DNA from: Buchnera aphidicola (Cinara splendens)
GTDB lineage: Bacteria; Pseudomonadota; Gammaproteobacteria; Enterobacterales; Enterobacteriaceae
Direction of reading: 5' to 3'
Length of the DNA stretch: 64,000 bases
NCBI RefSeq assembly: GCF_900698975.1
Contig: NZ_LR217722.1
Location: forward strand, 248,001 to 312,000
In this document: one piece after another, positions 1 to 64,000 of the stretch
How positions within the stretch are numbered: the first letter of the stretch is position 1
Layout of the letters: every line of letters starts with the position of its first letter
Program-made: the position numbers and the translations under genes
The notes under the pieces: generated by a model
Database searches by the model: none
Seen by the model: only the letters and a program-made list of their open reading frames with translations
Told to the model about the DNA's origin: nothing

Positions 1-628
1 ACTGACCTGTACCAAACATACAAGAATCTTTTACAATATGAGGAACATACACTTCTTCATACCCGTGTATTTGAGTATGTACATCCAACATAAATTGTCC
101 TAATGCGCGATGTAAGTGTGCAATCGGACCTTTCATAATCACATAACCAGAACCAGAAATAACAGAAGATGTCTTCCAATCAAAACCTTGTAATTTATTT
201 CCAATTTCTATATGATCAATAATAGAGAAGTTATATTTTTTTTTTTTTCCCCATGAATAAATTTTTTTATTATTTTTTTCTCCTGTACCTATAGGTACAT
301 CATGATGCGGTATATTAGGAACAAAAATAAGTATTTTATATATTTTTTTTTTTATTTTTTCTAATTTTTTTTTCAGACTATTAATAGCTAAACGAGAGGC
401 AATAATTTGATTTTTAAAAACATCACAGTCATTAAAAAATTTTTTTCTATACACTAAATGTTTTGACATTCTTTTATGTTCTGATATTTTTTTTTCACTA
501 AAAATCTGTATTTTTTTGCGTTTTTTTTCTAATTCTTTTAATTTATCTATATTTAAAATATAATTTTTTTTCTTTAATAAATCTTGATAAAAAAAATAAT
601 TATCTTTAACTGCATTAAAATTTAACAT
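1..628 (-). CDS. serS: seryl-tRNA synthetase (N-terminal part, cut by window edge)
   Basis: Charges tRNA-Ser with serine in the cytoplasm. The frame is open from an ATG at 628 to the window edge and gives about 209 residues. The first ~110 residues are rich in Lys, Glu and Leu, as expected for the long antiparallel coiled-coil arm that grips the extra arm of tRNA-Ser. They are followed by the start of the class II catalytic core, including VPNIPHHDVPIGT-like and GSGYVIMKGPIAHLHRALG segments typical of bacterial SerRS. The gene is divergent from trxB. The C-terminal half, with motifs 2 and 3, lies outside the window, so integrity cannot be judged. Confidence 0.93.
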   Translation of the reverse strand, partial: MLNFNAVKDNYFFYQDLLKKKNYILNIDKLKELEKKRKKIQIFSEKKISEHKRMSKHLVYRKKFFNDCDVFKNQIIASRLAINSLKKKLEKIKKKIYKILIFVPNIPHHDVPIGTGEKNNKKIYSWGKKKKYNFSIIDHIEIGNKLQGFDWKTSSVISGSGYVIMKGPIAHLHRALGQFMLDVHTQIHGYEEVYVPHIVKDSCMFGTGQ

Positions 629-955
629 AGTACTTATAATTTTCCAGTATACAAATTTTTAATAAATATATAATATGTATAAAATATATATATATTTATT
701 ATATACATGATGTTTAATAAAATAAATTCATAAATACTGCATATTTCTTGTATTATTAAAACATTTAATAATTTTATTATTAAAACCTTTTTTATATAAA
801 TATATATTTTGATTATTAATACAAAATAAAAAACAAACAAAATTATATTTAAAATAATAATCCTATTATTATACACAAATCTTACTTTTATTATATTAAC
901 TATTTTTATTTAAAAATTTTAAAATAAAAATTCGTTTTTAGGGAAGAACAATAGT
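629..955. other. divergent intergenic region serS/trxB, no gene seen
   Basis: About 330 bases of very A+T-rich DNA between the divergent serS and trxB starts. It must hold promoters for both, but in sequence of this composition -10/-35 boxes cannot be picked with confidence. A minus-strand open frame here consists almost wholly of Ile, Tyr, Leu and Asn and is treated as noise. Confidence 0.5.
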
Positions 956-1921
956 ATGAATAAAATAAAAAAAAAACATGCACAATTAATTATTATTGGA
1001 TCAGGACCAGCAGGATATACAGCGGCAATTTATTCTGCTCGATCTAATATTGATACTCTATTAATAACTGGATCTCAAATAGGCGGGCAATTAATACAAA
1101 CTGATGAAATAGAAAACTGGCCAGGAGACTATAGTCATATCAACGGAATTACATTAATGAATCGTATGTTACTTCATGTAAAAAAATTTTCTGTTAACAT
1201 TATTCATGATGTAATTAAATCTGTAAATTTTAAAAAAAATCCTTTTGAGTTACTTGGGGAAGAGTATTCGTATACTGGTTACGCTATTATTATAGCAACT
1301 GGATCTCATACAAAATTGCTAAATATTAATTCAGAAAATCTGTACATGGGAAAAGGAGTGTCTACCTGTGCCGTTTGTGATGGATTTTTTTATAAAAACC
1401 AATTTGTAGCTGTAGTAGGAGGAGGAAATTCAGCTTTAGAAGAAGCTATATATTTATCTAATATAGCTAAAAAAGTGTATTTAATTCATCGTCGTAATCA
1501 ATTCCGAGCAGATAAAATATTAATTAATCGATTGTATGATAAAATAAAAAAAAGAAATAATATTATTATTTTATTTAATTCTATTGTTATGGACATCTTA
1601 GGAAATGATATATCAATGAATAAAATTAAAATTTATTCTAATATAGATAGTACGGTTAAATATTTAAATGTATCAGGATTATTTATTGCAATTGGACATA
1701 TTCCAAATTCTCAAATATTTTCTAAATATATTGACATTCAAAATAATTATGTAAAAATCGATTATAATAAAAATTATATGAAAACACAAACTAACATACC
1801 AGGAATATTTTCTGCTGGAGATGTATCTGATTCAATCTATAAACAAGCTATAACAGCTGCGGCAAGTGGATGTATGGCTGCTATAGATGCTGAAAAATAC
1901 TTAAATAATAATTTAAAATAA
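956..1921 (+). CDS. trxB: thioredoxin reductase
   Basis: FAD-dependent thioredoxin reductase (321 residues, normal family length) that passes electrons from NADPH to thioredoxin in the cytoplasm. Visible motifs are the N-terminal FAD dinucleotide-binding GSGPAG (residues 15-20), the redox-active CAVC (138-141), the NADPH-binding GGGNSALEEA just after it, and a C-terminal FAD-binding segment GIFSAGDVSD. The start ATG is preceded by a GGGAAG stretch that can act as a ribosome binding site. infA follows 37 bases downstream on the same strand, so the two may share a transcript. Confidence 0.97.
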   Translation: MNKIKKKHAQLIIIGSGPAGYTAAIYSARSNIDTLLITGSQIGGQLIQTDEIENWPGDYSHINGITLMNRMLLHVKKFSVNIIHDVIKSVNFKKNPFELLGEEYSYTGYAIIIATGSHTKLLNINSENLYMGKGVSTCAVCDGFFYKNQFVAVVGGGNSALEEAIYLSNIAKKVYLIHRRNQFRADKILINRLYDKIKKRNNIIILFNSIVMDILGNDISMNKIKIYSNIDSTVKYLNVSGLFIAIGHIPNSQIFSKYIDIQNNYVKIDYNKNYMKTQTNIPGIFSAGDVSDSIYKQAITAAASGCMAAIDAEKYLNNNLK

Positions 1922-1958
1922 TATAAAAATTTATATAAACTAGTTAAGGATTTATTTA

Positions 1959-2174
1959 ATGAAAGAAAAAAGCATAGAAATGCAAGGCATAGTAATAGAT
2001 ACTCTTCCTAATACTATGTTTAAAGTTGAATTAGAGAACAAACACATAATTATAGCTCATATATCTGGAAAAATGAGGAAAAATTATATAAGAATCTTAA
2101 CAGGTGATAAAGTTACATTAGAAATGACACCTTATGATCTTAGTAAAGGAAGAATTATTTTTAGAAGTAGATAA
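1959..2174 (+). CDS. infA: translation initiation factor IF-1
   Basis: Small OB-fold (S1-type) factor of 71 residues, one fewer than E. coli IF-1. It binds the ribosomal A site with IF-2 and IF-3 to set the initiator tRNA. The whole protein aligns with E. coli IF-1, including the strongly conserved [18 protein letters not shown] core and the C-terminal LSKGRI segment. A Shine-Dalgarno-like AAGGA precedes the start. Its proximity to trxB reflects deletion of the genes (cydCD, aat) that separate the two in E. coli. Confidence 0.97.
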
Positions 2175-2346
2175 AATTTTTAATAAATATTTTTTTTTTT
2201 TTTGAAAAATAAATTAACTTGTTTATGAAAAAGTTATAATTATACGAAAATATTTGTAATAGTTAATATTATCTATTTTTATGATGTTCAAAAAATCATC
2301 AAATAAATAACTTAATTATTATAAATTAAAAAATATTAGGATAAAT

Positions 2347-4062
2347 ATGCGTACTAAATATTGCGGAGAAATTACACCAGTTGATATAAACACAATAATT
2401 ACTGTATGTGGTTGGGTTAATAAAATACGAATTTTAAAAAAAATAATTTTTGTTGAAGTAAAGGATACTACAGGAATCATACAAGTTATTTTTAATAAAA
2501 AAAATGATGCATATATTTCTTCAGTACTACGTTTACGTAATGGTTTTTGTATACAGATTCAAGGACTAGTCACCATAAAAAAATCGTTTAATTTATTACA
2601 CAATACTTTACAGGAAAAAATCATAGAAATTATAGGATTTACATGTTTAATATTTAATAAAACACTTCCTATACCATTAGATTATACAAAAAAAAATAAG
2701 AAAGATATAAGATTTAAATTTCGTTATTTAGATTTACGCCGCACTGTAATGTTTAAAAACATTGAAACACGTAGTAAAATAACTACTATAATTAGAAAAT
2801 TCTTTATAAAGAATAAATTTTTAGAAATTGAAACTCCTGTTTTAACTAAATCTACTCCAGAAGGAGCATTAGATTATTTAGTTAATAGTCGATTATATCC
2901 AGGTAAATATTATGCATTACCTCAATCTCCACAATTATTCAAACAATTATTAATGATTTCAGGAATAGATCGATATTATCAAATTGCCAAATGTTTTAGA
3001 GATGAAGATCTACGATCTGATCGACAACCAGAATTTACACAAATAGATATAGAAATAGCTTTTTCAAAAATACATTGTATACAAAAATTGATAAGTAATT
3101 TAATACAAAAATTATGGTTATCAATTAAAAAAATAACATTAAAAAAAATAAAAAAAATAAGCTATTATGATAGCATATTAAAATATGGAACAGATAAACC
3201 GGACTTAAGAAATCCTATTCAATTTATTGATTTAGATAATTTTTTTAAAAATGATTTCCAATTTTTTTTTCCTTGGTTATTGAAAAAAAAACCTAATCGT
3301 ATTATTTCTATTAGAATTCCTAATGGAATAAATTTAATTTCAGAAAAAAAAATAAAAATTTATGAAAAATTTTTAAAAAAAATTAAATTAAATCAATTGA
3401 TGTATATAAAAATTGTTGATATAGATAGCTTTAATATACATATAGATCCATATTTAAGCAAAAAAATCAAAAAAAAACAAATATATCAAATATTTCCTCA
3501 AAATATTATCTGTAACGGAGATATATTTTTTATAGTAGCAGAAGAAACAAATTTAGCTAACAAAATACTAAGTAATTTAAGATTAAAAATTGGAATTGAT
3601 TTAAAAATAACAAATTTAGAACAAGTATGTCCAATTTGGATCACAAATTTCCCTTTATTTAAAAAAGATAAACATGAAAATTTAAAATCTATGCATCATC
3701 CATTTACTTCTCCACAATATGAGATACCAAATATAACTTTTACAGATCCATGCAAAATATTATCTAGCGCATTTGATTTAGTAATTAACGGTTGTGAAAT
3801 AGGCGGAGGATCTCAAAGAATTCATGATTATAACCTTCAAAAAAAAATTTTTAATATACTTCAAATTAATAAAATTAAACAAAAAGAAAATTTTGGTTTT
3901 TTTTTAAATGCTTTAAAATATGGTGCACCACCTCATGCGGGATTAGCATTAGGTTTAGATCGTTTAACTATGTTATTAACAGATAGTAGTACTATTTCTG
4001 ACGTAATTGCTTTTCCAAAAACTACTTCAGCAACTTGTTTGATGACAGGCGCTCCATGTTAA
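2347..4062 (+). CDS. aspS: aspartyl-tRNA synthetase
   Basis: Class II synthetase that charges tRNA-Asp (571 residues against about 590 in E. coli). It has the N-terminal OB-fold anticodon-binding domain (~1-105), the class II core with RFKFRYLDLRR and FLEIETPVL (motif 1), CFRDEDLRSDRQPEFTQID (motif 2), the bacterial insertion domain, and GLALGLDRL (motif 3). The C-terminus stops about 20 residues early, just after the conserved AFPKTT and CLMTGAP segments, so the final E. coli tail is absent while the active site is intact. A TAGGA motif precedes the ATG. Confidence 0.97.
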   Translation: MRTKYCGEITPVDINTIITVCGWVNKIRILKKIIFVEVKDTTGIIQVIFNKKNDAYISSVLRLRNGFCIQIQGLVTIKKSFNLLHNTLQEKIIEIIGFTCLIFNKTLPIPLDYTKKNKKDIRFKFRYLDLRRTVMFKNIETRSKITTIIRKFFIKNKFLEIETPVLTKSTPEGALDYLVNSRLYPGKYYALPQSPQLFKQLLMISGIDRYYQIAKCFRDEDLRSDRQPEFTQIDIEIAFSKIHCIQKLISNLIQKLWLSIKKITLKKIKKISYYDSILKYGTDKPDLRNPIQFIDLDNFFKNDFQFFFPWLLKKKPNRIISIRIPNGINLISEKKIKIYEKFLKKIKLNQLMYIKIVDIDSFNIHIDPYLSKKIKKKQIYQIFPQNIICNGDIFFIVAEETNLANKILSNLRLKIGIDLKITNLEQVCPIWITNFPLFKKDKHENLKSMHHPFTSPQYEIPNITFTDPCKILSSAFDLVINGCEIGGGSQRIHDYNLQKKIFNILQINKIKQKENFGFFLNALKYGAPPHAGLALGLDRLTMLLTDSSTISDVIAFPKTTSATCLMTGAPC

Positions 4063-4122
4063 TAAATAGTCTTATAATCAATATTATATGATTTAATTTA
4101 TATTTAAATAGATAATGATAAG

Positions 4123-4162
4123 TTATATCATAAACGTTTAAAAAAATTATTTTATGATATAA
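4123..4162. repeat. 12-bp inverted repeat just upstream of yebC
   Basis: Perfect 12-base arms at 4123-4134 and 4151-4162 around a 16-base loop, ending three bases before the GAGGA ribosome binding site of yebC. It may be a leader hairpin or a 3' end for aspS. A 12-bp, nearly all-A/T palindrome can arise by chance in DNA of this composition, so the evidence is weak. Confidence 0.3.
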
Positions 4163-4172
4163 ATGAGGAACT

Positions 4173-4895
4173 ATGGCAGGACATAGCAAGTGGGCAAATA
4201 CAAAGCACAGAAAAAACGCACAAGACATAAAACGTAGTAAAATATTTACTAAAATAATCAAAGAAATTTCTACTTCTAGTACAAAATATGGTTCAGATAT
4301 AAATAAAAATTTTCAATTAAGAAATCTTTTAGAAAAAGCTAGTACATATAACTTAAAAAAAAAATCAATCAATAAAGCTATACATGGTAGCATTTTAGGT
4401 AATAAAAAAGATATATTTAATTCCATGAAATATGCAGGATACAGTCCATTTGGAATTGCTATCATTGTTTACTGTAATACTGATAATAGTAATAGAACAG
4501 TATCTAATATTAGGAATATTTTTTCAAAATTCAATACTCATTTAATAAACTTTAACAATATTAAATATTTATTTGATTATTTTTATACAATAAAAATTGA
4601 TCTTATGTTATATGAAAAAAAAAATTTATTAAATATAATAAATATGAATAATCTAATTATTTCAAAAAAAATAAATAAAAGTTTTTTAGAAATAACAATT
4701 TCTACAAAATATCTAAACAAAATAAAAAAATATTTTTTATCCTATTCTGTTATTTTTAAAAATGTTACTACAAAAATTATTCCCAAGAATATTTTAAAAA
4801 TTAAAGTAGATGATCATAAAAAATTAATGAATATGATTCATTTATTAGAAAAATTAAAAGAAACAACATACATAATTCATAATGGAAATAAATAA
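4173..4895 (+). CDS. yebC: YebC/PmpR family protein
   Basis: 240 residues against 246 in E. coli. YebC/TACO1-family proteins have been described as transcription regulators and more recently as helpers of translation through difficult (for example proline-rich) stretches; which role applies here is unknown. The invariant N-terminus [14 protein letters not shown], the [10 protein letters not shown] helix and the [13 protein letters not shown] motif identify the family. A good GAGGA site lies four bases before the ATG. In E. coli it is linked to aspS (nudB between) and to ruvC. Both nudB and the ruv genes are gone here. Confidence 0.95.
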
Positions 4896-5310
4896 ATTAA
4901 TTATAATTATAATATATAAATGCTACTGTATTACAATAGAACTTAAAAAACATTTTTATATTAAATATAATATATTTGTTATATATAACACTTAAGTTAT
5001 AAAAATTTTATTATTATATTACGTAATATATACGCGATTTTAGAAATAGACTAAATTTCTGAATTGACTATATATGATAAACAATTAAACATTATATTTA
5101 TATATACATGACAGTCATACATGATTTTTTAAAATGATGTTTTAGAAAAAATAACTATTTATCGTAACTCATCATTATGCACTAATAAAAATTTTTAAAA
5201 AATTTATCTGTATATAATTACATATATTTTATATAGAACATATTCTATATGTTTACTCATATTAGTCAATACAGAATTTTTCTACTAATTAAAAAATTCA
5301 AATAATACTG
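4896..5310. other. convergent intergenic region yebC/pykA, no gene seen
   Basis: About 415 bases between the 3' ends of yebC and pykA. In E. coli this slot holds ruvCAB, znuABC, mepM and lpxM among others; no remnant of them can be recognised. A short ATGAC-A-GTCAT palindrome near 5108-5118 is the only small structure noted. Confidence 0.5.
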
Positions 5311-6753
5311 TTATTTTATAGGCATAATTTTTAACATATTAACGATATTGGTATTGTTTTCTTTACCAGATTCTATAATTACTACATTTGTGTTGACAGG
5401 TAGTAAATATTTTGTTTTTAACAATAATATAATTGAATTAATAGAATCACTCTTAGTAGAATAATTTTCTAAATATATCGGAACAACACCCCTATATAAA
5501 CAGGATAATCTAAGCTTTTTTATATGATTAGATACGTAAAAAATTGGTAATCCAGATGTAATTCTTGATGTTAATAAAGCAATTTTACTCGTCGTAAACA
5601 TAACAACAATTGCAGAAACGTTTATTAAATGATTAGCTGCATACATAACAGACATTGAAATTGTTTCAGAAATACTATTAAATTTTTTATTCAGTCTATG
5701 TTTTGAAACATTCATAGCGGGTAATTTTTCAGCACCTAAACATATTTTTGACATAGTCTGTACAGTAATATTAGGAAAATTACCAGAAGCTGTTTCTGCT
5801 GATAACATAACCGCATCTGTTCCATCTAAAACAGAATTAGCAACGTCCATGACTTCTGCTCGTGTAGGAAAAGGATTTACAATCATAGATTCCATCATTT
5901 GCGTAGCAGTAATAACTATTCGATTCAATTTTCTTGCAATTTTAATTAATTTTTTTTGTATCCCTATTAATTTATAATCACCAATTTCAACGCCTAAATC
6001 TCCCCTAGCAATCATGATTACATCTGAGGCTAACACAATATCTTCTATTATTTTATCAGAAAATACAGCTTCTGCTCTTTCAATTTTTGCAATAATTTTG
6101 GCTTTACTGCCAGATTTTTGCATTAATAATCGAGCTTTATGCAAATCTTTTGGAGATCTAGGAAAAGATACAGCTAAGTAGTCTACATCAATTAAAGCTG
6201 CCAATTTTATATCATCTTTATCCTTTTGAGTTAAAGCAGAAGCAGATAAACCGCCCCCTAATTTATTTAAACCTTTATTATCCGATAAATATCCACCAAT
6301 AATCACTGTAGTAAAAATTTTTGTATGATTCTTTCTTATAACCTGTAATTGTATTTTTCCGTCATCTAAAAGAAGTACGTCATTTCGGGAAACTTCATTT
6401 GGTAAATTAGTATAATTTATTCCTACGGAATTTGTGTTTCCTTCATGCTCTAAAACTTCTAAATCTAATACAAAATCATCTCCTTTTTTTAAAAAAATTT
6501 TATTTTTTTTAAAACTAGAAATACGTATTTTTGGTCCTTGCAAATCACCAATTAAAGCCACAAAACAATTTAACTCTTTTTCTATTGATCTAATTTTTTT
6601 AACTCGATCAATATGATCTCTTGCTGTACCATGAGAAAAATTTAATCTTAATACATTAACTCCGGACTGTATTATTTTTCTTAAAATTTTTTTATCATCT
6701 GTTGCAGGTCCCAAAGTAGAAACAATTTTTGTTCTTCTTATGGAGTGTTTCAT
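5311..6753 (-). CDS. pykA: pyruvate kinase II
   Basis: Converts phosphoenolpyruvate and ADP to pyruvate and ATP, the last step of glycolysis. The 480-residue length equals that of E. coli PykA. Visible segments are the N-terminal RRTKIVSTLGPA, NFSHGT near residue 38, the catalytic-Lys region AKIERAEAV, the signature IARGDLGVEI and the MMESM/PTRAE segment that completes the active site. A C-terminal alpha/beta regulatory domain is present. The synteny (pykA next to zwf) matches E. coli pykA, not pykF. Confidence 0.96.
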   Translation of the reverse strand: MKHSIRRTKIVSTLGPATDDKKILRKIIQSGVNVLRLNFSHGTARDHIDRVKKIRSIEKELNCFVALIGDLQGPKIRISSFKKNKIFLKKGDDFVLDLEVLEHEGNTNSVGINYTNLPNEVSRNDVLLLDDGKIQLQVIRKNHTKIFTTVIIGGYLSDNKGLNKLGGGLSASALTQKDKDDIKLAALIDVDYLAVSFPRSPKDLHKARLLMQKSGSKAKIIAKIERAEAVFSDKIIEDIVLASDVIMIARGDLGVEIGDYKLIGIQKKLIKIARKLNRIVITATQMMESMIVNPFPTRAEVMDVANSVLDGTDAVMLSAETASGNFPNITVQTMSKICLGAEKLPAMNVSKHRLNKKFNSISETISMSVMYAANHLINVSAIVVMFTTSKIALLTSRITSGLPIFYVSNHIKKLRLSCLYRGVVPIYLENYSTKSDSINSIILLLKTKYLLPVNTNVVIIESGKENNTNIVNMLKIMPIK

Positions 6754-7165
6754 ATACTAATTCCTTAAATATACATGTAGATATATAAAATAGTTCATTA
6801 TAAATAAATAGTTTTTTTAAAAAAAAATTCTATGCTATTTAATTTATCAAATATCTTAATTATATTGATATAAATATTATATATATAATTTATATTGGTA
6901 TAGAAAAAAATCATTAATATTTATATATATCAAATACTATATTATACATATTGTTGTACAACATACATTACATATATAAATAATTTTTAAACAAAAAATC
7001 AATTATTAATGAATAATAGAGAAAAATTTAAATATATGTCTATACTTTAAAAAATTAATGTTTATTATGAACATTAATATAAATTAATATTATTGTTTTA
7101 AATAAAATAAGTATTAATATTATTTGAAATATATATTAACAATTTTTAATACATAGGGTGTAATA
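6754..7165. other. divergent intergenic region pykA/zwf, no gene seen
   Basis: About 410 bases between divergent pykA and zwf. E. coli has the repressor gene hexR here, which is missing. A perfect 9-bp inverted repeat with a 7-base loop lies at 7054-7078, about 90 bases upstream of zwf. No other structure is evident and no promoter can be named with confidence. Confidence 0.5.
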
Positions 7166-8629
7166 ATGTTGCTTAAAAAAAATTATGATTTAATTATCTT
7201 TGGAGCTACAGGCGATTTAGCTCAAAAAAAATTATTTCCAGCTTTATATCAATTAGAAAAGAAAAAATATCTTATCAGTAGTATGCAAATTATTGGAGTA
7301 AGTAGAACTAATTATACAATAGAAGAATATCTTAATATTATTTATAATTCTTTAAAAAAATTTTTAAATGAAAATATACAACCATTTATATGGAAATTAT
7401 TAAAAAAACGTTTTATATTTATTACTATAGATATTAATCAAATTCAAAGTTTTACAAAATTAATACCTTATTTAAAAAAAAAAAACTCAACGATAATTAA
7501 CTATTTAGCCGTGTCATCAGATATGTTTGAAAAAATTTTCAAAGGGTTGTCTTTAATTAAACTTAATACATTAAATTCTAAAATTATAGTAGAAAAACCA
7601 ATTGGTAAATCTTTAAGTACATTTTTAATTATTGAAAAATCCATGAAAAAATATTTTTTTGAAAAAAACATATTTCGTATCGATCATTATTTAGGAAAAA
7701 AAACAATACTTAACTTAATTAAATTAAAATTTTTTAATCCTATATTTAATAAATATTTAAATAAAAGCTATATTGATCATGTACAAATTACATTATCTGA
7801 AAGCATTGGAATAGAAAATAGATGGAATTATTTTGATAATACTGGACAAACAATAGATATGGTGCAAAACCATATGCTACAAATCATTTCTATTTTTGCT
7901 ATGAAAATACCAAAATTATTTAATCGAAAAAATATTTGTAATGAAAAAATTAAAATTTTAAAATCATTACGAATAATTAACAAAAAAAACATCCATAATT
8001 ATGTATCACTTGGACAATATTCTTCAGGTAAAATTAATAACCATACTGTAAAAGCATATGTCAATGAAAAACAAGCACAAAAAAATAGTTCTACTGAAAC
8101 ATTTGTAGCTATAAAATTATATATAGACACTAAACAATGGAAAAATATTCCTTTTTATATACGTACAGGAAAAAGATTATTTAAAAAATCTTCCAAAATT
8201 GTTATTTTTTTTAAAAATCAACACAATACTTTATTTAAAAATAAATATATACATTCTACATCAAATCGTATGACAATTAATTTACAACCTATACTTGAGA
8301 TGATTTCAAAAAACAAAACTAAAGAATCACAGTTAAATTCGAATATTACTTATAAAAAAAATAAATTATTTAATGATGATAAAAATTTATTTTTCAAAAA
8401 CAACAGTTTAAAAGAGTACGAAAGATTACTATTAGAAATAGTACAAAATCGTCAATTTTTATTTGTTCAACAAAAAGAAGTTATTCATGCTTGGAAATGG
8501 ATTGATCCAATAATACAAGCATATAAAAGTTGCCCTAAATTATTACAATACTATACTTCTGGTACATGGGGCCCTCAATCAGCTTTTAATTTAATAAAAA
8601 AAGATAAAAAAAAATGGGATAATAATTAA
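7166..8629 (+). CDS. zwf: glucose-6-phosphate 1-dehydrogenase
   Basis: First step of the pentose phosphate pathway: oxidises glucose-6-phosphate to the lactone and reduces NADP. The protein has 487 residues against 491 in E. coli. The Rossmann motif FGATGDLAQKK (residues 12-22) and the active-site signature RIDHYLGK (171-178) are intact, as is the NYLAVSS segment. The N- and C-terminal domains are full length. Upstream a GGGTG may serve as a weak ribosome binding site. Its retention implies that NADPH supply by this route still matters to the symbiont. Confidence 0.96.
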   Translation: MLLKKNYDLIIFGATGDLAQKKLFPALYQLEKKKYLISSMQIIGVSRTNYTIEEYLNIIYNSLKKFLNENIQPFIWKLLKKRFIFITIDINQIQSFTKLIPYLKKKNSTIINYLAVSSDMFEKIFKGLSLIKLNTLNSKIIVEKPIGKSLSTFLIIEKSMKKYFFEKNIFRIDHYLGKKTILNLIKLKFFNPIFNKYLNKSYIDHVQITLSESIGIENRWNYFDNTGQTIDMVQNHMLQIISIFAMKIPKLFNRKNICNEKIKILKSLRIINKKNIHNYVSLGQYSSGKINNHTVKAYVNEKQAQKNSSTETFVAIKLYIDTKQWKNIPFYIRTGKRLFKKSSKIVIFFKNQHNTLFKNKYIHSTSNRMTINLQPILEMISKNKTKESQLNSNITYKKNKLFNDDKNLFFKNNSLKEYERLLLEIVQNRQFLFVQQKEVIHAWKWIDPIIQAYKSCPKLLQYYTSGTWGPQSAFNLIKKDKKKWDNN

Positions 8630-9730
8630 TTATTGCGCTTATACATAAAGTATAAATATTTTTAATGAAATTTATAAAAATTTTTAAAATATATAACCAT
8701 TGCTTAAATATAAAATAAAAAAAATATATTTAAAATATTATTGTATTAAATATTATTAATATTTTTATAAAAATTAACTTAAAAAAATTATTACTATATT
8801 CATAGTAATAATTAAAAAATCAAAAAAATAAAATAAATTACACTATAAATATACAAAAATAATTATAAATGTATAAAAATATATAATTAAATTAAATTAA
8901 TTATATAATATTAATCAATATCTAGATTAAAAAATATTTTTACAATATTATTATTTTATTAAAATAAAATAATAATATCTCTTAATCATTATTTTAATTT
9001 TTAAAGAATTTTAATACATATGCATTTATACAATTACATTATTAACAATAATATATAAAATATATTATCATTTAATATATAATGTAGTATGTAATTATAT
9101 TTTTATATTACATAAATTTTATGATATTTTAAAAATTTGTATATATACAAATATTATTTAAAAAATATAATCCTACTTAATAAGAATTTACGAAAATATT
9201 TTTTTAAAAAAGAATGTAATAATATAAATTTTCTATAAATTTTTATCTTTGTTACAAAAATAGCTTAAAAGAATTAACATATGTTTAAAAAAATAACCAA
9301 TGGCAATAATAAGTAATACTTATAAATAGATGCTTATATAATATATATACAATCATTTTAATTTTGATATACTAATATTTTACATATATTAATAATCATT
9401 AAATTTTATATAAAAGAATTATAATATAAATATATTTACACCCTAAAAATAATAACAAGAAATATACATGAATAATATAAAAATTTTTTCTCTTTAAAAT
9501 ATTGAATTTTTTATTAATTTTATATAAAACAATTCATTTATAAAATATCGAATTCATAAAATTTTTTTCAGGATTATAAATTTTATAAAAAATTTTTATA
9601 TATAAAAAAATAATGTAGTGTTAATAGCATAAAAAATCATTATAAAACGAATAATATCGTACACTAAGTACCATATTCTTTTAATTCATTTAAAATAAAA
9701 CAAAGTATCTTTGTGTGGAGTAATTTTGTT
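8630..9730. other. 1.1-kb intergenic region zwf/yoaE, no gene seen
   Basis: About 1.1 kb of nearly pure A+T sequence, with frequent stops in all frames and no recognisable coding remnant. A weak hairpin with 6-base arms at 8639-8644 and 8650-8655, followed by a T-rich run, could end zwf transcripts. From memory, larger Buchnera genomes have htpX near this point, so the stretch is probably the eroded site of one or more lost genes. Confidence 0.5.
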
Positions 9731-11320
9731 ATGCACGTTTTTTTGGATCCATCCGCTTGGGCGGGTCTCTTTGTATTAATATTTTTGGAAACAGTATTAA
9801 GCATTGATAATATAATATTTATTGCTATTTTATCTAAACAATTACCACATTACCAACGTAATCGAGCAAGATATACCGGTTTAATATTAGCGTTATTGAT
9901 GCGTTTTGGATTATTAATCATTGCATCTAGTTTAGTAAATTTAACTAAACCCATTATAACAAATAAATTTTTCACATTTTCTACAAAAGAAATCATATTA
10001 CTAATTGGAGGATCATTTTTATTTTTTAAAACAATGTTCGAATTATACAACCATATAACAAATATTACTTATCAATCTCATAAAAAAAATAAACAATCGA
10101 GTTTCTGGTATGTAGTAATTCAAATTGTAATATTAGATGCAATATTTTCACTTGATTCTGTTATGACTGCTATAGGAATGATGCACAATATAGTAATTAT
10201 AATATCTGCAGTAACTATATCAACTATTATAATGATATTTATATCTGAAGTATTTATTAATTTTATTAATTCACAAAAAACAGCAATAATCTTATGTTTA
10301 AGTTTATTATTAATGATTAGTATAAATTTAATTATAGAATCACTGGGTTTCTGTTTTCCAAAAGAATATTTATATATATCTATTGGATTTGCTTTATTTG
10401 TTGAAATTATGAATCAAATTAGAATCAGAAATATAATTTTAAAAAAATCTAATCAACCTCTTAGAACAACAATTCTATATTCAGTAAAAAAAATAATTCA
10501 ACAAAATTTAGACAACAGAACTAATACAGTTAAAAAATCAGAAATATCATATGTAACTAATAAATCTAATCATAATTATTTAAACAATATAATTTCTACT
10601 AATACAATACAAAAAGAAGAAGTTAACATTATTAATAATGTATTAAAAATAGGTGATACATCTATAAATAACATTATGATTCATAAAGATAAAATTGTAT
10701 GGATAGATATTACTAATAATTATAAACAAATAAAAAAGATAATATTAAACACTTCATATAATATACTTCCGGTGTGTTATAAGCAATTAAATGAAATAAT
10801 TGGTGTAGTGCCTAAATATAAACTTCTTCATGCAATAAATACACATCAAGACATACATAATTTTGTAATGCAATATCCACCTATTATTATTCCAAATACA
10901 ACCAGTACAATTAACATATTAAATTTATTACGTTATTCAGAAAATAATGTAATTATGATTAATAATGATTTAGGTTTAATTCAAGGAATGATAAAATATA
11001 CTGATATATTTAATATAATTATAGGAAAATTTTTAAATTCAAAAAAAATGCCTAAAATAATAATTAATAATAATAACTGGATTGTACAAGGATCAATATC
11101 TTTAAATGATCTAAAAAAATTATTAAATATAAGAATTATTAAACCTAATAATCATTGTTATTCAATTTCTGATTTCTTACTCAATAAATACAAAAAAATT
11201 TCTAGAAATGGACAAATTCTTCACCATGGATCTTACTCTTTTTTTATACTACAGTCTAGTTTATATAAAATACATTTAGTTAAAATTATTAAAAATAAAA
11301 AAAATAACCATGACAAGTAA
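9731..11320 (+). CDS. yoaE: TerC-family membrane protein with CBS and transporter-associated domains (YoaE)
   Basis: Inner-membrane protein of about 529 residues. It has an N-terminal TerC-like bundle of roughly seven hydrophobic segments with the acidic motifs ETVLSIDNIIFIAIL and ILDAIFSLDSVMTAIGM, then two CBS-like domains and a CorC/HlyC-type C-terminal domain. TerC proteins have been linked to metal ion (Mn) export; the substrate here is unknown. The chosen ATG is preceded by GGAG at 9717-9720 and aligns with the E. coli start. An in-frame GTG 18 bases upstream (9713) overlaps that GGAG site and is less likely. Confidence 0.9.
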   Translation: MHVFLDPSAWAGLFVLIFLETVLSIDNIIFIAILSKQLPHYQRNRARYTGLILALLMRFGLLIIASSLVNLTKPIITNKFFTFSTKEIILLIGGSFLFFKTMFELYNHITNITYQSHKKNKQSSFWYVVIQIVILDAIFSLDSVMTAIGMMHNIVIIISAVTISTIIMIFISEVFINFINSQKTAIILCLSLLLMISINLIIESLGFCFPKEYLYISIGFALFVEIMNQIRIRNIILKKSNQPLRTTILYSVKKIIQQNLDNRTNTVKKSEISYVTNKSNHNYLNNIISTNTIQKEEVNIINNVLKIGDTSINNIMIHKDKIVWIDITNNYKQIKKIILNTSYNILPVCYKQLNEIIGVVPKYKLLHAINTHQDIHNFVMQYPPIIIPNTTSTINILNLLRYSENNVIMINNDLGLIQGMIKYTDIFNIIIGKFLNSKKMPKIIINNNNWIVQGSISLNDLKKLLNIRIIKPNNHCYSISDFLLNKYKKISRNGQILHHGSYSFFILQSSLYKIHLVKIIKNKKNNHDK

Positions 11321-11370
11321 AATATACAATATAATTTATATAGAGTATATACAAAGGAATAATTTCAAAC

Positions 11371-12045
11371 ATGACTTTTACAAAAACCATATTAGCCTTG
11401 GATACAACATTATTTTCTTGCTCTGTATCTTTATTACATAAAGGCATAATATATAACTTATTTAAACAATGTTCTAAAAAACACGAAAAAAATATTCTTT
11501 CTATGATTACCCAACTTTTAAATAATGCAAATATTACTTTAAAAAATGTTAATTTAATCGCCTGTACCATAGGACCCGGAAGTTTCACAGGAATTAGAAT
11601 ATCTATAGGAATATCACGAACTATTTCTATAGTCTATAGAATTCCTGTTATTGGCTTTTCTACATTACAGATTTTATCGGAACAAAGTTGGAATATTAAT
11701 AAAATTAATCGTGTATTGCTTACTATTCAAATATCAAAAAATCAAGTTTTATGGGCTAAATATTTAAAAAAAAAAACAGGTTTATGGACAGGACATCATA
11801 CAGAACAATTATTTCAAAACACTTATAAAATAAAAAAAATAATAAAACATTATTCAGGAATTTGGTCTATAGTAGGATTAAATTTACATATGAACCATTT
11901 TAAAAAAAATGTTCAATTATTTTACACAAATATTACTACCCCTCATGCTAAATATATTATTATGTGTACTATCACATACTTAAAATATAATTTAAAATAT
12001 AAAACAACACAACTGTATCCAAGATATTTACATACAATGTGCTAA
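11371..12045 (+). CDS. tsaB: tRNA threonylcarbamoyladenosine biosynthesis protein TsaB
   Basis: Partner of TsaD in making the t6A37 modification of tRNAs that read ANN codons. The 224 residues show the ASKHA-fold N-terminal ILALDTT, the diagnostic GPGSFTGIRI motif, and a segment matching the E. coli GEVYWAEY region. The length is close to E. coli TsaB (231). It follows yoaE after about 50 bases on the same strand and converges on minE. t6A is essential for accurate decoding, which explains its retention. Confidence 0.93.
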   Translation: MTFTKTILALDTTLFSCSVSLLHKGIIYNLFKQCSKKHEKNILSMITQLLNNANITLKNVNLIACTIGPGSFTGIRISIGISRTISIVYRIPVIGFSTLQILSEQSWNINKINRVLLTIQISKNQVLWAKYLKKKTGLWTGHHTEQLFQNTYKIKKIIKHYSGIWSIVGLNLHMNHFKKNVQLFYTNITTPHAKYIIMCTITYLKYNLKYKTTQLYPRYLHTMC

Positions 12046-12075
12046 ATCACGTTTATTAACTAATTGTTTTTTGAA

Positions 12076-12321
12076 CTAAACAGGAATATTAAATTCTAAT
12101 GTAAATACATTTTTCTTATTTCTTTCTATTTTAATATATATTTCATTGGGTGAAACGTTGATATATTTCGCAATTACTAATAATAAATCATTTTTTAATT
12201 GCGAAAAATAATCTGGATTATAAATATTTTGTTTTTTTTTTTTAATAATAATTTGTAATCTTTTTTTAGCTAAATTAGCTGTATAATTTTTTTTTGATAA
12301 AAATAAATCCAATAAAATCAT
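12076..12321 (-). CDS. minE: cell division topological specificity factor MinE
   Basis: 81 residues against 88 in E. coli. The N-terminal part (MILLDLFLSKK... AKKRLQIII) is the amphipathic membrane and MinD-binding region that stimulates MinD ATPase. The C-terminal half (DYFSQLKNDLLLVIAKYINV...) is the dimer domain. It drives pole-to-pole oscillation so that MinC blocks division away from midcell. Only two bases separate it from minD, so the two are almost certainly translationally coupled in a minC-minD-minE operon. Confidence 0.95.
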   Translation of the reverse strand: MILLDLFLSKKNYTANLAKKRLQIIIKKKKQNIYNPDYFSQLKNDLLLVIAKYINVSPNEIYIKIERNKKNVFTLEFNIPV

Positions 12322-12323
12322 AC

Positions 12324-13136
12324 TTATCTCCTAAACAACCACTGTAAAAAACTCTTTTTTTCTTCTTGCAAAAATCGTAATGGTTTGTTATTTCCAAGCA
12401 AACGTTGAGTTGTATCAGAATATGCTTGTCCAGCTATGGATGTAGTATCTAATACAATTGGTAATCCTTGATTCGAAGACTTTAAAACAGAAGAATCTTC
12501 TGGAATAACACCGATTAAAGAAATTTGGAGTATATCTATTACATCTTCTACACTCAACATATCTCCTTTTTGTACTTTTTTAGGATTATATCGTGTTAAA
12601 AGTAAATACTCTTTGATTGGTATATCATTATTTTCAGCTCTTCTAGATTTAGATGATATAATTCCTAAAATTCGATCAGAATCTCGAATAGATGCAATTT
12701 CTGGATTAGTTACTACAATTACTTCGTCAGAAAAATAGAAAGAAAGAATAGCTCCATTTTCTATTCCTGCTGGAGAATCACAAATAATAAAATCAAAATC
12801 CATTTTTACAAGAATTTGCAAAATTTTTTCTACTCCTACTTTTGTTAAAGAATCTTTGTCTCGGGTTTGAGAAGCAGGTAATAAAAATAAATTTTTTATA
12901 CGTCTATCGCGTATAAGAGCTTGATTAATAGTAGCTTCTTTATTAATAACATTTATAAAATCATAGACTACTCTACGTTCACAACCCATAATTAAATCTA
13001 AATTTCTTAATCCTATATCAAAATCAATAACTACAGTTTTTTTTCCATACAACGCTAAGCCAGTAGCAATAGAAGCACTAGAAGTTGTTTTTCCAACACC
13101 ACCTTTACCAGAAGTAACAGTTATAATTCGAGACAT
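12324..13136 (-). CDS. minD: septum site-determining ATPase MinD
   Basis: Membrane-cycling ATPase that recruits MinC. It shows the deviant Walker A motif GKGGVGKTT, DFDIGLRNLDLIMGCERR, the ADP/metal segment CDSPAGIE, and a C-terminal amphipathic membrane-targeting helix (EEKKSFLQWLFRR). The ATG at 13136 is chosen because an AAGGT site lies a normal distance upstream and it aligns with the E. coli start. An ATG three codons earlier (13145) overlaps that site. About 270 residues. It is the middle gene of minCDE. Confidence 0.96.
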   Translation of the reverse strand: MSRIITVTSGKGGVGKTTSSASIATGLALYGKKTVVIDFDIGLRNLDLIMGCERRVVYDFINVINKEATINQALIRDRRIKNLFLLPASQTRDKDSLTKVGVEKILQILVKMDFDFIICDSPAGIENGAILSFYFSDEVIVVTNPEIASIRDSDRILGIISSKSRRAENNDIPIKEYLLLTRYNPKKVQKGDMLSVEDVIDILQISLIGVIPEDSSVLKSSNQGLPIVLDTTSIAGQAYSDTTQRLLGNNKPLRFLQEEKKSFLQWLFRR

Positions 13137-13174
13137 ATTCTTCATACCTTTTGTATTATATTATACATCAAGAT

Positions 13175-13894
13175 TTATTTTAAATATTTTATACATAAAA
13201 TTCGATTTTTTAAACTAATTTCTACACTTTGACCTAAAAATTTAACAGGTATTTGTTCAATAGTTAAATATTCTCCAGCAATTGATACTAACTCTGCAAA
13301 TAAACATGTACAAAAAATTTTTCTAGTAACATCTCCATTCATACCAGCCAAAACTCTTCCTCGCATATGTCCATATATGTGTATGTTGCCTCCTGAAATT
13401 AATTCAGCTCCAGAACTAACATTATTAGTAACAATTAAATCATTATATGGAGAATAAATTTTTTGACCAGAACGTATTAAATGATTAATAATATAACTTT
13501 TATAAGAGATAGATGAACGTGATTTTTGAAATATTTTATTTTTATGACAACTATTAATATTATTATTAGATCTTTTTAATGTAGCAGAATATTGATCAGA
13601 AAGAATAGGTAAACCAGAACATAAAATTTTTTTTTTTAAATGTTTATCCTTACAATCCATAATTCCAATCAAAAACAAACCAACTGATAAAATAAAATTT
13701 TTGATATTAATCCAATCAAATTTATGTGATATATTTTCTACATTTAATACGATGAATTTATTTTGAAAAAAAGAAGGAGATTCTTGAATTTTTTCACGCA
13801 AAAAACTTTCAAAATAATCAGGTTTTGTATTTTTTAAATAAACAACTAAAATAGAAAAATTTTTGTTTTTAAAAGTCACAGATTGATTTTTCAT
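13175..13894 (-). CDS. minC: septum site-determining protein MinC
   Basis: Inhibitor of FtsZ ring assembly, 239 residues (E. coli 231). The N-terminal domain is divergent, as is usual. The C-terminal beta-helix domain is well kept: GQKIYSPYNDLIVTNNVSSGAELISGGNIHIYGHMRGR, then the AGMNGD loop and a CTCLFAELVSIAGEY segment used for dimerisation and MinD binding. First gene of the minCDE operon. A tandem duplication lies just upstream at 13937-13972. Confidence 0.95.
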   Translation of the reverse strand: MKNQSVTFKNKNFSILVVYLKNTKPDYFESFLREKIQESPSFFQNKFIVLNVENISHKFDWINIKNFILSVGLFLIGIMDCKDKHLKKKILCSGLPILSDQYSATLKRSNNNINSCHKNKIFQKSRSSISYKSYIINHLIRSGQKIYSPYNDLIVTNNVSSGAELISGGNIHIYGHMRGRVLAGMNGDVTRKIFCTCLFAELVSIAGEYLTIEQIPVKFLGQSVEISLKNRILCIKYLK

Positions 13895-13936
13895 ATATTT
13901 TAACCTAATACACTATAATTATTATATAATAACAAT

Positions 13937-13972
13937 TTTTATATATAAAATAAATTTTATATATAAAATAAA
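13937..13972. repeat. tandem duplication of an 18-base A+T unit upstream of minC
   Basis: Two perfect adjacent copies of an 18-base unit (13937-13954 and 13955-13972). Each unit contains the self-complementary core TTTTATATATAAAA. The repeat sits 40-80 bases upstream of minC in the divergent region shared with rsmC. It could affect DNA bending or be a simple slippage product. Confidence 0.7.
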
Positions 13973-14129
13973 ACCTAATATTTTAAACTAAATAAAATAT
14001 TTTTTTAAAAAAAGAAACAAAAAATTAATACTTATTCAAAATAAATTATTATATAATATTTTTATTTAAAAAAATAATTATAATGAAATTATTATAAATA
14101 TAATTTTAAATATCACTAATATTCTTATA

Positions 14130-15182
14130 ATGATTTGGTTAAAAACCATGAATAATAAATACACTAAATCTTCAAAAAAATCTAAAGAATATCAAATATT
14201 AAAGAAAAATTTTCAAATCTTTATAAAAAAAAATACTATTTTATCAGGAATCATACCAATAGATTTATGTTATAAAAATTTTTTCAAAAAATCTATTATG
14301 TACATTCAATATTATAATTTGTATGAAATAATTTTTAAAAAAAAACACAGCACTGTAATTTTTAACAATTTTTATAATCTACATCAGTTTTATTTATCAA
14401 AACAATTAATCTATTTTTGTACTAAAAACAAAGAAGAAACGCGTCTACAATTAACATATTTATTATCATGTATATCAAAAAATTGTATTATTTATGTAAT
14501 TGGAAAAAAAAATAGTGGAGTTAATAGTATAATTAATATATTCAATAAATATGTTATATTTAATAAAGTAGATTATGCAAGAAATTGTTGTTTATATCAA
14601 GGATATATGCAAAAAAAACCAACATTTTATTTTCAAAATTTTATAAAAAAATACATCTGGAACAATACTATTATTTATAGCTTACCTGGAGTATTCGGAT
14701 CCAATAAAATAGATCAAGGAAGTAAATTACTAATATCAACTTTTACTAAAAATATAACAGGAAAATTATTAGATTTAGGTTCTGGGACAGGAATTATTGG
14801 TATTTCTATAGCAAAAAAAAACCCTTCAATTGATTTAACATTAACAGATATTTATGATGCAGCAATTTGGTGTAGTAAAAAAAATTTAAAAAAAAACGGT
14901 TTGATTGGAAAAGTATTGTTTAGCAATATTTACTCTAAAATAAATATAAAGTATGATTTAATTGTCTCAAATCCTCCTTTTCATAATAATTTAAATATTA
15001 CAGTAAGTTTAATCCATAAAATTATAAAAAATTCAACTAAATTTTTAAAAAAAAGAGGAGAATTAAGAATAGTTGTTAGTTCTTTCATATCATATAAAAA
15101 TATTTTTAAAAATGAAGATATTAATTTTAATATAATATTAAAAACAAATCGTTATACAGTGTATAGTATACAAAATAATTAA
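14130..15182 (+). CDS. rsmC: 16S rRNA (guanine(1207)-N2)-methyltransferase RsmC
   Basis: S-adenosylmethionine-dependent methyltransferase that modifies G1207 of 16S rRNA in the assembled 30S subunit. The N-terminal pseudo-methyltransferase half is strongly diverged. The C-terminal half has LPGVFGSNKIDQGSKLL, the SAM-binding LDLGSGTG (214-221) and the catalytic NPPF (281-284), in the same order as E. coli RsmC. An in-frame ATG at 14148 is an alternative start; neither has a clear ribosome binding site. The gene is divergent from minC and followed by a cluster of minus-strand tRNAs. Confidence 0.88.
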   Translation: MIWLKTMNNKYTKSSKKSKEYQILKKNFQIFIKKNTILSGIIPIDLCYKNFFKKSIMYIQYYNLYEIIFKKKHSTVIFNNFYNLHQFYLSKQLIYFCTKNKEETRLQLTYLLSCISKNCIIYVIGKKNSGVNSIINIFNKYVIFNKVDYARNCCLYQGYMQKKPTFYFQNFIKKYIWNNTIIYSLPGVFGSNKIDQGSKLLISTFTKNITGKLLDLGSGTGIIGISIAKKNPSIDLTLTDIYDAAIWCSKKNLKKNGLIGKVLFSNIYSKINIKYDLIVSNPPFHNNLNITVSLIHKIIKNSTKFLKKRGELRIVVSSFISYKNIFKNEDINFNIILKTNRYTVYSIQNN

Positions 15183-15203
15183 ATCATCATATATACAAAC
15201 ATA

Positions 15204-15288
15204 TACCCGGAGCGGGACTTGAACCCGCAAAGCCATAAAAGCCGAGGGATTTTAAGTCCCTTGTGTCTACCAATTTCACCATCCGGGC
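15204..15288 (-). tRNA. leuZ: tRNA-Leu (anticodon UAA)
   Basis: Read on the minus strand, it folds as an 85-base class II tRNA. The acceptor GCCCGGA pairs with TCCGGGT and the discriminator is A. The anticodon stem AGGGA/TCCCT encloses a CTTAAAA loop (UAA), a long variable arm follows, and the T-arm GCGGG-TTCAAGT-CCCGC is complete. It matches E. coli tRNA-Leu(UAA) closely. No CCA is encoded after the discriminator base. Confidence 0.95.
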
Positions 15289-15316
15289 ATGAAATTTATC
15301 AATATTTAGTAATTAA

Positions 15317-15387
15317 AGGCGCGTCCTGGAATTGAACCAGGTTTCACGGATTTGCAATCCGTTACATTACCAATCTGCCAACGCGCC
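15317..15387 (-). tRNA. cysT: tRNA-Cys (anticodon GCA)
   Basis: A 71-base cloverleaf on the minus strand. The acceptor GGCGCGT/ACGCGCC carries the discriminator U that is the main cysteine identity element. The anticodon loop reads TTGCAAA (GCA), and the T-arm is CCTGG-TTCAATT-CCAGG. No CCA is encoded. It lies between tRNA-Leu and tRNA-Ser and is probably co-transcribed with them. Confidence 0.95.
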
Positions 15388-15418
15388 ACATAATTATATC
15401 TATTTATATTATGTAAAT

Positions 15419-15503
15419 TGGAGGAAGAGGGATTCGAACTCTCGGATAATTTCTCATCGACGGTTTTCAAGACCGCTGCCTTAAACCACTCAGCCATTCC
15501 TCC
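15419..15503 (-). tRNA. serT: tRNA-Ser (anticodon UGA)
   Basis: An 85-base class II tRNA on the minus strand. It has acceptor GGAGGAA/TTCCTCC, anticodon loop CTTGAAA (UGA) and a long variable arm, the main SerRS contact. Two oddities are visible. The discriminator is A where E. coli tRNA-Ser has G, and the T-stem GAGAG/CCCTC contains one A-C mismatch. No CCA is encoded. It is the probable first gene of the Ser-Cys-Leu tRNA cluster. Confidence 0.94.
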
Positions 15504-15643
15504 TAAAACAGATATATTAAGTATATTATAATAAAAAAAAAAACAAAAGTAAAGTACTTCAAAAAAACGTTTTAAAAAATTAAATCCATTAAGTTTATAT
15601 ATATATAATATATAATAAAAAATTATTACAATTAATAAAATAA

Positions 15644-16735
15644 TTATTTTTTATTAAAAAAATAATTGTATTTATATACAATATCTAAACTACATGCTTT
15701 AAACAATTTTTTAATAACAAGTTTTTTTTTACTTAAAAAATCACAAAAATCATTGTTTTTTCTTATAAAATTAGAATTTATTCCTTGAATAAAAGTATTT
15801 TTTTTTAATAAACCATTTTTAACAAAAAAATTAGATACTTCTAAGGAACGTTTAAGAGGAAGTTTTACACCTTTATTCTTATTTTCTATAGAATCTTTAT
15901 CATCAGAAATAAACAAGAAAACATTTTTTTTACCTATATGTAAAATTCTATTTTTTAAATTATTTAAGATACGATAAGCTGAAGGCGTTAATTTAGAACT
16001 ATTAAAAAAACAAGAAATATTTTTATGTCTATATATAATATTTTTTATATTTTTCCTGTTTTGTAAAAATAATTGTCCTTTAATTTTTTTAAAAATATTA
16101 TACTTTGGATCAATCTTAGGATATACATTACAATGCATTCCTATTCGTATATTATTCAATATACTAAATAGATTATTTAAATCTATTTTGTTAAACGATT
16201 TGTTTAAGTCAATATTCATATTAAAATTCAAGTATTGACTAAATAAATATTCTAAGCCGACAGCAAAAGTAGTTTGAATCTGTTTTTTTTTTTGTAAAAT
16301 TAAAACATTATCAAACCTATTATCATTAATTGCAGTAGTTAATGTTGTACCTAATTTAGTATAAAAATTAATATTTTTTTTAACTGGATAATTAGCGCGA
16401 GCAGCGTACTCTGTGGTTGAGAAGTACAAACTGGATATGTTATTTTTAATATCTTTTATAATATGTTCAAATATGTTAGATGTTACTTCTATATTAAAAC
16501 GAGAATTAAACTGATATTTTGAAAAAATTCCTGGATGTAATGCAAAAATACCTCTAGTTATATCGCTATAATTTCCGCAATATAAATTTTTGTATTTTTT
16601 GAATATTTTCATTGGATGTAAAGAATTACTGTGAATTCCAAAATGCCATTTTCTTGCATGAGACGTAGATTTCGCATGCGCTGTTGGAAAAAAACTAGAT
16701 ACAAATAAAATACATACAATAGTAATTTTGTTCAT
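15644..16735 (-). CDS. ompA: outer membrane protein A
   Basis: Major outer-membrane protein, about 363 residues (E. coli 346). A signal peptide (MNKITIVCILFVSSFFPTAHA) is followed by a diverged eight-stranded beta-barrel and a C-terminal OmpA-like peptidoglycan-binding domain. There a Cys-Phe-Phe-Asn-Ser-Ser-Lys-Leu motif matches the usual LFxFNKATLKP, and the Asp and Arg that contact diaminopimelate can still be placed (ISDDKDS; LPLKRSLEV). The start at 16735 has GGA six bases upstream; an ATG two codons earlier overlaps that site. Peptidoglycan genes expected in nearby slots (murA, glmM) are absent, so the role of the binding domain is open. Confidence 0.88.
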   Translation of the reverse strand: MNKITIVCILFVSSFFPTAHAKSTSHARKWHFGIHSNSLHPMKIFKKYKNLYCGNYSDITRGIFALHPGIFSKYQFNSRFNIEVTSNIFEHIIKDIKNNISSLYFSTTEYAARANYPVKKNINFYTKLGTTLTTAINDNRFDNVLILQKKKQIQTTFAVGLEYLFSQYLNFNMNIDLNKSFNKIDLNNLFSILNNIRIGMHCNVYPKIDPKYNIFKKIKGQLFLQNRKNIKNIIYRHKNISCFFNSSKLTPSAYRILNNLKNRILHIGKKNVFLFISDDKDSIENKNKGVKLPLKRSLEVSNFFVKNGLLKKNTFIQGINSNFIRKNNDFCDFLSKKKLVIKKLFKACSLDIVYKYNYFFNKK

Positions 16736-18921
16736 ATACATTCCATTTATTAACGTTTAAAACATAATAATTATCATCTTTTTTAAAAAATTTTTTAAAA
16801 AATTATCAATACAATTGATATCATCTAAATAAATATCATTTATGGGAATTATTTTAATTTTTTTAAAATATATCAAGATATACAATATGATATAATGAAA
16901 AGTACATTACTCATATATTTTATAATAAAAATCAAATATTAATATTTTTATAAAAAATATTATAAAATTTTTAAGCATATATTATTTAAATTTATTTTTT
17001 AATTTTAAAATTAACTTATTTTTAACATCAAAACTAACAAATCAATAATACAATTTGTTTACTATAATATCAAGTCACCTTATAAATTTTTATATTAATA
17101 ATCAATCTTTAAAATAAATTCTAAGCATACAGTTATATAGCTTATATAGAATTTTATTCTATATAAAAACTGTATTTTTAAACAAAATATCAATAAAACT
17201 AACGCAACGATTAATTAAATTTTTATGTAAAATATATTTTTTTTGATTAAAAAAAATATATTTTAATACGTAAAACTACAGTAGTATTATATTTTTTTTT
17301 AAAAGCTACTAGACTAGCTTCATATAATAATTAATTAAAAATTTTTATCAATAAATATAAAAAACCAAACAAAATAAAATATTTATATTTATTAAATAAA
17401 ATTTAAAAAATATATAATAAATATTTTTATTACAGAAATTACTAAAAAATATATATAATATTGAATTATTATTTTATTCACTTTAAACTTTTAAACTAAA
17501 TTATGTCATTTAGATTAAAAATATCAGTAATTCTTTAAATAATTATTTTTTAAAAAATTAGAAAATAAAGAATAGATTATGTATTATATATATTTGTAAT
17601 AACATTATTTTTCAGATATTTATACATATTCAATAGAATAAATGTTTTGAAAAATAATATTTTCAATAAAAATATTTGATTTATGGTAATATATTCTATA
17701 TATTCTGTATATTCTCATTAATAGTAAGAATTAAAACTATAATATGTAGTCAAAATAAAAAAATATATATTCATAAATTTCATTTTCATAAAACATTTAA
17801 AATCTTGAAAAATAAATTCTTTTATTTTTACATAATAATTACATTATTTTTTCCTATGTAGTATAGGAAAACTAATCTTCGATTCAATCAATTAAACAAA
17901 TATAATTAAAATTTTTAAAAATACAACAAATACTAAAATATATATTAATTGCTGATAACTTAATATGTTATATTTTAGTTTTATCGTAATATACATACTA
18001 AAATAATTTCAATAAAAAAGATACTTTCTTGAAATCAAATGTTATATATGAATTTTTCATAATAAAAAAATTAATTTATAAAATTATTAATATATGTATA
18101 TCATACATCAACTTTTGAAACTATTAAACATAAAATGCAAACATATTTGTTATAAAATTAATAAATTTTATATATACGTACGTAGTTTTTAATAATTAAA
18201 AACATTTAAACATTCTATTTATATAAATACATTATATATCAGTAATATTAATACTACTAAAAAATATAAAAAAAATATAAGTATATTTTTAATACTCTAG
18301 TGATATTTTTCATATATAAAAATTTATTTATATTAAAAAATATCTCTGATATTATTATGACTATATTTATATAAAAACATGTATATAATACTATACTCAT
18401 AAAATAATAATATTTATGTATATAACTATATTTATAATAATGTATAAATAATAAAAATTTGTTTATAATAATAAAAAAATACGTAAAAAAACAATCTCAA
18501 TTATTTTATTTTATAAAATAAAAAATTACTATTTGTAAAAAACAATTTTGTATTGTATTATATAAAAAATAAAATTTATTAATGTTTATTATAAAAACAT
18601 ATCTAATATATAAATTGTATGTCAAGAAAATCAAAAATAATAATAATAACATAAAAAATAAATTTTTATTAACAAAATTGTTTATGTATGATAGAATTAT
18701 CTATTCTATAAATTAAATATATATTACTAAATTTTCTTATATTATAAAAATAATGTTTCTTTTGTATAAAAAGAAAATAGTTAATTAAGATTAAATATTT
18801 TATTAATTTTAATTAAAAAAAATTATTATACATTTATAAGCGCCAAGATATTTAATTAGAAATTTTTAAACCATAAACTATAATTCAAAAATATTAAACA
18901 TTTAAAAAAATGGAAATGTAA
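16736..18921. other. 2.2-kb intergenic region, likely graveyard of flagellar genes
   Basis: Nearly 2.2 kb with no credible coding frame: stops are dense in all frames and the longest open stretch is a low-complexity Ile/Phe/Lys frame at 17676-17861. In E. coli order flgN through flgE precede flgF, so this is probably their eroded remnant. No residual motif could be recognised. Just upstream of ompA, near 16775-16803, is a near-symmetrical run of alternating T6 and A6 blocks that may bend DNA in the ompA promoter. Confidence 0.6.
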
Positions 18922-19638
18922 ATGAACAACACAATATATTCAACAATTATTTTAGATGACAAAAATATAGCAAAAAATAATTCTATACATACCAAAAAAA
19001 CAGAAAATATAGAAACTGATTTTCAAAAACAATATATATATAACATAAAAATTACATCTGACCATAGAAAAATAATAAACAAACAAAATATGGAATCTGA
19101 TGATGTTCATATACAACCATCAAATATCATTAATGAATCTTCTAAAAATTTAGACGATACAGAAATTGGATGGTTTTCTGTTTTAGACGATCAAGGTTAT
19201 GAAAGATTTATACGTGATGGCCACGTTACAATAAATGAGAATAGAGAAGTAGCTATGGATAATTATACCGCTTTAGACAATAATGATAGACCAATAGTAG
19301 TTCCCGTAGGAACAAAAATACTAATAAAAAATGCAGGAATAATTGTAATTAAAGAAGATAATCATCAGAAAGGTCAAGAACCAATTTTTTTAGGACAATT
19401 AAAATCTACTTTATTGAATGATAATGATGTCATAGCTCATAAAAATAGTAAAATGCATGACTTAAACACCTCAGGATTAGAAAAATATAAAAAAAATGAT
19501 TTAAAACTTAAATCTAAATTGATGTCACAAGAAACAATGATGGAAAAATATGAGCAAGAAACGATCAATTTAATGAACACACTTAAATTAGTTCGATTGA
19601 TTGAATCTGATATGACGGCACAACAAGAAGACTATTAA
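18922..19638 (+). CDS. flgF: flagellar basal-body rod protein FlgF (diverged)
   Basis: Proximal rod component of the flagellar basal body, 238 residues (E. coli 251). The central part is recognisable: GWFSVLDDQGYERFIRDG, then RPIVVPVGTKILIKNAG and EPIFLGQLK align with the FlgF D1/Dx domain rather than FlgG. The first ~75 residues lack the family rod motif (ANNLAN-like) and are unusually rich in Asn, Lys and Asp. The C-terminal helix is diverged too. GGAA lies seven bases before the ATG. The first of three surviving flg genes at this locus. FlgF against FlgG is my judgement from segment similarity. Confidence 0.75.
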   Translation: MNNTIYSTIILDDKNIAKNNSIHTKKTENIETDFQKQYIYNIKITSDHRKIINKQNMESDDVHIQPSNIINESSKNLDDTEIGWFSVLDDQGYERFIRDGHVTINENREVAMDNYTALDNNDRPIVVPVGTKILIKNAGIIVIKEDNHQKGQEPIFLGQLKSTLLNDNDVIAHKNSKMHDLNTSGLEKYKKNDLKLKSKLMSQETMMEKYEQETINLMNTLKLVRLIESDMTAQQEDY

Positions 19639-19904
19639 TTTGTTAAAATATTGAAAAAAATACATTTTTATTATAAAAATACAAAATAACCTAAAGTAGT
19701 ATAAAATAATAGAAACTAGATTTATATTGGTTTCTATTATATGATTCTAATTTATAATTAAAAAAAGAATCTACAAAAAAACAAAAAAATTCAGTATTTA
19801 TATATAAAAAATAAAAAAAAGTATATTTAACAATATAAAAAATCTATTTTTTATAAAAAAAATACATGAAAAACCATTATTATTACTAGGTGTAATATGA
19901 CATA

Positions 19905-20573
19905 ATGAAGTCTTTTTTTTTAATTTGCAAAAATATCTTATATTGTATGTTATTGACATTTCATATACATAATCAACCAATGTCTTATAATACTGTTAAA
20001 AACAAACCTTATGTTTTACAACCACTATCTTTAGTTACTAATATCACAAATAAAAAATCGATCCAAAATGATTTATCGTGGTTTACTACATATAATCATT
20101 ACAAAGTTGGTGATGTTATAACTGTAATATGTAATGAAAATAATACTATCAGCACTATTGTTAAAAATACCTATAATTATAAATTATATAATAAATTATA
20201 TTCTTGTTTATTTTTAATAAAAAAACACATTTCATATTTTTCTAAGCTAGAAAAAACGAGAAAACCACTCACTCTAAAAAAAACATACTTAAAAAATCAA
20301 ATACATTCACATTTTTCGGTTAAAATAGTTTCTATTCTAAAAGATAAATATTTAAATGTATTTGGAGAAAAAAAAATATTGATTGATGATCATTATCAAA
20401 AATTCCAATTTTATGGAACAGTCAATCCAAAAAAAATAAATTTAAATGATTCTATTGAATTTTACAAAATATCTAATTTTGTTATAAAATATACACAAAA
20501 AACAAAAAAAAAGAATTTTTTTATTTTAAAAAATTTTTATATGATTTTTTATAATTTAATAAAAATTATTTAA
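19905..20573 (+). CDS. flgH: flagellar L-ring protein FlgH (diverged, no visible lipobox)
   Basis: Outer-membrane L-ring protein of the flagellar basal body, 222 residues (E. coli 232). The pattern YKVGDVITVICNENN matches the E. coli IGDTLTIVLQEN segment, and KYLNVFGEKKILIDDHYQKFQFYGTVNPKKI matches the conserved LHVVGEKQI...RFSGVVNPR block. The N-terminus is hydrophobic but has no L-x-G-C lipoprotein box, which E. coli FlgH has. flgG, which lies between flgF and flgH in E. coli, is missing. flgI follows 42 bases downstream. Confidence 0.85.
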   Translation: MKSFFLICKNILYCMLLTFHIHNQPMSYNTVKNKPYVLQPLSLVTNITNKKSIQNDLSWFTTYNHYKVGDVITVICNENNTISTIVKNTYNYKLYNKLYSCLFLIKKHISYFSKLEKTRKPLTLKKTYLKNQIHSHFSVKIVSILKDKYLNVFGEKKILIDDHYQKFQFYGTVNPKKINLNDSIEFYKISNFVIKYTQKTKKKNFFILKNFYMIFYNLIKII

Positions 20574-20615
20574 TCAAAAATATACATAATGCATTAAATA
20601 AAAAAATTTGATTAC

Positions 20616-21395
20616 ATGAAAAAAATATCAATATTAAAAAATATAATAATCATGTTTGTCTTACTACTAAATATATCAAGCGTATCAGCAAAAAAAATTC
20701 ATAGTTTAATAAATATTTCTGGTATTAAAAATATACAGATTATAGGATATGGATTAGTAGTTGGATTACCTGGAACTGGAGATAACACATTACACATTCC
20801 ATTCACACGTCAATCTTTGAATAATATGCTAATAAAACTTGGAATATATACAACATGTAATAATAATATACGTACAAAAAATGTAGCAGCTGTAATAGTA
20901 ACAGCAATAATTTCTCCTTGGAGTTATGTTGGAAAAAAAATTGATATCACAGTTTCTTCTATTGGAAATGCTAGTAGTTTAAATGGTGGAACTTTATTAA
21001 TGACACCTTTACAAGGTATAGATAAAAAAATATATGCTGTTGCTCAAGGTAATATATCCATGAATTGGAGAAAAATAAAACTAAATTATACAAAAAAAAT
21101 TTCTATAAATAATCCAACACGAAAAAAAATAATTCATGGAGCAATCGTAGAAAAATCTACATCAAATATTCTTAATAAATATAAAAATGGAATTTTTTTA
21201 TTAAAAATAAAACATAAAAATTGGTGCTTGTTACAAGAAATTTATAATACTATTAATATACATTATTTTGATATAGCTACTATTATAGATGGTAACACTA
21301 TACAAATAATAATACCTAAGAACAAAAAATTACAAAATCAAATTTTAATGAATATTATGAATATAAATATATCTATAAAAAATTATAAAAAATAA
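20616..21395 (+). CDS. flgI: flagellar P-ring protein FlgI, C-terminally truncated
   Basis: Periplasmic P-ring protein. A signal peptide (residues 1-25, ending VSA) is followed by the conserved IIGYGLVVGLPGTGDNT-like core, NNMLIKLGI, KNVAAVIVTA, ASSLNGGTLLMTPL and VYAVAQGNI. The 259 residues compare with about 365 in E. coli. The reading frame ends where E. coli has IQNMQVNV, so roughly the last 95-100 residues are missing, and no continuation appears in another frame downstream. The N-terminal two thirds are well kept, which suggests selection still acts on the short form. A long inverted repeat lies 45 bases after the stop. Confidence 0.93.
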   Translation: MKKISILKNIIIMFVLLLNISSVSAKKIHSLINISGIKNIQIIGYGLVVGLPGTGDNTLHIPFTRQSLNNMLIKLGIYTTCNNNIRTKNVAAVIVTAIISPWSYVGKKIDITVSSIGNASSLNGGTLLMTPLQGIDKKIYAVAQGNISMNWRKIKLNYTKKISINNPTRKKIIHGAIVEKSTSNILNKYKNGIFLLKIKHKNWCLLQEIYNTINIHYFDIATIIDGNTIQIIIPKNKKLQNQILMNIMNINISIKNYKK

Positions 21396-21439
21396 TTCAT
21401 AAAATTAAAAAAATCAAAAATTATTATAAATAATATCAA

Positions 21440-21487
21440 AATATATATTTTAAGATACATAAAAATATATACCTTAAAATATATATT
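21440..21487. repeat. 15-bp perfect inverted repeat after flgI
   Basis: Perfect 15-base arms at 21440-21454 and 21473-21487 with an 18-base loop, 45 bases past the flgI stop. One arm ends TTTTAAG and the other begins CTTAAAA. No U-run follows, so it is not a classical terminator, but it could stabilise or end the flgH-flgI transcript. It lies in the 337-base gap where E. coli has flgJ, flgK, flgL and rne. Confidence 0.5.
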
Positions 21488-21732
21488 AAACTTAATATGC
21501 ATTAGTATATAAAAATATGTAAAATTATATATATGTATAACTTAAATAAAAATTTTTATATAATTCTAATATTTTATTTAACATCACAAATATGTTAACT
21601 ATAAATATAAAAATTTTATTAACATAAAATTATAAAAATATCAGTATATTATAAAAAATTTGTATATTTAATACAAGTTATACATAATTGAATACATATT
21701 TTTAATAAACCTTAATTTTACAGAATCAATAT

Positions 21733-22697
21733 ATGAATACTATTCATGCTAAACCAATATCCATTATTATTACGAAACATATGTCAGAACAAAGAATCGA
21801 CAATTTTTTATTTAAAACTTTTAAAAAATTACCCAAAAGAATGATATATCGTAGTATACGAATCGGAAAAATAAAAATTAATAAAAAAAAAGTACAACCA
21901 TTTTATAAATTAAAAATACATGATAACCTTACTCTATACTCAATAAAAATTGAGATAAAAAAAAAAATATTAATTTAAAATCATCAATAGTGCATTTATT
22001 TTTAAAAAATATATTATTTGAAGATAAATATTTAATTATTTTCAATAAACCATATGGAATCGCAGTACACGGAGGGAGCGGTATAAATTATGGTGTAATA
22101 GAAATATTTAGAAAAATTCGTCAAGAATTAGCATTTCTAGAATTAGTTCATCGTATTGATAAAGAAACTTCTGGAATATTAATACTTGCAAAAAAACGTT
22201 CTATTTTAAAAAAAATGCATGAAAATTTAAGAAACAAACTAATACATAAAGAATATTTAGCATTATTACATGGTCATTGGTCCGAAAAAAACACTACCGT
22301 TAGTCTTCCTTTACTAAAAAAAAAAAATGATCATCACAAAAAAAAAGTATGTGTTCACAAAAATGGAAAACCATCAATTACTCGTTTTAAAATTTTTCAA
22401 TACTTCCATAATACTACCCTTATGTCCATAATTCCAATAACAGGACGCACACATCAAATTCGAGTACATGCTGCACAATTTGGACATCCAGTTGTTTTTG
22501 ATCAAAAATATGGAGACATTAAAAAAGAAAAAAAAATCCTTCATAAAAAAAATGGCAGACTGTTATTACACGCTTATAAAGTTTTTTTTTATCATCCATT
22601 AAATAATGAAAAAATTTTTATAACTGCTAAATTAGATGAACGATTTAAAAAATTATTGAAAATATTTTCAAAAAAAAATATATTTAATAACTTTTAA
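21733..22697 (+). pseudogene. rluC: 23S rRNA pseudouridine synthase RluC, split by a frameshift at an A11 tract
   Basis: RluC makes pseudouridines 955, 2504 and 2580 in 23S rRNA. Frame 1 (21733-21978) encodes the S4 RNA-binding domain (QRIDNFLFKTFKKLPKRMIYR). The catalytic domain continues in another frame to 22697 with FNKPYGIAVHGGSG, the catalytic-Asp motif HRIDKETSG, and TGRTHQIRVH. Between them is a run of 11 A (21957-21967). One extra A joins the frames without a stop and gives a protein of normal layout. The downstream frame is well conserved, so slippage rescue, known for poly(A) tracts in Buchnera, is plausible. An independent start at GTG 21990 is possible but lacks a ribosome binding site. 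Confidence 0.85.
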
Positions 22698-22796
22698 ATT
22701 GATATAATAATTGTAGTTGTTAAGAATGTTTAATATACTAAAAATATTACATTACAAATTAATAAAAATAATTATTAGTTATTGCAAGGAAAAAAA

Positions 22797-22994
22797 ATGG
22801 CCGTACAAAAAAGCAAACCTAGTCGTTCAAAAAGAGGAATGAGACGATCTCATGATCACGTATTAGAGAAAAAAATATCTATAGATAATACTTCCAAAGA
22901 AATACATATTCGTCATCATATTACTGAAAAAGGCTATTATAAGGGAAAAAAAACATTTTTATTCCAGAAAAAATCTACAAAAATAATTAAATAA
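22797..22994 (+). CDS. rpmF: 50S ribosomal protein L32
   Basis: Small ribosomal protein beginning [21 protein letters not shown], a near-exact family signature, followed by [21 protein letters not shown] lies seven bases before the chosen ATG; an in-frame TTG 15 bases upstream overlaps that site and is rejected. At 65 residues it is eight longer than E. coli L32, owing to a Lys-rich C-terminal extension. In E. coli rpmF leads into plsX, fabH and fabD; here plsX and fabH are missing. Confidence 0.96.
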
Positions 22995-23226
22995 ATTATC
23001 AATAATTTTATATAAATAAAAATTATATGGTAATTGCAATGAAATTGTATCTATATAAGATATAAAGTTTAATAATTTATTTTTAAATGAAATAAATTTC
23101 TATATTTTATCTTAATACCTCTTTTTAATATATGTTAGTAATTTTAATAAAAAAATTAATAAACAATGTTTACTATCATTAATTATTATAAATATTATTT
23201 ATAATATATTTATACAAAAAAATATT

Positions 23227-23255
23227 TTCTATATACTATATAGTAGTATATAGAA
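23227..23255. repeat. 12-bp inverted repeat upstream of fabD
   Basis: Perfect 12-base arms at 23227-23238 and 23244-23255 around a 5-base loop, ending about 20 bases before the fabD start. No U-run follows on the plus strand. It may fold in the fabD leader or be an end for rpmF transcripts. Chance origin cannot be excluded in DNA this rich in A and T. Confidence 0.35.
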
Positions 23256-23274
23256 TAAACAGGTAATTCAATTT

Positions 23275-24213
23275 ATGAAAAAAATTTCATTAATTTTTCC
23301 GGGATATGGATTATCTAATATAGATTATTTAAAATCATTTTTTAAAAAACATTCTGTAATAAGAAAAACATTTGAAGAAGCGTCTGACATATTGCACAAG
23401 AACATATACAATAACTGTTTAAAAAAAAAAAACAATTCCTTGTATTTACAAAAAAACATGCATTTATTGATATTTATATCATCTATTGCAATATATAAAT
23501 TATTAAATCAAAAAATATATATTAAACCATCTATTTTTGCTGGACACAGTCTGGGTCAATATTCAGCATTAGTATGTAATAATAATATCTTATTTCAAGA
23601 AGCTTTAAAAATTGTAAATATACGTCATAAAATATTGTTGCTAGCTGTAAAAGATACTCGAGTATTAACATTAGTTATAATTGGATTAAATTATACTTTG
23701 ATTAAAAAAATTTGTTCATTTATTTCAAATAAAAAAAAAGTATTTATTTCTATTATTAATTCTAGAACACAAGTAGTGATAACTGGACATTACTCAGCAG
23801 TATATACAGCTGGTCAAATATTTAAACAACAGTTACATGTAAAAGTAATACGTTTACCTATACCATTTACATCACACTGTGTTCTCATGAGAAATTATAA
23901 AAAAAAATTTTCTAAATCTTTAAAAAAAATAAAAATATCAAAAGGAAAATATCCTATCATTGGTAATTATCGTTCAAAAATTTTAACTTCTAAAAAAGAT
24001 ATATATATTTCACTACTAAAACAAATATATAAAAAAGTACACTGGAAACAATGTATTGTAAAAATAATTTCTATGGGTATCAGTATTTTTATTGAAATAG
24101 GCTTAGGACAAGTTTTAACAAATTTAAATAAAGAATACAGTAAAATTTCATCATACTCAACTAATAATAACCAAAAATTATCATTAATTGTTGATATAAT
24201 AAAAAAATTATGA
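23275..24213 (+). CDS. fabD: malonyl-CoA:ACP transacylase FabD
   Basis: Transfers malonyl from CoA to acyl carrier protein, the entry of fatty-acid elongation. It has 312 residues (E. coli 309). The nucleophile motif AGHSLGQYS (Ser92) is in its usual place and the catalytic His sits in PFTSHCVLM. The N-terminal FPGQG motif reads FPGYG: the oxyanion-hole Gln11 is Tyr here, although the known contact is through the backbone. The segment matching E. coli NPVQW reads KKVHW. The stop overlaps the fabG start (ATGA), so the two are translationally coupled. Confidence 0.94.
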   Translation: MKKISLIFPGYGLSNIDYLKSFFKKHSVIRKTFEEASDILHKNIYNNCLKKKNNSLYLQKNMHLLIFISSIAIYKLLNQKIYIKPSIFAGHSLGQYSALVCNNNILFQEALKIVNIRHKILLLAVKDTRVLTLVIIGLNYTLIKKICSFISNKKKVFISIINSRTQVVITGHYSAVYTAGQIFKQQLHVKVIRLPIPFTSHCVLMRNYKKKFSKSLKKIKISKGKYPIIGNYRSKILTSKKDIYISLLKQIYKKVHWKQCIVKIISMGISIFIEIGLGQVLTNLNKEYSKISSYSTNNNQKLSLIVDIIKKL

Positions 24214-24947
24214 AAAAAAATATAGCATTAGTGACAGGAGCTAATAGAGGTATTGGAAAAAAAATTTCAAAAGAATTAATAAATGCAGGAATATATGTAA
24301 TAGGTACTTCTACAACTCCACAAGGAGTAGATAAAATAAAAAAAACATTTAAAAATCATGGAATTGGCATATTGATAAATTTTTTGAAAATTATAGAAAC
24401 CAAAAAAAAAATTCAACAATTAATTAAAAAATTCAAAATAATTGACATATTTGTACATAATGCAGGTATTATACAAGATAGTATTTTACTTAAAATGAAT
24501 GATTCCTGTTGGAACAATGTAATTAACATTAATTTATCTGCAATATTTCATGTTACAAAAATTATTTTGTCACCTATGATTAAACAAAGATATGGGAGAA
24601 TAATAGTTCTTAGTTCAATATCAGGTTATACAGGACAAATTGGACAAACTAACTATGCTGCCTCAAAATCTGGACTCATTGGATTTTCAAAGTCCTTAGC
24701 TTTAGAAGTAGCATCAAAAGGAATCACTGTTAATATGATTTCTCCTGGATATATATATACTGATATGACTAAAAAAATATTATCTTTAAAGAAAGAAGAA
24801 ATTTTAAAAAAAATACCTGTAGGTCGTTTTGGAAATACACAAGATATTGCTTACGTTGTATCTTTTTTATCATCAAAAAAATCTTCGTATATAACTGGTC
24901 AAAATATTCATGTAAATGGAGGTATGTATGTTGATTTTAATATGTAA
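24210..24947 (+). CDS. fabG: 3-oxoacyl-ACP reductase FabG
   Basis: NADPH-dependent short-chain dehydrogenase that reduces 3-oxoacyl-ACP in fatty-acid elongation. It has 245 residues (E. coli 244). The cofactor motif TGANRGIG (9-16), NAG (84-86) and the catalytic Ser136, Tyr149 and Lys153 (YAASK) are all present, with the C-terminal ITGQNIHVNGGMY. It overlaps fabD by four bases and is followed by acpP, as in E. coli. Confidence 0.96.
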   Translation: MKKNIALVTGANRGIGKKISKELINAGIYVIGTSTTPQGVDKIKKTFKNHGIGILINFLKIIETKKKIQQLIKKFKIIDIFVHNAGIIQDSILLKMNDSCWNNVININLSAIFHVTKIILSPMIKQRYGRIIVLSSISGYTGQIGQTNYAASKSGLIGFSKSLALEVASKGITVNMISPGYIYTDMTKKILSLKKEEILKKIPVGRFGNTQDIAYVVSFLSSKKSSYITGQNIHVNGGMYVDFNM

Positions 24948-25023
24948 ATTATTATTTTTATAAATAAAATTTTCATTTAACAAATTTATTTTAATTATTA
25001 TTAAATACATAGGAAGTTATTAT

Positions 25024-25287
25024 ATGGGACATGTCTTTAAGAGAATAGAAAAAATTCTAGCAAAACAATTCCAGATAGATAATAAAGATATTTCTTTATC
25101 TAGCAATCTGAAAAAAGATTTACAGGCAGATTCATTAGATTTTGTTGAATTAATTATGTTATTAGAAGAAGAATTCAATATTGAATTGTTTGATATGAAC
25201 CCAGAAAAAATACAATCTATAAAACATCTAGTTACATATATTAGTGATAAACTTAAAAAAAAAAGTAAAATACATATACATGAATAA
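25024..25287 (+). CDS. acpP: acyl carrier protein
   Basis: Carrier of growing acyl chains on a phosphopantetheine attached to Ser37 in the motif [16 protein letters not shown]. Its 87 residues exceed E. coli ACP (78) because of a Lys-rich C-terminal tail. The acidic helix II is kept. AGGAAG precedes the ATG. The last eight bases overlap the start of holB. In E. coli fabF, pabC, yceG and tmk lie between acpP and holB, and all are missing here. Confidence 0.96.
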
Positions 25288-26263
25288 ATATCCTTGGTTA
25301 ATCACTCAGTATTTACAGATAATTAATAAATATCGTAAAAATTCATTACATCCTATAACTTTAATTCAAGCCCCTACCGGCGTAGGAATTTCAAAATTAA
25401 TCTTTAATATTTCTAAATGGATACTATGCTCACATAAAAATAAATTTACTAATTGTAAAAAATGCATATCATGTTTTTTAATAAACAAAAAAAATCATCC
25501 TGATTTTTACAATGTAAATTATATTTCTCAATATAAAAATATTGGAATTAATATAATTCGAAATATAATTAAGAATTTATATAAAACGTCACAACAAGGA
25601 GGATGTAAGATAGTTTATTTTTCAAATATTAATTCTTGTACTTTAGAAGCTAGTAATGCTTTATTAAAAACTTTAGAAGAACCTCCAATAAATACTATTT
25701 TTTTTTTACATACAAGAAATATCACACAAGTAATTAATACTATTAAAAGTAGATCAATTATATATTATATACATGCACCACAAGAAAAAATAGCTATTTC
25801 ATGGCTAAAAAAAAAAAATAAACAACATAATTTTTTACAATTATTAACTGCGCTACGAATAAATAATAATGCCCCTATATCTACTCAAAAATTTTTAAAA
25901 AGTAATGCATTTAAGCAGAGAAATATATTTATGCGTGCAATACATACATATGTCAATGAAAAAAATGACAGTGATTTATGGAATATAATATTAGATTATG
26001 ATGAAAAGATCATAACTACTTTAATTTGTTATTTTTTATTAGATATTATTAAATATAACATATGCAAAGATAACAAAATCAAAAATGTAGATCAATTAAA
26101 ATTAATCAAAAAAATTGCACATATAAATAAATTTAACGTATTAAAAAATAATTTGATATCTTGGATTCAATTTCAACAAATACTATCTACGTCTTATCAA
26201 GTAGATAAACAATTAATATTCATAGAACAAATTTTTTTATGGATGAAAATACTACATATATAG
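25280..26263 (+). CDS. holB: DNA polymerase III delta' subunit
   Basis: Clamp-loader subunit (327 residues; E. coli 334). The N-terminus [10 protein letters not shown] matches E. coli MRWYPWL, which fixes the start at 25280, overlapping acpP by eight bases. A four-Cys zinc module (residues ~50-65: C-x8-C-x2-C-x2-C), the [12 protein letters not shown] motif and the AAA+ C-terminal region are present. The usual P-loop is degenerate (APTGVGIS), as is normal for delta', which does not hydrolyse ATP. Confidence 0.93.
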
Positions 26264-26295
26264 AATTTTAATTAAAAAAATTAAGGATATTAAAT

Positions 26296-27101
26296 ATGTA
26301 TCTAATAGATACTCATTGTCATATTAATCGCATAGACGATACTAATAAGCCTGAAACATTAGATTATATCTTAAAAAAAGCATATGCAAATAATATAAAA
26401 TTATTCTTATCCGTATCTACCTCTATTGAAGATTTTTATAATGTATATAAATATACTTATACTCATAAAAACATTTTACTATCATGTGGTTTACATCCTA
26501 ATGATCAACATACAAATAATGATTTGCAAAAAATACTATCATTATCTAAAAAAAAAAAGTTATTGCAATTGGAGAAACAGGATTAGATTTTTATAAATCT
26601 ACAAAAAACAAAAACAAGCAAATTGAATTATTTAAATATCATTTATATATATCTGACATAACTAAAAAACCTCTAATTATTCATAACAGATATGCTGATT
26701 ACGAAATATTTCAATCTCTAAATTCAAATAAAAATAAATTATATTCCGGAGTTATACATTCTTTTACTGGAACGATAGATACAGCAAGAAAATTTTTAGA
26801 TGCTGGATTTTATATATCATTTTCTGGAATTATTACATTTAAAAAATCTAATGAATTAAGAAACGTATTAAAATTTATACCATTGAATAGATTATGCATA
26901 GAAACAGACGCACCTTATTTATCTCCAGAACCGTACAGAGGAATGATTAATCAACCATCGTTTTTATATTACACAGCAAAAACTATTCAAAAATATTTAA
27001 AAATTGATTTTTTTAAATTTACTAAAATTTTAAACAATAATTTTTTTAAATTATTTAATATTAAAAAAAAAAATATAACTAGTCTTATCAAGACTGAATA
27101 A
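26296..27101 (+). pseudogene. ycfH: TatD-family metal-dependent hydrolase (YcfH), frameshifted at an A11 tract
   Basis: TatD-family deoxyribonuclease-like hydrolase; the cellular role of YcfH is uncertain. The first frame (26296-26586) carries the metal ligands of DTHCHINR and the CGLHPND segment, then runs into a stop. A run of 11 A lies at 26548-26558. One extra A joins it to a continuous second frame ending at 27101. That frame holds IAIGETGLDFY, the HNR and HSFTG metal and catalytic segments, and IETDAPYLSPEP. Ligands on both sides are needed for activity, so the halves cannot work separately. Either it is a young pseudogene or it is rescued by slippage. Confidence 0.87.
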
Positions 27102-27620
27102 AAGACTATAACAAATATGATGTAAATCAATATTATCAATACTATTAACCGTATACATGGTATCAGTTCAAAAAATTATTTAATAAAAATATCAATATAA
27201 ATTGTATATGTATTTAATAAATCTAAATATTATAAATATTTTTAAAAATTATAAATCAAAAGAAAACATTAAAAATAAAAAATTTTATTTTTACAAATAC
27301 ATATTAATAATTTTTTATATAAAAATATATATTAAGTTATTACAATACATCAAATTACATTGAAAATTGTATTATCTATAAAAAAATCAATAATTAATGA
27401 TATTTATTATTAATAATAAACAGGAATGTATAGTAATATGTTTGCTCTATTTTGCATATAAAATATATTTTTATATTTTATAAATATATTAAATAAAAAC
27501 ATACGTAACTAATTTGCATATAAAAAATATATATATTAAATAAATCAATTATATATTAATAAAATTCATATTTGTTCACACAAAAAAAAAATTATTTATA
27601 ATTTATATTTAATAAATAAT
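27102..27620. other. convergent intergenic region tatD/asnS, no gene seen
   Basis: About 520 bases with no recognisable gene. In E. coli ptsG (glucose PTS permease) follows ycfH, and its absence is consistent with erosion here. Two imperfect copies of a TTGCATATAAAA motif (near 27453 and 27513) are the only repeats noticed. Confidence 0.5.
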
Positions 27621-29018
27621 TTAAAAATCCGCATGTCCTACAGTTCTAGGAAAAGGAATAACTTCTCTAATATTATTAATTCCAGTAATAAATAATATTA
27701 ATCTTTCTAATCCTAAACCAAAACCAGCATGCGGGACTGTTCCATATCTTCTTAAATCTTTATACCAATCATAATTTTTATTATTTAATCCTATTTCTTG
27801 CATTCTATGATCTAAATAATCAATTCTATCTTCTCGTTCAGAACCTCCAATAATTTCACCTACTCGTGGAATTATTATATCAAAAGCAGCAACTGTATTA
27901 TTATCATCGTTTAGTCGCATATAAAATGCTTTTAATTTCTTTGGATAATTTCGTATTATTACTGAAGATTTAAAATGATTATCTACTAGATATTTTTCTT
28001 GTTTAGAAGATAAATCTTTGCCCCAAAATATATCCTCATCAAAAATATTTTTATTTTTTAACAAAATATCTATAATATCAGTATATTCTACATGTATAAA
28101 ATTAATTCTCAAAAATTTATTTAATCGATGAATAATAGTATTATCAACTTTTTTTTGTAAAAAAAGTAATTCTGACATACAATTATTTAAAACATCTACA
28201 ATAGAATTTTTCAATAACTGTTCAGCAAAAACTGATATGTCGTTAATATCTGAAAAAGATTTTTCTACTTCTAACATCCAGAACTCAGTTAAATGTTTTT
28301 TTGTATTAGAATTTTCAGCTCGAAATGTAGGACCAAAAGAATATACTTTAGATAAAGCACAAGCATAAGATTCTAAAGTTAATTGACCGGATACAGTTAA
28401 AAAAACCTTTTTTTTAAAAAATTCATTTTTTTTTCTTATACAATTAATTTGATTATTAGCATTGTTATTATCCAATATAGATACCCTAAACATAGATCCA
28501 GAACCTTCAGTATCAATACTAGTAATAATAGGAGTAGATACCCAAAGATATCCAAATTTATTTAAAAATTGATTTAATGACTGAAATACTACATTTCTAA
28601 TTCTAGAAATTACTCCAATTAAATTAGTTCGTGGACGCAAATGACAATAACTTCTAATATATTCAATACTATGTTGTTTAGCAGACATAGGGTATATGTC
28701 TGGATTATCTATCCATCCCAAAACTTTTATATGAATTGCATGAATCTCATATGTTTGCAAATTTCCTTTAGATAATTTCAAATAACCAGAGATTAAAACT
28801 GAACAACCAATAGTTAATTTAACAATTTCTGTAAAATAATTGCATAGAATTTTCTTTGCTATTACCTGCATTGTAGATGTAGAAGATCCATCATATACAG
28901 TTAAAAAAGATATTCCTATCTTAGAAAATCTATTATTACGTATCCAACCATTAATAGTAATTAATTTATTTAAATGGTTATTTTGTTTATAAATATCTAA
29001 TATAGAGATTTTTTTCAT
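27621..29018 (-). CDS. asnS: asparaginyl-tRNA synthetase
   Basis: Class II synthetase that charges tRNA-Asn (465 residues; E. coli 466). It has an N-terminal OB-fold (TINGWIRNNR), a FGYLWVSTPIITSIDTEGSGSMF motif 1 region, motif 2 around FGPTFRAENSNTKKHLTEFWMLE, and motif 3 in GFGLGLERLILFITG. The protein is full length and every catalytic segment is intact. It stands alone between two long gene-free gaps. Confidence 0.97.
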   Translation of the reverse strand: MKKISILDIYKQNNHLNKLITINGWIRNNRFSKIGISFLTVYDGSSTSTMQVIAKKILCNYFTEIVKLTIGCSVLISGYLKLSKGNLQTYEIHAIHIKVLGWIDNPDIYPMSAKQHSIEYIRSYCHLRPRTNLIGVISRIRNVVFQSLNQFLNKFGYLWVSTPIITSIDTEGSGSMFRVSILDNNNANNQINCIRKKNEFFKKKVFLTVSGQLTLESYACALSKVYSFGPTFRAENSNTKKHLTEFWMLEVEKSFSDINDISVFAEQLLKNSIVDVLNNCMSELLFLQKKVDNTIIHRLNKFLRINFIHVEYTDIIDILLKNKNIFDEDIFWGKDLSSKQEKYLVDNHFKSSVIIRNYPKKLKAFYMRLNDDNNTVAAFDIIIPRVGEIIGGSEREDRIDYLDHRMQEIGLNNKNYDWYKDLRRYGTVPHAGFGLGLERLILFITGINNIREVIPFPRTVGHADF

Positions 29019-29659
29019 AATTATATCCTATTTTATAGTATATATATTTTTATAATATATAAACAATTTAATTTGATTATTTAACATATATTTTTTGTAT
29101 ATATTAATCTTTATAAAATCTATATGAATATCATGAATCTATGACCGCATATATTAATATAAAAACTAAAATAATCAAATCAAATATCTATCAGAAAAAT
29201 TAAAAATTTAAAAAAAATTCATATATTTTATATTAAAAGTAACGCTATTATTATAAATATAAATTCATCTAGTTTTTTATTCAATTAAAATATTAACTTA
29301 TTAAATTTATTAATATTTAAATGTAAAATAAAAATATCATTATTAATAAATAAATATATATAAAATAAATTATATTTATTTCAAAATATATCTTGTATTA
29401 ATGCAAATAACAAAATCAAGTGCAAAGCTATATTATTTTTAATAATAGTTAAAAACTATATTAACATTTCTTTATACAATAAAGCCTATTATTTTTACGT
29501 CAATTTTATAAGCTTGCAATGAAAAAATCACTATTTATGCATAAAATAAAAATGATATTAATATATATACTATGTTAGTATGTTTTTAATAAAATAATTA
29601 AAATTGTGTAAAAATAGTATAATTTTTAAAAAATATGTTTAAAAATCACTCATAAAACA
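29019..29659. other. 640-base intergenic region asnS/trhO, no gene seen
   Basis: Very A+T-rich sequence with stops in all frames and no recognisable gene, RNA or strong hairpin. It presumably holds the asnS promoter near its left end (the gene is on the minus strand) and eroded DNA elsewhere. Confidence 0.5.
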
Positions 29660-30625
29660 CTATATAATGTTATGCAATTGATTTTTACAATCCATACAAC
29701 AACATGAATTTAATTTAACTGAACATCTTTTACATTGAATAAATAAACGATGACAAGAATCATTAAAACAATTTATATGATTGTGATTAGTATATTTTTG
29801 ACAATTTATACATATAGAAAACACATCATTAGTAACTTTTTTTGATAAACGCGCGTCAAAAACAAAAATTTTTCCTTTAAAATAATTAGGTAAATTATAT
29901 TTTTGAACTTGTTTAATATAACTTAAAATTCCTCCATATATATGATATACATGAGAAAAACCATAATATTTTAATAAAGCAGTAGATTTTTCACAACGTA
30001 CACCACCTGTGCAATACATTACAATTTTTTTATTTCTATATGGTTCTATGTAACTAGGTAATTTTTTTAATTGATCACGAAAAGTTCGTGCAGGTATAGT
30101 TAATGCATTACTAAAATGCCCAATTTCATATTCATAATCATTGCGCATATCAAGAAAAATATAGTCTGTATCAATAAAACATTTATTTACTAAAAATGCA
30201 TTTAAATATGTACTTTTTTTACATTTAAAAAAACAAAAATTTTTGATTTTACTAGATACAATTTGTTTTTTTATTTTTATTTTTAAATCCCAAAAAGCCA
30301 TTTGTTTATTTTCAAAAGTATAATTTATATACATTTTTTTAGTTTTTATATCAATTTTTTTAAAAAATTGAGCAATATATTTATATTTAAAAAAAGGAAT
30401 ACTAATTGTAGCATTTATTCCTTCTTTAGCAATATAAATTCTACCTAAAATATTTTTTTTTTCTAAATTTGATTTTAGAAAAAAAAACAATTTTAAAGGA
30501 TCAATAACACAAAAATATTTATAAAAAGATAAAATAACCCGTCTATTATTAATAGAATGCAAATAAATATTTTTTAAATGCATATTTGAAGAAACTTTTG
30601 TAATTTTATACACAATAACAACCAA
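29660..30625 (-). CDS. trhO: tRNA uridine-34 hydroxylase TrhO (YceA, rhodanese family)
   Basis: Oxygen-dependent enzyme that forms 5-hydroxyuridine at wobble position 34 of tRNAs. It has an N-terminal domain (ILSFYKYFCVIDP), a rhodanese domain with the active Cys in VMYCTGGVRCEKS, and a Cys-rich C-terminal cluster (C-x2-C ... C-x2-C ... CCC-x2-C). The E. coli tail after the cluster (about 35 residues) is missing. The start is uncertain: TTG at 30625 as given, GTG at 30613, or ATG at 30583, none with a good ribosome binding site. Its position downstream of valS suggests co-transcription. Confidence 0.88.
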   Translation of the reverse strand: MVVIVYKITKVSSNMHLKNIYLHSINNRRVILSFYKYFCVIDPLKLFFFLKSNLEKKNILGRIYIAKEGINATISIPFFKYKYIAQFFKKIDIKTKKMYINYTFENKQMAFWDLKIKIKKQIVSSKIKNFCFFKCKKSTYLNAFLVNKCFIDTDYIFLDMRNDYEYEIGHFSNALTIPARTFRDQLKKLPSYIEPYRNKKIVMYCTGGVRCEKSTALLKYYGFSHVYHIYGGILSYIKQVQKYNLPNYFKGKIFVFDARLSKKVTNDVFSICINCQKYTNHNHINCFNDSCHRLFIQCKRCSVKLNSCCCMDCKNQLHNII

Positions 30626-30716
30626 TTTATTTTAAAAAATTCAAATTGCATAATATATACATATACAAGATGACATCATTTAGTACAATATGTATATATA
30701 ATAAACAAAAAAATAT

Positions 30717-33584
30717 TTATACTGATATTTGTTGTAATAAAATTTTTTTTTGATTATTAATTTCATACAAAGAATTTTGAAGATTTAATAACAAGTGTCG
30801 TTTTTTTGATATGAAAGATGTAGGTGCATTTTTTAAAAATTTTTTATTTATTAATAAATTTTCAATTGTGTTAATTTTAATACTAATAGACTGAATTTTT
30901 TTGTTTAATCTATTAACCTCGATATTTATATTTAATTTAGCATCTAGTATAATGAATATTTCTACGTCATCGATAATTCGCATTATAGAAGGAGGTAATT
31001 TATCAGTTACTTTAATTTCTATTAAACAATCTAAATAAGCAATTTTTTTTAACAGACTATTATGTTCTAATAAAAAAATTTTTTTTTGTAAAGTAACCTT
31101 TTTCAAATATACTTTTAATAATGTAGTATGTTTAACTTTTGTATCAATTCGAACAAATCGTAAAACAGAAATAATTTTTTTAAACCAAGATACAAATTTA
31201 ATAATAACTCTATTATTTAGTGAACTGTCATATTGAGGAATAGGATTCAAAATAATAGATGAATTAAATATTGTATTTAGCTTGTCTAAAATATTCCAAA
31301 TGTATACCGTAATAAATGGCATTATAGGGTGCATTAAAAGAACTAAAGAACTTAAAATCTGAAATAAAGTATTTTTAATTAATTTCTTTTCATATTCCTT
31401 ACCACTATAAAGAATAGGTTTAATCATTTCTAAATATTGATCACAAAATGTACGCCATACAAATTTATATAATAATGACGATAACTGATCAAATCTAAAT
31501 GATTTTAAAAAAAAATGATATTTTTTAATAACATTATTAAATTTTGAATAAATCCACTGATCTAGCAATATAGTAGAAAAATATTTTTTTGTAAATACAT
31601 TATTTTTAATGTTGTTAATAACAAAACGACTAGCATTCCAAAGTTTATTACAAAAATTTTGATATCCTTTTAATCTATTCATATCCCAATGAATATTTCT
31701 ACTCGTAGAAGCTAAAGATAAAAAAGTATATCGAACAGCATCAACACTATGAGAAGAAATGCCTTGTGGAAAATTTTTTACAGTATTTTTTTTAATAAAA
31801 TCAAATTTTTTCGAATGAATTAAATTATTTGTTCTTTTTTTAATTAATTTTTTTAAGCTAATTCCATCAATAATGTCTAAAGGATCTAAAACATTACCAT
31901 AAGATTTAGACATTTTTCTACCATGCTCATCTCGTATTAATCCAGTTATATATACTTTTTTAAAAGGAATTTGAGGTTTTCCATATTTATCCTTAATGAT
32001 GTGCAAGGTTAACATAATCATACGAGCAATCCAAAAAAAAATAATATCAAAACCACACACTAAAACATCAGTTGGATGAAACATTTGTAATTTTTTTTTA
32101 TCTGTTGGCCAACCTAAACCAGCGAACGTCCATAAGCTAGAAGAAAACCAAGTGTCTAATACATCCGGGTCTTGTACTAGAAGTACATTTTTATTTAAAG
32201 AATATTTTTTTCTAATAGATTTTTCATTTTTTCCTACATAAATATTATCTTTTTTATCATACCATATCGGAATTCTGTGTCCCCACCATAATTGACGTGA
32301 AATACACCAATCTTGAATATTATTCATCCAAGATAAAAACATATTTTTATACTGTTTTGGTATAAATATAATTTTTTTTTCTTCTACAGACCTAATAGCT
32401 TCTTTGGATAAAAATTTAGTACTCAAATACCACTGATTCGTTAATCTAGGCTCTAGAATTACTCCACTTCTATCACCATAAGGCATGGTACCTGTCCAAT
32501 TACTAGATTTTTTTAACAGATTTAGTTGCTTTAATAAAAATAAAATTTTTTCTCGTACAATAAAACGATCTAAATTTCGCAAATTTTTAGGAACAAAATT
32601 ATCAATTGTATTAATATATTTCCCTTGATAATTAAAAATATTTAATTTTTTTAATACTTTTCCACTTTTTGTAAAAATATCAATCATAGGTAACTTATTA
32701 CGTATACCAATTTCATAATCATTAAAATCATGAGCAGGTGTTACTTTCATACACCCAGTACCTTTAGTCATATCAATTGAATCATCACTAATTACTGGAA
32801 TAATACGATTTACAATAGGAACTATAACGTGACTACCAATATATTTTTTATATCTTATATCTTGTGAATGAACAGCTAAAGCTGTATCTCCCAGTAATGT
32901 TTCTGGTCTCGTGGTAGCAATAGTTAGACTTGTTTTATCAAGTGAATCTATATTGTTACATTTAGATGTTAAAAAATATTTTATGTACCACATTGTGTTA
33001 TTACTAACACGATTTTCTACTTCTAAATCAGAAACTACAGTTTTAAATTTTGGATCCCAATATACTAATTTCTTATGTCTATAAATTAATCCTTCTTTAT
33101 ATAACATAATAAAAACTTTGTTAATAGCTTTTGAAAAATCAGAATCTAATGTGAAACGAATAGTATTCCAATCAATTAAATGACCTAATCTTTTTATTTG
33201 ATTAAACATGATCAATTCTGATTTTTTTTTCCAAACATAGACTTTATTTATAAATTCTTCTCTAGAATATGCGTTCTTATTTTTTCCCTCTTGAATTAAT
33301 AAATTTCTTTCTACTACCATTTGCGTTGCAATGCCAGCATGATCTGTTCCTAATTGCAGTAGTGTATTTTTTCCAGACATGCGTTGATATCGTGTTATTA
33401 CATCCATGATAGTCTGCTGAAATGCATGACCCATATGCAAGTAACCAGTTATATTTGGTGGAGGGACCATAATACAAAAATTTTTATTTTTTATATTATT
33501 ATTGTCATAGTTAATACACTGATGTGTTTTCCAATATTTTTGTATTTTTTTTTCTATTACGTTAAAATTATAGTTTTTATCCAT
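30717..33584 (-). CDS. valS: valyl-tRNA synthetase
   Basis: Class I synthetase with 955 residues (E. coli 951). It has PPPNITGYLHMGHAF (HIGH motif), a CP1 editing domain with TTRPETLLGDTA and TPAHDFNDYEIG, WWGHRIPIWY, DVLDTWFSSSLW, the KMSKS loop (GRKMSKSYGNVLDP), an anticodon-binding domain, and a C-terminal coiled coil with the LNKKI...NKKFLKNAP pattern. The gene is full length with nothing missing. Confidence 0.98.
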   Translation of the reverse strand: MDKNYNFNVIEKKIQKYWKTHQCINYDNNNIKNKNFCIMVPPPNITGYLHMGHAFQQTIMDVITRYQRMSGKNTLLQLGTDHAGIATQMVVERNLLIQEGKNKNAYSREEFINKVYVWKKKSELIMFNQIKRLGHLIDWNTIRFTLDSDFSKAINKVFIMLYKEGLIYRHKKLVYWDPKFKTVVSDLEVENRVSNNTMWYIKYFLTSKCNNIDSLDKTSLTIATTRPETLLGDTALAVHSQDIRYKKYIGSHVIVPIVNRIIPVISDDSIDMTKGTGCMKVTPAHDFNDYEIGIRNKLPMIDIFTKSGKVLKKLNIFNYQGKYINTIDNFVPKNLRNLDRFIVREKILFLLKQLNLLKKSSNWTGTMPYGDRSGVILEPRLTNQWYLSTKFLSKEAIRSVEEKKIIFIPKQYKNMFLSWMNNIQDWCISRQLWWGHRIPIWYDKKDNIYVGKNEKSIRKKYSLNKNVLLVQDPDVLDTWFSSSLWTFAGLGWPTDKKKLQMFHPTDVLVCGFDIIFFWIARMIMLTLHIIKDKYGKPQIPFKKVYITGLIRDEHGRKMSKSYGNVLDPLDIIDGISLKKLIKKRTNNLIHSKKFDFIKKNTVKNFPQGISSHSVDAVRYTFLSLASTSRNIHWDMNRLKGYQNFCNKLWNASRFVINNIKNNVFTKKYFSTILLDQWIYSKFNNVIKKYHFFLKSFRFDQLSSLLYKFVWRTFCDQYLEMIKPILYSGKEYEKKLIKNTLFQILSSLVLLMHPIMPFITVYIWNILDKLNTIFNSSIILNPIPQYDSSLNNRVIIKFVSWFKKIISVLRFVRIDTKVKHTTLLKVYLKKVTLQKKIFLLEHNSLLKKIAYLDCLIEIKVTDKLPPSIMRIIDDVEIFIILDAKLNINIEVNRLNKKIQSISIKINTIENLLINKKFLKNAPTSFISKKRHLLLNLQNSLYEINNQKKILLQQISV

Positions 33585-34491
33585 AGTCTTACTACATCTA
33601 TTCAGTTATTTAAAATTATATAATATATTATTTTAACAGTTAACAATTAGAAATATTGTTTTATTTATATATTATATGTTAAATAATACATTTAATAAAT
33701 ATTAATAAAAATTTTTAAAAATAGTTGTTTATAAAAAAAAAATTTTATAAAATAAAAAATTTCTAATATTTAAATTTTATATTTAACAAATATCTTATTT
33801 TAAAAAACAATTCAATTGTTATTCTTATAAAAATCTGATTATAGTTATAATATATATATTTTATTTAAAATTATAAATATTAATTAATATTTAACCATAT
33901 GAAATTATATTCAAAAAATTATTTAATTAAAAAATTATGTTATTTTATTTTTAAAAAAAATAAAAGTACTATTTTATAATTTTTAAAAATAATATTTATT
34001 TTTTTAATTTATATAGTTAGTTATTATGTAAAATTAAAAAAATTATTTTATTAATATAATATTAATATTTAAAAAAGTTATAATTTATATATATAATGGT
34101 ATTAATAATATTTATGTTTCATATAAAGTATATTGTAAAACATAATTATTTTATTATCAATTAATTAAAAATATAGATATACTAAAATATATCAAAAATA
34201 TTCTATATACTGTATGCTGTATATACATACATATAAAACATATCAATAAAAGAAATTTTAAAAAATAGTATTTTTAATATTTAAAAATTATTAATATTTT
34301 GAATTAAAATATTTTATATTGTAAAAACTGAAATTACTCTAAAATTTAAAATTTTTTATACATATAAATCAATATATAGCTTAAAAAACATATTTTTTAA
34401 GTGCATAAAAATAATCACCATTTATAAAACATAAAATAATATGTAATTTATTTATTTATTTAAAAAAAGTTTTATATATACAAGGTCTGCG
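33585..34491. other. 900-base intergenic region valS/argI, no gene seen
   Basis: About 0.9 kb of A+T-rich DNA between the divergent valS and argI. In E. coli valS is followed by holC and pepA, and from memory larger Buchnera genomes keep pepA nearby. No coding remnant is visible. An AAGG site just upstream of the argI ATG marks its leader. Confidence 0.5.
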
Positions 34492-35517
34492 ATGAAAACA
34501 CTATATAAAAAAAGTTTTTTACGATTTTCAGATTTTACACAAGAAGAAATTTTATATTTAATTAAATTATCTGGATTTGTAAAAAATCAAAAAAACAAAA
34601 AAAAAGAAAAAAAATATTTAAAAGGAAAAAAAATAGTATTAATTTTTGAAAAACAATCTACTAGAACTAGATGTTCTTTCGAAATAGCTGCAAATGATCA
34701 AGGCGCTTATACTACATATATTGGTCCTAATGATACTCATATTGGATATAAAGAATCTGTTCAAGATTCTGCAAAAATACTAGGTACAATATATGATGGA
34801 ATCCAGTATAGAGGTTATGATGATAGAGTTCTTCATGACTTTAAAAAATATTCCAATAAACCAGTTTGGAATGGTTTGACTAATACTTTTCATCCTACTC
34901 AAATTTTAGCAGATTTATTTACTATGAAAGAAATCTATCCTGATAAAAAATTACAAAAAATAAGATTTGCATATATAGGAGACGCTCAAAATAATATAGC
35001 AAATACACTTTTAGATGCAGCTAATTTTATGAATTTAAAAATAAACATTATATCTCCTAAAATATATCAACCTAAAAAAAATTTTTTATTAAGTTTAAAT
35101 AAAAAAAGAAAAAAAAATATCAATGTTTTGTATACTGATAATATTAAAAAAGGTGTAAAAAACGTTGATTTTATTTATACTGATGTATGGGTTTCTATGG
35201 GAGAAAAAAAAAGTGCTTGGCAAGAAAAAATAAACACACTATATCCTTACCAGGTCAATCAAAAAATGTTAGATATGACAAAAAACCCTAATGTCAAGAT
35301 ACTACATTGTTTACCAGCCTTACACGATAAACAATCTTCTTTAGGGTTAGAAATTCATAATACATTTAATATTAATAATGGATTAGAAATTAGTAATGAC
35401 GTTTTTAACTCTAATTTTAATATCAGTTTTCAACAATCAGAAAATCGATTACATACAATTAAAGCTCTATTAATATCATGCTTATCAAAAAAAATTTTTT
35501 TTAAAAACAAAAATTAA
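34492..35517 (+). CDS. argI: ornithine carbamoyltransferase
   Basis: Makes citrulline from ornithine and carbamoyl phosphate, a step in arginine synthesis that supplies the aphid host. It has 341 residues (E. coli 334). The carbamoyl-phosphate motif STRTR (56-60), FHPTQ, the DVWVSMGE ornithine-binding segment and HCLP are all conserved. The C-terminus is a few Lys/Phe-rich residues longer. In E. coli pyrB and pyrI lie between argI and ridA; here the gap to ridA is only 77 bases. Confidence 0.97.
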   Translation: MKTLYKKSFLRFSDFTQEEILYLIKLSGFVKNQKNKKKEKKYLKGKKIVLIFEKQSTRTRCSFEIAANDQGAYTTYIGPNDTHIGYKESVQDSAKILGTIYDGIQYRGYDDRVLHDFKKYSNKPVWNGLTNTFHPTQILADLFTMKEIYPDKKLQKIRFAYIGDAQNNIANTLLDAANFMNLKINIISPKIYQPKKNFLLSLNKKRKKNINVLYTDNIKKGVKNVDFIYTDVWVSMGEKKSAWQEKINTLYPYQVNQKMLDMTKNPNVKILHCLPALHDKQSSLGLEIHNTFNINNGLEISNDVFNSNFNISFQQSENRLHTIKALLISCLSKKIFFKNKN

Positions 35518-35594
35518 AAAAAATACTTTTATACTCTATATTCAAAATATAATTTATATAGAATAAATCACTAAAAAAATAATGGGGAAAATTT

Positions 35595-35984
35595 GTGTCA
35601 AAAAAAAAACATGTTTTAAATACTGTATTTGGACCATATTCTTCTGTTATACAAGCAAAAGATTTATTTTTCATTTCAGGTCAAATTCCAGTAGACAAAA
35701 AAACAGGAGCAATACCTAAATATATATCAGATCAAACTACATTAGCTTTACAAAATATAAATTTAATATTACACGAAAATCATTTAAGTATACGAAACAT
35801 TGTTAAAATTACTATTTTTACAACTAAAATGGATGAATTAAAAGAAATCAATTTATCCTATCAAAAATTTTTCAACAAATATACTAACCAATATCCTGCA
35901 CGATCATGTATAGGAATATCAGAACTACCTCAAAAAGTATCTATAGAAATTGAAGCAATAGCATCTATATTATATAAAAAATAA
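35595..35984 (+). CDS. ridA: 2-iminobutanoate/2-iminopropanoate deaminase RidA
   Basis: Trimeric enzyme (129 residues) that hydrolyses reactive enamine/imine intermediates released by PLP enzymes such as threonine deaminase, so preventing damage in branched-chain amino-acid synthesis. Conserved segments are FGPYSSVIQAKDLFFISGQIP, the catalytic-Arg motif YPARSC and IEIEAIA. Translation starts at GTG (35595), with GGGGAAAA just upstream. The gene ends six bases before a strong hairpin. Confidence 0.95.
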   Translation: MSKKKHVLNTVFGPYSSVIQAKDLFFISGQIPVDKKTGAIPKYISDQTTLALQNINLILHENHLSIRNIVKITIFTTKMDELKEINLSYQKFFNKYTNQYPARSCIGISELPQKVSIEIEAIASILYKK

Positions 35985-35985
35985 A

Positions 35986-36004
35986 TATGCCACTACGTGG
36001 CATA
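35986..36004. terminator. bidirectional hairpin terminator between ridA and deaD
   Basis: Perfect 8-bp stem (TATGCCAC/GTGGCATA) with a 3-base loop at the end of ridA, unusually G+C-rich for this window. It sits between convergent ridA and deaD. On the minus strand it is followed by a T-rich stretch, so it probably ends deaD transcripts and may serve both directions. Confidence 0.75.
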
Positions 36005-36052
36005 AAATTAATATACTAATTAGTTTTATAATCACCTACATTGTACAAGAAT

Positions 36053-37798
36053 TTAAACAGTACGTTTAATATAATTTTTACGATTTCCAAAAGATAAGGA
36101 TTTTTTATTTTCCCGTAATGATGAATGCGCTATGAGCTTAATATTAATAGGTTTATTTAAAATACGTGTACGCAATAAACAAGAAAGTAACCTTTTAGAA
36201 TGATTTTTAGGTAATTCAATAGTAGAATAAGTCGCAAACAATTTAATTGCTCCTATTAATCGACTACTAATATCTCCTTCATTAGCAATTGCTCCAACAA
36301 TATGACGTACTTCTACACCATCATTTTTACCGACTTCAATACGATATAATGTCATATTTTCTAATTTCTTACGATCGTGAATAAAACGAGAATTCGAATT
36401 TATTTTATTATTATTAAACTTACGTATATTATACGTATTTGTTGAATAATTATTATTAAAAGATAAAGATGAATAACGTTTATCTGGCGGAATAATCAAA
36501 GGTCGTTCGCCTTGAACTAATTTTAATAAAGCTGCTGATAAATTTTCAAAATTCCAACCATCTTTTAAATTTAGTTTTGATAAAAGTAATTGATATGATT
36601 TTAAATCAGAACTATTTAATTGTTTTTGTATTTTTTCTGAAATAATTTGTAATCTTCGCTGTACAACAAGTTCAGATTTTGGTAATTCTATTTCTTTAAT
36701 AGGATGTTTAATAGTTCTTTCAATATTATTTAATAATCTACGTTCACGATATTCAACAAATAATAAAGCCCTTCCTGTTCTTCCCGCACGACCAGTACGA
36801 CCAATACGATGAACATATGATTCAGAATCCATGGGTATATCATAGTTAATAACAAAACTAATGCGATCTACATCTAAACCACGCGCAGCAACATCCGTAG
36901 CAATTAATATATCTAATTTACCTGTCTTTAATCTTTCTAATGTTTGTTCTCGTAATGATTGATTCATGTCACCGTTTAATGCAGCACTATTATATCCATG
37001 CTTTTCCAATGCTTCTGAAACTTCTAAAGTAGCATTTTTAGTACGAACAAAGATAATAGTAGCAGAAAAATCTTCAACCTCTAAAAACCTAATTAAAGCA
37101 TCAGTTTTTTTTCCACGTACAATCCAATAACTCTGTTGTATGTCTGGACGTGTAACACCAGTAGACTGTATTTTAATTTCTTGCGGACTATTCATAAAAC
37201 GCTTCGATATTCTACGAATTATATTTGGCATAGTAGCAGAAAATAAAGCTGTTTGATGTTTTTTAGGTATTTTAGACATAATATTTTCTACATCTTCTAT
37301 AAAACCCATACGCAACATTTCATCAGCTTCATCTAAAACTAAACTATTTAAATTTACTAAATTTAATGTTCCACGTTTTAGATGATCTAATAAACGACCA
37401 GGTGTTCCTACAATAATTTGCGGTCCTTGTCTAAGAATTTGTAATTGAATGTCATATCTTTGACCACCATACAATGCTAATACTTTAACACCAAAAATAT
37501 ATCTAGAAAAATCAGAAAAAGCTTTCGCTACCTGTATGGCAAGTTCTCTAGTAGGAACTAGAACCAGGATTTGAGGATATTTTAAAGAAGCGTTAATATT
37601 ATTTAATAAAGGTAATGCGAAAGCGGCTGTTTTACCGCTACCCGTTTGGGCCATTCCAAGTACATCCTTTCCTAATAATAGGTGGGGCATGCAAGCTAAC
37701 TGAATTGGTGAAGGTTTTACATATCCTAATTGTTCTAGAGATTTAAGTAAATAAGAATTAAGCCCAAAAATAGAAAAAGAATGATGAATTTGAGTCAT
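36053..37798 (-). CDS. deaD: ATP-dependent RNA helicase DeaD (CsdA)
   Basis: DEAD-box helicase that helps 50S assembly and mRNA decay, especially in the cold (581 residues; E. coli 629). Visible motifs are the Q motif (VKPSPIQ), AQTGSGKT (50-57), [12 protein letters not shown] in [22 protein letters not shown] and HRIGRTGR, followed by the C-terminal RNA-binding domain ([17 protein letters not shown]). The Arg/Gly-rich tail of E. coli DeaD is shortened. It lies downstream of pnp, as in E. coli, with nlpI deleted between them. Confidence 0.96.
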
Positions 37799-38066
37799 GC
37801 AGAGTATAAGCCTCTTTATGTTACAATCACGACCAGTATACTACATCACTCATGATGAAAATTTTTTTGTATTTTCATTAAAAATGTATGAACCGGCTAA
37901 ATTGAATGTATATAAATTTTTTAAAAATAACAGATATATTTAAAACAATTAAAATACAAAAATACTAAATATAAATAAATAAACTAACAAAATTTATTAT
38001 ACAATAAATATTAGTAATAAGATAGTCTGTCTATCTGACAAAATCTATTATACACAATACATAAAT

Positions 38067-40169
38067 TTAAATTTTATTTAATACATCAATATTTTTCATA
38101 CTTAAACGAATTCTTCCTTGTCGATCTATCTCCAAAACTTTAACTGAAATAATTTGATCTATTTTTAAATAATCAGCTACTTTATCTATTCTTTTATGTG
38201 AAATTTGTGAAATATGTATTAATCCTTCTTTTCCAAAACCAACAGAAACAAATGCTCCAAAATCTAAAATACGTGTTACCTTACCAGTATAAATTTTTCC
38301 AATTATAATATCTTCTGTAATTTCCTTTATTCTACGAATAGCATGTTTAGCTTTTTCATCTATAGTAGCTGATATTTTTACTATTCCGTCATCTTTAATT
38401 TCAATAACAGTACCAGTTTCTTCAGTTAGCATTCTAATAGTAGATCCTCCTTTTCCAATAACGTCTTTTATTTTTTCTGGATTAATTTTCATTGTATATA
38501 TTCTAGGTGCAAATTTCGATATATCACTTCTAGGTATTTGTAAAGTAGCTTCCATAATGTCTAAAATTTTCAATCTAGCAATTTTTGCTTGATATAAAGC
38601 ATCTTTAATAATATTACTAGTAATACCAGAAATTTTTATATCCATTTGCAATGCAGTAATCCCGGCTCTACTTCCAGCTACCTTAAAATCCATATCACCT
38701 AAATAATCTTCATCTCCTAAAATATCTGATAAAATCATATAAGTATCTTTTTCTTTTATTAAACCCATAGCAATTCCTGCTATAGCTGATTTAATAGGAA
38801 CCCCTGCATCCATTAAAGCTAAAGATGCACCACATACAGAAGCCATAGAAGATGATCCATTAGATTCTGTAATTTCGGAAACCAAGCGAATTGTATATGG
38901 AAATTCTTCAATATTTGGCATAACTGCTACAAAACTACGTTTAGCTAATTTCCCATGACCTATTTCTCTTCTTTTAGGTGATCCAACTATTCCTATTTCA
39001 CCTACAGAATAAGGAGGAAAATTATAATGAAATATAAAATTATCAGTTCTATCTCCCAAAAGATCATCTAAATTTTGTGCATCCCTAGAAGTGCCTAATG
39101 TTGCAGACACTAAAGCTTGTGTTTCTCCTCTAGTAAATAAAGCAGACCCGTGGACACGAGGAAGAACACCTGTTCTTACGTCAATTGGTCTGATTACATT
39201 ATTTGTGCGACCATCAATTCTTACGTTGTCTTTTAAAATACGTTGACGAACTATATTACGTTCTAAAGCATAAATATTTTCTTCAATTTTAAAGTTCGTT
39301 AAGGTATTATCATCATTTAGCAAATCTATAACTATTTTTTGCTTAATATCACTTAATTTACTTAATCGATCTTGTTTGACAAAAATACGATATGCTGATT
39401 CAATATCTTTACTAAATTTTTTAGATACTAAATCATAAAAAATTTTATCAGGTATATTTTTAATAAAATTAAAATTAGAACGTTTATTAGCTTTTTTAGA
39501 AAAAGCAAAAATATTATCAATTAATAATTTTTGTTTATCATGACCAAATAAAATAGCTTGTAAAATATTTTCTTCAGACAATATACTAGCTTCTGCTTCA
39601 ACCATCAAAATATTTTTTTTTGTTCCAGAAATTACTAAATCTAGGCAACTATTTTTAATGATTTCTACTGATGGATTTAAAATATATTCATTATCTATCA
39701 ATCCAACACGGGCTGCTCCTATAGGACCTAAAAATGGTAGTCCAGATATACATAAAGCAGCAGATACACCAATAATAGAAATTATGTCTGGATTAATCTG
39801 AGGATTTACTGAAATAACTGTTACAATAATTTGTACTTCATTGAAGAAATCTTTAGGAAACAAAGGACGAATAGGTCTATCAATTAATCTAGAAATTAAA
39901 ATTTCATTTTCACTAGGCCTTCCTTCACGACGAAAAAATCCACCAGGAATTCTACCTGCTGCATACGTACGTTCTTGATAATTTACAATTAACGGAAAAA
40001 ACTTTTGTCCGGATAAAATAGGAGTTGCCCCGCTTACTACAGTAATCAAGGCAGTAGTATCATCCATACTAGCTAGAACTGAAGCGGTAGCTTGTCGAGC
40101 TATCATACCAGTTTCTAAACTAACAGAATGTTTACCATATTTAAATGTATGTATAATTGGTTTCAACAA
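38067..40169 (-). CDS. pnp: polyribonucleotide nucleotidyltransferase (PNPase)
   Basis: Phosphorolytic 3'-5' exoribonuclease (700 residues; E. coli 711). It has two RNase PH-like cores, including [28 protein letters not shown] and [15 protein letters not shown] segments, then a KH domain with [16 protein letters not shown] and an S1 domain with [29 protein letters not shown]. Transcribed with rpsO upstream as in E. coli. With no rne at its expected slot in this window, PNPase may carry more of the RNA-decay load. Confidence 0.97.
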
Positions 40170-40295
40170 AATCTACATCCTTAAATAAAGATAAATCAAT
40201 TTAAAAAATATTTTAAAAAATATAACTTTTATATTTTTTAATAAAAATTTTTAAAAAAATAAAACTATAGTTTTAATAATATTTATATACATCAA

Positions 40296-40320
40296 GAAAA
40301 GAGCTGTAACAGCTCTTTTC
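40296..40320 (-). terminator. rpsO-pnp intergenic hairpin (attenuating terminator)
   Basis: Perfect 11-bp stem (GAAAAGAGCTG/CAGCTCTTTTC) with a 3-base loop about 65 bases after the rpsO stop. On the minus strand its 3' arm is T-rich (CTCTTTTCTT). E. coli has a terminator at the same place that trims rpsO mRNA and lets part of transcription read into pnp. Position and structure suggest the same role. Confidence 0.85.
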
Positions 40321-40385
40321 TTTACACAAATTATACTCTATTTTTAATAAATTTTAATATTATAAATAAATATTTTATAGTATAT

Positions 40386-40655
40386 TTAATAACGTAAACT
40401 AAGATCTTTAATTAAAAAAAGATAAATTGAATATTTTTTTGATTTTATATAATCTAATAATTTTCTACGTCGAGAAACCATTCTTAACAATCCTCTTCGA
40501 CCACAGTGGTCTTCTTTATGTTCAGTAAAGTGTTTTTGTAAATAATTTATTTTTTTAGTTAATAGAGCAATTTGTACTGACGTACTACCGCTATTAGTAT
40601 GCAATTTACCATATTTTGAAATTAAATTTTGCGTTTCTAGTATATTTTTTAACAT
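40386..40655 (-). CDS. rpsO: 30S ribosomal protein S15
   Basis: Primary 16S-binding protein of 89 residues, the same length as E. coli S15. Conserved segments are [23 protein letters not shown] and [19 protein letters not shown]. The start at 40655 is set by TGGAG eight bases upstream and by the family N-terminus; the frame is open further upstream into the end of truB but has no signal there. Lies between truB and pnp, as in E. coli. Confidence 0.97.
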
Positions 40656-40726
40656 ATATAAAACTCCATAAAAAACTTTATCCCAAATAACAATTACATA
40701 AATATTTAATATTTTGTAAAAAGAAT

Positions 40727-41662
40727 TCAATTCATCAAAATACATTTTGGAATCAATATCCCTAATTTATTTATTACTCCTATCCCCAAAAATATACTAT
40801 TTATTCCTGTAATTACTCGCACTAAACCTGTTTTATATATCTTTAATAAAGATATATTCATTTTTTTTTGAAAATTTTTTACATCTTCATGAAATAATTT
40901 TATCGAAGGATATTTTAAAAATATAGAACTTACAGGTAACAAAAACATGCGCAACATACTATGCGAATAAAAACGATATATTTGATTTATTTTTTTATTT
41001 TCAACAAAATATAAATCAGATAATTTTACTAATTGAGACGAACAATAAGGTCCTACTTGTATCCGACGTAAAAAAACAACATGCGCGCCACATTTTAATC
41101 GTTTACCAATATCTTGCGCTAAACTACGTATATACGTTCCTTTAGAACAAAGTACCGTAAACTCTAAAAAACTGTCAACATATTGAATAAAATTTAATTT
41201 ATAAATTATTATCTCTCTTTTTTTTAGTGGAAGAAATATACCTAATCGAGCATACTTATACAATGGAACTCCATAATATTTGATTGCTGAAAACATAGGT
41301 GGAACTTGTTCTATTTTTCCAATAAAACTATTCAAAATAGAACTAATCTGAGTTTGCGTTACATGTACCAATCGATTTTGTAAAATAGATCCAGATAAAT
41401 CACCAGTAGTAGTAATTACTCCTAATTTTACTATTACATGATATTTTTTTATTGAATTTGTTAAATATTCAGAAAATTTTGTTGCCGAACCAAATAAAAT
41501 AGGTAAAATTCCCGTAGCTAAAGGATCTAAAGATCCTGTATATCCTGCTTTACCAGCATAAAAAATTTTTTTAACATGTTGTAACGCACAGTTAGATGAA
41601 ATACCTTTTGGTTTATCTAGCAACAATATTCCAGAATTATCTTTATTACTTTGATAATCCAT
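40727..41662 (-). CDS. truB: tRNA pseudouridine(55) synthase TruB
   Basis: Makes pseudouridine 55 in the T-loop of all tRNAs (311 residues from the chosen ATG; E. coli 314). It has [14 protein letters not shown], the catalytic-Asp motif [10 protein letters not shown], the [14 protein letters not shown] active-site strand, [13 protein letters not shown], and a C-terminal PUA domain (VRVITGI, FLGIG). GGA eight bases upstream favours 41662 over an ATG 24 bases earlier. It is the one pseudouridine synthase in this window with an unbroken frame. Confidence 0.95.
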
Positions 41663-41703
41663 ATTTTTAATCCATATACATATCAATTCAACATTTTTAT
41701 ATA

Positions 41704-42063
41704 CTAATATAACTTGCTTTTTTTAATAAGCTGAGAAATTAATATTCCCTTAGAAAAAGAAACGTCGTGAACAAAGCACAAATTAGGAACAATGCGCAAA
41801 TATATATTTTTGTTTATCAGTGAACGAATAAAACCTGTAGCTTTTTGTAAAATACCTAATATTAATTGTATTTTATGTTTATCTTTGTCATGTAAACACG
41901 TAAAAAATATTTTAGCATAACTTAAATCCGTAGATAATTTTACTTCTACTATTGTTATTAAAAAATTTAATCTAGGATCTCTTATTTTTTGTTGAATAAT
42001 TATAGCAATTTCTTTATGTAAACTACGTTCTAACTTCATAGATCGACTAAAATCTTTTAACAT
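41704..42063 (-). CDS. rbfA: ribosome-binding factor A
   Basis: Cold-shock 30S maturation factor with a KH-like fold (119 residues; E. coli 133). The pattern FSRSMKLERSLHKEIAIIIQQKIRDPRLNFLITIVEVKLSTDLSYAKIFF is a close family match. The C-terminus is shortened, as in many small-genome bacteria. Located between infB and truB, as in E. coli. Confidence 0.95.
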   Translation of the reverse strand: MLKDFSRSMKLERSLHKEIAIIIQQKIRDPRLNFLITIVEVKLSTDLSYAKIFFTCLHDKDKHKIQLILGILQKATGFIRSLINKNIYLRIVPNLCFVHDVSFSKGILISQLIKKSKLY

Positions 42064-42139
42064 ATTATTTCCTATATAAAAAAATATATTTATATAAAAT
42101 CACAAAAATAATTTACAATTTAATATGAAAAGATATTAA

Positions 42140-44347
42140 TCATTTTTTAACCATCTGAAAAACTTCAACAATATCGCCTATGCAAATATCATTATAATTT
42201 TTTACCCCTATACCACATTCAACTCCATGTCGTACTTCTAAAACATCTTCTTTGAATCGACGTAAAGATTCTAACTCTCCTTCATAAATAACAATATTAT
42301 TACGTAATACTCGTATAGGGTTTGTTTTTTTAATAATTCCTTCTTTTACCATACATCCAGCTATTAAACCAAATTTAGGTGCTTTAAATATACTTCTAAC
42401 TTCTGCTAATCCAATTACTATCTGTTTGTCAGAAGGTACAGATAAACCTGATAAAAACGCTTTAATATCATTAATTAAATCATATATTATTGAATAATAC
42501 CTGATATTTAAATTCTCTAATTCTATAATCTTTTTTGCAGAAATATCAGCTCTAACATTAAATCCTACTAACATCGATGTTGTTGTCAAACTTAAACATA
42601 CATCAGTTTCTGTAATTGCCCCCACCCCAGAAGTGATGATATTAACTTTAACAATATTATTAGACATTAAATTCAAAGAATCTGATATTGCTTCTAAAGA
42701 ACCTTGAGTATCTGTTTTTAATATAATATTTAAATTTGAATTTTTTTTTGTACTAACCTTTTCAAATAAATTCTCTAAATCAAATTTTTTTTTATATGAA
42801 AGTTTATTTTCTCTAGATTTTAATTTACGCCACAATGATACTTTTCTAGCCTGTTTTTCATTACGAACCACAAACAATGTATCTCCTGATTTTGGTACTC
42901 CTGATAAACCAAAAACTTCTACCGGAATAGACGGACCAGCTGATAATATAGTTTTATGAAATTCATCTCTAAGTAATTTTATTTTTCCATATTCTAAACC
43001 ACAAATAATTATGTCGTGTACTTTTAGTATGCCTGTATGTACTAATAGGGTAGCTACCGGACCACATTTAGAATCTAAATAGGATTCAATCACTACTCCT
43101 GTAGCCATTCCAGAATATACTGCTGTTAACTCTAACATTTCTGCTTGTAATAAAATTGCAGATAACAAGTTATCAATACCTAAACCGGTTTTAGCTGAAA
43201 CTAAAACAAATATATTGTCTCCCCCTAATTCTTCAGAAACAATTGAATATTTCATTAATTCTTTTTTAATTTTGTCTATATTAGACAGTGTTTTATCAAC
43301 TTTATTAATAGCAACTATTATCGGTACTTGTGCAATATTTGCATGTTGAATTGCTTCTATTGTTTGAGGCATCACGCCATCATCTGCAGCAATTACTAGA
43401 ATAACTATATCAGTAATTTTAGTACCTCTAGCTCGCATAGCCGTAAAAGCAGCATGACCAGGAGTATCTAAAAATGTAATAATACCTTGAGATGTTTTAA
43501 CATGATAAGCTCCAATGCACTGTGTAATTCCACCTGCTTCTTTAGAAGCGACCTTAGTTGATCTAATATAATCTAGTAAAGAAGTCTTTCCGTGATCTAC
43601 ATGTCCAATCATAGTTACTATTGGTGGACGAGACTTTTTCTCAGTATCTCCTAAATAACGATCTTGCATTACAGAAATTTCTAAATCGTTGTCTTGATGC
43701 ATATATACTGTATAACCCATTTCTTCAGCAACTAATTGAGCTGTACTTGGATCTAACATATTATTAATAGTTGATGAAATTCCTAATTTTAGTAATATTT
43801 TAATTAAATAAGAATGCTTTATTGCCATTTTATTAGATAATTCTAATACAGAAACAGCATTTCTAATAATTATCTTCTTGTATACAGTTCCTGTAGGTTT
43901 ATTAAATTTTTGTTGCAAAATAGAGTTCTTAACTGTATATAATTTATTTTTTTTAGGATAATTTGAAAAACGTTTATCAGATCCTTTTAATGAATGAATG
44001 TTATTTTTTTTTTTATTTTTACGAACATTAATAATAGGAACAAATCTTTTTTTATCAACAAAATTATTTTTTTTGTTTGTATCCATAGTAAAAACAGAAT
44101 TAATTTGTTTACTTTTTAAAACATTTTTTTTATTAAATTGATTATGATCTAATATTTTTTTATTCGTAAACTTTTTAAATAAATCACTGTTATTTTTTTT
44201 ATTTAATGCTTTAAAAGGAAGATTGGACTTAACAGATTTTGAATTTATTGGCTGTATAAGTTTTTTTTTTAAATTTATTGATAATTTTTTTTTATCTTTT
44301 TTTAATGATCTATTATCATATTTATCTCTTGATTTTTTCAATTTCAC
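42140..44347 (-). CDS. infB: translation initiation factor IF-2 (short N-terminus)
   Basis: GTPase that delivers initiator tRNA to the 30S subunit. A Lys/Asn-rich linker (1-155) is followed by an IF2_N domain (~160-212) and the G domain with GHVDHGKT (248-255), [12 protein letters not shown] and SAK, and then domains II-IV. The 735 residues compare with 890 in E. coli; the missing part is N-terminal. Translation appears to start at GTG 44347, with GAG about 12 bases upstream. Sequence further upstream in the same frame (…[12 protein letters not shown]) has no usual start codon before a stop, so the start is less sure than the rest. Confidence 0.94.
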
Positions 44348-44674
44348 CGGTAAAATTATCTCTTTATTTAAAGGTAAATTTAACTCATAATTAATATTAT
44401 AAAAATTTTATTAAAAATAATATTTTAATGAATATCCACATAAAACTATACATATAAAATTATTAATATATAAGAATTACTTCCCATGACAATATTTTTT
44501 TAAAATTATTTTTTATACAAATAAAATATTATTATTACATATACAATAAATACCTATGTAAATTAAGTGTTAATTAGCAACACTTATTACATGAATGTTT
44601 TACAAAATATAATAATTATTTTTTAAATTTATAATTACATATATATGTATTGATTATATTATTTAAAATCTAAA
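44348..44674. other. intergenic region nusA/infB, no gene seen
   Basis: About 330 bases between nusA and infB on the minus strand. E. coli has only a short gap here, because IF-2 is longer. Part of this stretch is probably the former 5' end of infB. No strong hairpin was seen. Confidence 0.45.
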
Positions 44675-46162
44675 TTATTTGTGTTCATTAAACCAACAGA
44701 TATTACGAGCTTCCATAATTAATTGTCCAGCTTGAGTAGAAGTCAATACTGAAATATCATTTAAATCATCAATACTTTGTTCAGCTAAGTGTTCTAAAGT
44801 ATATATTTTTTTTTCTGTTAATTTTTGGATTATACACTCATCAATATTTTTTAAACGTAGTAATTCTGAATTTAAAAAATTTTTTTTAAGTTTAGTTACG
44901 AATTTTTCTTGATTTTTTTTTAAAATAAATATTGCTTTTCTCTGTACTCGTAGAATAATATCACTCTTGATACCTTTAACCGATAATAATGTATGTGTAG
45001 GAGCATTAGCAATATCTTGTATTGAAGAAAATCCTGAACGCAGAAGAAGTAAAACATCGTTCTTATTCAAATTTAATTGATTTTTACAAAAACAAAAAAA
45101 ATCTTGTTTCTCTATTTCATTCTGTTCATGTAAATCATTAGAAGTCATGATATTTAACTCCCATCCAGTTAATTGTGATGCTAATCGTACATTTTGTCCG
45201 TTTCTTCCAATAGCCTGTGCTAAATTACATGCTTCAACAGATACATTAATAGTATGAGTATAATCATCTAAAGTAATTGATGAAACATCAGCAGGTGACA
45301 TTGAATTAATAACAAATTTTTCTGGATTTTTGTCCCATAAAATTATATCAATTCTTTCTCCACATAATTCATTAGATACTGCTTGTACTCTGGCCCCTCT
45401 TATACCAACACAAGCACCTACAGGATCAATCCTATTGTCGCACGTTGTAACAGCTATCTTGGATCTTGATCCAGGATCACGTGCAATAGCCTTAATCTCT
45501 ATCAATTGATCTCCAATTTCTGGGACTTCAATTCTAAATAATTCAATCAACATATCTGATTTAGATCGACTAATTAGTAAATATGTTCCACGTGATTCAT
45601 GAGATATATCATACAATAAACCACGAACTCTATCATTAATTCTAAAATTTTCTCTAGGTAACATATCTTCACGCGTAACAATACCTTCAATATTATTACC
45701 AACATCTAAAATAATGTAATCTCTATTAATTTTTTTAACTATTCCAACAATAATTCGACCTTTTTGTTTATAAAAACGATTTACTAGAATTTCGTGCTCT
45801 GCTTCTCTAACTTTTTGTATAATAACTTGTTTAGCTATTTGAGTAGCAATACGATCAAAAATTACAGAATTAATACAATCTTCAACATAATCATGTAACT
45901 GTATAGTTTGATTTTCAAGACGTGCTGCATCTAATGTAATTTCTTTAGTTGGATTAGATACAATATTTACTACTAGCCATCTTCGGTATGTATTATAGCT
46001 ACCATCTTTACGATTTATATACACTCTAAGATTAATATCTTGACCATATTTTTTTTTAGTAGCAATTGCTAAAGCACTTTCTAAAGCTTCAAAAATTTTT
46101 TCTCTTGGAATAGATTTTTCGTGTGAAACAGCATCTACTACAGATAGTATTTCTTTGTTCAT
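44675..46162 (-). CDS. nusA: transcription elongation/termination factor NusA
   Basis: RNA polymerase-binding factor with 495 residues, the same as E. coli. It has an N-terminal polymerase-binding domain, an S1 domain ([28 protein letters not shown]), two KH domains ([47 protein letters not shown]), and the two C-terminal acidic repeats ([30 protein letters not shown]) that contact the alpha subunit C-terminal domain. rimP and metY, which precede it in E. coli, are absent from this locus. Confidence 0.97.
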
Positions 46163-46352
46163 ATCCTTTCCTTTATTCTTAAATTAAAGTGGATGTATTC
46201 AACTAAATAAAAAATTCAAAGAAAAAGAACTTTTGTTTACCTAAGTAGGTATTAGCATTTATTATTAAGAAATTTAAAGATGCACCAAATGCAATAATTC
46301 TTATAATAAACAGTACTAAACAACATTTTTTATATAAAAAATTGTAATAAAA

Positions 46353-46373
46353 AACCCCGATTTTTTCGGGGTT
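46353..46373 (-). terminator. rho-independent terminator after tRNA-Leu(GAG)
   Basis: An 8-bp stem (AACCCCGA/TCGGGGTT) with a 5-base loop, followed on the minus strand by a run of T. It lies about 80 bases downstream of tRNA-Leu(GAG) and is much richer in G+C than its surroundings. It most likely ends the secG-leuU transcript before nusA. Confidence 0.9.
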
Positions 46374-46450
46374 AAAATATTAAATAACTGTTATAATATA
46401 AATAATCATAATAAAAAATAAAGAAAGAAAGAAAAAAGAAACACAATTTA

Positions 46451-46540
46451 TACCGAAGGTGGGAATTGAACCCACACACCTATTTAAAATTAAGTACTAT
46501 CCCCTCAAGATAGCGTGTCTACCAGTTTCACCACTTCGGT
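46451..46540 (-). tRNA. leuU: tRNA-Leu (anticodon GAG)
   Basis: A 90-base class II tRNA on the minus strand. It has acceptor ACCGAAG/CTTCGGT, discriminator A, anticodon stem CTATC/GATAG around TTGAGGG (GAG), a long variable arm and a T-arm of GTGGG-TTCAATT-CCCAC. The first pair is A-U, where E. coli leuU has G-U. No CCA is encoded. The secG-leuU-nusA order matches E. coli. Confidence 0.95.
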
Positions 46541-46682
46541 TAAAATATTAAATATCAATAAAATATACAAATATGTTAATCATCTAATAAAAATAATATT
46601 AAAAACAAATATTTTTATTATAAAAAAAACAATTACTGTTGAAAAATACTGGTATAATATAAATTAACATGATAAATAAAAA

Positions 46683-46931
46683 TTATATTTTTAAATGATT
46701 AATAGTCCATATACTATATCTACATAACAATAAATTGACTATAAAAAATAAAGTTAACAAGACTAAAACCATGTATGTCATAACATAACTTTTTGAATTC
46801 TCGGTAAATAATTGAGAAGAATAATCACTTGTATTAGTAGACAAATTATTTCCAGAACTAAATTGAAACATAATAATCGAAATTAAAAAAAAAGAAATAC
46901 AAATAAATGTAATCAATAAAAAAAGATGCAT
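46683..46931 (-). CDS. secG: protein-export membrane protein SecG
   Basis: Small accessory subunit of the SecYEG translocon (82 residues; E. coli 110). There are two membrane segments: MHLFLLITFICISFFLISIIMFQ and the C-terminal YMVLVLLTLFFIVNLLLC, joined by a Ser/Asn-rich cytoplasmic loop. The ATG at 46931 has GGTG six bases upstream and matches the E. coli N-terminus length; an ATG four codons earlier lacks a site. The long hydrophilic tail of E. coli SecG is gone. Confidence 0.92.
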   Translation of the reverse strand: MHLFLLITFICISFFLISIIMFQFSSGNNLSTNTSDYSSQLFTENSKSYVMTYMVLVLLTLFFIVNLLLCRYSIWTINHLKI

Positions 46932-47790
46932 ATAAAACACCATATATACTATTTAATAATTTTGTATTATATTTTTATAATAAAATAATAAACTGAATTT
47001 ATTATGTATACACTTAAAAAACTAATAAAAATAGTTCTTTTATTTATATATATTATACAATTATATATAAATAAAAGCACTATGTGAAATATTTTTTATA
47101 TGTCTATTAACTAAATGAGATTTATATATTATATATATAACATAATAATAATTATTATATTTTTAAATATAAAAAATATATATTTTTATATAAATTTCTT
47201 GAATAATAAATTTATTTTAAATAAAACATGTCAAAAACATAATTTGTAATAAAAATTTGAAATATAAATAAAAATTTTATTAATAATAAACAAATTAAAA
47301 TATCTTTTTCAAATTATAAATACAATAAGATTTACCTGTATAGTTATTAACTGTTTATAAAAAAAAATATATTTAAAATATTAAAAAATACATATTTTAA
47401 TTACATATTTCTATAAATATATAATTTTTATAAAAAACACAAAAAAATTAAACTTAATACACAATCAATATTGATTATATTAATTAAAAACCATTATACT
47501 TTATTGAATAATATTAAAATGTTTTCTGAAAAATTTAATAAATAATGTTTATTAAACACATATATAAAAAAAATAATGTAAAAAATATTACTACCACAAT
47601 ATATCAATGATATCTATTTGATAAAATAGATATCATTGCATTATTATCAAAATAATTATTATCAATACTTATGTATACATATACATATACATACTTATTA
47701 TAGTAGTGTCTATATAAATATCTAAATTTCTATTCCTATACAAAATTTTTATTGCTGAAAAAATATCAATTAAGATGAATTAAATAAAAT
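46932..47790. other. 860-base intergenic region ftsH/secG, no gene seen
   Basis: About 0.86 kb with no recognisable coding remnant. E. coli has folP and glmM here. It contains a strong perfect hairpin at 47605-47638 and a short run of TATACA repeats around 47674-47694. Nothing else stands out. Confidence 0.5.
47605..47638. repeat. 15-bp perfect hairpin downstream of ftsH
   Basis: Perfect 15-base arms (47605-47619 and 47624-47638) with a GATA tetraloop, including three G-C pairs. It is about 150 bases past the ftsH stop. No U-run follows on the minus strand. It is the longest perfect tight hairpin noticed in the window and may protect or end the ftsH mRNA. Confidence 0.6.
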
Positions 47791-49440
47791 TTAACGTAAA
47801 TTCCAACCATCAGGTTCACGAACTAATTTTCTAGACATTAAATCATCAATTTGTGAAGAATTAATAGTCTCATATTTCATTAAAGCATCTTTCATAGCAT
47901 GTAAAATATCTATATTTTCATGCAAAATTTTTTTTGCGCGTTGATAATTTTCTTTAACTAACAATTGTATTTCTTTATCAATAATACGAATTGTTTTATC
48001 AGAAAAATATTTTAATTTAGACACAGAGTTACCTAAAGAAAAATCTTGATGCTCTTCTGTATATAAAATAGGTCCTAATTTATCTGAAAAACCCCATTTA
48101 GTAATCATTTTTCGCGCTAAATTAGTAGCTACTTTAATATCATGAGATGCTCCAGTAGAAATTTTATTAGATCCATAAATAATTTCTTCTGCTATTCGCC
48201 CACCATACAAAGTAGAGATCTGGCTTTCTAATGTTTGACGATTTAAGCTAAATACATCATCTTTCGGCAAAAATACAGTTACTCCTAAAGATTTTTCACG
48301 TGGAATAATAGTAACTTTATGAACAGGATCATGGTCAGGAACTAATCTACCTACAATAGCATGTCCGGATTCGTGATAAGCAATAGATTCTTTATGACTT
48401 TCTGTCATGACCATAGATCTTCTTTCAGAACCCATCAATATTTTATCTTTAGATTTTTCAAGCTCTATCATAGAAATTGTGGTCTTGTTACAACGAGCTG
48501 CCAATAAAGCTGATTCATTTACTAAATTAGCTAAATCAGCCCCAGAAAAACCAGGAGTACCTCTCGCAATAACCATTGGAACAACGTCATTAGAGATAGC
48601 TACTTTACGCATATGAATTTTTAAAATTTCTTCCCTACCAACAACGTCGGGTAATGGAATTACAATTTGACGATCAAATCTACCTGGTCTCAATAAAGCT
48701 GGATCTAGGACATCTTGTCTATTAGTAGCAGCAATTATAATAACTCCTTCATTACCTTCAAAACCATCCATTTCTACTAATATTTGATTTAATGTTTGCT
48801 CGCGTTCTTCGTTACCCCCACTAACTCCTGTTCCTCTTTTTCTTCCAACAGCATCAATTTCATCTATAAAAATTATACAAGGAGAATGTTTTCTAGAATT
48901 TTTAAACATATCCCTGACACGAGCAGCTCCTATACCGACAAACATTTCCACAAAATCGGAGCCTGAAATTGTAAAAAAAGGAACATTAGCTTCTCCAGCA
49001 ACTGCTTTGGCTAATAATGTTTTTCCAGTTCCTGGGGGACCAACTAGTAAAATTCCTTTAGGAATTTTACCTCCTAATTTTTTAAATTTTTGGGGTTCTT
49101 TTAAATATTCTACTAATTCCGAAATATCTTCTTTTGCTTCGTTACAACCTGCTACATCTAAAAAAGTAATTTTAATGGAATTATCAGATAACATTTTAGC
49201 TTTGCTTTTACCAAAGAACAAAGATCCTATGCCATTACTAATTTGTGAATATTTTAAAAAACAAAAAAACAGCACTATTAATAAAAAAAAAGGAAGCCAA
49301 GACAAAAAAATAGATACTAGAAAATTTTGTTTAACTGGAATTGTATTGGTAATTATAATATCTTTTGTGAATAAAACATCTAATGATTTAATGTTATAAA
49401 CAAACATATTGGTGATATATTGAGTCATATCTTTTCTCAT
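47791..49440 (-). CDS. ftsH: ATP-dependent zinc metalloprotease FtsH, N-terminally truncated
   Basis: Membrane-anchored AAA+ protease that degrades misfolded membrane proteins and regulators. It has 549 residues against 644 in E. coli. The AAA module ([20 protein letters not shown], second region of homology [19 protein letters not shown]) and the zinc motif HESGH are intact. The N-terminus aligns only with the end of the E. coli periplasmic domain, so transmembrane segment 1 and most of that domain are missing. One membrane span remains (~41-62, [20 protein letters not shown]). No frameshifted N-terminus was found upstream. The C-terminal tail is also about 35 residues shorter. Confidence 0.95.
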
Positions 49441-49657
49441 AACTACAATTTTGTTTATTAATGTATATATTAAAAATTTTATTTGTACTAATTTAAATTA
49501 AAAAAAATACATAATTAATTGAGTATTATATACAGTACATCCGTATAAATTTTAAAATAACAATACCTATATCACTAAAAAATCAAGAAAATTAAATTTT
49601 AATTATATCAGTAAATAACAAACCGCTTTAAATAAATATTAAAAAAAAAATAACAAA

Positions 49658-50287
49658 TTATTTTTTAATTCCTCGAGCTATAACAAAAACTTCTCGAGAA
49701 TTAATACGAGAAGAACATGGCTTAAAAATTTTTACTAATTTAAAAACATCACAAATTTTTTTCATATACATATTAAATCCATAACCTTGAAATAACTTCA
49801 TTATCAAACATCCATTTTTTAATAATACATGCATAGAAATTTTTAAAGCAACATCATTTAATTTAAACATATTAGTATTATCTATAATAGAAAAGCCACT
49901 AACATTAGGAGACATATCAGACATAACAACATTCCAAGAATTTTTTCTTAAATTAAAAAAAATTTTTTTTTGCATACGAATATCAGTAACATCCTCATGA
50001 AAAAAAGTAACATTTTTTAACGGACGCATTGGTAAAATATCATATGCGAAAATAATTCCTGAATTTCCAATTTTTTGAAGAGCATATTCTGACCAACCTC
50101 CAGGATTAGATCCTAAATCTATCACTTTCATTCCAATATTAAAAATTTTTTCTGATTCATTAATTTCTTTTAATTTAAACCACGCTCTAGATCTCAAATT
50201 TTTTTTATTTCTTGCTCGTATATACGGATCTGCAAAATGTTTTTTTAACCAATTATTAGAATTTTTTGATTTTTTTTTTGCAATCAT
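49658..50287 (-). CDS. rlmE: 23S rRNA (uridine(2552)-2'-O)-methyltransferase RlmE (FtsJ/RrmJ)
   Basis: Methylates U2552 in the A loop of 23S rRNA, a late step of 50S assembly. Its 209 residues equal the E. coli length, and the catalytic tetrad falls at the same numbers: Lys38 (AWFK), Asp124 (SDMSPN), Lys164 (IMKLFQG) and Glu199 (SREVF). The SAM-binding motif is DLGSNPGGW. Upstream of ftsH on the same strand, as in E. coli. Confidence 0.97.
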   Translation of the reverse strand: MIAKKKSKNSNNWLKKHFADPYIRARNKKNLRSRAWFKLKEINESEKIFNIGMKVIDLGSNPGGWSEYALQKIGNSGIIFAYDILPMRPLKNVTFFHEDVTDIRMQKKIFFNLRKNSWNVVMSDMSPNVSGFSIIDNTNMFKLNDVALKISMHVLLKNGCLIMKLFQGYGFNMYMKKICDVFKLVKIFKPCSSRINSREVFVIARGIKK

Positions 50288-50573
50288 AATATTTTGTAAA
50301 AATACACACTATCAATATGTAAAAATTACATATATTGATTTAACTTAAAATTTTTAAAATAATTTATAAATGTTTTATAAATATAAATTTTGTTAAAAAT
50401 ATCAATATACATACCATTTATAAAAATTTTTATATAAAATATTTTCATAGAAAATAAAAAATTTTTATATATAATAAAATTATTTAAATTGTTGAAACAT
50501 ATGTTACTGTAAAAATCAACATTTTAAAAAAATTAATAAAAAACTATATATTTTGAAAATAAAATTATATATT

Positions 50574-51059
50574 TTAAATATATTCAATTTTTTTAATTAA
50601 ATATTCTACTAAACCTGTAGGAGTACTTACTGTAATTCTATCGTTCTTTTTTCTTCCAATTAACGCACGAGACATAGGTGAGTAAACAGAAATTGAATAT
50701 TCTTTACAATTCGCTTCGTCATCACCAACAATAGTATACACGAAAGTATTATTAGTACATATTTGTAATACCGTTACTGTGGCTCCAAAAATAACAACAC
50801 CTCGAAAAGGTATTTTTGTAACATCAATAATTTCTGAACATAATAACTTATTTTCAATTTCACAAATTTTATTTTCACAAAAACTCTGTTCTTCACGAGC
50901 TGCATGGTACTCTGCATTTTCTTTTAGATCACCCAACTGCCGAGCATTAGAAATTGCTTCTACAATCAATGGTCGTGTAATATATTTTAATTTATTTAAT
51001 TCAGATTTAAGTTTATTAAAACCCCGTAATGTCATTGGAACTTTTTTAAACAAGCCCAT
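50574..51059 (-). CDS. greA: transcription elongation factor GreA
   Basis: Rescues backtracked RNA polymerase by stimulating transcript cleavage (161 residues; E. coli 158). The N-terminal coiled coil contains the tip motif GDLKENAEYHAAREEQ with the acidic residues that act at the polymerase active site. The C-terminal FKBP-like domain has VIFGATVTVL, VGDDEA and SPMSRALIG. GGAG is only two bases before the ATG at 51059; a TTG two codons later (51053) has better spacing and may be the true start. Confidence 0.96.
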   Translation of the reverse strand: MGLFKKVPMTLRGFNKLKSELNKLKYITRPLIVEAISNARQLGDLKENAEYHAAREEQSFCENKICEIENKLLCSEIIDVTKIPFRGVVIFGATVTVLQICTNNTFVYTIVGDDEANCKEYSISVYSPMSRALIGRKKNDRITVSTPTGLVEYLIKKIEYI

Positions 51060-51493
51060 TACTCCTTTACATTAACATAAAAAATGCAATCTAATTCATA
51101 TACATAATTTGTATATTATGATGTCATTACAAAAAACTATATAAAAATATTATAAATCATATTTAGTATGATACTATGTTAATATTATATAATATAATAA
51201 ATAATTATATATATTTATTCTAAATAGATTTATTAATAAATAAAAATTATTTTTGTAAAAAATACAGCATAGAAAATATAGAAAAATAATTTATTATAAA
51301 AAATAAAAAAAAGAATTTTTAATATATCTTTAAAAACATTTTTTCAAAAATTAAAATTATCAATAAAAATATTGTATATAAAAATATTTTTATCAATAAA
51401 AATGATTTAATCATATAATTAAAAAATAAAGGATATAAAAATCAATAAAATTAATTTTTATATAAACTAATATATAACTATAGAGTAATAAAT
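51060..51493. other. divergent intergenic region greA/ibaG, no gene seen
   Basis: About 430 bases between divergent greA and ibaG, without a recognisable gene or strong structure. A direct repeat of AAAAATATT-like words occurs near 51363-51400 but is low complexity. Confidence 0.45.
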
Positions 51494-51739
51494 ATGCAGT
51501 TAGATAAAATCCAATACGCTATTAAAAATCAATTAAACCTAAAAAAAGTATTAATATTAAATCATAATAATCATGTTTTAATTACTGCTATAGGAGATTC
51601 GTTTATCGGAATGAATTCGTTAAAAAGACAAAAATCTATATATAAAATATTAATGCCATATTTTTTAACTAAAGAAATCCATGCAATACAAATTCAAACG
51701 TATACTATATCTGAATGGAATAAAAAACAAAAAAAATAA
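51494..51739 (+). CDS. ibaG: BolA-family protein IbaG (YrbA)
   Basis: Small protein of 81 residues with the BolA fold. BolA-type proteins bind monothiol glutaredoxin (Grx4) and take part in iron-sulfur cluster handling. The segment IGDSFIGMNSLKRQKSIYKILMPYF matches the E. coli [23 protein letters not shown] block, and HAIQIQTYTISEW matches the C-terminal strand; the family His before it is kept. In E. coli murA follows; it is missing here. Confidence 0.9.
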   Translation: MQLDKIQYAIKNQLNLKKVLILNHNNHVLITAIGDSFIGMNSLKRQKSIYKILMPYFLTKEIHAIQIQTYTISEWNKKQKK

Positions 51740-52315
51740 AAAATAAATTATATATACATATAAAAATTTTTATGAAATATATTTTAAAAATTTATGTTAT
51801 GATTTATTTAAAATATAAAAAATTTTTTAGTAAAATATTTAATTTTATTCAAAAAAAATAAAAAAATTTTAATAAAACATCATATTTTATTTTTAATATT
51901 AAAACTATATATCTAATAATCGTATTATGTATAGAAATCAATATATTATCATATAACAATATATATCATATACTTACATATATTTATATATTAAATATGT
52001 TTTTAATAAAAATACTTAAAATTATAAAAAATATTCATATTAATTAACATTAATAAAAAATATTTTAACAATAATAATTTCTATACACATTAAATTCATA
52101 TATTATATACATGTAATTAACCCTTATAATATAAATTATATAAAAATTTACATAATTTTTATATAATAATAGTATCATTTAATTTTTAAAAAATACATTT
52201 TAATTTTTACATTTTATTGAAATAAAAAATAAAAAACATTAAACATCAAGATGAATGTTTTAATAAATAAAATTTTTCATTATTAACCTGTAATATAATA
52301 TCTAGAGAAAAAATT
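51740..52315. other. 580-base intergenic region ibaG/rplU, no gene seen
   Basis: Extremely A+T-rich stretch with no credible coding frame. murA follows ibaG in E. coli, and this gap may be its former site. The rplU promoter must lie in its right part but cannot be identified by eye. Confidence 0.5.
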
Positions 52316-52642
52316 ATGTATGTTATATTTTTAGATCGTAATACACAATATAAAGTAAAATCTGGTGACATAATTAGATTAGAAAAAATCAATATAAATA
52401 TTGGAAAAAAAATAATATTTGAAAAAATAATATTGTTATCCGATAATACCAAAATATCTATTGGACAACCTATACTCAACAATGTTTATGTAGAAGGATC
52501 AATCTATCGACATGGAAGACATAAAAAAATAAAAGTTATAAAATTTAATCGCCGTAAACATTATAAAAAAAATCAAGGACACAGACAATATTATACAGAT
52601 GTTAAAATAAAAAATATAACATACAAAAATTCTACACTATAA
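52316..52642 (+). CDS. rplU: 50S ribosomal protein L21
   Basis: 23S-binding protein of 108 residues (E. coli 103). It has [22 protein letters not shown] in the beta barrel and the highly conserved C-terminal [27 protein letters not shown]. The usual GGKQ near residue 9 reads RNTQ. It is the first gene of rplU-rpmA-obgE, with rpmA nine bases downstream. Confidence 0.96.
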
Positions 52643-52651
52643 GGTATAAAA

Positions 52652-52906
52652 ATGGCTCATAAAAAAGCAGGTGGTTCTTCTCGAAATGGAAGAGATTCTC
52701 ATTCAAAACGATTAGGTATTAAGAGATTCGGAGGTGAACATGTATATCCTGGAAACATTATTCTCAAACAAAGAGGAACTAAATTTCATCCAGGACATAA
52801 TGTAAAATGTGGTAAAGATCACACATTATTTTCTATTGTAAGCGGATTAGTAAAATTTGAAAAAAAAGGTTTACCAAAAAAAACATATGTAAATGTAATA
52901 CAATAA
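52652..52906 (+). CDS. rpmA: 50S ribosomal protein L27
   Basis: 84 residues beginning [20 protein letters not shown], whose N-terminal tail reaches the peptidyl transferase centre. [34 protein letters not shown] follows. The length is that of E. coli L27 (85). A GGT site lies just upstream, and spacing to rplU is nine bases. Confidence 0.97.
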
Positions 52907-52929
52907 TAATATAAAAATATGTATTTTAA

Positions 52930-54012
<1,083 letters not shown>

Positions 54013-54090
54013 AAAATCCATTTTTTGTAAACAAAAATAATAAAAGAGCATAAAAAAATATATTTTTATGTATATCTTAATTTTAACTAT

Positions 54091-54125
54091 AAAGAAACCC
54101 GGATTAAAAAAACCGGGATTTCTTT
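54091..54125. terminator. bidirectional terminator between obgE and rpsI
   Basis: AAAGAAACCCGG pairs with CCGGGATTTCTTT, leaving one bulged base and a 10-base loop. It lies between the convergent obgE and rpsI. A/T-rich flanks on both sides mean that either strand carries U-rich sequence after the G+C core, so it can end both transcripts. Confidence 0.85.
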
Positions 54126-54140
54126 ATTATACAAAAATTA

Positions 54141-54533
54141 CTATCTTTTAGAAAATTGAGTTTTTTTTCTAGATTTACGAAAACCATATTTTTTACGTTC
54201 AACTTTTCTTGAATCACGAGTTACAAAACCTTCTTTACGTAATACCCCTCGCAATGTATTATCATATTGTATCAATGCACGAGTAATACCTTGACGAATT
54301 GCTCCTGCCTGACCAGATATTCCACCACCTTTGACAGTAATATAAAAATCAAATATATTCAACATATTTACCAAAGCTAAAGGTTGTTGAACAATCATAC
54401 ACGCTGTTTTTCGACCAAAATATTCTTTTAAAGAACGTTTATTAATACAAATTTTTCCTTTTCCTTTACGTAAAAAAACACGTGCAGAAGAAGACTTACG
54501 GCGACCTGTACCGTAATTTATATATTCAGACAT
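54141..54533 (-). CDS. rpsI: 30S ribosomal protein S9
   Basis: 130 residues, the same as E. coli S9. It has [14 protein letters not shown], the central [23 protein letters not shown], and the basic C-terminal tail ending KTQFSKR that contacts the P-site tRNA anticodon. Cotranscribed with rplM upstream (27 bases apart). Confidence 0.97.
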
Positions 54534-54560
54534 TGTATATATCCTAATGTTTTATATATA

Positions 54561-54989
54561 TTAAATATTTAAAAAAATTGGTTTTTGTGCACTCAAATTA
54601 TGTTCGTGCAATGGAAATACCTTTAATTTTTTAAAAATCAATCTGCCAAGAGAACCTTTTGGTAACATTCCTTTAACAGCTCTTTCAAGTATTCTTTCTG
54701 GATGATGTAACATCATATACTGAAAAGTATATTTCTTAATTCCACCCACATATCCAGTATGATGATAATAAAATTTATTAATTGATTTTTTTCCTGTAAC
54801 AATTATTTTTGATGCATTTATAACTATGATATAATCACCAGTATCTACATGAGGAGTATATTCGGGTTTATATTTTCCTCTCAAGAACATAGATATTTTA
54901 GCTGCGAAGCGACCTAATATTTTGTTTGTCCCGTCAACATAATACCAAGATTTTATAATTTTATCCGAATTAGCTGAAAAACTTTTCAT
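54561..54989 (-). CDS. rplM: 50S ribosomal protein L13
   Basis: Early-assembly 50S protein of 142 residues, the E. coli length. It has [49 protein letters not shown] and [13 protein letters not shown]. The start at 54989 has GGTG nine bases upstream; a GTG four codons earlier is itself part of that site. First gene of the rplM-rpsI pair. Confidence 0.97.
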
Positions 54990-55144
54990 AATAAATTTCA
55001 CCTTAAATATATAATTTAAAAATTAATAAATTTATTTATTTGATATGCAAAAAAACTATAAATATTATTTATATATGCAATAAATATTTATATAATTTCA
55101 TTTATAATTAAACATTTTAAACTAATTAAACGAGAGTTAATAGA

Positions 55145-56299
55145 ATGGACAAGAAAAAGACATTACAATTATTAAGAAATCAAATTAATAATGTTGATCA
55201 TAAAATAATCAAATTATTATCATTTCGAGAATCTCTCTCTATAAATATTTTACAAAATAAAATACATAATAAACTTGATATTCGAGATAAAAATCGTGAA
55301 ATAGAACTATTTAATAATTTACATCAACTAAGTCAAAAAAATAAAATAAATCCAAAATTCATACAAAAAATATTTGAAATAATTGTTAATAATTCAATTC
55401 TTGTTCAAAAAAAACATAAAAAAAAAATAAAAAATAATTCCAAAAAAAATTTTTGTGCTTACTTAGGTCCAGTTGGTTCATATTCATCCGAAGTATTTAA
55501 TAATTTATCTAAAAACAAAAAAAATTTTTTTCTTGCACATGAACATACTAATTTTAATTCCATCATTGAATCTTTAAATAATCGTCGTTGTTACGTAGCA
55601 CTATTACCTTTTGAAAATAGAATATCAGGAATTATTCCAGAAGTATATGAGATACTAAAAAAACAAAATGAAATATATATAATTAAAGAAATTTATGCAA
55701 AAATTCAACATCATTTGTTTACAGTAAAAAATTGTTTTTTCTATAACATAAAAAATGTATATAGTCATATACAACCATTTAAACAATGTAGTATATTTTT
55801 AGAAAAATTTCCAGAATGGAAAAAAAAATATTTTAACAGTACTTCTGAAGGTATGAAAAAACTTTCTTCAGAAAACAAAAAAAACTCTGCTGTAATTGGA
55901 AGTTCTATAGGTGGTTCTTACTATAATTTACAAAAAATAGCGGCTAATATTTCCAATATAGAAAATAATATTACTAGATTTATATTAATTTCTAAAAAAA
56001 AAAAAAAAATAACAAAAAAAATTCCAGTAAAAACTACCATCCTTATAACTTTAAATAATACAGAAGAAAACATTACAAAAATAAGAAAAATATTCCAAAC
56101 AAGAAAAATTGAAATTACTAATATAATTTTAGAAAAAAACATAATTAATAACCCAACAAAAACATATCTAATAGAAATAATAGAAAATTTTTTTTCTAAT
56201 ATTATACAAGAAGCTTTACATACCATAAAAAAGCATGTAGAAAATATAAAAATTCTAGGCTGTTATCCTGTTGAAAAAAATATAAATAAACTATTTTAA
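55145..56299 (+). CDS. pheA: bifunctional chorismate mutase/prephenate dehydratase (P-protein)
   Basis: Two steps from chorismate to phenylpyruvate in phenylalanine synthesis (384 residues; E. coli 386). The mutase domain (~1-95) keeps Arg11, Arg28, Lys39, Asp48, Arg51 and Glu52. The dehydratase domain (~104-283) ends with the TRF motif (277-279). The C-terminal ACT domain has lost the two phenylalanine-binding motifs of E. coli: GALV reads ITKI, and the ESRP region reads roughly ILEK. An in-frame run of 16 A (55994-56009, Lys285-289) sits exactly at the dehydratase/ACT boundary. No leader peptide was recognised upstream. Confidence 0.96.
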   Translation: MDKKKTLQLLRNQINNVDHKIIKLLSFRESLSINILQNKIHNKLDIRDKNREIELFNNLHQLSQKNKINPKFIQKIFEIIVNNSILVQKKHKKKIKNNSKKNFCAYLGPVGSYSSEVFNNLSKNKKNFFLAHEHTNFNSIIESLNNRRCYVALLPFENRISGIIPEVYEILKKQNEIYIIKEIYAKIQHHLFTVKNCFFYNIKNVYSHIQPFKQCSIFLEKFPEWKKKYFNSTSEGMKKLSSENKKNSAVIGSSIGGSYYNLQKIAANISNIENNITRFILISKKKKKITKKIPVKTTILITLNNTEENITKIRKIFQTRKIEITNIILEKNIINNPTKTYLIEIIENFFSNIIQEALHTIKKHVENIKILGCYPVEKNINKLF

Positions 56300-56384
56300 C
56301 CAATTTTAATATTTTTTTTTATAACTATAAATTTTGATATTATTACATTAAAATATTACTGATATAAGGATAATTATTATTATT

Positions 56385-57731
56385 ATGTTTAATAACCTAA
56401 CAAAAAAAATAACTGATATTTTTGAAAAAATTTCTCACCGGAGTCACTTAAAAGAAAAAAAAATTAAGGAAACTTTGCGTAAAATAAAATCAGCATTATT
56501 AGATGCAGACGTATCATTAATAATTGCGGACATGTTTTTAAAAAAAATAAAATCAAAAATATCAGAAGCATACATAAACAAAAATTTTAGTCCTAGTCAA
56601 AATTTAATAAAAATAGTATTGCGTGAATTAACTAAAATAATGGGAAGTAAAAGTCACTTATTTAATTTCTTATTAAATCAATTAACTATTTGTACTATTA
56701 TTGGTCAACCAGGATCTGGAAAAACAACAAGTACCGCTAAATTAGCTCATTTATTATCTAAAAAGTATAAAAAAAAAATATTGGTAGTTTCTATCGATAT
56801 ATATAGACCTGCAGCTATTCTACAGTTAAAAAGATTAATACAAAAAACTAAAGCTAATTTTTTTCAGTCCAACTGCAATCAAAAAATTATAGAAATAATT
56901 AAATTAGCAATGCTCACAGCAAAGAAAAAAAAATATGACGTACTATTAATAGATACAGCCGGACAAATACATACTAACTACTCAAAAATAAAAGAAATAG
57001 AAAAAGTACAAAATTATATCAAACCACATGAAACATTGTTTGTTATAGATTCTATGGCCGGGCAAGATTCTGTTAATGCAATTAAAAAATTCAACAAAAT
57101 ATTTACATTATCAGGAATTATATTGACAAAACTAGATAGTGATACACGAGGAGGAGTAGCATTATCAGTAAGAGCTTTAACAAAAATTCCAATTAAATAC
57201 ATTGGTGTTGGAGAAAAGATTTATGATTTACAAATTTTTCATCCCGAAAGAATTGCTAAAAGAATTTTGGGTATGGGAGATGTATTATCTTTAATAGATG
57301 ATATTAAAAATAAAATTAAAGATAAAGAACTAGATTTAATGAAAAACACTACTAAAAAAGGAAATACTTTTAATCTAAATGATTTTCTCGTACAAATTAA
57401 ACAAATCAAAAAAATAGGAGGCATTGAATCATTAATACATAAATTACCTATTAGTATTATTAACAATAACTCTATGTTAAATAATATTGATAAAGAATCT
57501 TTCATAAAAATTGAAGCTATGATTCAATCCATGACTGAAAAAGAAAGAAAAACACCATCTATTATAAAATATTCTAGAAAAAAAAGAATTTCCAAAGGCT
57601 CTGGAATTACTATACAGGAAATTAATATTTATTTAAAGAAATTCGAAAACATGAAAAATATCATAAAAAATCTCAACAAAAACAAAAAAAACAAAATATT
57701 TGAAAAAATTAAAAATTATCTGATAAAATAA
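56385..57731 (+). CDS. ffh: signal recognition particle protein Ffh
   Basis: SRP54-type GTPase that binds 4.5S RNA and signal peptides and targets membrane proteins to FtsY/SecYEG (448 residues; E. coli 453). It has an N domain with the LRKIKSALLDADVSL helix, a G domain with GQPGSGKTT (107-115), DTAGQ, and TKLDSDTRGG, and an M domain with the RNA-binding RKKRISKGSGITIQEI. The signal-sequence-binding M domain is poor in methionine (about five) compared with E. coli. Confidence 0.97.
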   Translation: MFNNLTKKITDIFEKISHRSHLKEKKIKETLRKIKSALLDADVSLIIADMFLKKIKSKISEAYINKNFSPSQNLIKIVLRELTKIMGSKSHLFNFLLNQLTICTIIGQPGSGKTTSTAKLAHLLSKKYKKKILVVSIDIYRPAAILQLKRLIQKTKANFFQSNCNQKIIEIIKLAMLTAKKKKYDVLLIDTAGQIHTNYSKIKEIEKVQNYIKPHETLFVIDSMAGQDSVNAIKKFNKIFTLSGIILTKLDSDTRGGVALSVRALTKIPIKYIGVGEKIYDLQIFHPERIAKRILGMGDVLSLIDDIKNKIKDKELDLMKNTTKKGNTFNLNDFLVQIKQIKKIGGIESLIHKLPISIINNNSMLNNIDKESFIKIEAMIQSMTEKERKTPSIIKYSRKKRISKGSGITIQEINIYLKKFENMKNIIKNLNKNKKNKIFEKIKNYLIK

Positions 57732-57809
57732 TATAAATTATATTTGTTATACTTTAAAAATAAACTAAACATTTAAAATAAACTTTTTTTAATATAAGAG
57801 AAAAATTAT

Positions 57810-58085
57810 ATGATAAAAATCAGACTAGCGCGACATGGAGCTAAAAAAAAACCATTTTATCAAATTATAGTATCTGATGTAAGGTCTGCTAGAAATGGAA
57901 AATTTATTGAACGTATTGGATATTTCAATCCCTTTGCTAAAAAAAATGAAAAAAAAATAAATTTATCCATTGATAGGGTAGATTTTTGGATAAAAAAAGG
58001 AGCTCAAAAATCATCACGATTTGAAAAATTATTAATAGAACATACAAAAAACATATATCATACACAAAATTTGTATAAATCATGA
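57810..58085 (+). CDS. rpsP: 30S ribosomal protein S16
   Basis: 91 residues (E. coli 82), with IRLARHGAKKKPFYQIIVSD and RNGKFIERIGYFNPFA as family signatures; the C-terminus is extended. GAGA lies before the ATG. The stop overlaps the start of rimM (ATGA), and the rpsP-rimM-trmD-rplS order is that of the E. coli trmD operon. Confidence 0.97.
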   Translation: MIKIRLARHGAKKKPFYQIIVSDVRSARNGKFIERIGYFNPFAKKNEKKINLSIDRVDFWIKKGAQKSSRFEKLLIEHTKNIYHTQNLYKS

Positions 58086-58585
58086 TTATTATTGGAAAAA
58101 TAGGAAATCCATATGGAATTTTAGGATGGATACATATCCATTCATATACAGAAAAAAAAGAAAATATTTTTTATTATTTTCCATGGAAATTAGAAAAATT
58201 AAATATATACATTCACAAAAAAAATATTATTAGATATAAAAAACACACAAATCACTTTTTAGTAAAAATAGATAATTTACATAACAGAACACAGGCTCAT
58301 TCTATAGCTAACCAAAATATATTAATGAAGTCTACTAAATTACCTAAATTACAAAAACATGAATACTATTGGAACAACATTTTATTATGTAAAATTTTTA
58401 ATGTAAAAAAAGAAATAATAGGTTTAGTAAAACAAATATTAGATAATAAAGTTTATAATATCTTAAAAATATTTAATTTTAAAAAAAATAAAAATATATA
58501 TGTTCCATTTATACAACCTAATATCATTAAAAAAATAGATATACAAAATAAAATTATTATTATTAATTGGAATTTATGTGAATAA
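58082..58585 (+). CDS. rimM: ribosome maturation factor RimM
   Basis: Binds S19 and assists 30S head maturation (167 residues; E. coli 182). The N-terminal barrel begins IIIGKIGNPYGILGWIHIHSYT, the family signature; a YYWNNILLCKIFN segment starts the PRC-barrel, which ends VPFIQPNIIKKID. The loops are shortened and the tail after IIIINW is clipped. It overlaps rpsP by four bases, which implies translational coupling. Confidence 0.95.
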   Translation: MIIIGKIGNPYGILGWIHIHSYTEKKENIFYYFPWKLEKLNIYIHKKNIIRYKKHTNHFLVKIDNLHNRTQAHSIANQNILMKSTKLPKLQKHEYYWNNILLCKIFNVKKEIIGLVKQILDNKVYNILKIFNFKKNKNIYVPFIQPNIIKKIDIQNKIIIINWNLCE

Positions 58586-58614
58586 ACATAGATTTATTTA
58601 AGAAGACAAAAATG

Positions 58615-59295
58615 ATGCAATTTAGTATTGTTACAATTTTTCCTAAAATGTTTGATAACATATTTCAATACGGAATCATTAATCGAGCTATTAAAAATAA
58701 AATAATTAGCATTAATATTTTTAATCTAAGAAATTTTAGTACAATGAAAAGAAAAAAAGTAGATGATAAAATCTACGGTGGAGGTCCTGGAATGTTAATT
58801 ATGTTTGCACCATTATTTAACGCAGTTACAGAAATAAAAAAAATTCACAAAAAAAACAGTGTAGTAATTTACTTATCTCCACAAGGAAAATTATTAAATC
58901 ACAAAAACATTCAACATTTTCTTAACATAAAACACTTAATATTTATTTGTGGTCGCTACCAGGGTGTTGATGAACGATTTATACGAAATCAAGTAGATGA
59001 AGAGTGGTCTGTAGGTAATTATGTTCTCACCGGAGGAGAATTACCAGCTATGATATTTATTGATACCATTACACGATTACTTCCAGGAGTATTAAATAAT
59101 AAAAATTCCTTATTAAATGAAACTTTTTCTAAAAATTTATTAGATTGTCCTCATTATACACGACCAAAAAAAATAAACAATATGAGTGTACCTAAAATTC
59201 TATTATCAGGAAATCATAAAAAAATAAAACAATGGAGATTACAAAAATCATTCAAGAATACTTTAACAAAAAAACCAAACTTTATAAATAAATAA
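58615..59295 (+). CDS. trmD: tRNA (guanine(37)-N1)-methyltransferase TrmD
   Basis: Makes m1G37 in tRNAs reading CUN, CCN and CGG, which prevents frameshifting. Trefoil-knot SPOUT fold with YLSPQGK, CGRYQGVDERF, IDEEWSVG-like and YVLTGGELPAM segments and LLDCPHYTRP. Counted from the second of two adjacent ATGs, the numbering matches E. coli: Arg154 is present, but the proposed catalytic base Asp169 is Glu (NETF for EDSF). The C-terminal helical domain is about 28 residues shorter. The alternative start is 58612. Confidence 0.95.
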   Translation: MQFSIVTIFPKMFDNIFQYGIINRAIKNKIISINIFNLRNFSTMKRKKVDDKIYGGGPGMLIMFAPLFNAVTEIKKIHKKNSVVIYLSPQGKLLNHKNIQHFLNIKHLIFICGRYQGVDERFIRNQVDEEWSVGNYVLTGGELPAMIFIDTITRLLPGVLNNKNSLLNETFSKNLLDCPHYTRPKKINNMSVPKILLSGNHKKIKQWRLQKSFKNTLTKKPNFINK

Positions 59296-59387
59296 ACTTA
59301 CTACAATATTAATATAATAAAAATAAAAATTATTACAATCTAGCTAAATAAAATTTTTACACACTAATTATATGAGATATTCAAAAT

Positions 59388-59735
59388 ATGAACAATTATA
59401 TTCACACTTTAGAAAATAAATATAAAAAAAAACAAGTTCCATATTTTAATTCAGGTGATTCTATTGTTATTAAAACATGGATATTAGAAGGTAACAAAAA
59501 ACGCCTGCAGTCATTTGAAGGTATTGTAATTGCAAAAAGAAATAGAAATCTCAATTCTTCATTTACAGTTCGAAAGATATCTAACGGTGAAGGTGTAGAA
59601 AGAAAATTCTTAATACATTCACCAAATATACATGAAATAAACGTTGTAAAAAAAGGATTGGTGAAAAAATCAAAATTATATTATTTACGATATCGTAAAG
59701 GAAAGTCTGCACGAATTAAAGAACGCTTAAACTAA
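59388..59735 (+). CDS. rplS: 50S ribosomal protein L19
   Basis: 115 residues, equal to E. coli L19. It has [51 protein letters not shown], and the C-terminal [20 protein letters not shown]. Located at the interface with the 30S subunit. Last gene of the trmD operon, followed by a hairpin at 59785-59811. Confidence 0.98.
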
Positions 59736-59784
59736 TAACAATACTATATGTATACATAACAACAATTTATTTTCATATAAATCA

Positions 59785-59811
59785 TGCAGTCAGCATACAA
59801 AATTGACTGCA
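59785..59811. terminator. terminator between rplS and tldD
   Basis: An 8-bp perfect stem (TGCAGTCA/TGACTGCA) with an 11-base loop, about 50 bases after the rplS stop and just before the tldD 3' end. The plus-strand side is followed by a T/A-rich run. Richer in G+C than its surroundings, it probably ends the trmD operon and perhaps tldD as well. Confidence 0.75.
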
Positions 59812-59832
59812 CAATATATATATTTTATATAT

Positions 59833-61269
59833 TCAACTCGTTCCACCAATTGTTAACTGATCTATTTTAATAGTTGGTTGACCAACACTTACTGGAATAT
59901 TCTGTCCATTTTTTACACAATTCCCTACTCCGTCGTCTATACATAAATTATCTCCTACCATGGATATAGATTGCATTACCTCTGTTCCTGATCCAATTAA
60001 TGTAACGTCTTTTATAGGATAAATAGTTTTACCTTTTTTAATAAGATATGCTTCGGAAGTAGAAAAAACAAAATTTCCTGATGTTATATCTACCTGACCT
60101 CCACTAAAATTAACAGCATAAATACCATAATCAACACTATTTATAATATCAATAGGAGCATCCTTACCAGCCAATAAATATGTATTAGTCATACGAGGCA
60201 TAGGTAAATGTGCATATGATTCTCTTCGACCATTACCTGTACTTTTTTTATTCATAATATGTGCATTCAATTTATCCAGTAAAAAAGATTCTAAAATTCC
60301 ATCTTTAATTAAAACATTATATTGACCAGGCACTCCTTCATCATCTATATTTATAGAACCTCTTTTATTATACAGTGTTCCATTATCTACAATAGTACAT
60401 AAAGTAGAAGCAACTCTATGTCCTTTTTTTTTAGAAAATACAGAGGTTTTTTTTCGAATAAAATCTCCTTCTAATCCATGTCCTACTGCCTCATGAAACA
60501 AAATTCCTGGCCATCCGGGACCAAGGATCACTGGAAATAAACCAGATGGTGATGATTTTGCAAATAAGGAAATAAGTGCTATACGAACTGCTTCTTTAGT
60601 CCAAGTATCTATCAATGTTCCTTTATTAGTTTTTTTTTCAAAAAATTCATTAATTTTAAATCTACCTCCTCCTCCACTAGTTCCTTTTTCTCTACTATTA
60701 TTGTGCTCTACCGTTACTTGTATAGTAATATGGATTAATGATCGAATATCACTTGATAATGATCTGTTATCAGTAGATCCAATTATAATTTCTTCATATT
60801 CACATGTTAATGCAGCATAAACATCAGTAACTCGACTATCTTGTTGTCTAGCTAATTGATCAATATAATTTAAAATATAAATTTTTTTTTCAATATAATC
60901 ATTATTAATGGGATTAAATTGTGGATATATACTTTTAAAATTTGAATATAATTGTTTTTTTATAATATTATTTTTAGTATTGACAATCATATTACAAACC
61001 ATATTAGTAAAATAAATTAAATTTTTTAACGTAATAGAGTTAGTATAAGAAAAACTAGTAGAAATATCTTTTACTGCTCGTATTCCAACACCTTCATCAT
61101 AAAAATAAGATCCTTGTTTAACAATTTTATTATCTAGAATCCATGCTTCTTGTTCTTTTAATTGAAAATATATATCTCCAAAATCAACTTTATTTTCTAA
61201 CATATTATCTAACAACAAAAAAACATCTTGTTTTTTAAGATTATATTTATTCAATAAAATATTTATCAT
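59833..61269 (-). CDS. tldD: metalloprotease TldD
   Basis: Forms the TldD-TldE zinc metalloprotease that degrades unfolded peptides and matures microcin B17 in E. coli (478 residues; E. coli 481). The zinc motif HEAVGHGLEGD is intact. RGSINIDDEGVPGQYNVLIKDG, NGRRESYAHLPMPRMTNTYL and GSGTEVMQSISMVGDNL are strong family matches. The tldE/pmbA partner is not in this window. Confidence 0.97.
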   Translation of the reverse strand: MINILLNKYNLKKQDVFLLLDNMLENKVDFGDIYFQLKEQEAWILDNKIVKQGSYFYDEGVGIRAVKDISTSFSYTNSITLKNLIYFTNMVCNMIVNTKNNIIKKQLYSNFKSIYPQFNPINNDYIEKKIYILNYIDQLARQQDSRVTDVYAALTCEYEEIIIGSTDNRSLSSDIRSLIHITIQVTVEHNNSREKGTSGGGGRFKINEFFEKKTNKGTLIDTWTKEAVRIALISLFAKSSPSGLFPVILGPGWPGILFHEAVGHGLEGDFIRKKTSVFSKKKGHRVASTLCTIVDNGTLYNKRGSINIDDEGVPGQYNVLIKDGILESFLLDKLNAHIMNKKSTGNGRRESYAHLPMPRMTNTYLLAGKDAPIDIINSVDYGIYAVNFSGGQVDITSGNFVFSTSEAYLIKKGKTIYPIKDVTLIGSGTEVMQSISMVGDNLCIDDGVGNCVKNGQNIPVSVGQPTIKIDQLTIGGTS

Positions 61270-61471
61270 TATTAGAAATCTCTTAATATTTATATCAATT
61301 TAATTTTATAAAAATATTTTGATGACAATCTTTTAAATATATTTATAAGTACATTATTTATATTTTTATTTAAAATATGATAATAATTATTATTATTAAT
61401 TATTATTAAATGCTATTATATTGTAAATATTATTGTTATTTTTACTAAATTTATATAAAATGAGATTAAAT

Positions 61472-61930
61472 ATGAATCAAAAATTAAAAATATTATTAAT
61501 AAACGGACCTAATTTAAATTTATTAGGAACTCGAGAAACAAAAATATATGGTTCAGATACATTGCCTGAAATTATAAAAAAAATAAAAAGTACAGCTGAT
61601 ACTTTAAACGTTGAATTATATGATTTTCAATCTAATGCAGAGCACGAAATAGTAGAAAAAATACATGAAAGCAAATTGCTAAAAATACAGTTTATTTTAA
61701 TTAATCCTGGTGCATTTGCTCATACCAGCATATCTATTCGAGATGCTTTGTTGGCAGTACAAATTCCATTTTTTGAAATTCATATTTCCAATATTTTTTC
61801 TAGAGAAAACTTTCGTTCACATTCCTGGATATCAGATATATCACGTGGAATTATATCCGGATTTGGAACTGAAGGATACATATGTGCATTAAATACATCT
61901 GTAAACATGTTAATAAACAAGGATGTATAA
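61472..61930 (+). CDS. aroQ: 3-dehydroquinate dehydratase, type II
   Basis: Third step of the shikimate pathway, feeding chorismate to pheA (152 residues; a typical type II enzyme is about 150). It has INGPNLNLLGTRETKIYG with the active-site Arg and Tyr, the FQSNAEHEIVEKIH loop, and the catalytic-His motif NPGAFAHTS. GAG seven bases upstream of 61472 sets the start; earlier in-frame starts (61433, 61460) lack a site. E. coli itself has only the type I enzyme AroD, so a type II enzyme here is a lineage feature shared with many gammaproteobacteria. accBC, which often follows, is absent. Confidence 0.95.
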   Translation: MNQKLKILLINGPNLNLLGTRETKIYGSDTLPEIIKKIKSTADTLNVELYDFQSNAEHEIVEKIHESKLLKIQFILINPGAFAHTSISIRDALLAVQIPFFEIHISNIFSRENFRSHSWISDISRGIISGFGTEGYICALNTSVNMLINKDV

Positions 61931-61962
61931 AAAATAATTATAAATATATAAAATAAAATTTT

Positions 61963-62271
61963 TCATCTGTTAAATTTTTTATTTTTATAATATAAATTAA
62001 GTTTTTTTCTTAACGTTCCGCGATTAATTCCTAAAATTAAAGCGGCTTGTGTTTGATTACCTCGAGTATATTGCATGATATTATCAAACAATGGTTTTTC
62101 TATTTCAGATAAAAATCGTTGATATAGATTATTATCATTTTTTTTAATAACTACTGAAAAATAATTTTTTAAGGCAATTGTAATATAATTAATCAAAGGA
62201 GTATTAAATACTTCTTTATTAATGATATGTGATACAAAAAAACAACTAGAATTTCTTTTATTATTTAACAT
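61963..62271 (-). CDS. fis: nucleoid-associated DNA-binding protein Fis
   Basis: Dimeric DNA-bending protein that in enterics activates rRNA promoters and shapes the nucleoid (102 residues; E. coli 98). The C-terminal half, IMQYTRGNQTQAALILGINRGTLRKKL, with the helix-turn-helix, is almost identical to E. coli. The N-terminal beta-hairpin arm is diverged. In a genome with few regulators its retention is notable. A two-part hairpin lies in its leader at 62298-62332. Confidence 0.97.
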   Translation of the reverse strand: MLNNKRNSSCFFVSHIINKEVFNTPLINYITIALKNYFSVVIKKNDNNLYQRFLSEIEKPLFDNIMQYTRGNQTQAALILGINRGTLRKKLNLYYKNKKFNR

Positions 62272-62297
62272 ATATTTACTTAATTAATTTTATAAAA

Positions 62298-62332
62298 AAT
62301 ATTCTTAATATGATCAAAAGATCAGGAATATT
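62298..62332 (-). promoter_or_regulatory. two-part hairpin in the fis leader
   Basis: Outer arms AATATTC and GAATATT enclose a TGATC-AAAA-GATCA inner hairpin, 27-61 bases upstream of the fis start and about 100 bases after the rluD stop. It could be a leader structure of fis or an end for rluD transcripts. Function is inferred only from position. Confidence 0.35.
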
Positions 62333-62434
62333 AACATTAAACTGTTTTATTTAGTAATGAATATATTTTTTTAATACATGAAGTATATCACTGTAAACTA
62401 TATTGGTATAATTGTATGACTAAATACATATTTA

Positions 62435-63402
62435 TTATACCATATCTTCGTAATATAATAATGTAAGTAGATGCACCATATCTAAAGGAGGACTAATCGT
62501 CCAAGTTTTTAATTCATTGGTTATAGGATGTATAAAACTTAACATTCTAGAATGTAGAGATGGTCTAGAAAATTTACACAAAAACCTACATGTTTTCTTA
62601 GATAATCCCAGTGAATTATGTTTTATACCTTTAGAATATATACTATCTCCAAATATAGGATGAGCAATGGCAGAAAAATGTACTCTAATCTGATGCGTTC
62701 TTCCCGTTTTTATTTGTACACGAACATATGTATAATTTCTGAATCTAGTAATAACTTTATAGTGAGTAATTGCTTTTTTTCCTCCGCTACCAATTGTCAT
62801 AATGGTTCGACGATGAATATTTCTTTTAATTGGATAATTGATATTTCCGTTTCGTTTAATTCTTCCAATAACAATAGCATCGTATTCTTTAATTATTTTA
62901 CGGTTTTTAAATAAACTAACTAAATAATTATATGCTAAAATTGTTTTAGCTACAACTAACAAACCTGATGTATTTTTGTCTAATCTATGAACTATACCTG
63001 CTCTAGGTAAACTAGAATTACGTTTATAATGAAAAATTAAAGCATTTAACAATGTTCCAGATGTATTTCCGTAGCCTAAATGAACAACAAAATTAGATGG
63101 TTTATTTATTATTAATATCTCAGAATCTTCAAAAATAATATCCAATGGTATATTTTCTTTTTTTATTTTAACGAGATTAAATTCATTATTGACACATACA
63201 ATAATTACATCATTAAAAAAAATTTTTTTTTTGGAGCAGTGACAATCACATCATTTACAGATATACATCCTAATAAAATCCATTTTTTTATACGCGAACG
63301 AGATACCGGAAAAAACTTTTGAACTAAAATTTTATCCAATCTATAAGACTGTAATTTTGATACAGTAGATATAAATTTTAATTTTATTGTGTTAAAAGAC
63401 AT
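62435..63402 (-). pseudogene. rluD: 23S rRNA pseudouridine synthase RluD, split by a frameshift at an A10T8 tract
   Basis: RluD makes pseudouridines 1911, 1915 and 1917 in helix 69 of 23S rRNA. The first frame (63402-63205) encodes the S4 domain (YRLDKILVQKFFPVSRSRIKKWI) and stops soon after a run of 10 A and 8 T on the coding strand (63232-63215). One extra base in the run restores a continuous frame through IFFNDVIIV to IPLDIIFED. The catalytic domain then has NKPSNFVVHLGYG, the catalytic-Asp motif HRLDKNTSG and TGRTHQIRVH. This frame is undamaged to 62435. Like rluC, it is probably rescued by slippage or very recently broken. Confidence 0.87.
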
Positions 63403-63621
63403 ATTATACTCATTAAATTTTGTATTTTTAAAAATAAAAAATAACTATTACATTTTAACATAAAAAACATTAAATTTAGATATTTTTATGTTCAAAAGAT
63501 AATTAAAAAATTACTTTTACACATAAAATTTTATTTTAATAAATTAAAAAAATCAAATATTTTTATTTATATAAGATAACTATATTCTTTATTTTAATAA
63601 ACACCTGTAGGAAAAAATTAT

Positions 63622-64000
63622 ATGAAAACTGATAAAATACGATCTTTATTTTTACAATTTTTTAAAGAAAAAAACCATACTATTATTAAAAGCAGTTCTT
63701 TAATACCTAAAAACGATAACACTTTATTGTTTACAAATGCTGGAATGAATCAATTTAAAGAAATATACTTAGGACATAAAAGAAACCAAAAATCATCATA
63801 TACTAGTGCTCAATATTGTATTCGAACAGGAGGAAAACATAATGATTTCAATAAAGTAGGATATGAACCATACCACCATACATTATTTGAAATGCTGGGA
63901 AACTTTAGTTTTGGAGAATATTTTAAAGAAACATCTATTATATATGCGTGGGAATTTTTAACTCATAAAAATTGGTTAAACATATCAAAAAAAAAAATAT
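63622..64000 (+). CDS. alaS: alanyl-tRNA synthetase (N-terminal part, cut by window edge)
   Basis: Class II synthetase for tRNA-Ala. About 126 residues are visible, from [19 protein letters not shown] through [22 protein letters not shown] (motif 1 region), [35 protein letters not shown] (motif 2 region). GGA lies nine bases before the ATG. The remainder is outside the window. Confidence 0.96.

Follow-up and report, generated by a model that had tools for sequence, protein, structure and literature searches.

Rescue of frameshifts at poly(A) tracts has been described in Buchnera and Blochmannia, and the conservation of such frameshifts between species is likewise already in print, as the available portions of two papers state (PMC3017870; PMC4389277). 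The cases of Tamas et al. (2008), as cited in the accessible parts of PMC5009743, PMC3017870, and PMC3890641, resemble those described here in a single poly(A) indel, an otherwise intact gene, purifying selection, and a similar host, but the citing passages do not name rluC or rluD, and what is found here is a pair of paralogues whose shifts fall at almost identical points of the protein, where the S4 domain ends. The ancient frameshifts of Blochmannia (Wernegreen et al., 2010, via excerpts in PMC4389277 and PMC3017870) share with the present ones their conservation between species, and parallel events or a reversion have been reported for erfK and ytfM (PMC3017870, same portions); the present case differs in spanning sixteen species, in its one phase throughout, and in its recurrence in several genera. 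Recoding of dnaX, according to the available part of PMC3711429, is ribosomal in E. coli and takes the form of transcriptional slippage on a run of nine adenines (A9) in Thermus. The likeness to dnaX lies in a shift on an A-run that would yield two products from one gene. The short dnaX product of E. coli is the one that depends on the shift, whereas in rluC and rluD this would be the long one, and no stimulators were seen. No description of the shifted rluC/rluD pair was found in the literature searched, beyond which lay supplementary files and the articles of Tamas et al. (2008) and Wernegreen et al. (2010) themselves; "rlu" is absent from the main text of PMC3017870, PMC4389277, and PMC3890641, and "pseudouridine" from that of PMC3017870 and PMC3711429. 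Homopolymer rescue is known; rluC and rluD add a new case of this kind, whose pattern involves two paralogues, the S4-domain end, one sense, and several origins.

The window, the whole 64,000-nucleotide stretch analyzed, corresponds to C1:248001-312000 of genome G000 (454 kb in three contigs), that of Buchnera aphidicola (Cinara splendens). On its plus strand, an upstream frame of 81 aa at 21733-21978, with an ATG start and a TAA stop at 21976-21978, encodes an S4 RNA-binding domain, and an open downstream frame at 21969-22697 encodes a pseudouridine synthase catalytic domain containing HRIDKETSG. The shift site is a run of eleven adenines (A11, 21957-21967). It lies between the domains: the S4 match (Pfam S4, E = 1e-6) spans residues 20-64 of 81 and ends before the run, and the catalytic match (PseudoU_synth_2, E = 9e-30) comes after it. 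NF008249, the RluC equivalog, in which S4 is followed by PseudoU_synth_2, is the best match of both pieces: the upstream piece covers positions 11-76 of this NCBIfam model, and the downstream piece matches it with E = 4e-78 and 262.5 bits. Scores below the whole-protein cut-off of 378 are expected, because each is a piece only. By domain order and equivalog match the gene is RluC, with predicted activity as the 23S rRNA pseudouridine(955/2504/2580) synthase.

Measured from the S4 frame, the catalytic frame is offset by -1; the joined reading would be restored by one additional A, by the loss of two, or by ribosomes shifting -1. These results uphold what the first-pass annotation had read from the letters, namely that rluC is out of frame at the A11 exactly between its two domains, now flanked by Pfam and NCBIfam matches, that the S4 frame ends at 21978 while the catalytic domain continues in the frame that one extra A would give, that this frame keeps HRIDKETSG, here open over 21969-22697 and with an RluC equivalog match, and that a -1 ribosomal shift leads to the same product by identical frame arithmetic. 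A11 occurs in 42 overlapping matches on both strands of the window vs. 9.6 expected from shuffles; long A-runs alone are therefore ordinary here, and the item that stands above chance is the shift itself. Among other observations on this genome, the FlgI gene (window 20616-21395, plus strand) is C-terminally short: its 259 aa align to positions 1-227 of a model that has 344, and homology seemingly extends to about 21494. The C2 contig bears leuA, leuB, leuC, and leuD; of the plasmids compared, the closest to it is one from the Buchnera of Cinara pseudotaxifoliae (88.6% identity over 98% of a 5,000-base query).

The paralogue rluD, on the minus strand of the same window (whole locus 62435-63402), is broken in the same sense (-1). 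Its upstream frame (63205-63402) encodes the S4 domain minus the last strand and meets a stop directly after the tract, an A10 in the minus-strand sense (63223-63232) that keeps this length in all of the 16 genomes except G012, which has A9; the catalytic domain, with HRLDKNTSG, is encoded at 62435-63145 in a frame that is open upstream as far as the tract. Both pieces match the NCBIfam RluD model (E = 4.6e-8 for the upstream and 4.2e-80 for the catalytic piece) together with the respective domain models (Pfam S4, E = 4.9e-9; PseudoU_synth_2, E = 6.7e-35). Here the tract interrupts the S4 domain itself: the upstream piece aligns to Pfam S4 at positions 2-40 of 48, and the last S4 strand (e.g., FFNDVIIV) is encoded only in the downstream frame. 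Neither this parallel break nor the conservation of the shift across the genus had been part of the first-pass annotation.

Comparison with relatives bears out the rluC offset. The gene is present in all 16 Buchnera genomes compared, the window genome included, and is offset in the same phase in 11 (G000, G001, G002, G004, G005, G006, G007, G008, G011, G012, and G015) and in a single frame in five (G003, G009, G010, G013, and G014); phase +1 was found in none, and neither was it found at the rluD tract. The S4 motif QRIDNFLF and the catalytic motif lie 359 nt apart in ten shifted genomes and 362 nt apart in one, vs. 360 nt in two in-frame genomes and 363 nt in three. A-run length ranges from 11 to 15 (A11-A15) in shifted rluC genes and from 8 to 14 in in-frame ones; given the equal spacing in ten shifted genomes, the length differences among these are edge substitutions. 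The rluD gene is shifted in 14 of the 16 genomes, a tally made up of 13 of 15 genomes by junction reading plus G008, which was judged by hand, and is in frame in G010 and G013; the scan for internal stops yielded an identical division. No internal stop interrupts either half of rluC or rluD in any of the 16 genomes, the apparent stops inside some rluC matches being natural ORF ends. Two other S4-domain genes, which from their size we take to be rpsD and tyrS, are open in all 16 genomes; a third has an open frame in 14 genomes but is short in G009 (near C1:202800), and it was not found in G014.

As a control, shifts were counted in the syntenic region (64-68 kb) of the 16 genomes, in 45 non-overlapping families of 100 aa or more that include rluD; rluC was judged apart, since clustering did not assemble it as one family. 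Twenty-six of 679 gene-by-genome cells are shifted, and 13 of these are rluD. In the 44 other families 13 of 663 cells are shifted, none of the families in more than three genomes, and about seven of the shifts fall at the 976 sense A-runs of nine or more that these families contain. Six of the shifted cells, in genes that are otherwise open, have a long sense A-run at the junction, and their sense is that of rluC and rluD: an aspartyl-tRNA-synthetase-like gene (G008), fabD (G006 and G012), and a TatD-like gene (G000, G004, and G011). The seventh, the multi-shift PmbA/TldD gene of G005 with an A9 within reach, has the other sense, as do the PmbA/TldD gene of G001, an FtsH-like gene in G004, and one family in G010, none of which is shifted at a long sense A-run. 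Uniformity of sense is thus a property of A-runs in genes that are otherwise open, and not of every indel. Families under 100 aa, short true genes among them, families overlapping longer ones, and cells with coverage under 0.6 were left out of these counts, and the coverage filter removed one shifted cell, flgI of G012. Among the short families, four with apparent shifts in 7 to 13 genomes were taken as non-genes: three of them (68-96 aa) overlie tRNA genes at 15203-15503, and the fourth (60 aa, at 1958) is antisense to a 71-aa frame that occurs in 15 genomes without a shift.

The TatD-like DNase gene (window 26296-27101, plus strand) is out of frame at an A11 (26548-26558) in the same sense in its three genomes. 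The FtsH-like gene (window 47794-49671, minus strand) displays homology to relatives that reaches about 230 bp upstream of its first ATG/GTG/TTG (49440); in G004 and G011 a shift affects its N-terminal part. The PmbA/TldD-like family (window 59836-61269) is open in the window and carries four shifts, in both phases, in G001 and three, in one phase, in G005. The aspartyl-tRNA-synthetase-like gene (family at window 2347-4059) is shifted at an A12 in G008; if real, this shift would test rescue in a gene expected to be essential.

The number of origins was read from a midpoint-rooted tree of 13 intact proteins (support 0.81 for the G003-G012 pair and 1.0 elsewhere). For rluC, three changes are counted by eye, equivalent to three gains or to two gains and a reversal in G003; for rluD, a single gain suffices if the G010-G013 branch is deepest; failing that, a second gain or a reversal is needed as well. 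Outside the genus, 27 of 29 genomes of 800 kb or less were taken (G080 and G091 were left out), and in these most rluC and rluD frames are long in the open-frame column; junctions were read by eye for seven rluC (of 16 regions) and nine rluD. Among them, G022 (A11) and G063 (A10) have the rluC shift at the junction, and G032, G102, and G072 (A9 each) have the rluD shift at the usual site. Urease, looked for in seven genomes as a possible sign that G072 is a Blochmannia, was absent from all seven. In G032, which belongs to another genus (loci L234 and L209), rluC is shifted at an earlier A10 run within the S4 domain, and rluD is shifted too. All six of these rluC/rluD shifts outside the genus have the same sense as in Buchnera, and the shift has therefore arisen several times. 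The rluD of G073 has no recognizable S4 domain, that of G063 is broken within the catalytic domain, and G020 has one gene only.

Constraint was estimated as dN/dS summed over three independent shifted sister pairs, with nine intact genes comparable without gaps as the reference (range 0.09-0.29). Values for rluC are 0.13 in the S4 part and 0.15 in the catalytic part, and for rluD 0.32 in S4, 0.23 in the part after the tract, and 0.21 in the catalytic part; the rluD S4 value is slightly higher than the intact-gene range. The 16-codon linker after the rluC tract, at 0.66 on 12 changes, is under weak constraint. Purifying selection acts on both sides of the shift in rluC and in rluD. In the same three pairs, intergenic A/T runs of nine or more had changed phase in nine of 59 alignable cases, from which the probability of keeping phase under neutrality is 0.13 for the nine-species rluC clade, 0.03 for the 12 rluD genomes, and 0.45 for the G008-G014 pair; the joint value of 0.002 is rough, and the alignable runs are perhaps the more conserved ones. 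Two further pairs did not enter this rate. Taken alone, the rluC phase in the nine-species clade could thus have persisted neutrally. The frameshift in these two paralogous pseudouridine synthases is real, old, repeated, and constrained. A fresh decay of rluC is very unlikely, and the gene, judged by its conserved coding pattern, is very probably still functional.

These data bear on two readings in which the frameshift would have no product to restore. Homopolymer undercalling in the assemblies would produce -1 shifts wherever A-runs were called short, and an assembly error had been named by the first-pass annotation as a way in which the rluC break might be explained away. That the same assemblies hold so few shifts at their other long sense A-runs, about seven at 976, speaks against undercalling as the cause; furthermore, the rluD A10 is shorter than many in-frame runs, and the identical phase is repeated in 11 genomes for rluC and in 14 for rluD. 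Given this recurrence across genomes, an assembly error is very unlikely, and we lend undercalling next to no credence. Dying pseudogenes are a more familiar proposition, since homopolymer indels cause gene loss in AT-rich reduced genomes, and the accessible part of a 2025 paper counts rluD, with hisH, lptG, and ybiS, among the putatively inactivated genes of one Blochmanniella (PMC12779916). Yet the rluC shift occurs in a whole nine-species clade with an S4 dN/dS of 0.13 and both halves without an internal stop, and true decay has a different appearance, as the multiply shifted PmbA/TldD genes of G001 and G005 illustrate; pseudogenes in progress are thus an improbable account of these loci.

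The remaining alternatives concern how a functional gene would be expressed. Under gene fission, the S4 peptide and the catalytic domain would be two independent products, with an internal start for the second; PDB chains named RluC (1xpi and 1v9k; 228-231 residues) consist of the catalytic part alone, and the window rluC has a GTG at 21990. However, that GTG, the first canonical start in the downstream frame, is common to only one other (G004) of the 11 shifted genomes, and there is no conserved start for a second piece in the 11 shifted rluC or the 14 shifted rluD genes: ATG, GTG, and TTG are absent between the tract and the catalytic core in six of the former and eight of the latter, and occupy scattered positions in the other six rluD genes. 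As the rluD S4 fold is also interrupted by the tract, fission would be a surprising outcome. The joined S4-plus-catalytic protein is the likely product of both genes, because a conserved catalytic-frame start is lacking and the last S4 strand of rluD is encoded only in the downstream frame. Such a protein could come mainly from -1 ribosomal frameshifting on the A-run, in the manner of dnaX, instead of from polymerase slippage. The frame arithmetic is identical, the S4 frame offers a slippery A_AAA_AAA (ATA AAA AAA AAA), and a long A-run may work without a stimulator. Against this, no AGGA, GGAG, or GAGG lies within 24 nt upstream of the tract of either gene in the 16 genomes, and no consistent fold was found in the 70 nt downstream relative to mononucleotide shuffles (z from -1.9 to +1.8 for rluC in 16 genomes; from -4.3 to +1.9 for rluD, under -1 only in G001 and G003). 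Ribosomal shifting as the main route therefore appears unlikely, if less so than fission or decay.

The reading that we prefer, with a probability of roughly 0.7, is that rluC and rluD carry old -1 poly(A) shifts from which slippage of the polymerase, or less likely of the ribosome, yields some full enzyme. RNA polymerase would slip on the A-run, so that some transcripts gain one A, or else, as the less likely step, ribosomes would move back by one on the run. A fraction of the product would then be the full S4-plus-catalytic enzyme, sufficient for 23S rRNA modification, and the remainder a short S4 peptide with no shown use. Slippage adding an A is the best candidate mechanism because transcription insertions in Buchnera are located in A/T runs and become commoner with run length (PMC5574713), and because frameshifted genes of endosymbionts have been reported to give 12-50% corrected transcripts (PMC5009743, its ref. 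244); counting against slippage, the genome-wide study of Buchnera transcription errors detected no frame-restoring error (PMC5574713). Shifts of a single phase would also follow from a mutational deletion bias in A-runs. The range of 12-50% presumably goes back to Tamas et al. (2008). The first-pass annotation had supposed that the gene may still make some full-length enzyme plus free S4 domain; a functional gene, the joined frame, and slippage as the best candidate survive from this proposal, and a use for free S4 does not, because in the equally shifted rluD the tract removes the last S4 strand.

Two further candidates were tried and rejected. A 6-bp inverted repeat (CTCAAT/ATTGAG, window 21939-21954) ends two bases before the rluC A11 in G000, G004, and G011, and a hairpin at this position was considered as a general stimulator. 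The stem exceeds synonymous-codon shuffles in these three genomes (p = 0.001-0.004) but not in the eight other shifted genomes (p = 0.08-1.0) or the five in-frame ones (p = 0.94-1.0). When the stem was aligned across 12 of the 16 genomes (without G008, G010, G013, and G014), 81.5% of cells were paired, a level reached by three of 500 shuffles, vs. 30-52% for slid positions; the pairing was discounted because the encoded peptide, Ser-Ile-x-Ile-Asp/Glu, already dictates four of the six pairs. Nor was there any sign of selection to keep AAA codons uninterrupted, since even in intact genes 611 of 700 Lys triplets are free of interruption.

On the plain reading, Lys-rich S4 ends give rise to A-runs in AT-rich genomes, and low-copy enzymes tolerate partial output. 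A bolder suggestion is that the tract at the S4 end is a selected device which, together with polymerase slippage, would set the amount of S4-bearing enzyme and so throttle rRNA pseudouridylation by homopolymer length. Such a device would explain why shifts of one sense have arisen repeatedly in two paralogues and have rarely or never been reversed, even though one additional A suffices; we nevertheless regard it as doubtful. The occurrence of in-frame and shifted species for two paralogues constitutes a natural replicate series for the need of a slippage-made enzyme, with rRNA pseudouridines as its chemical read-out. It also carries a warning, exemplified by the accessible part of the Blochmanniella list (PMC12779916), that shifted genes such as rluD may be called lost.
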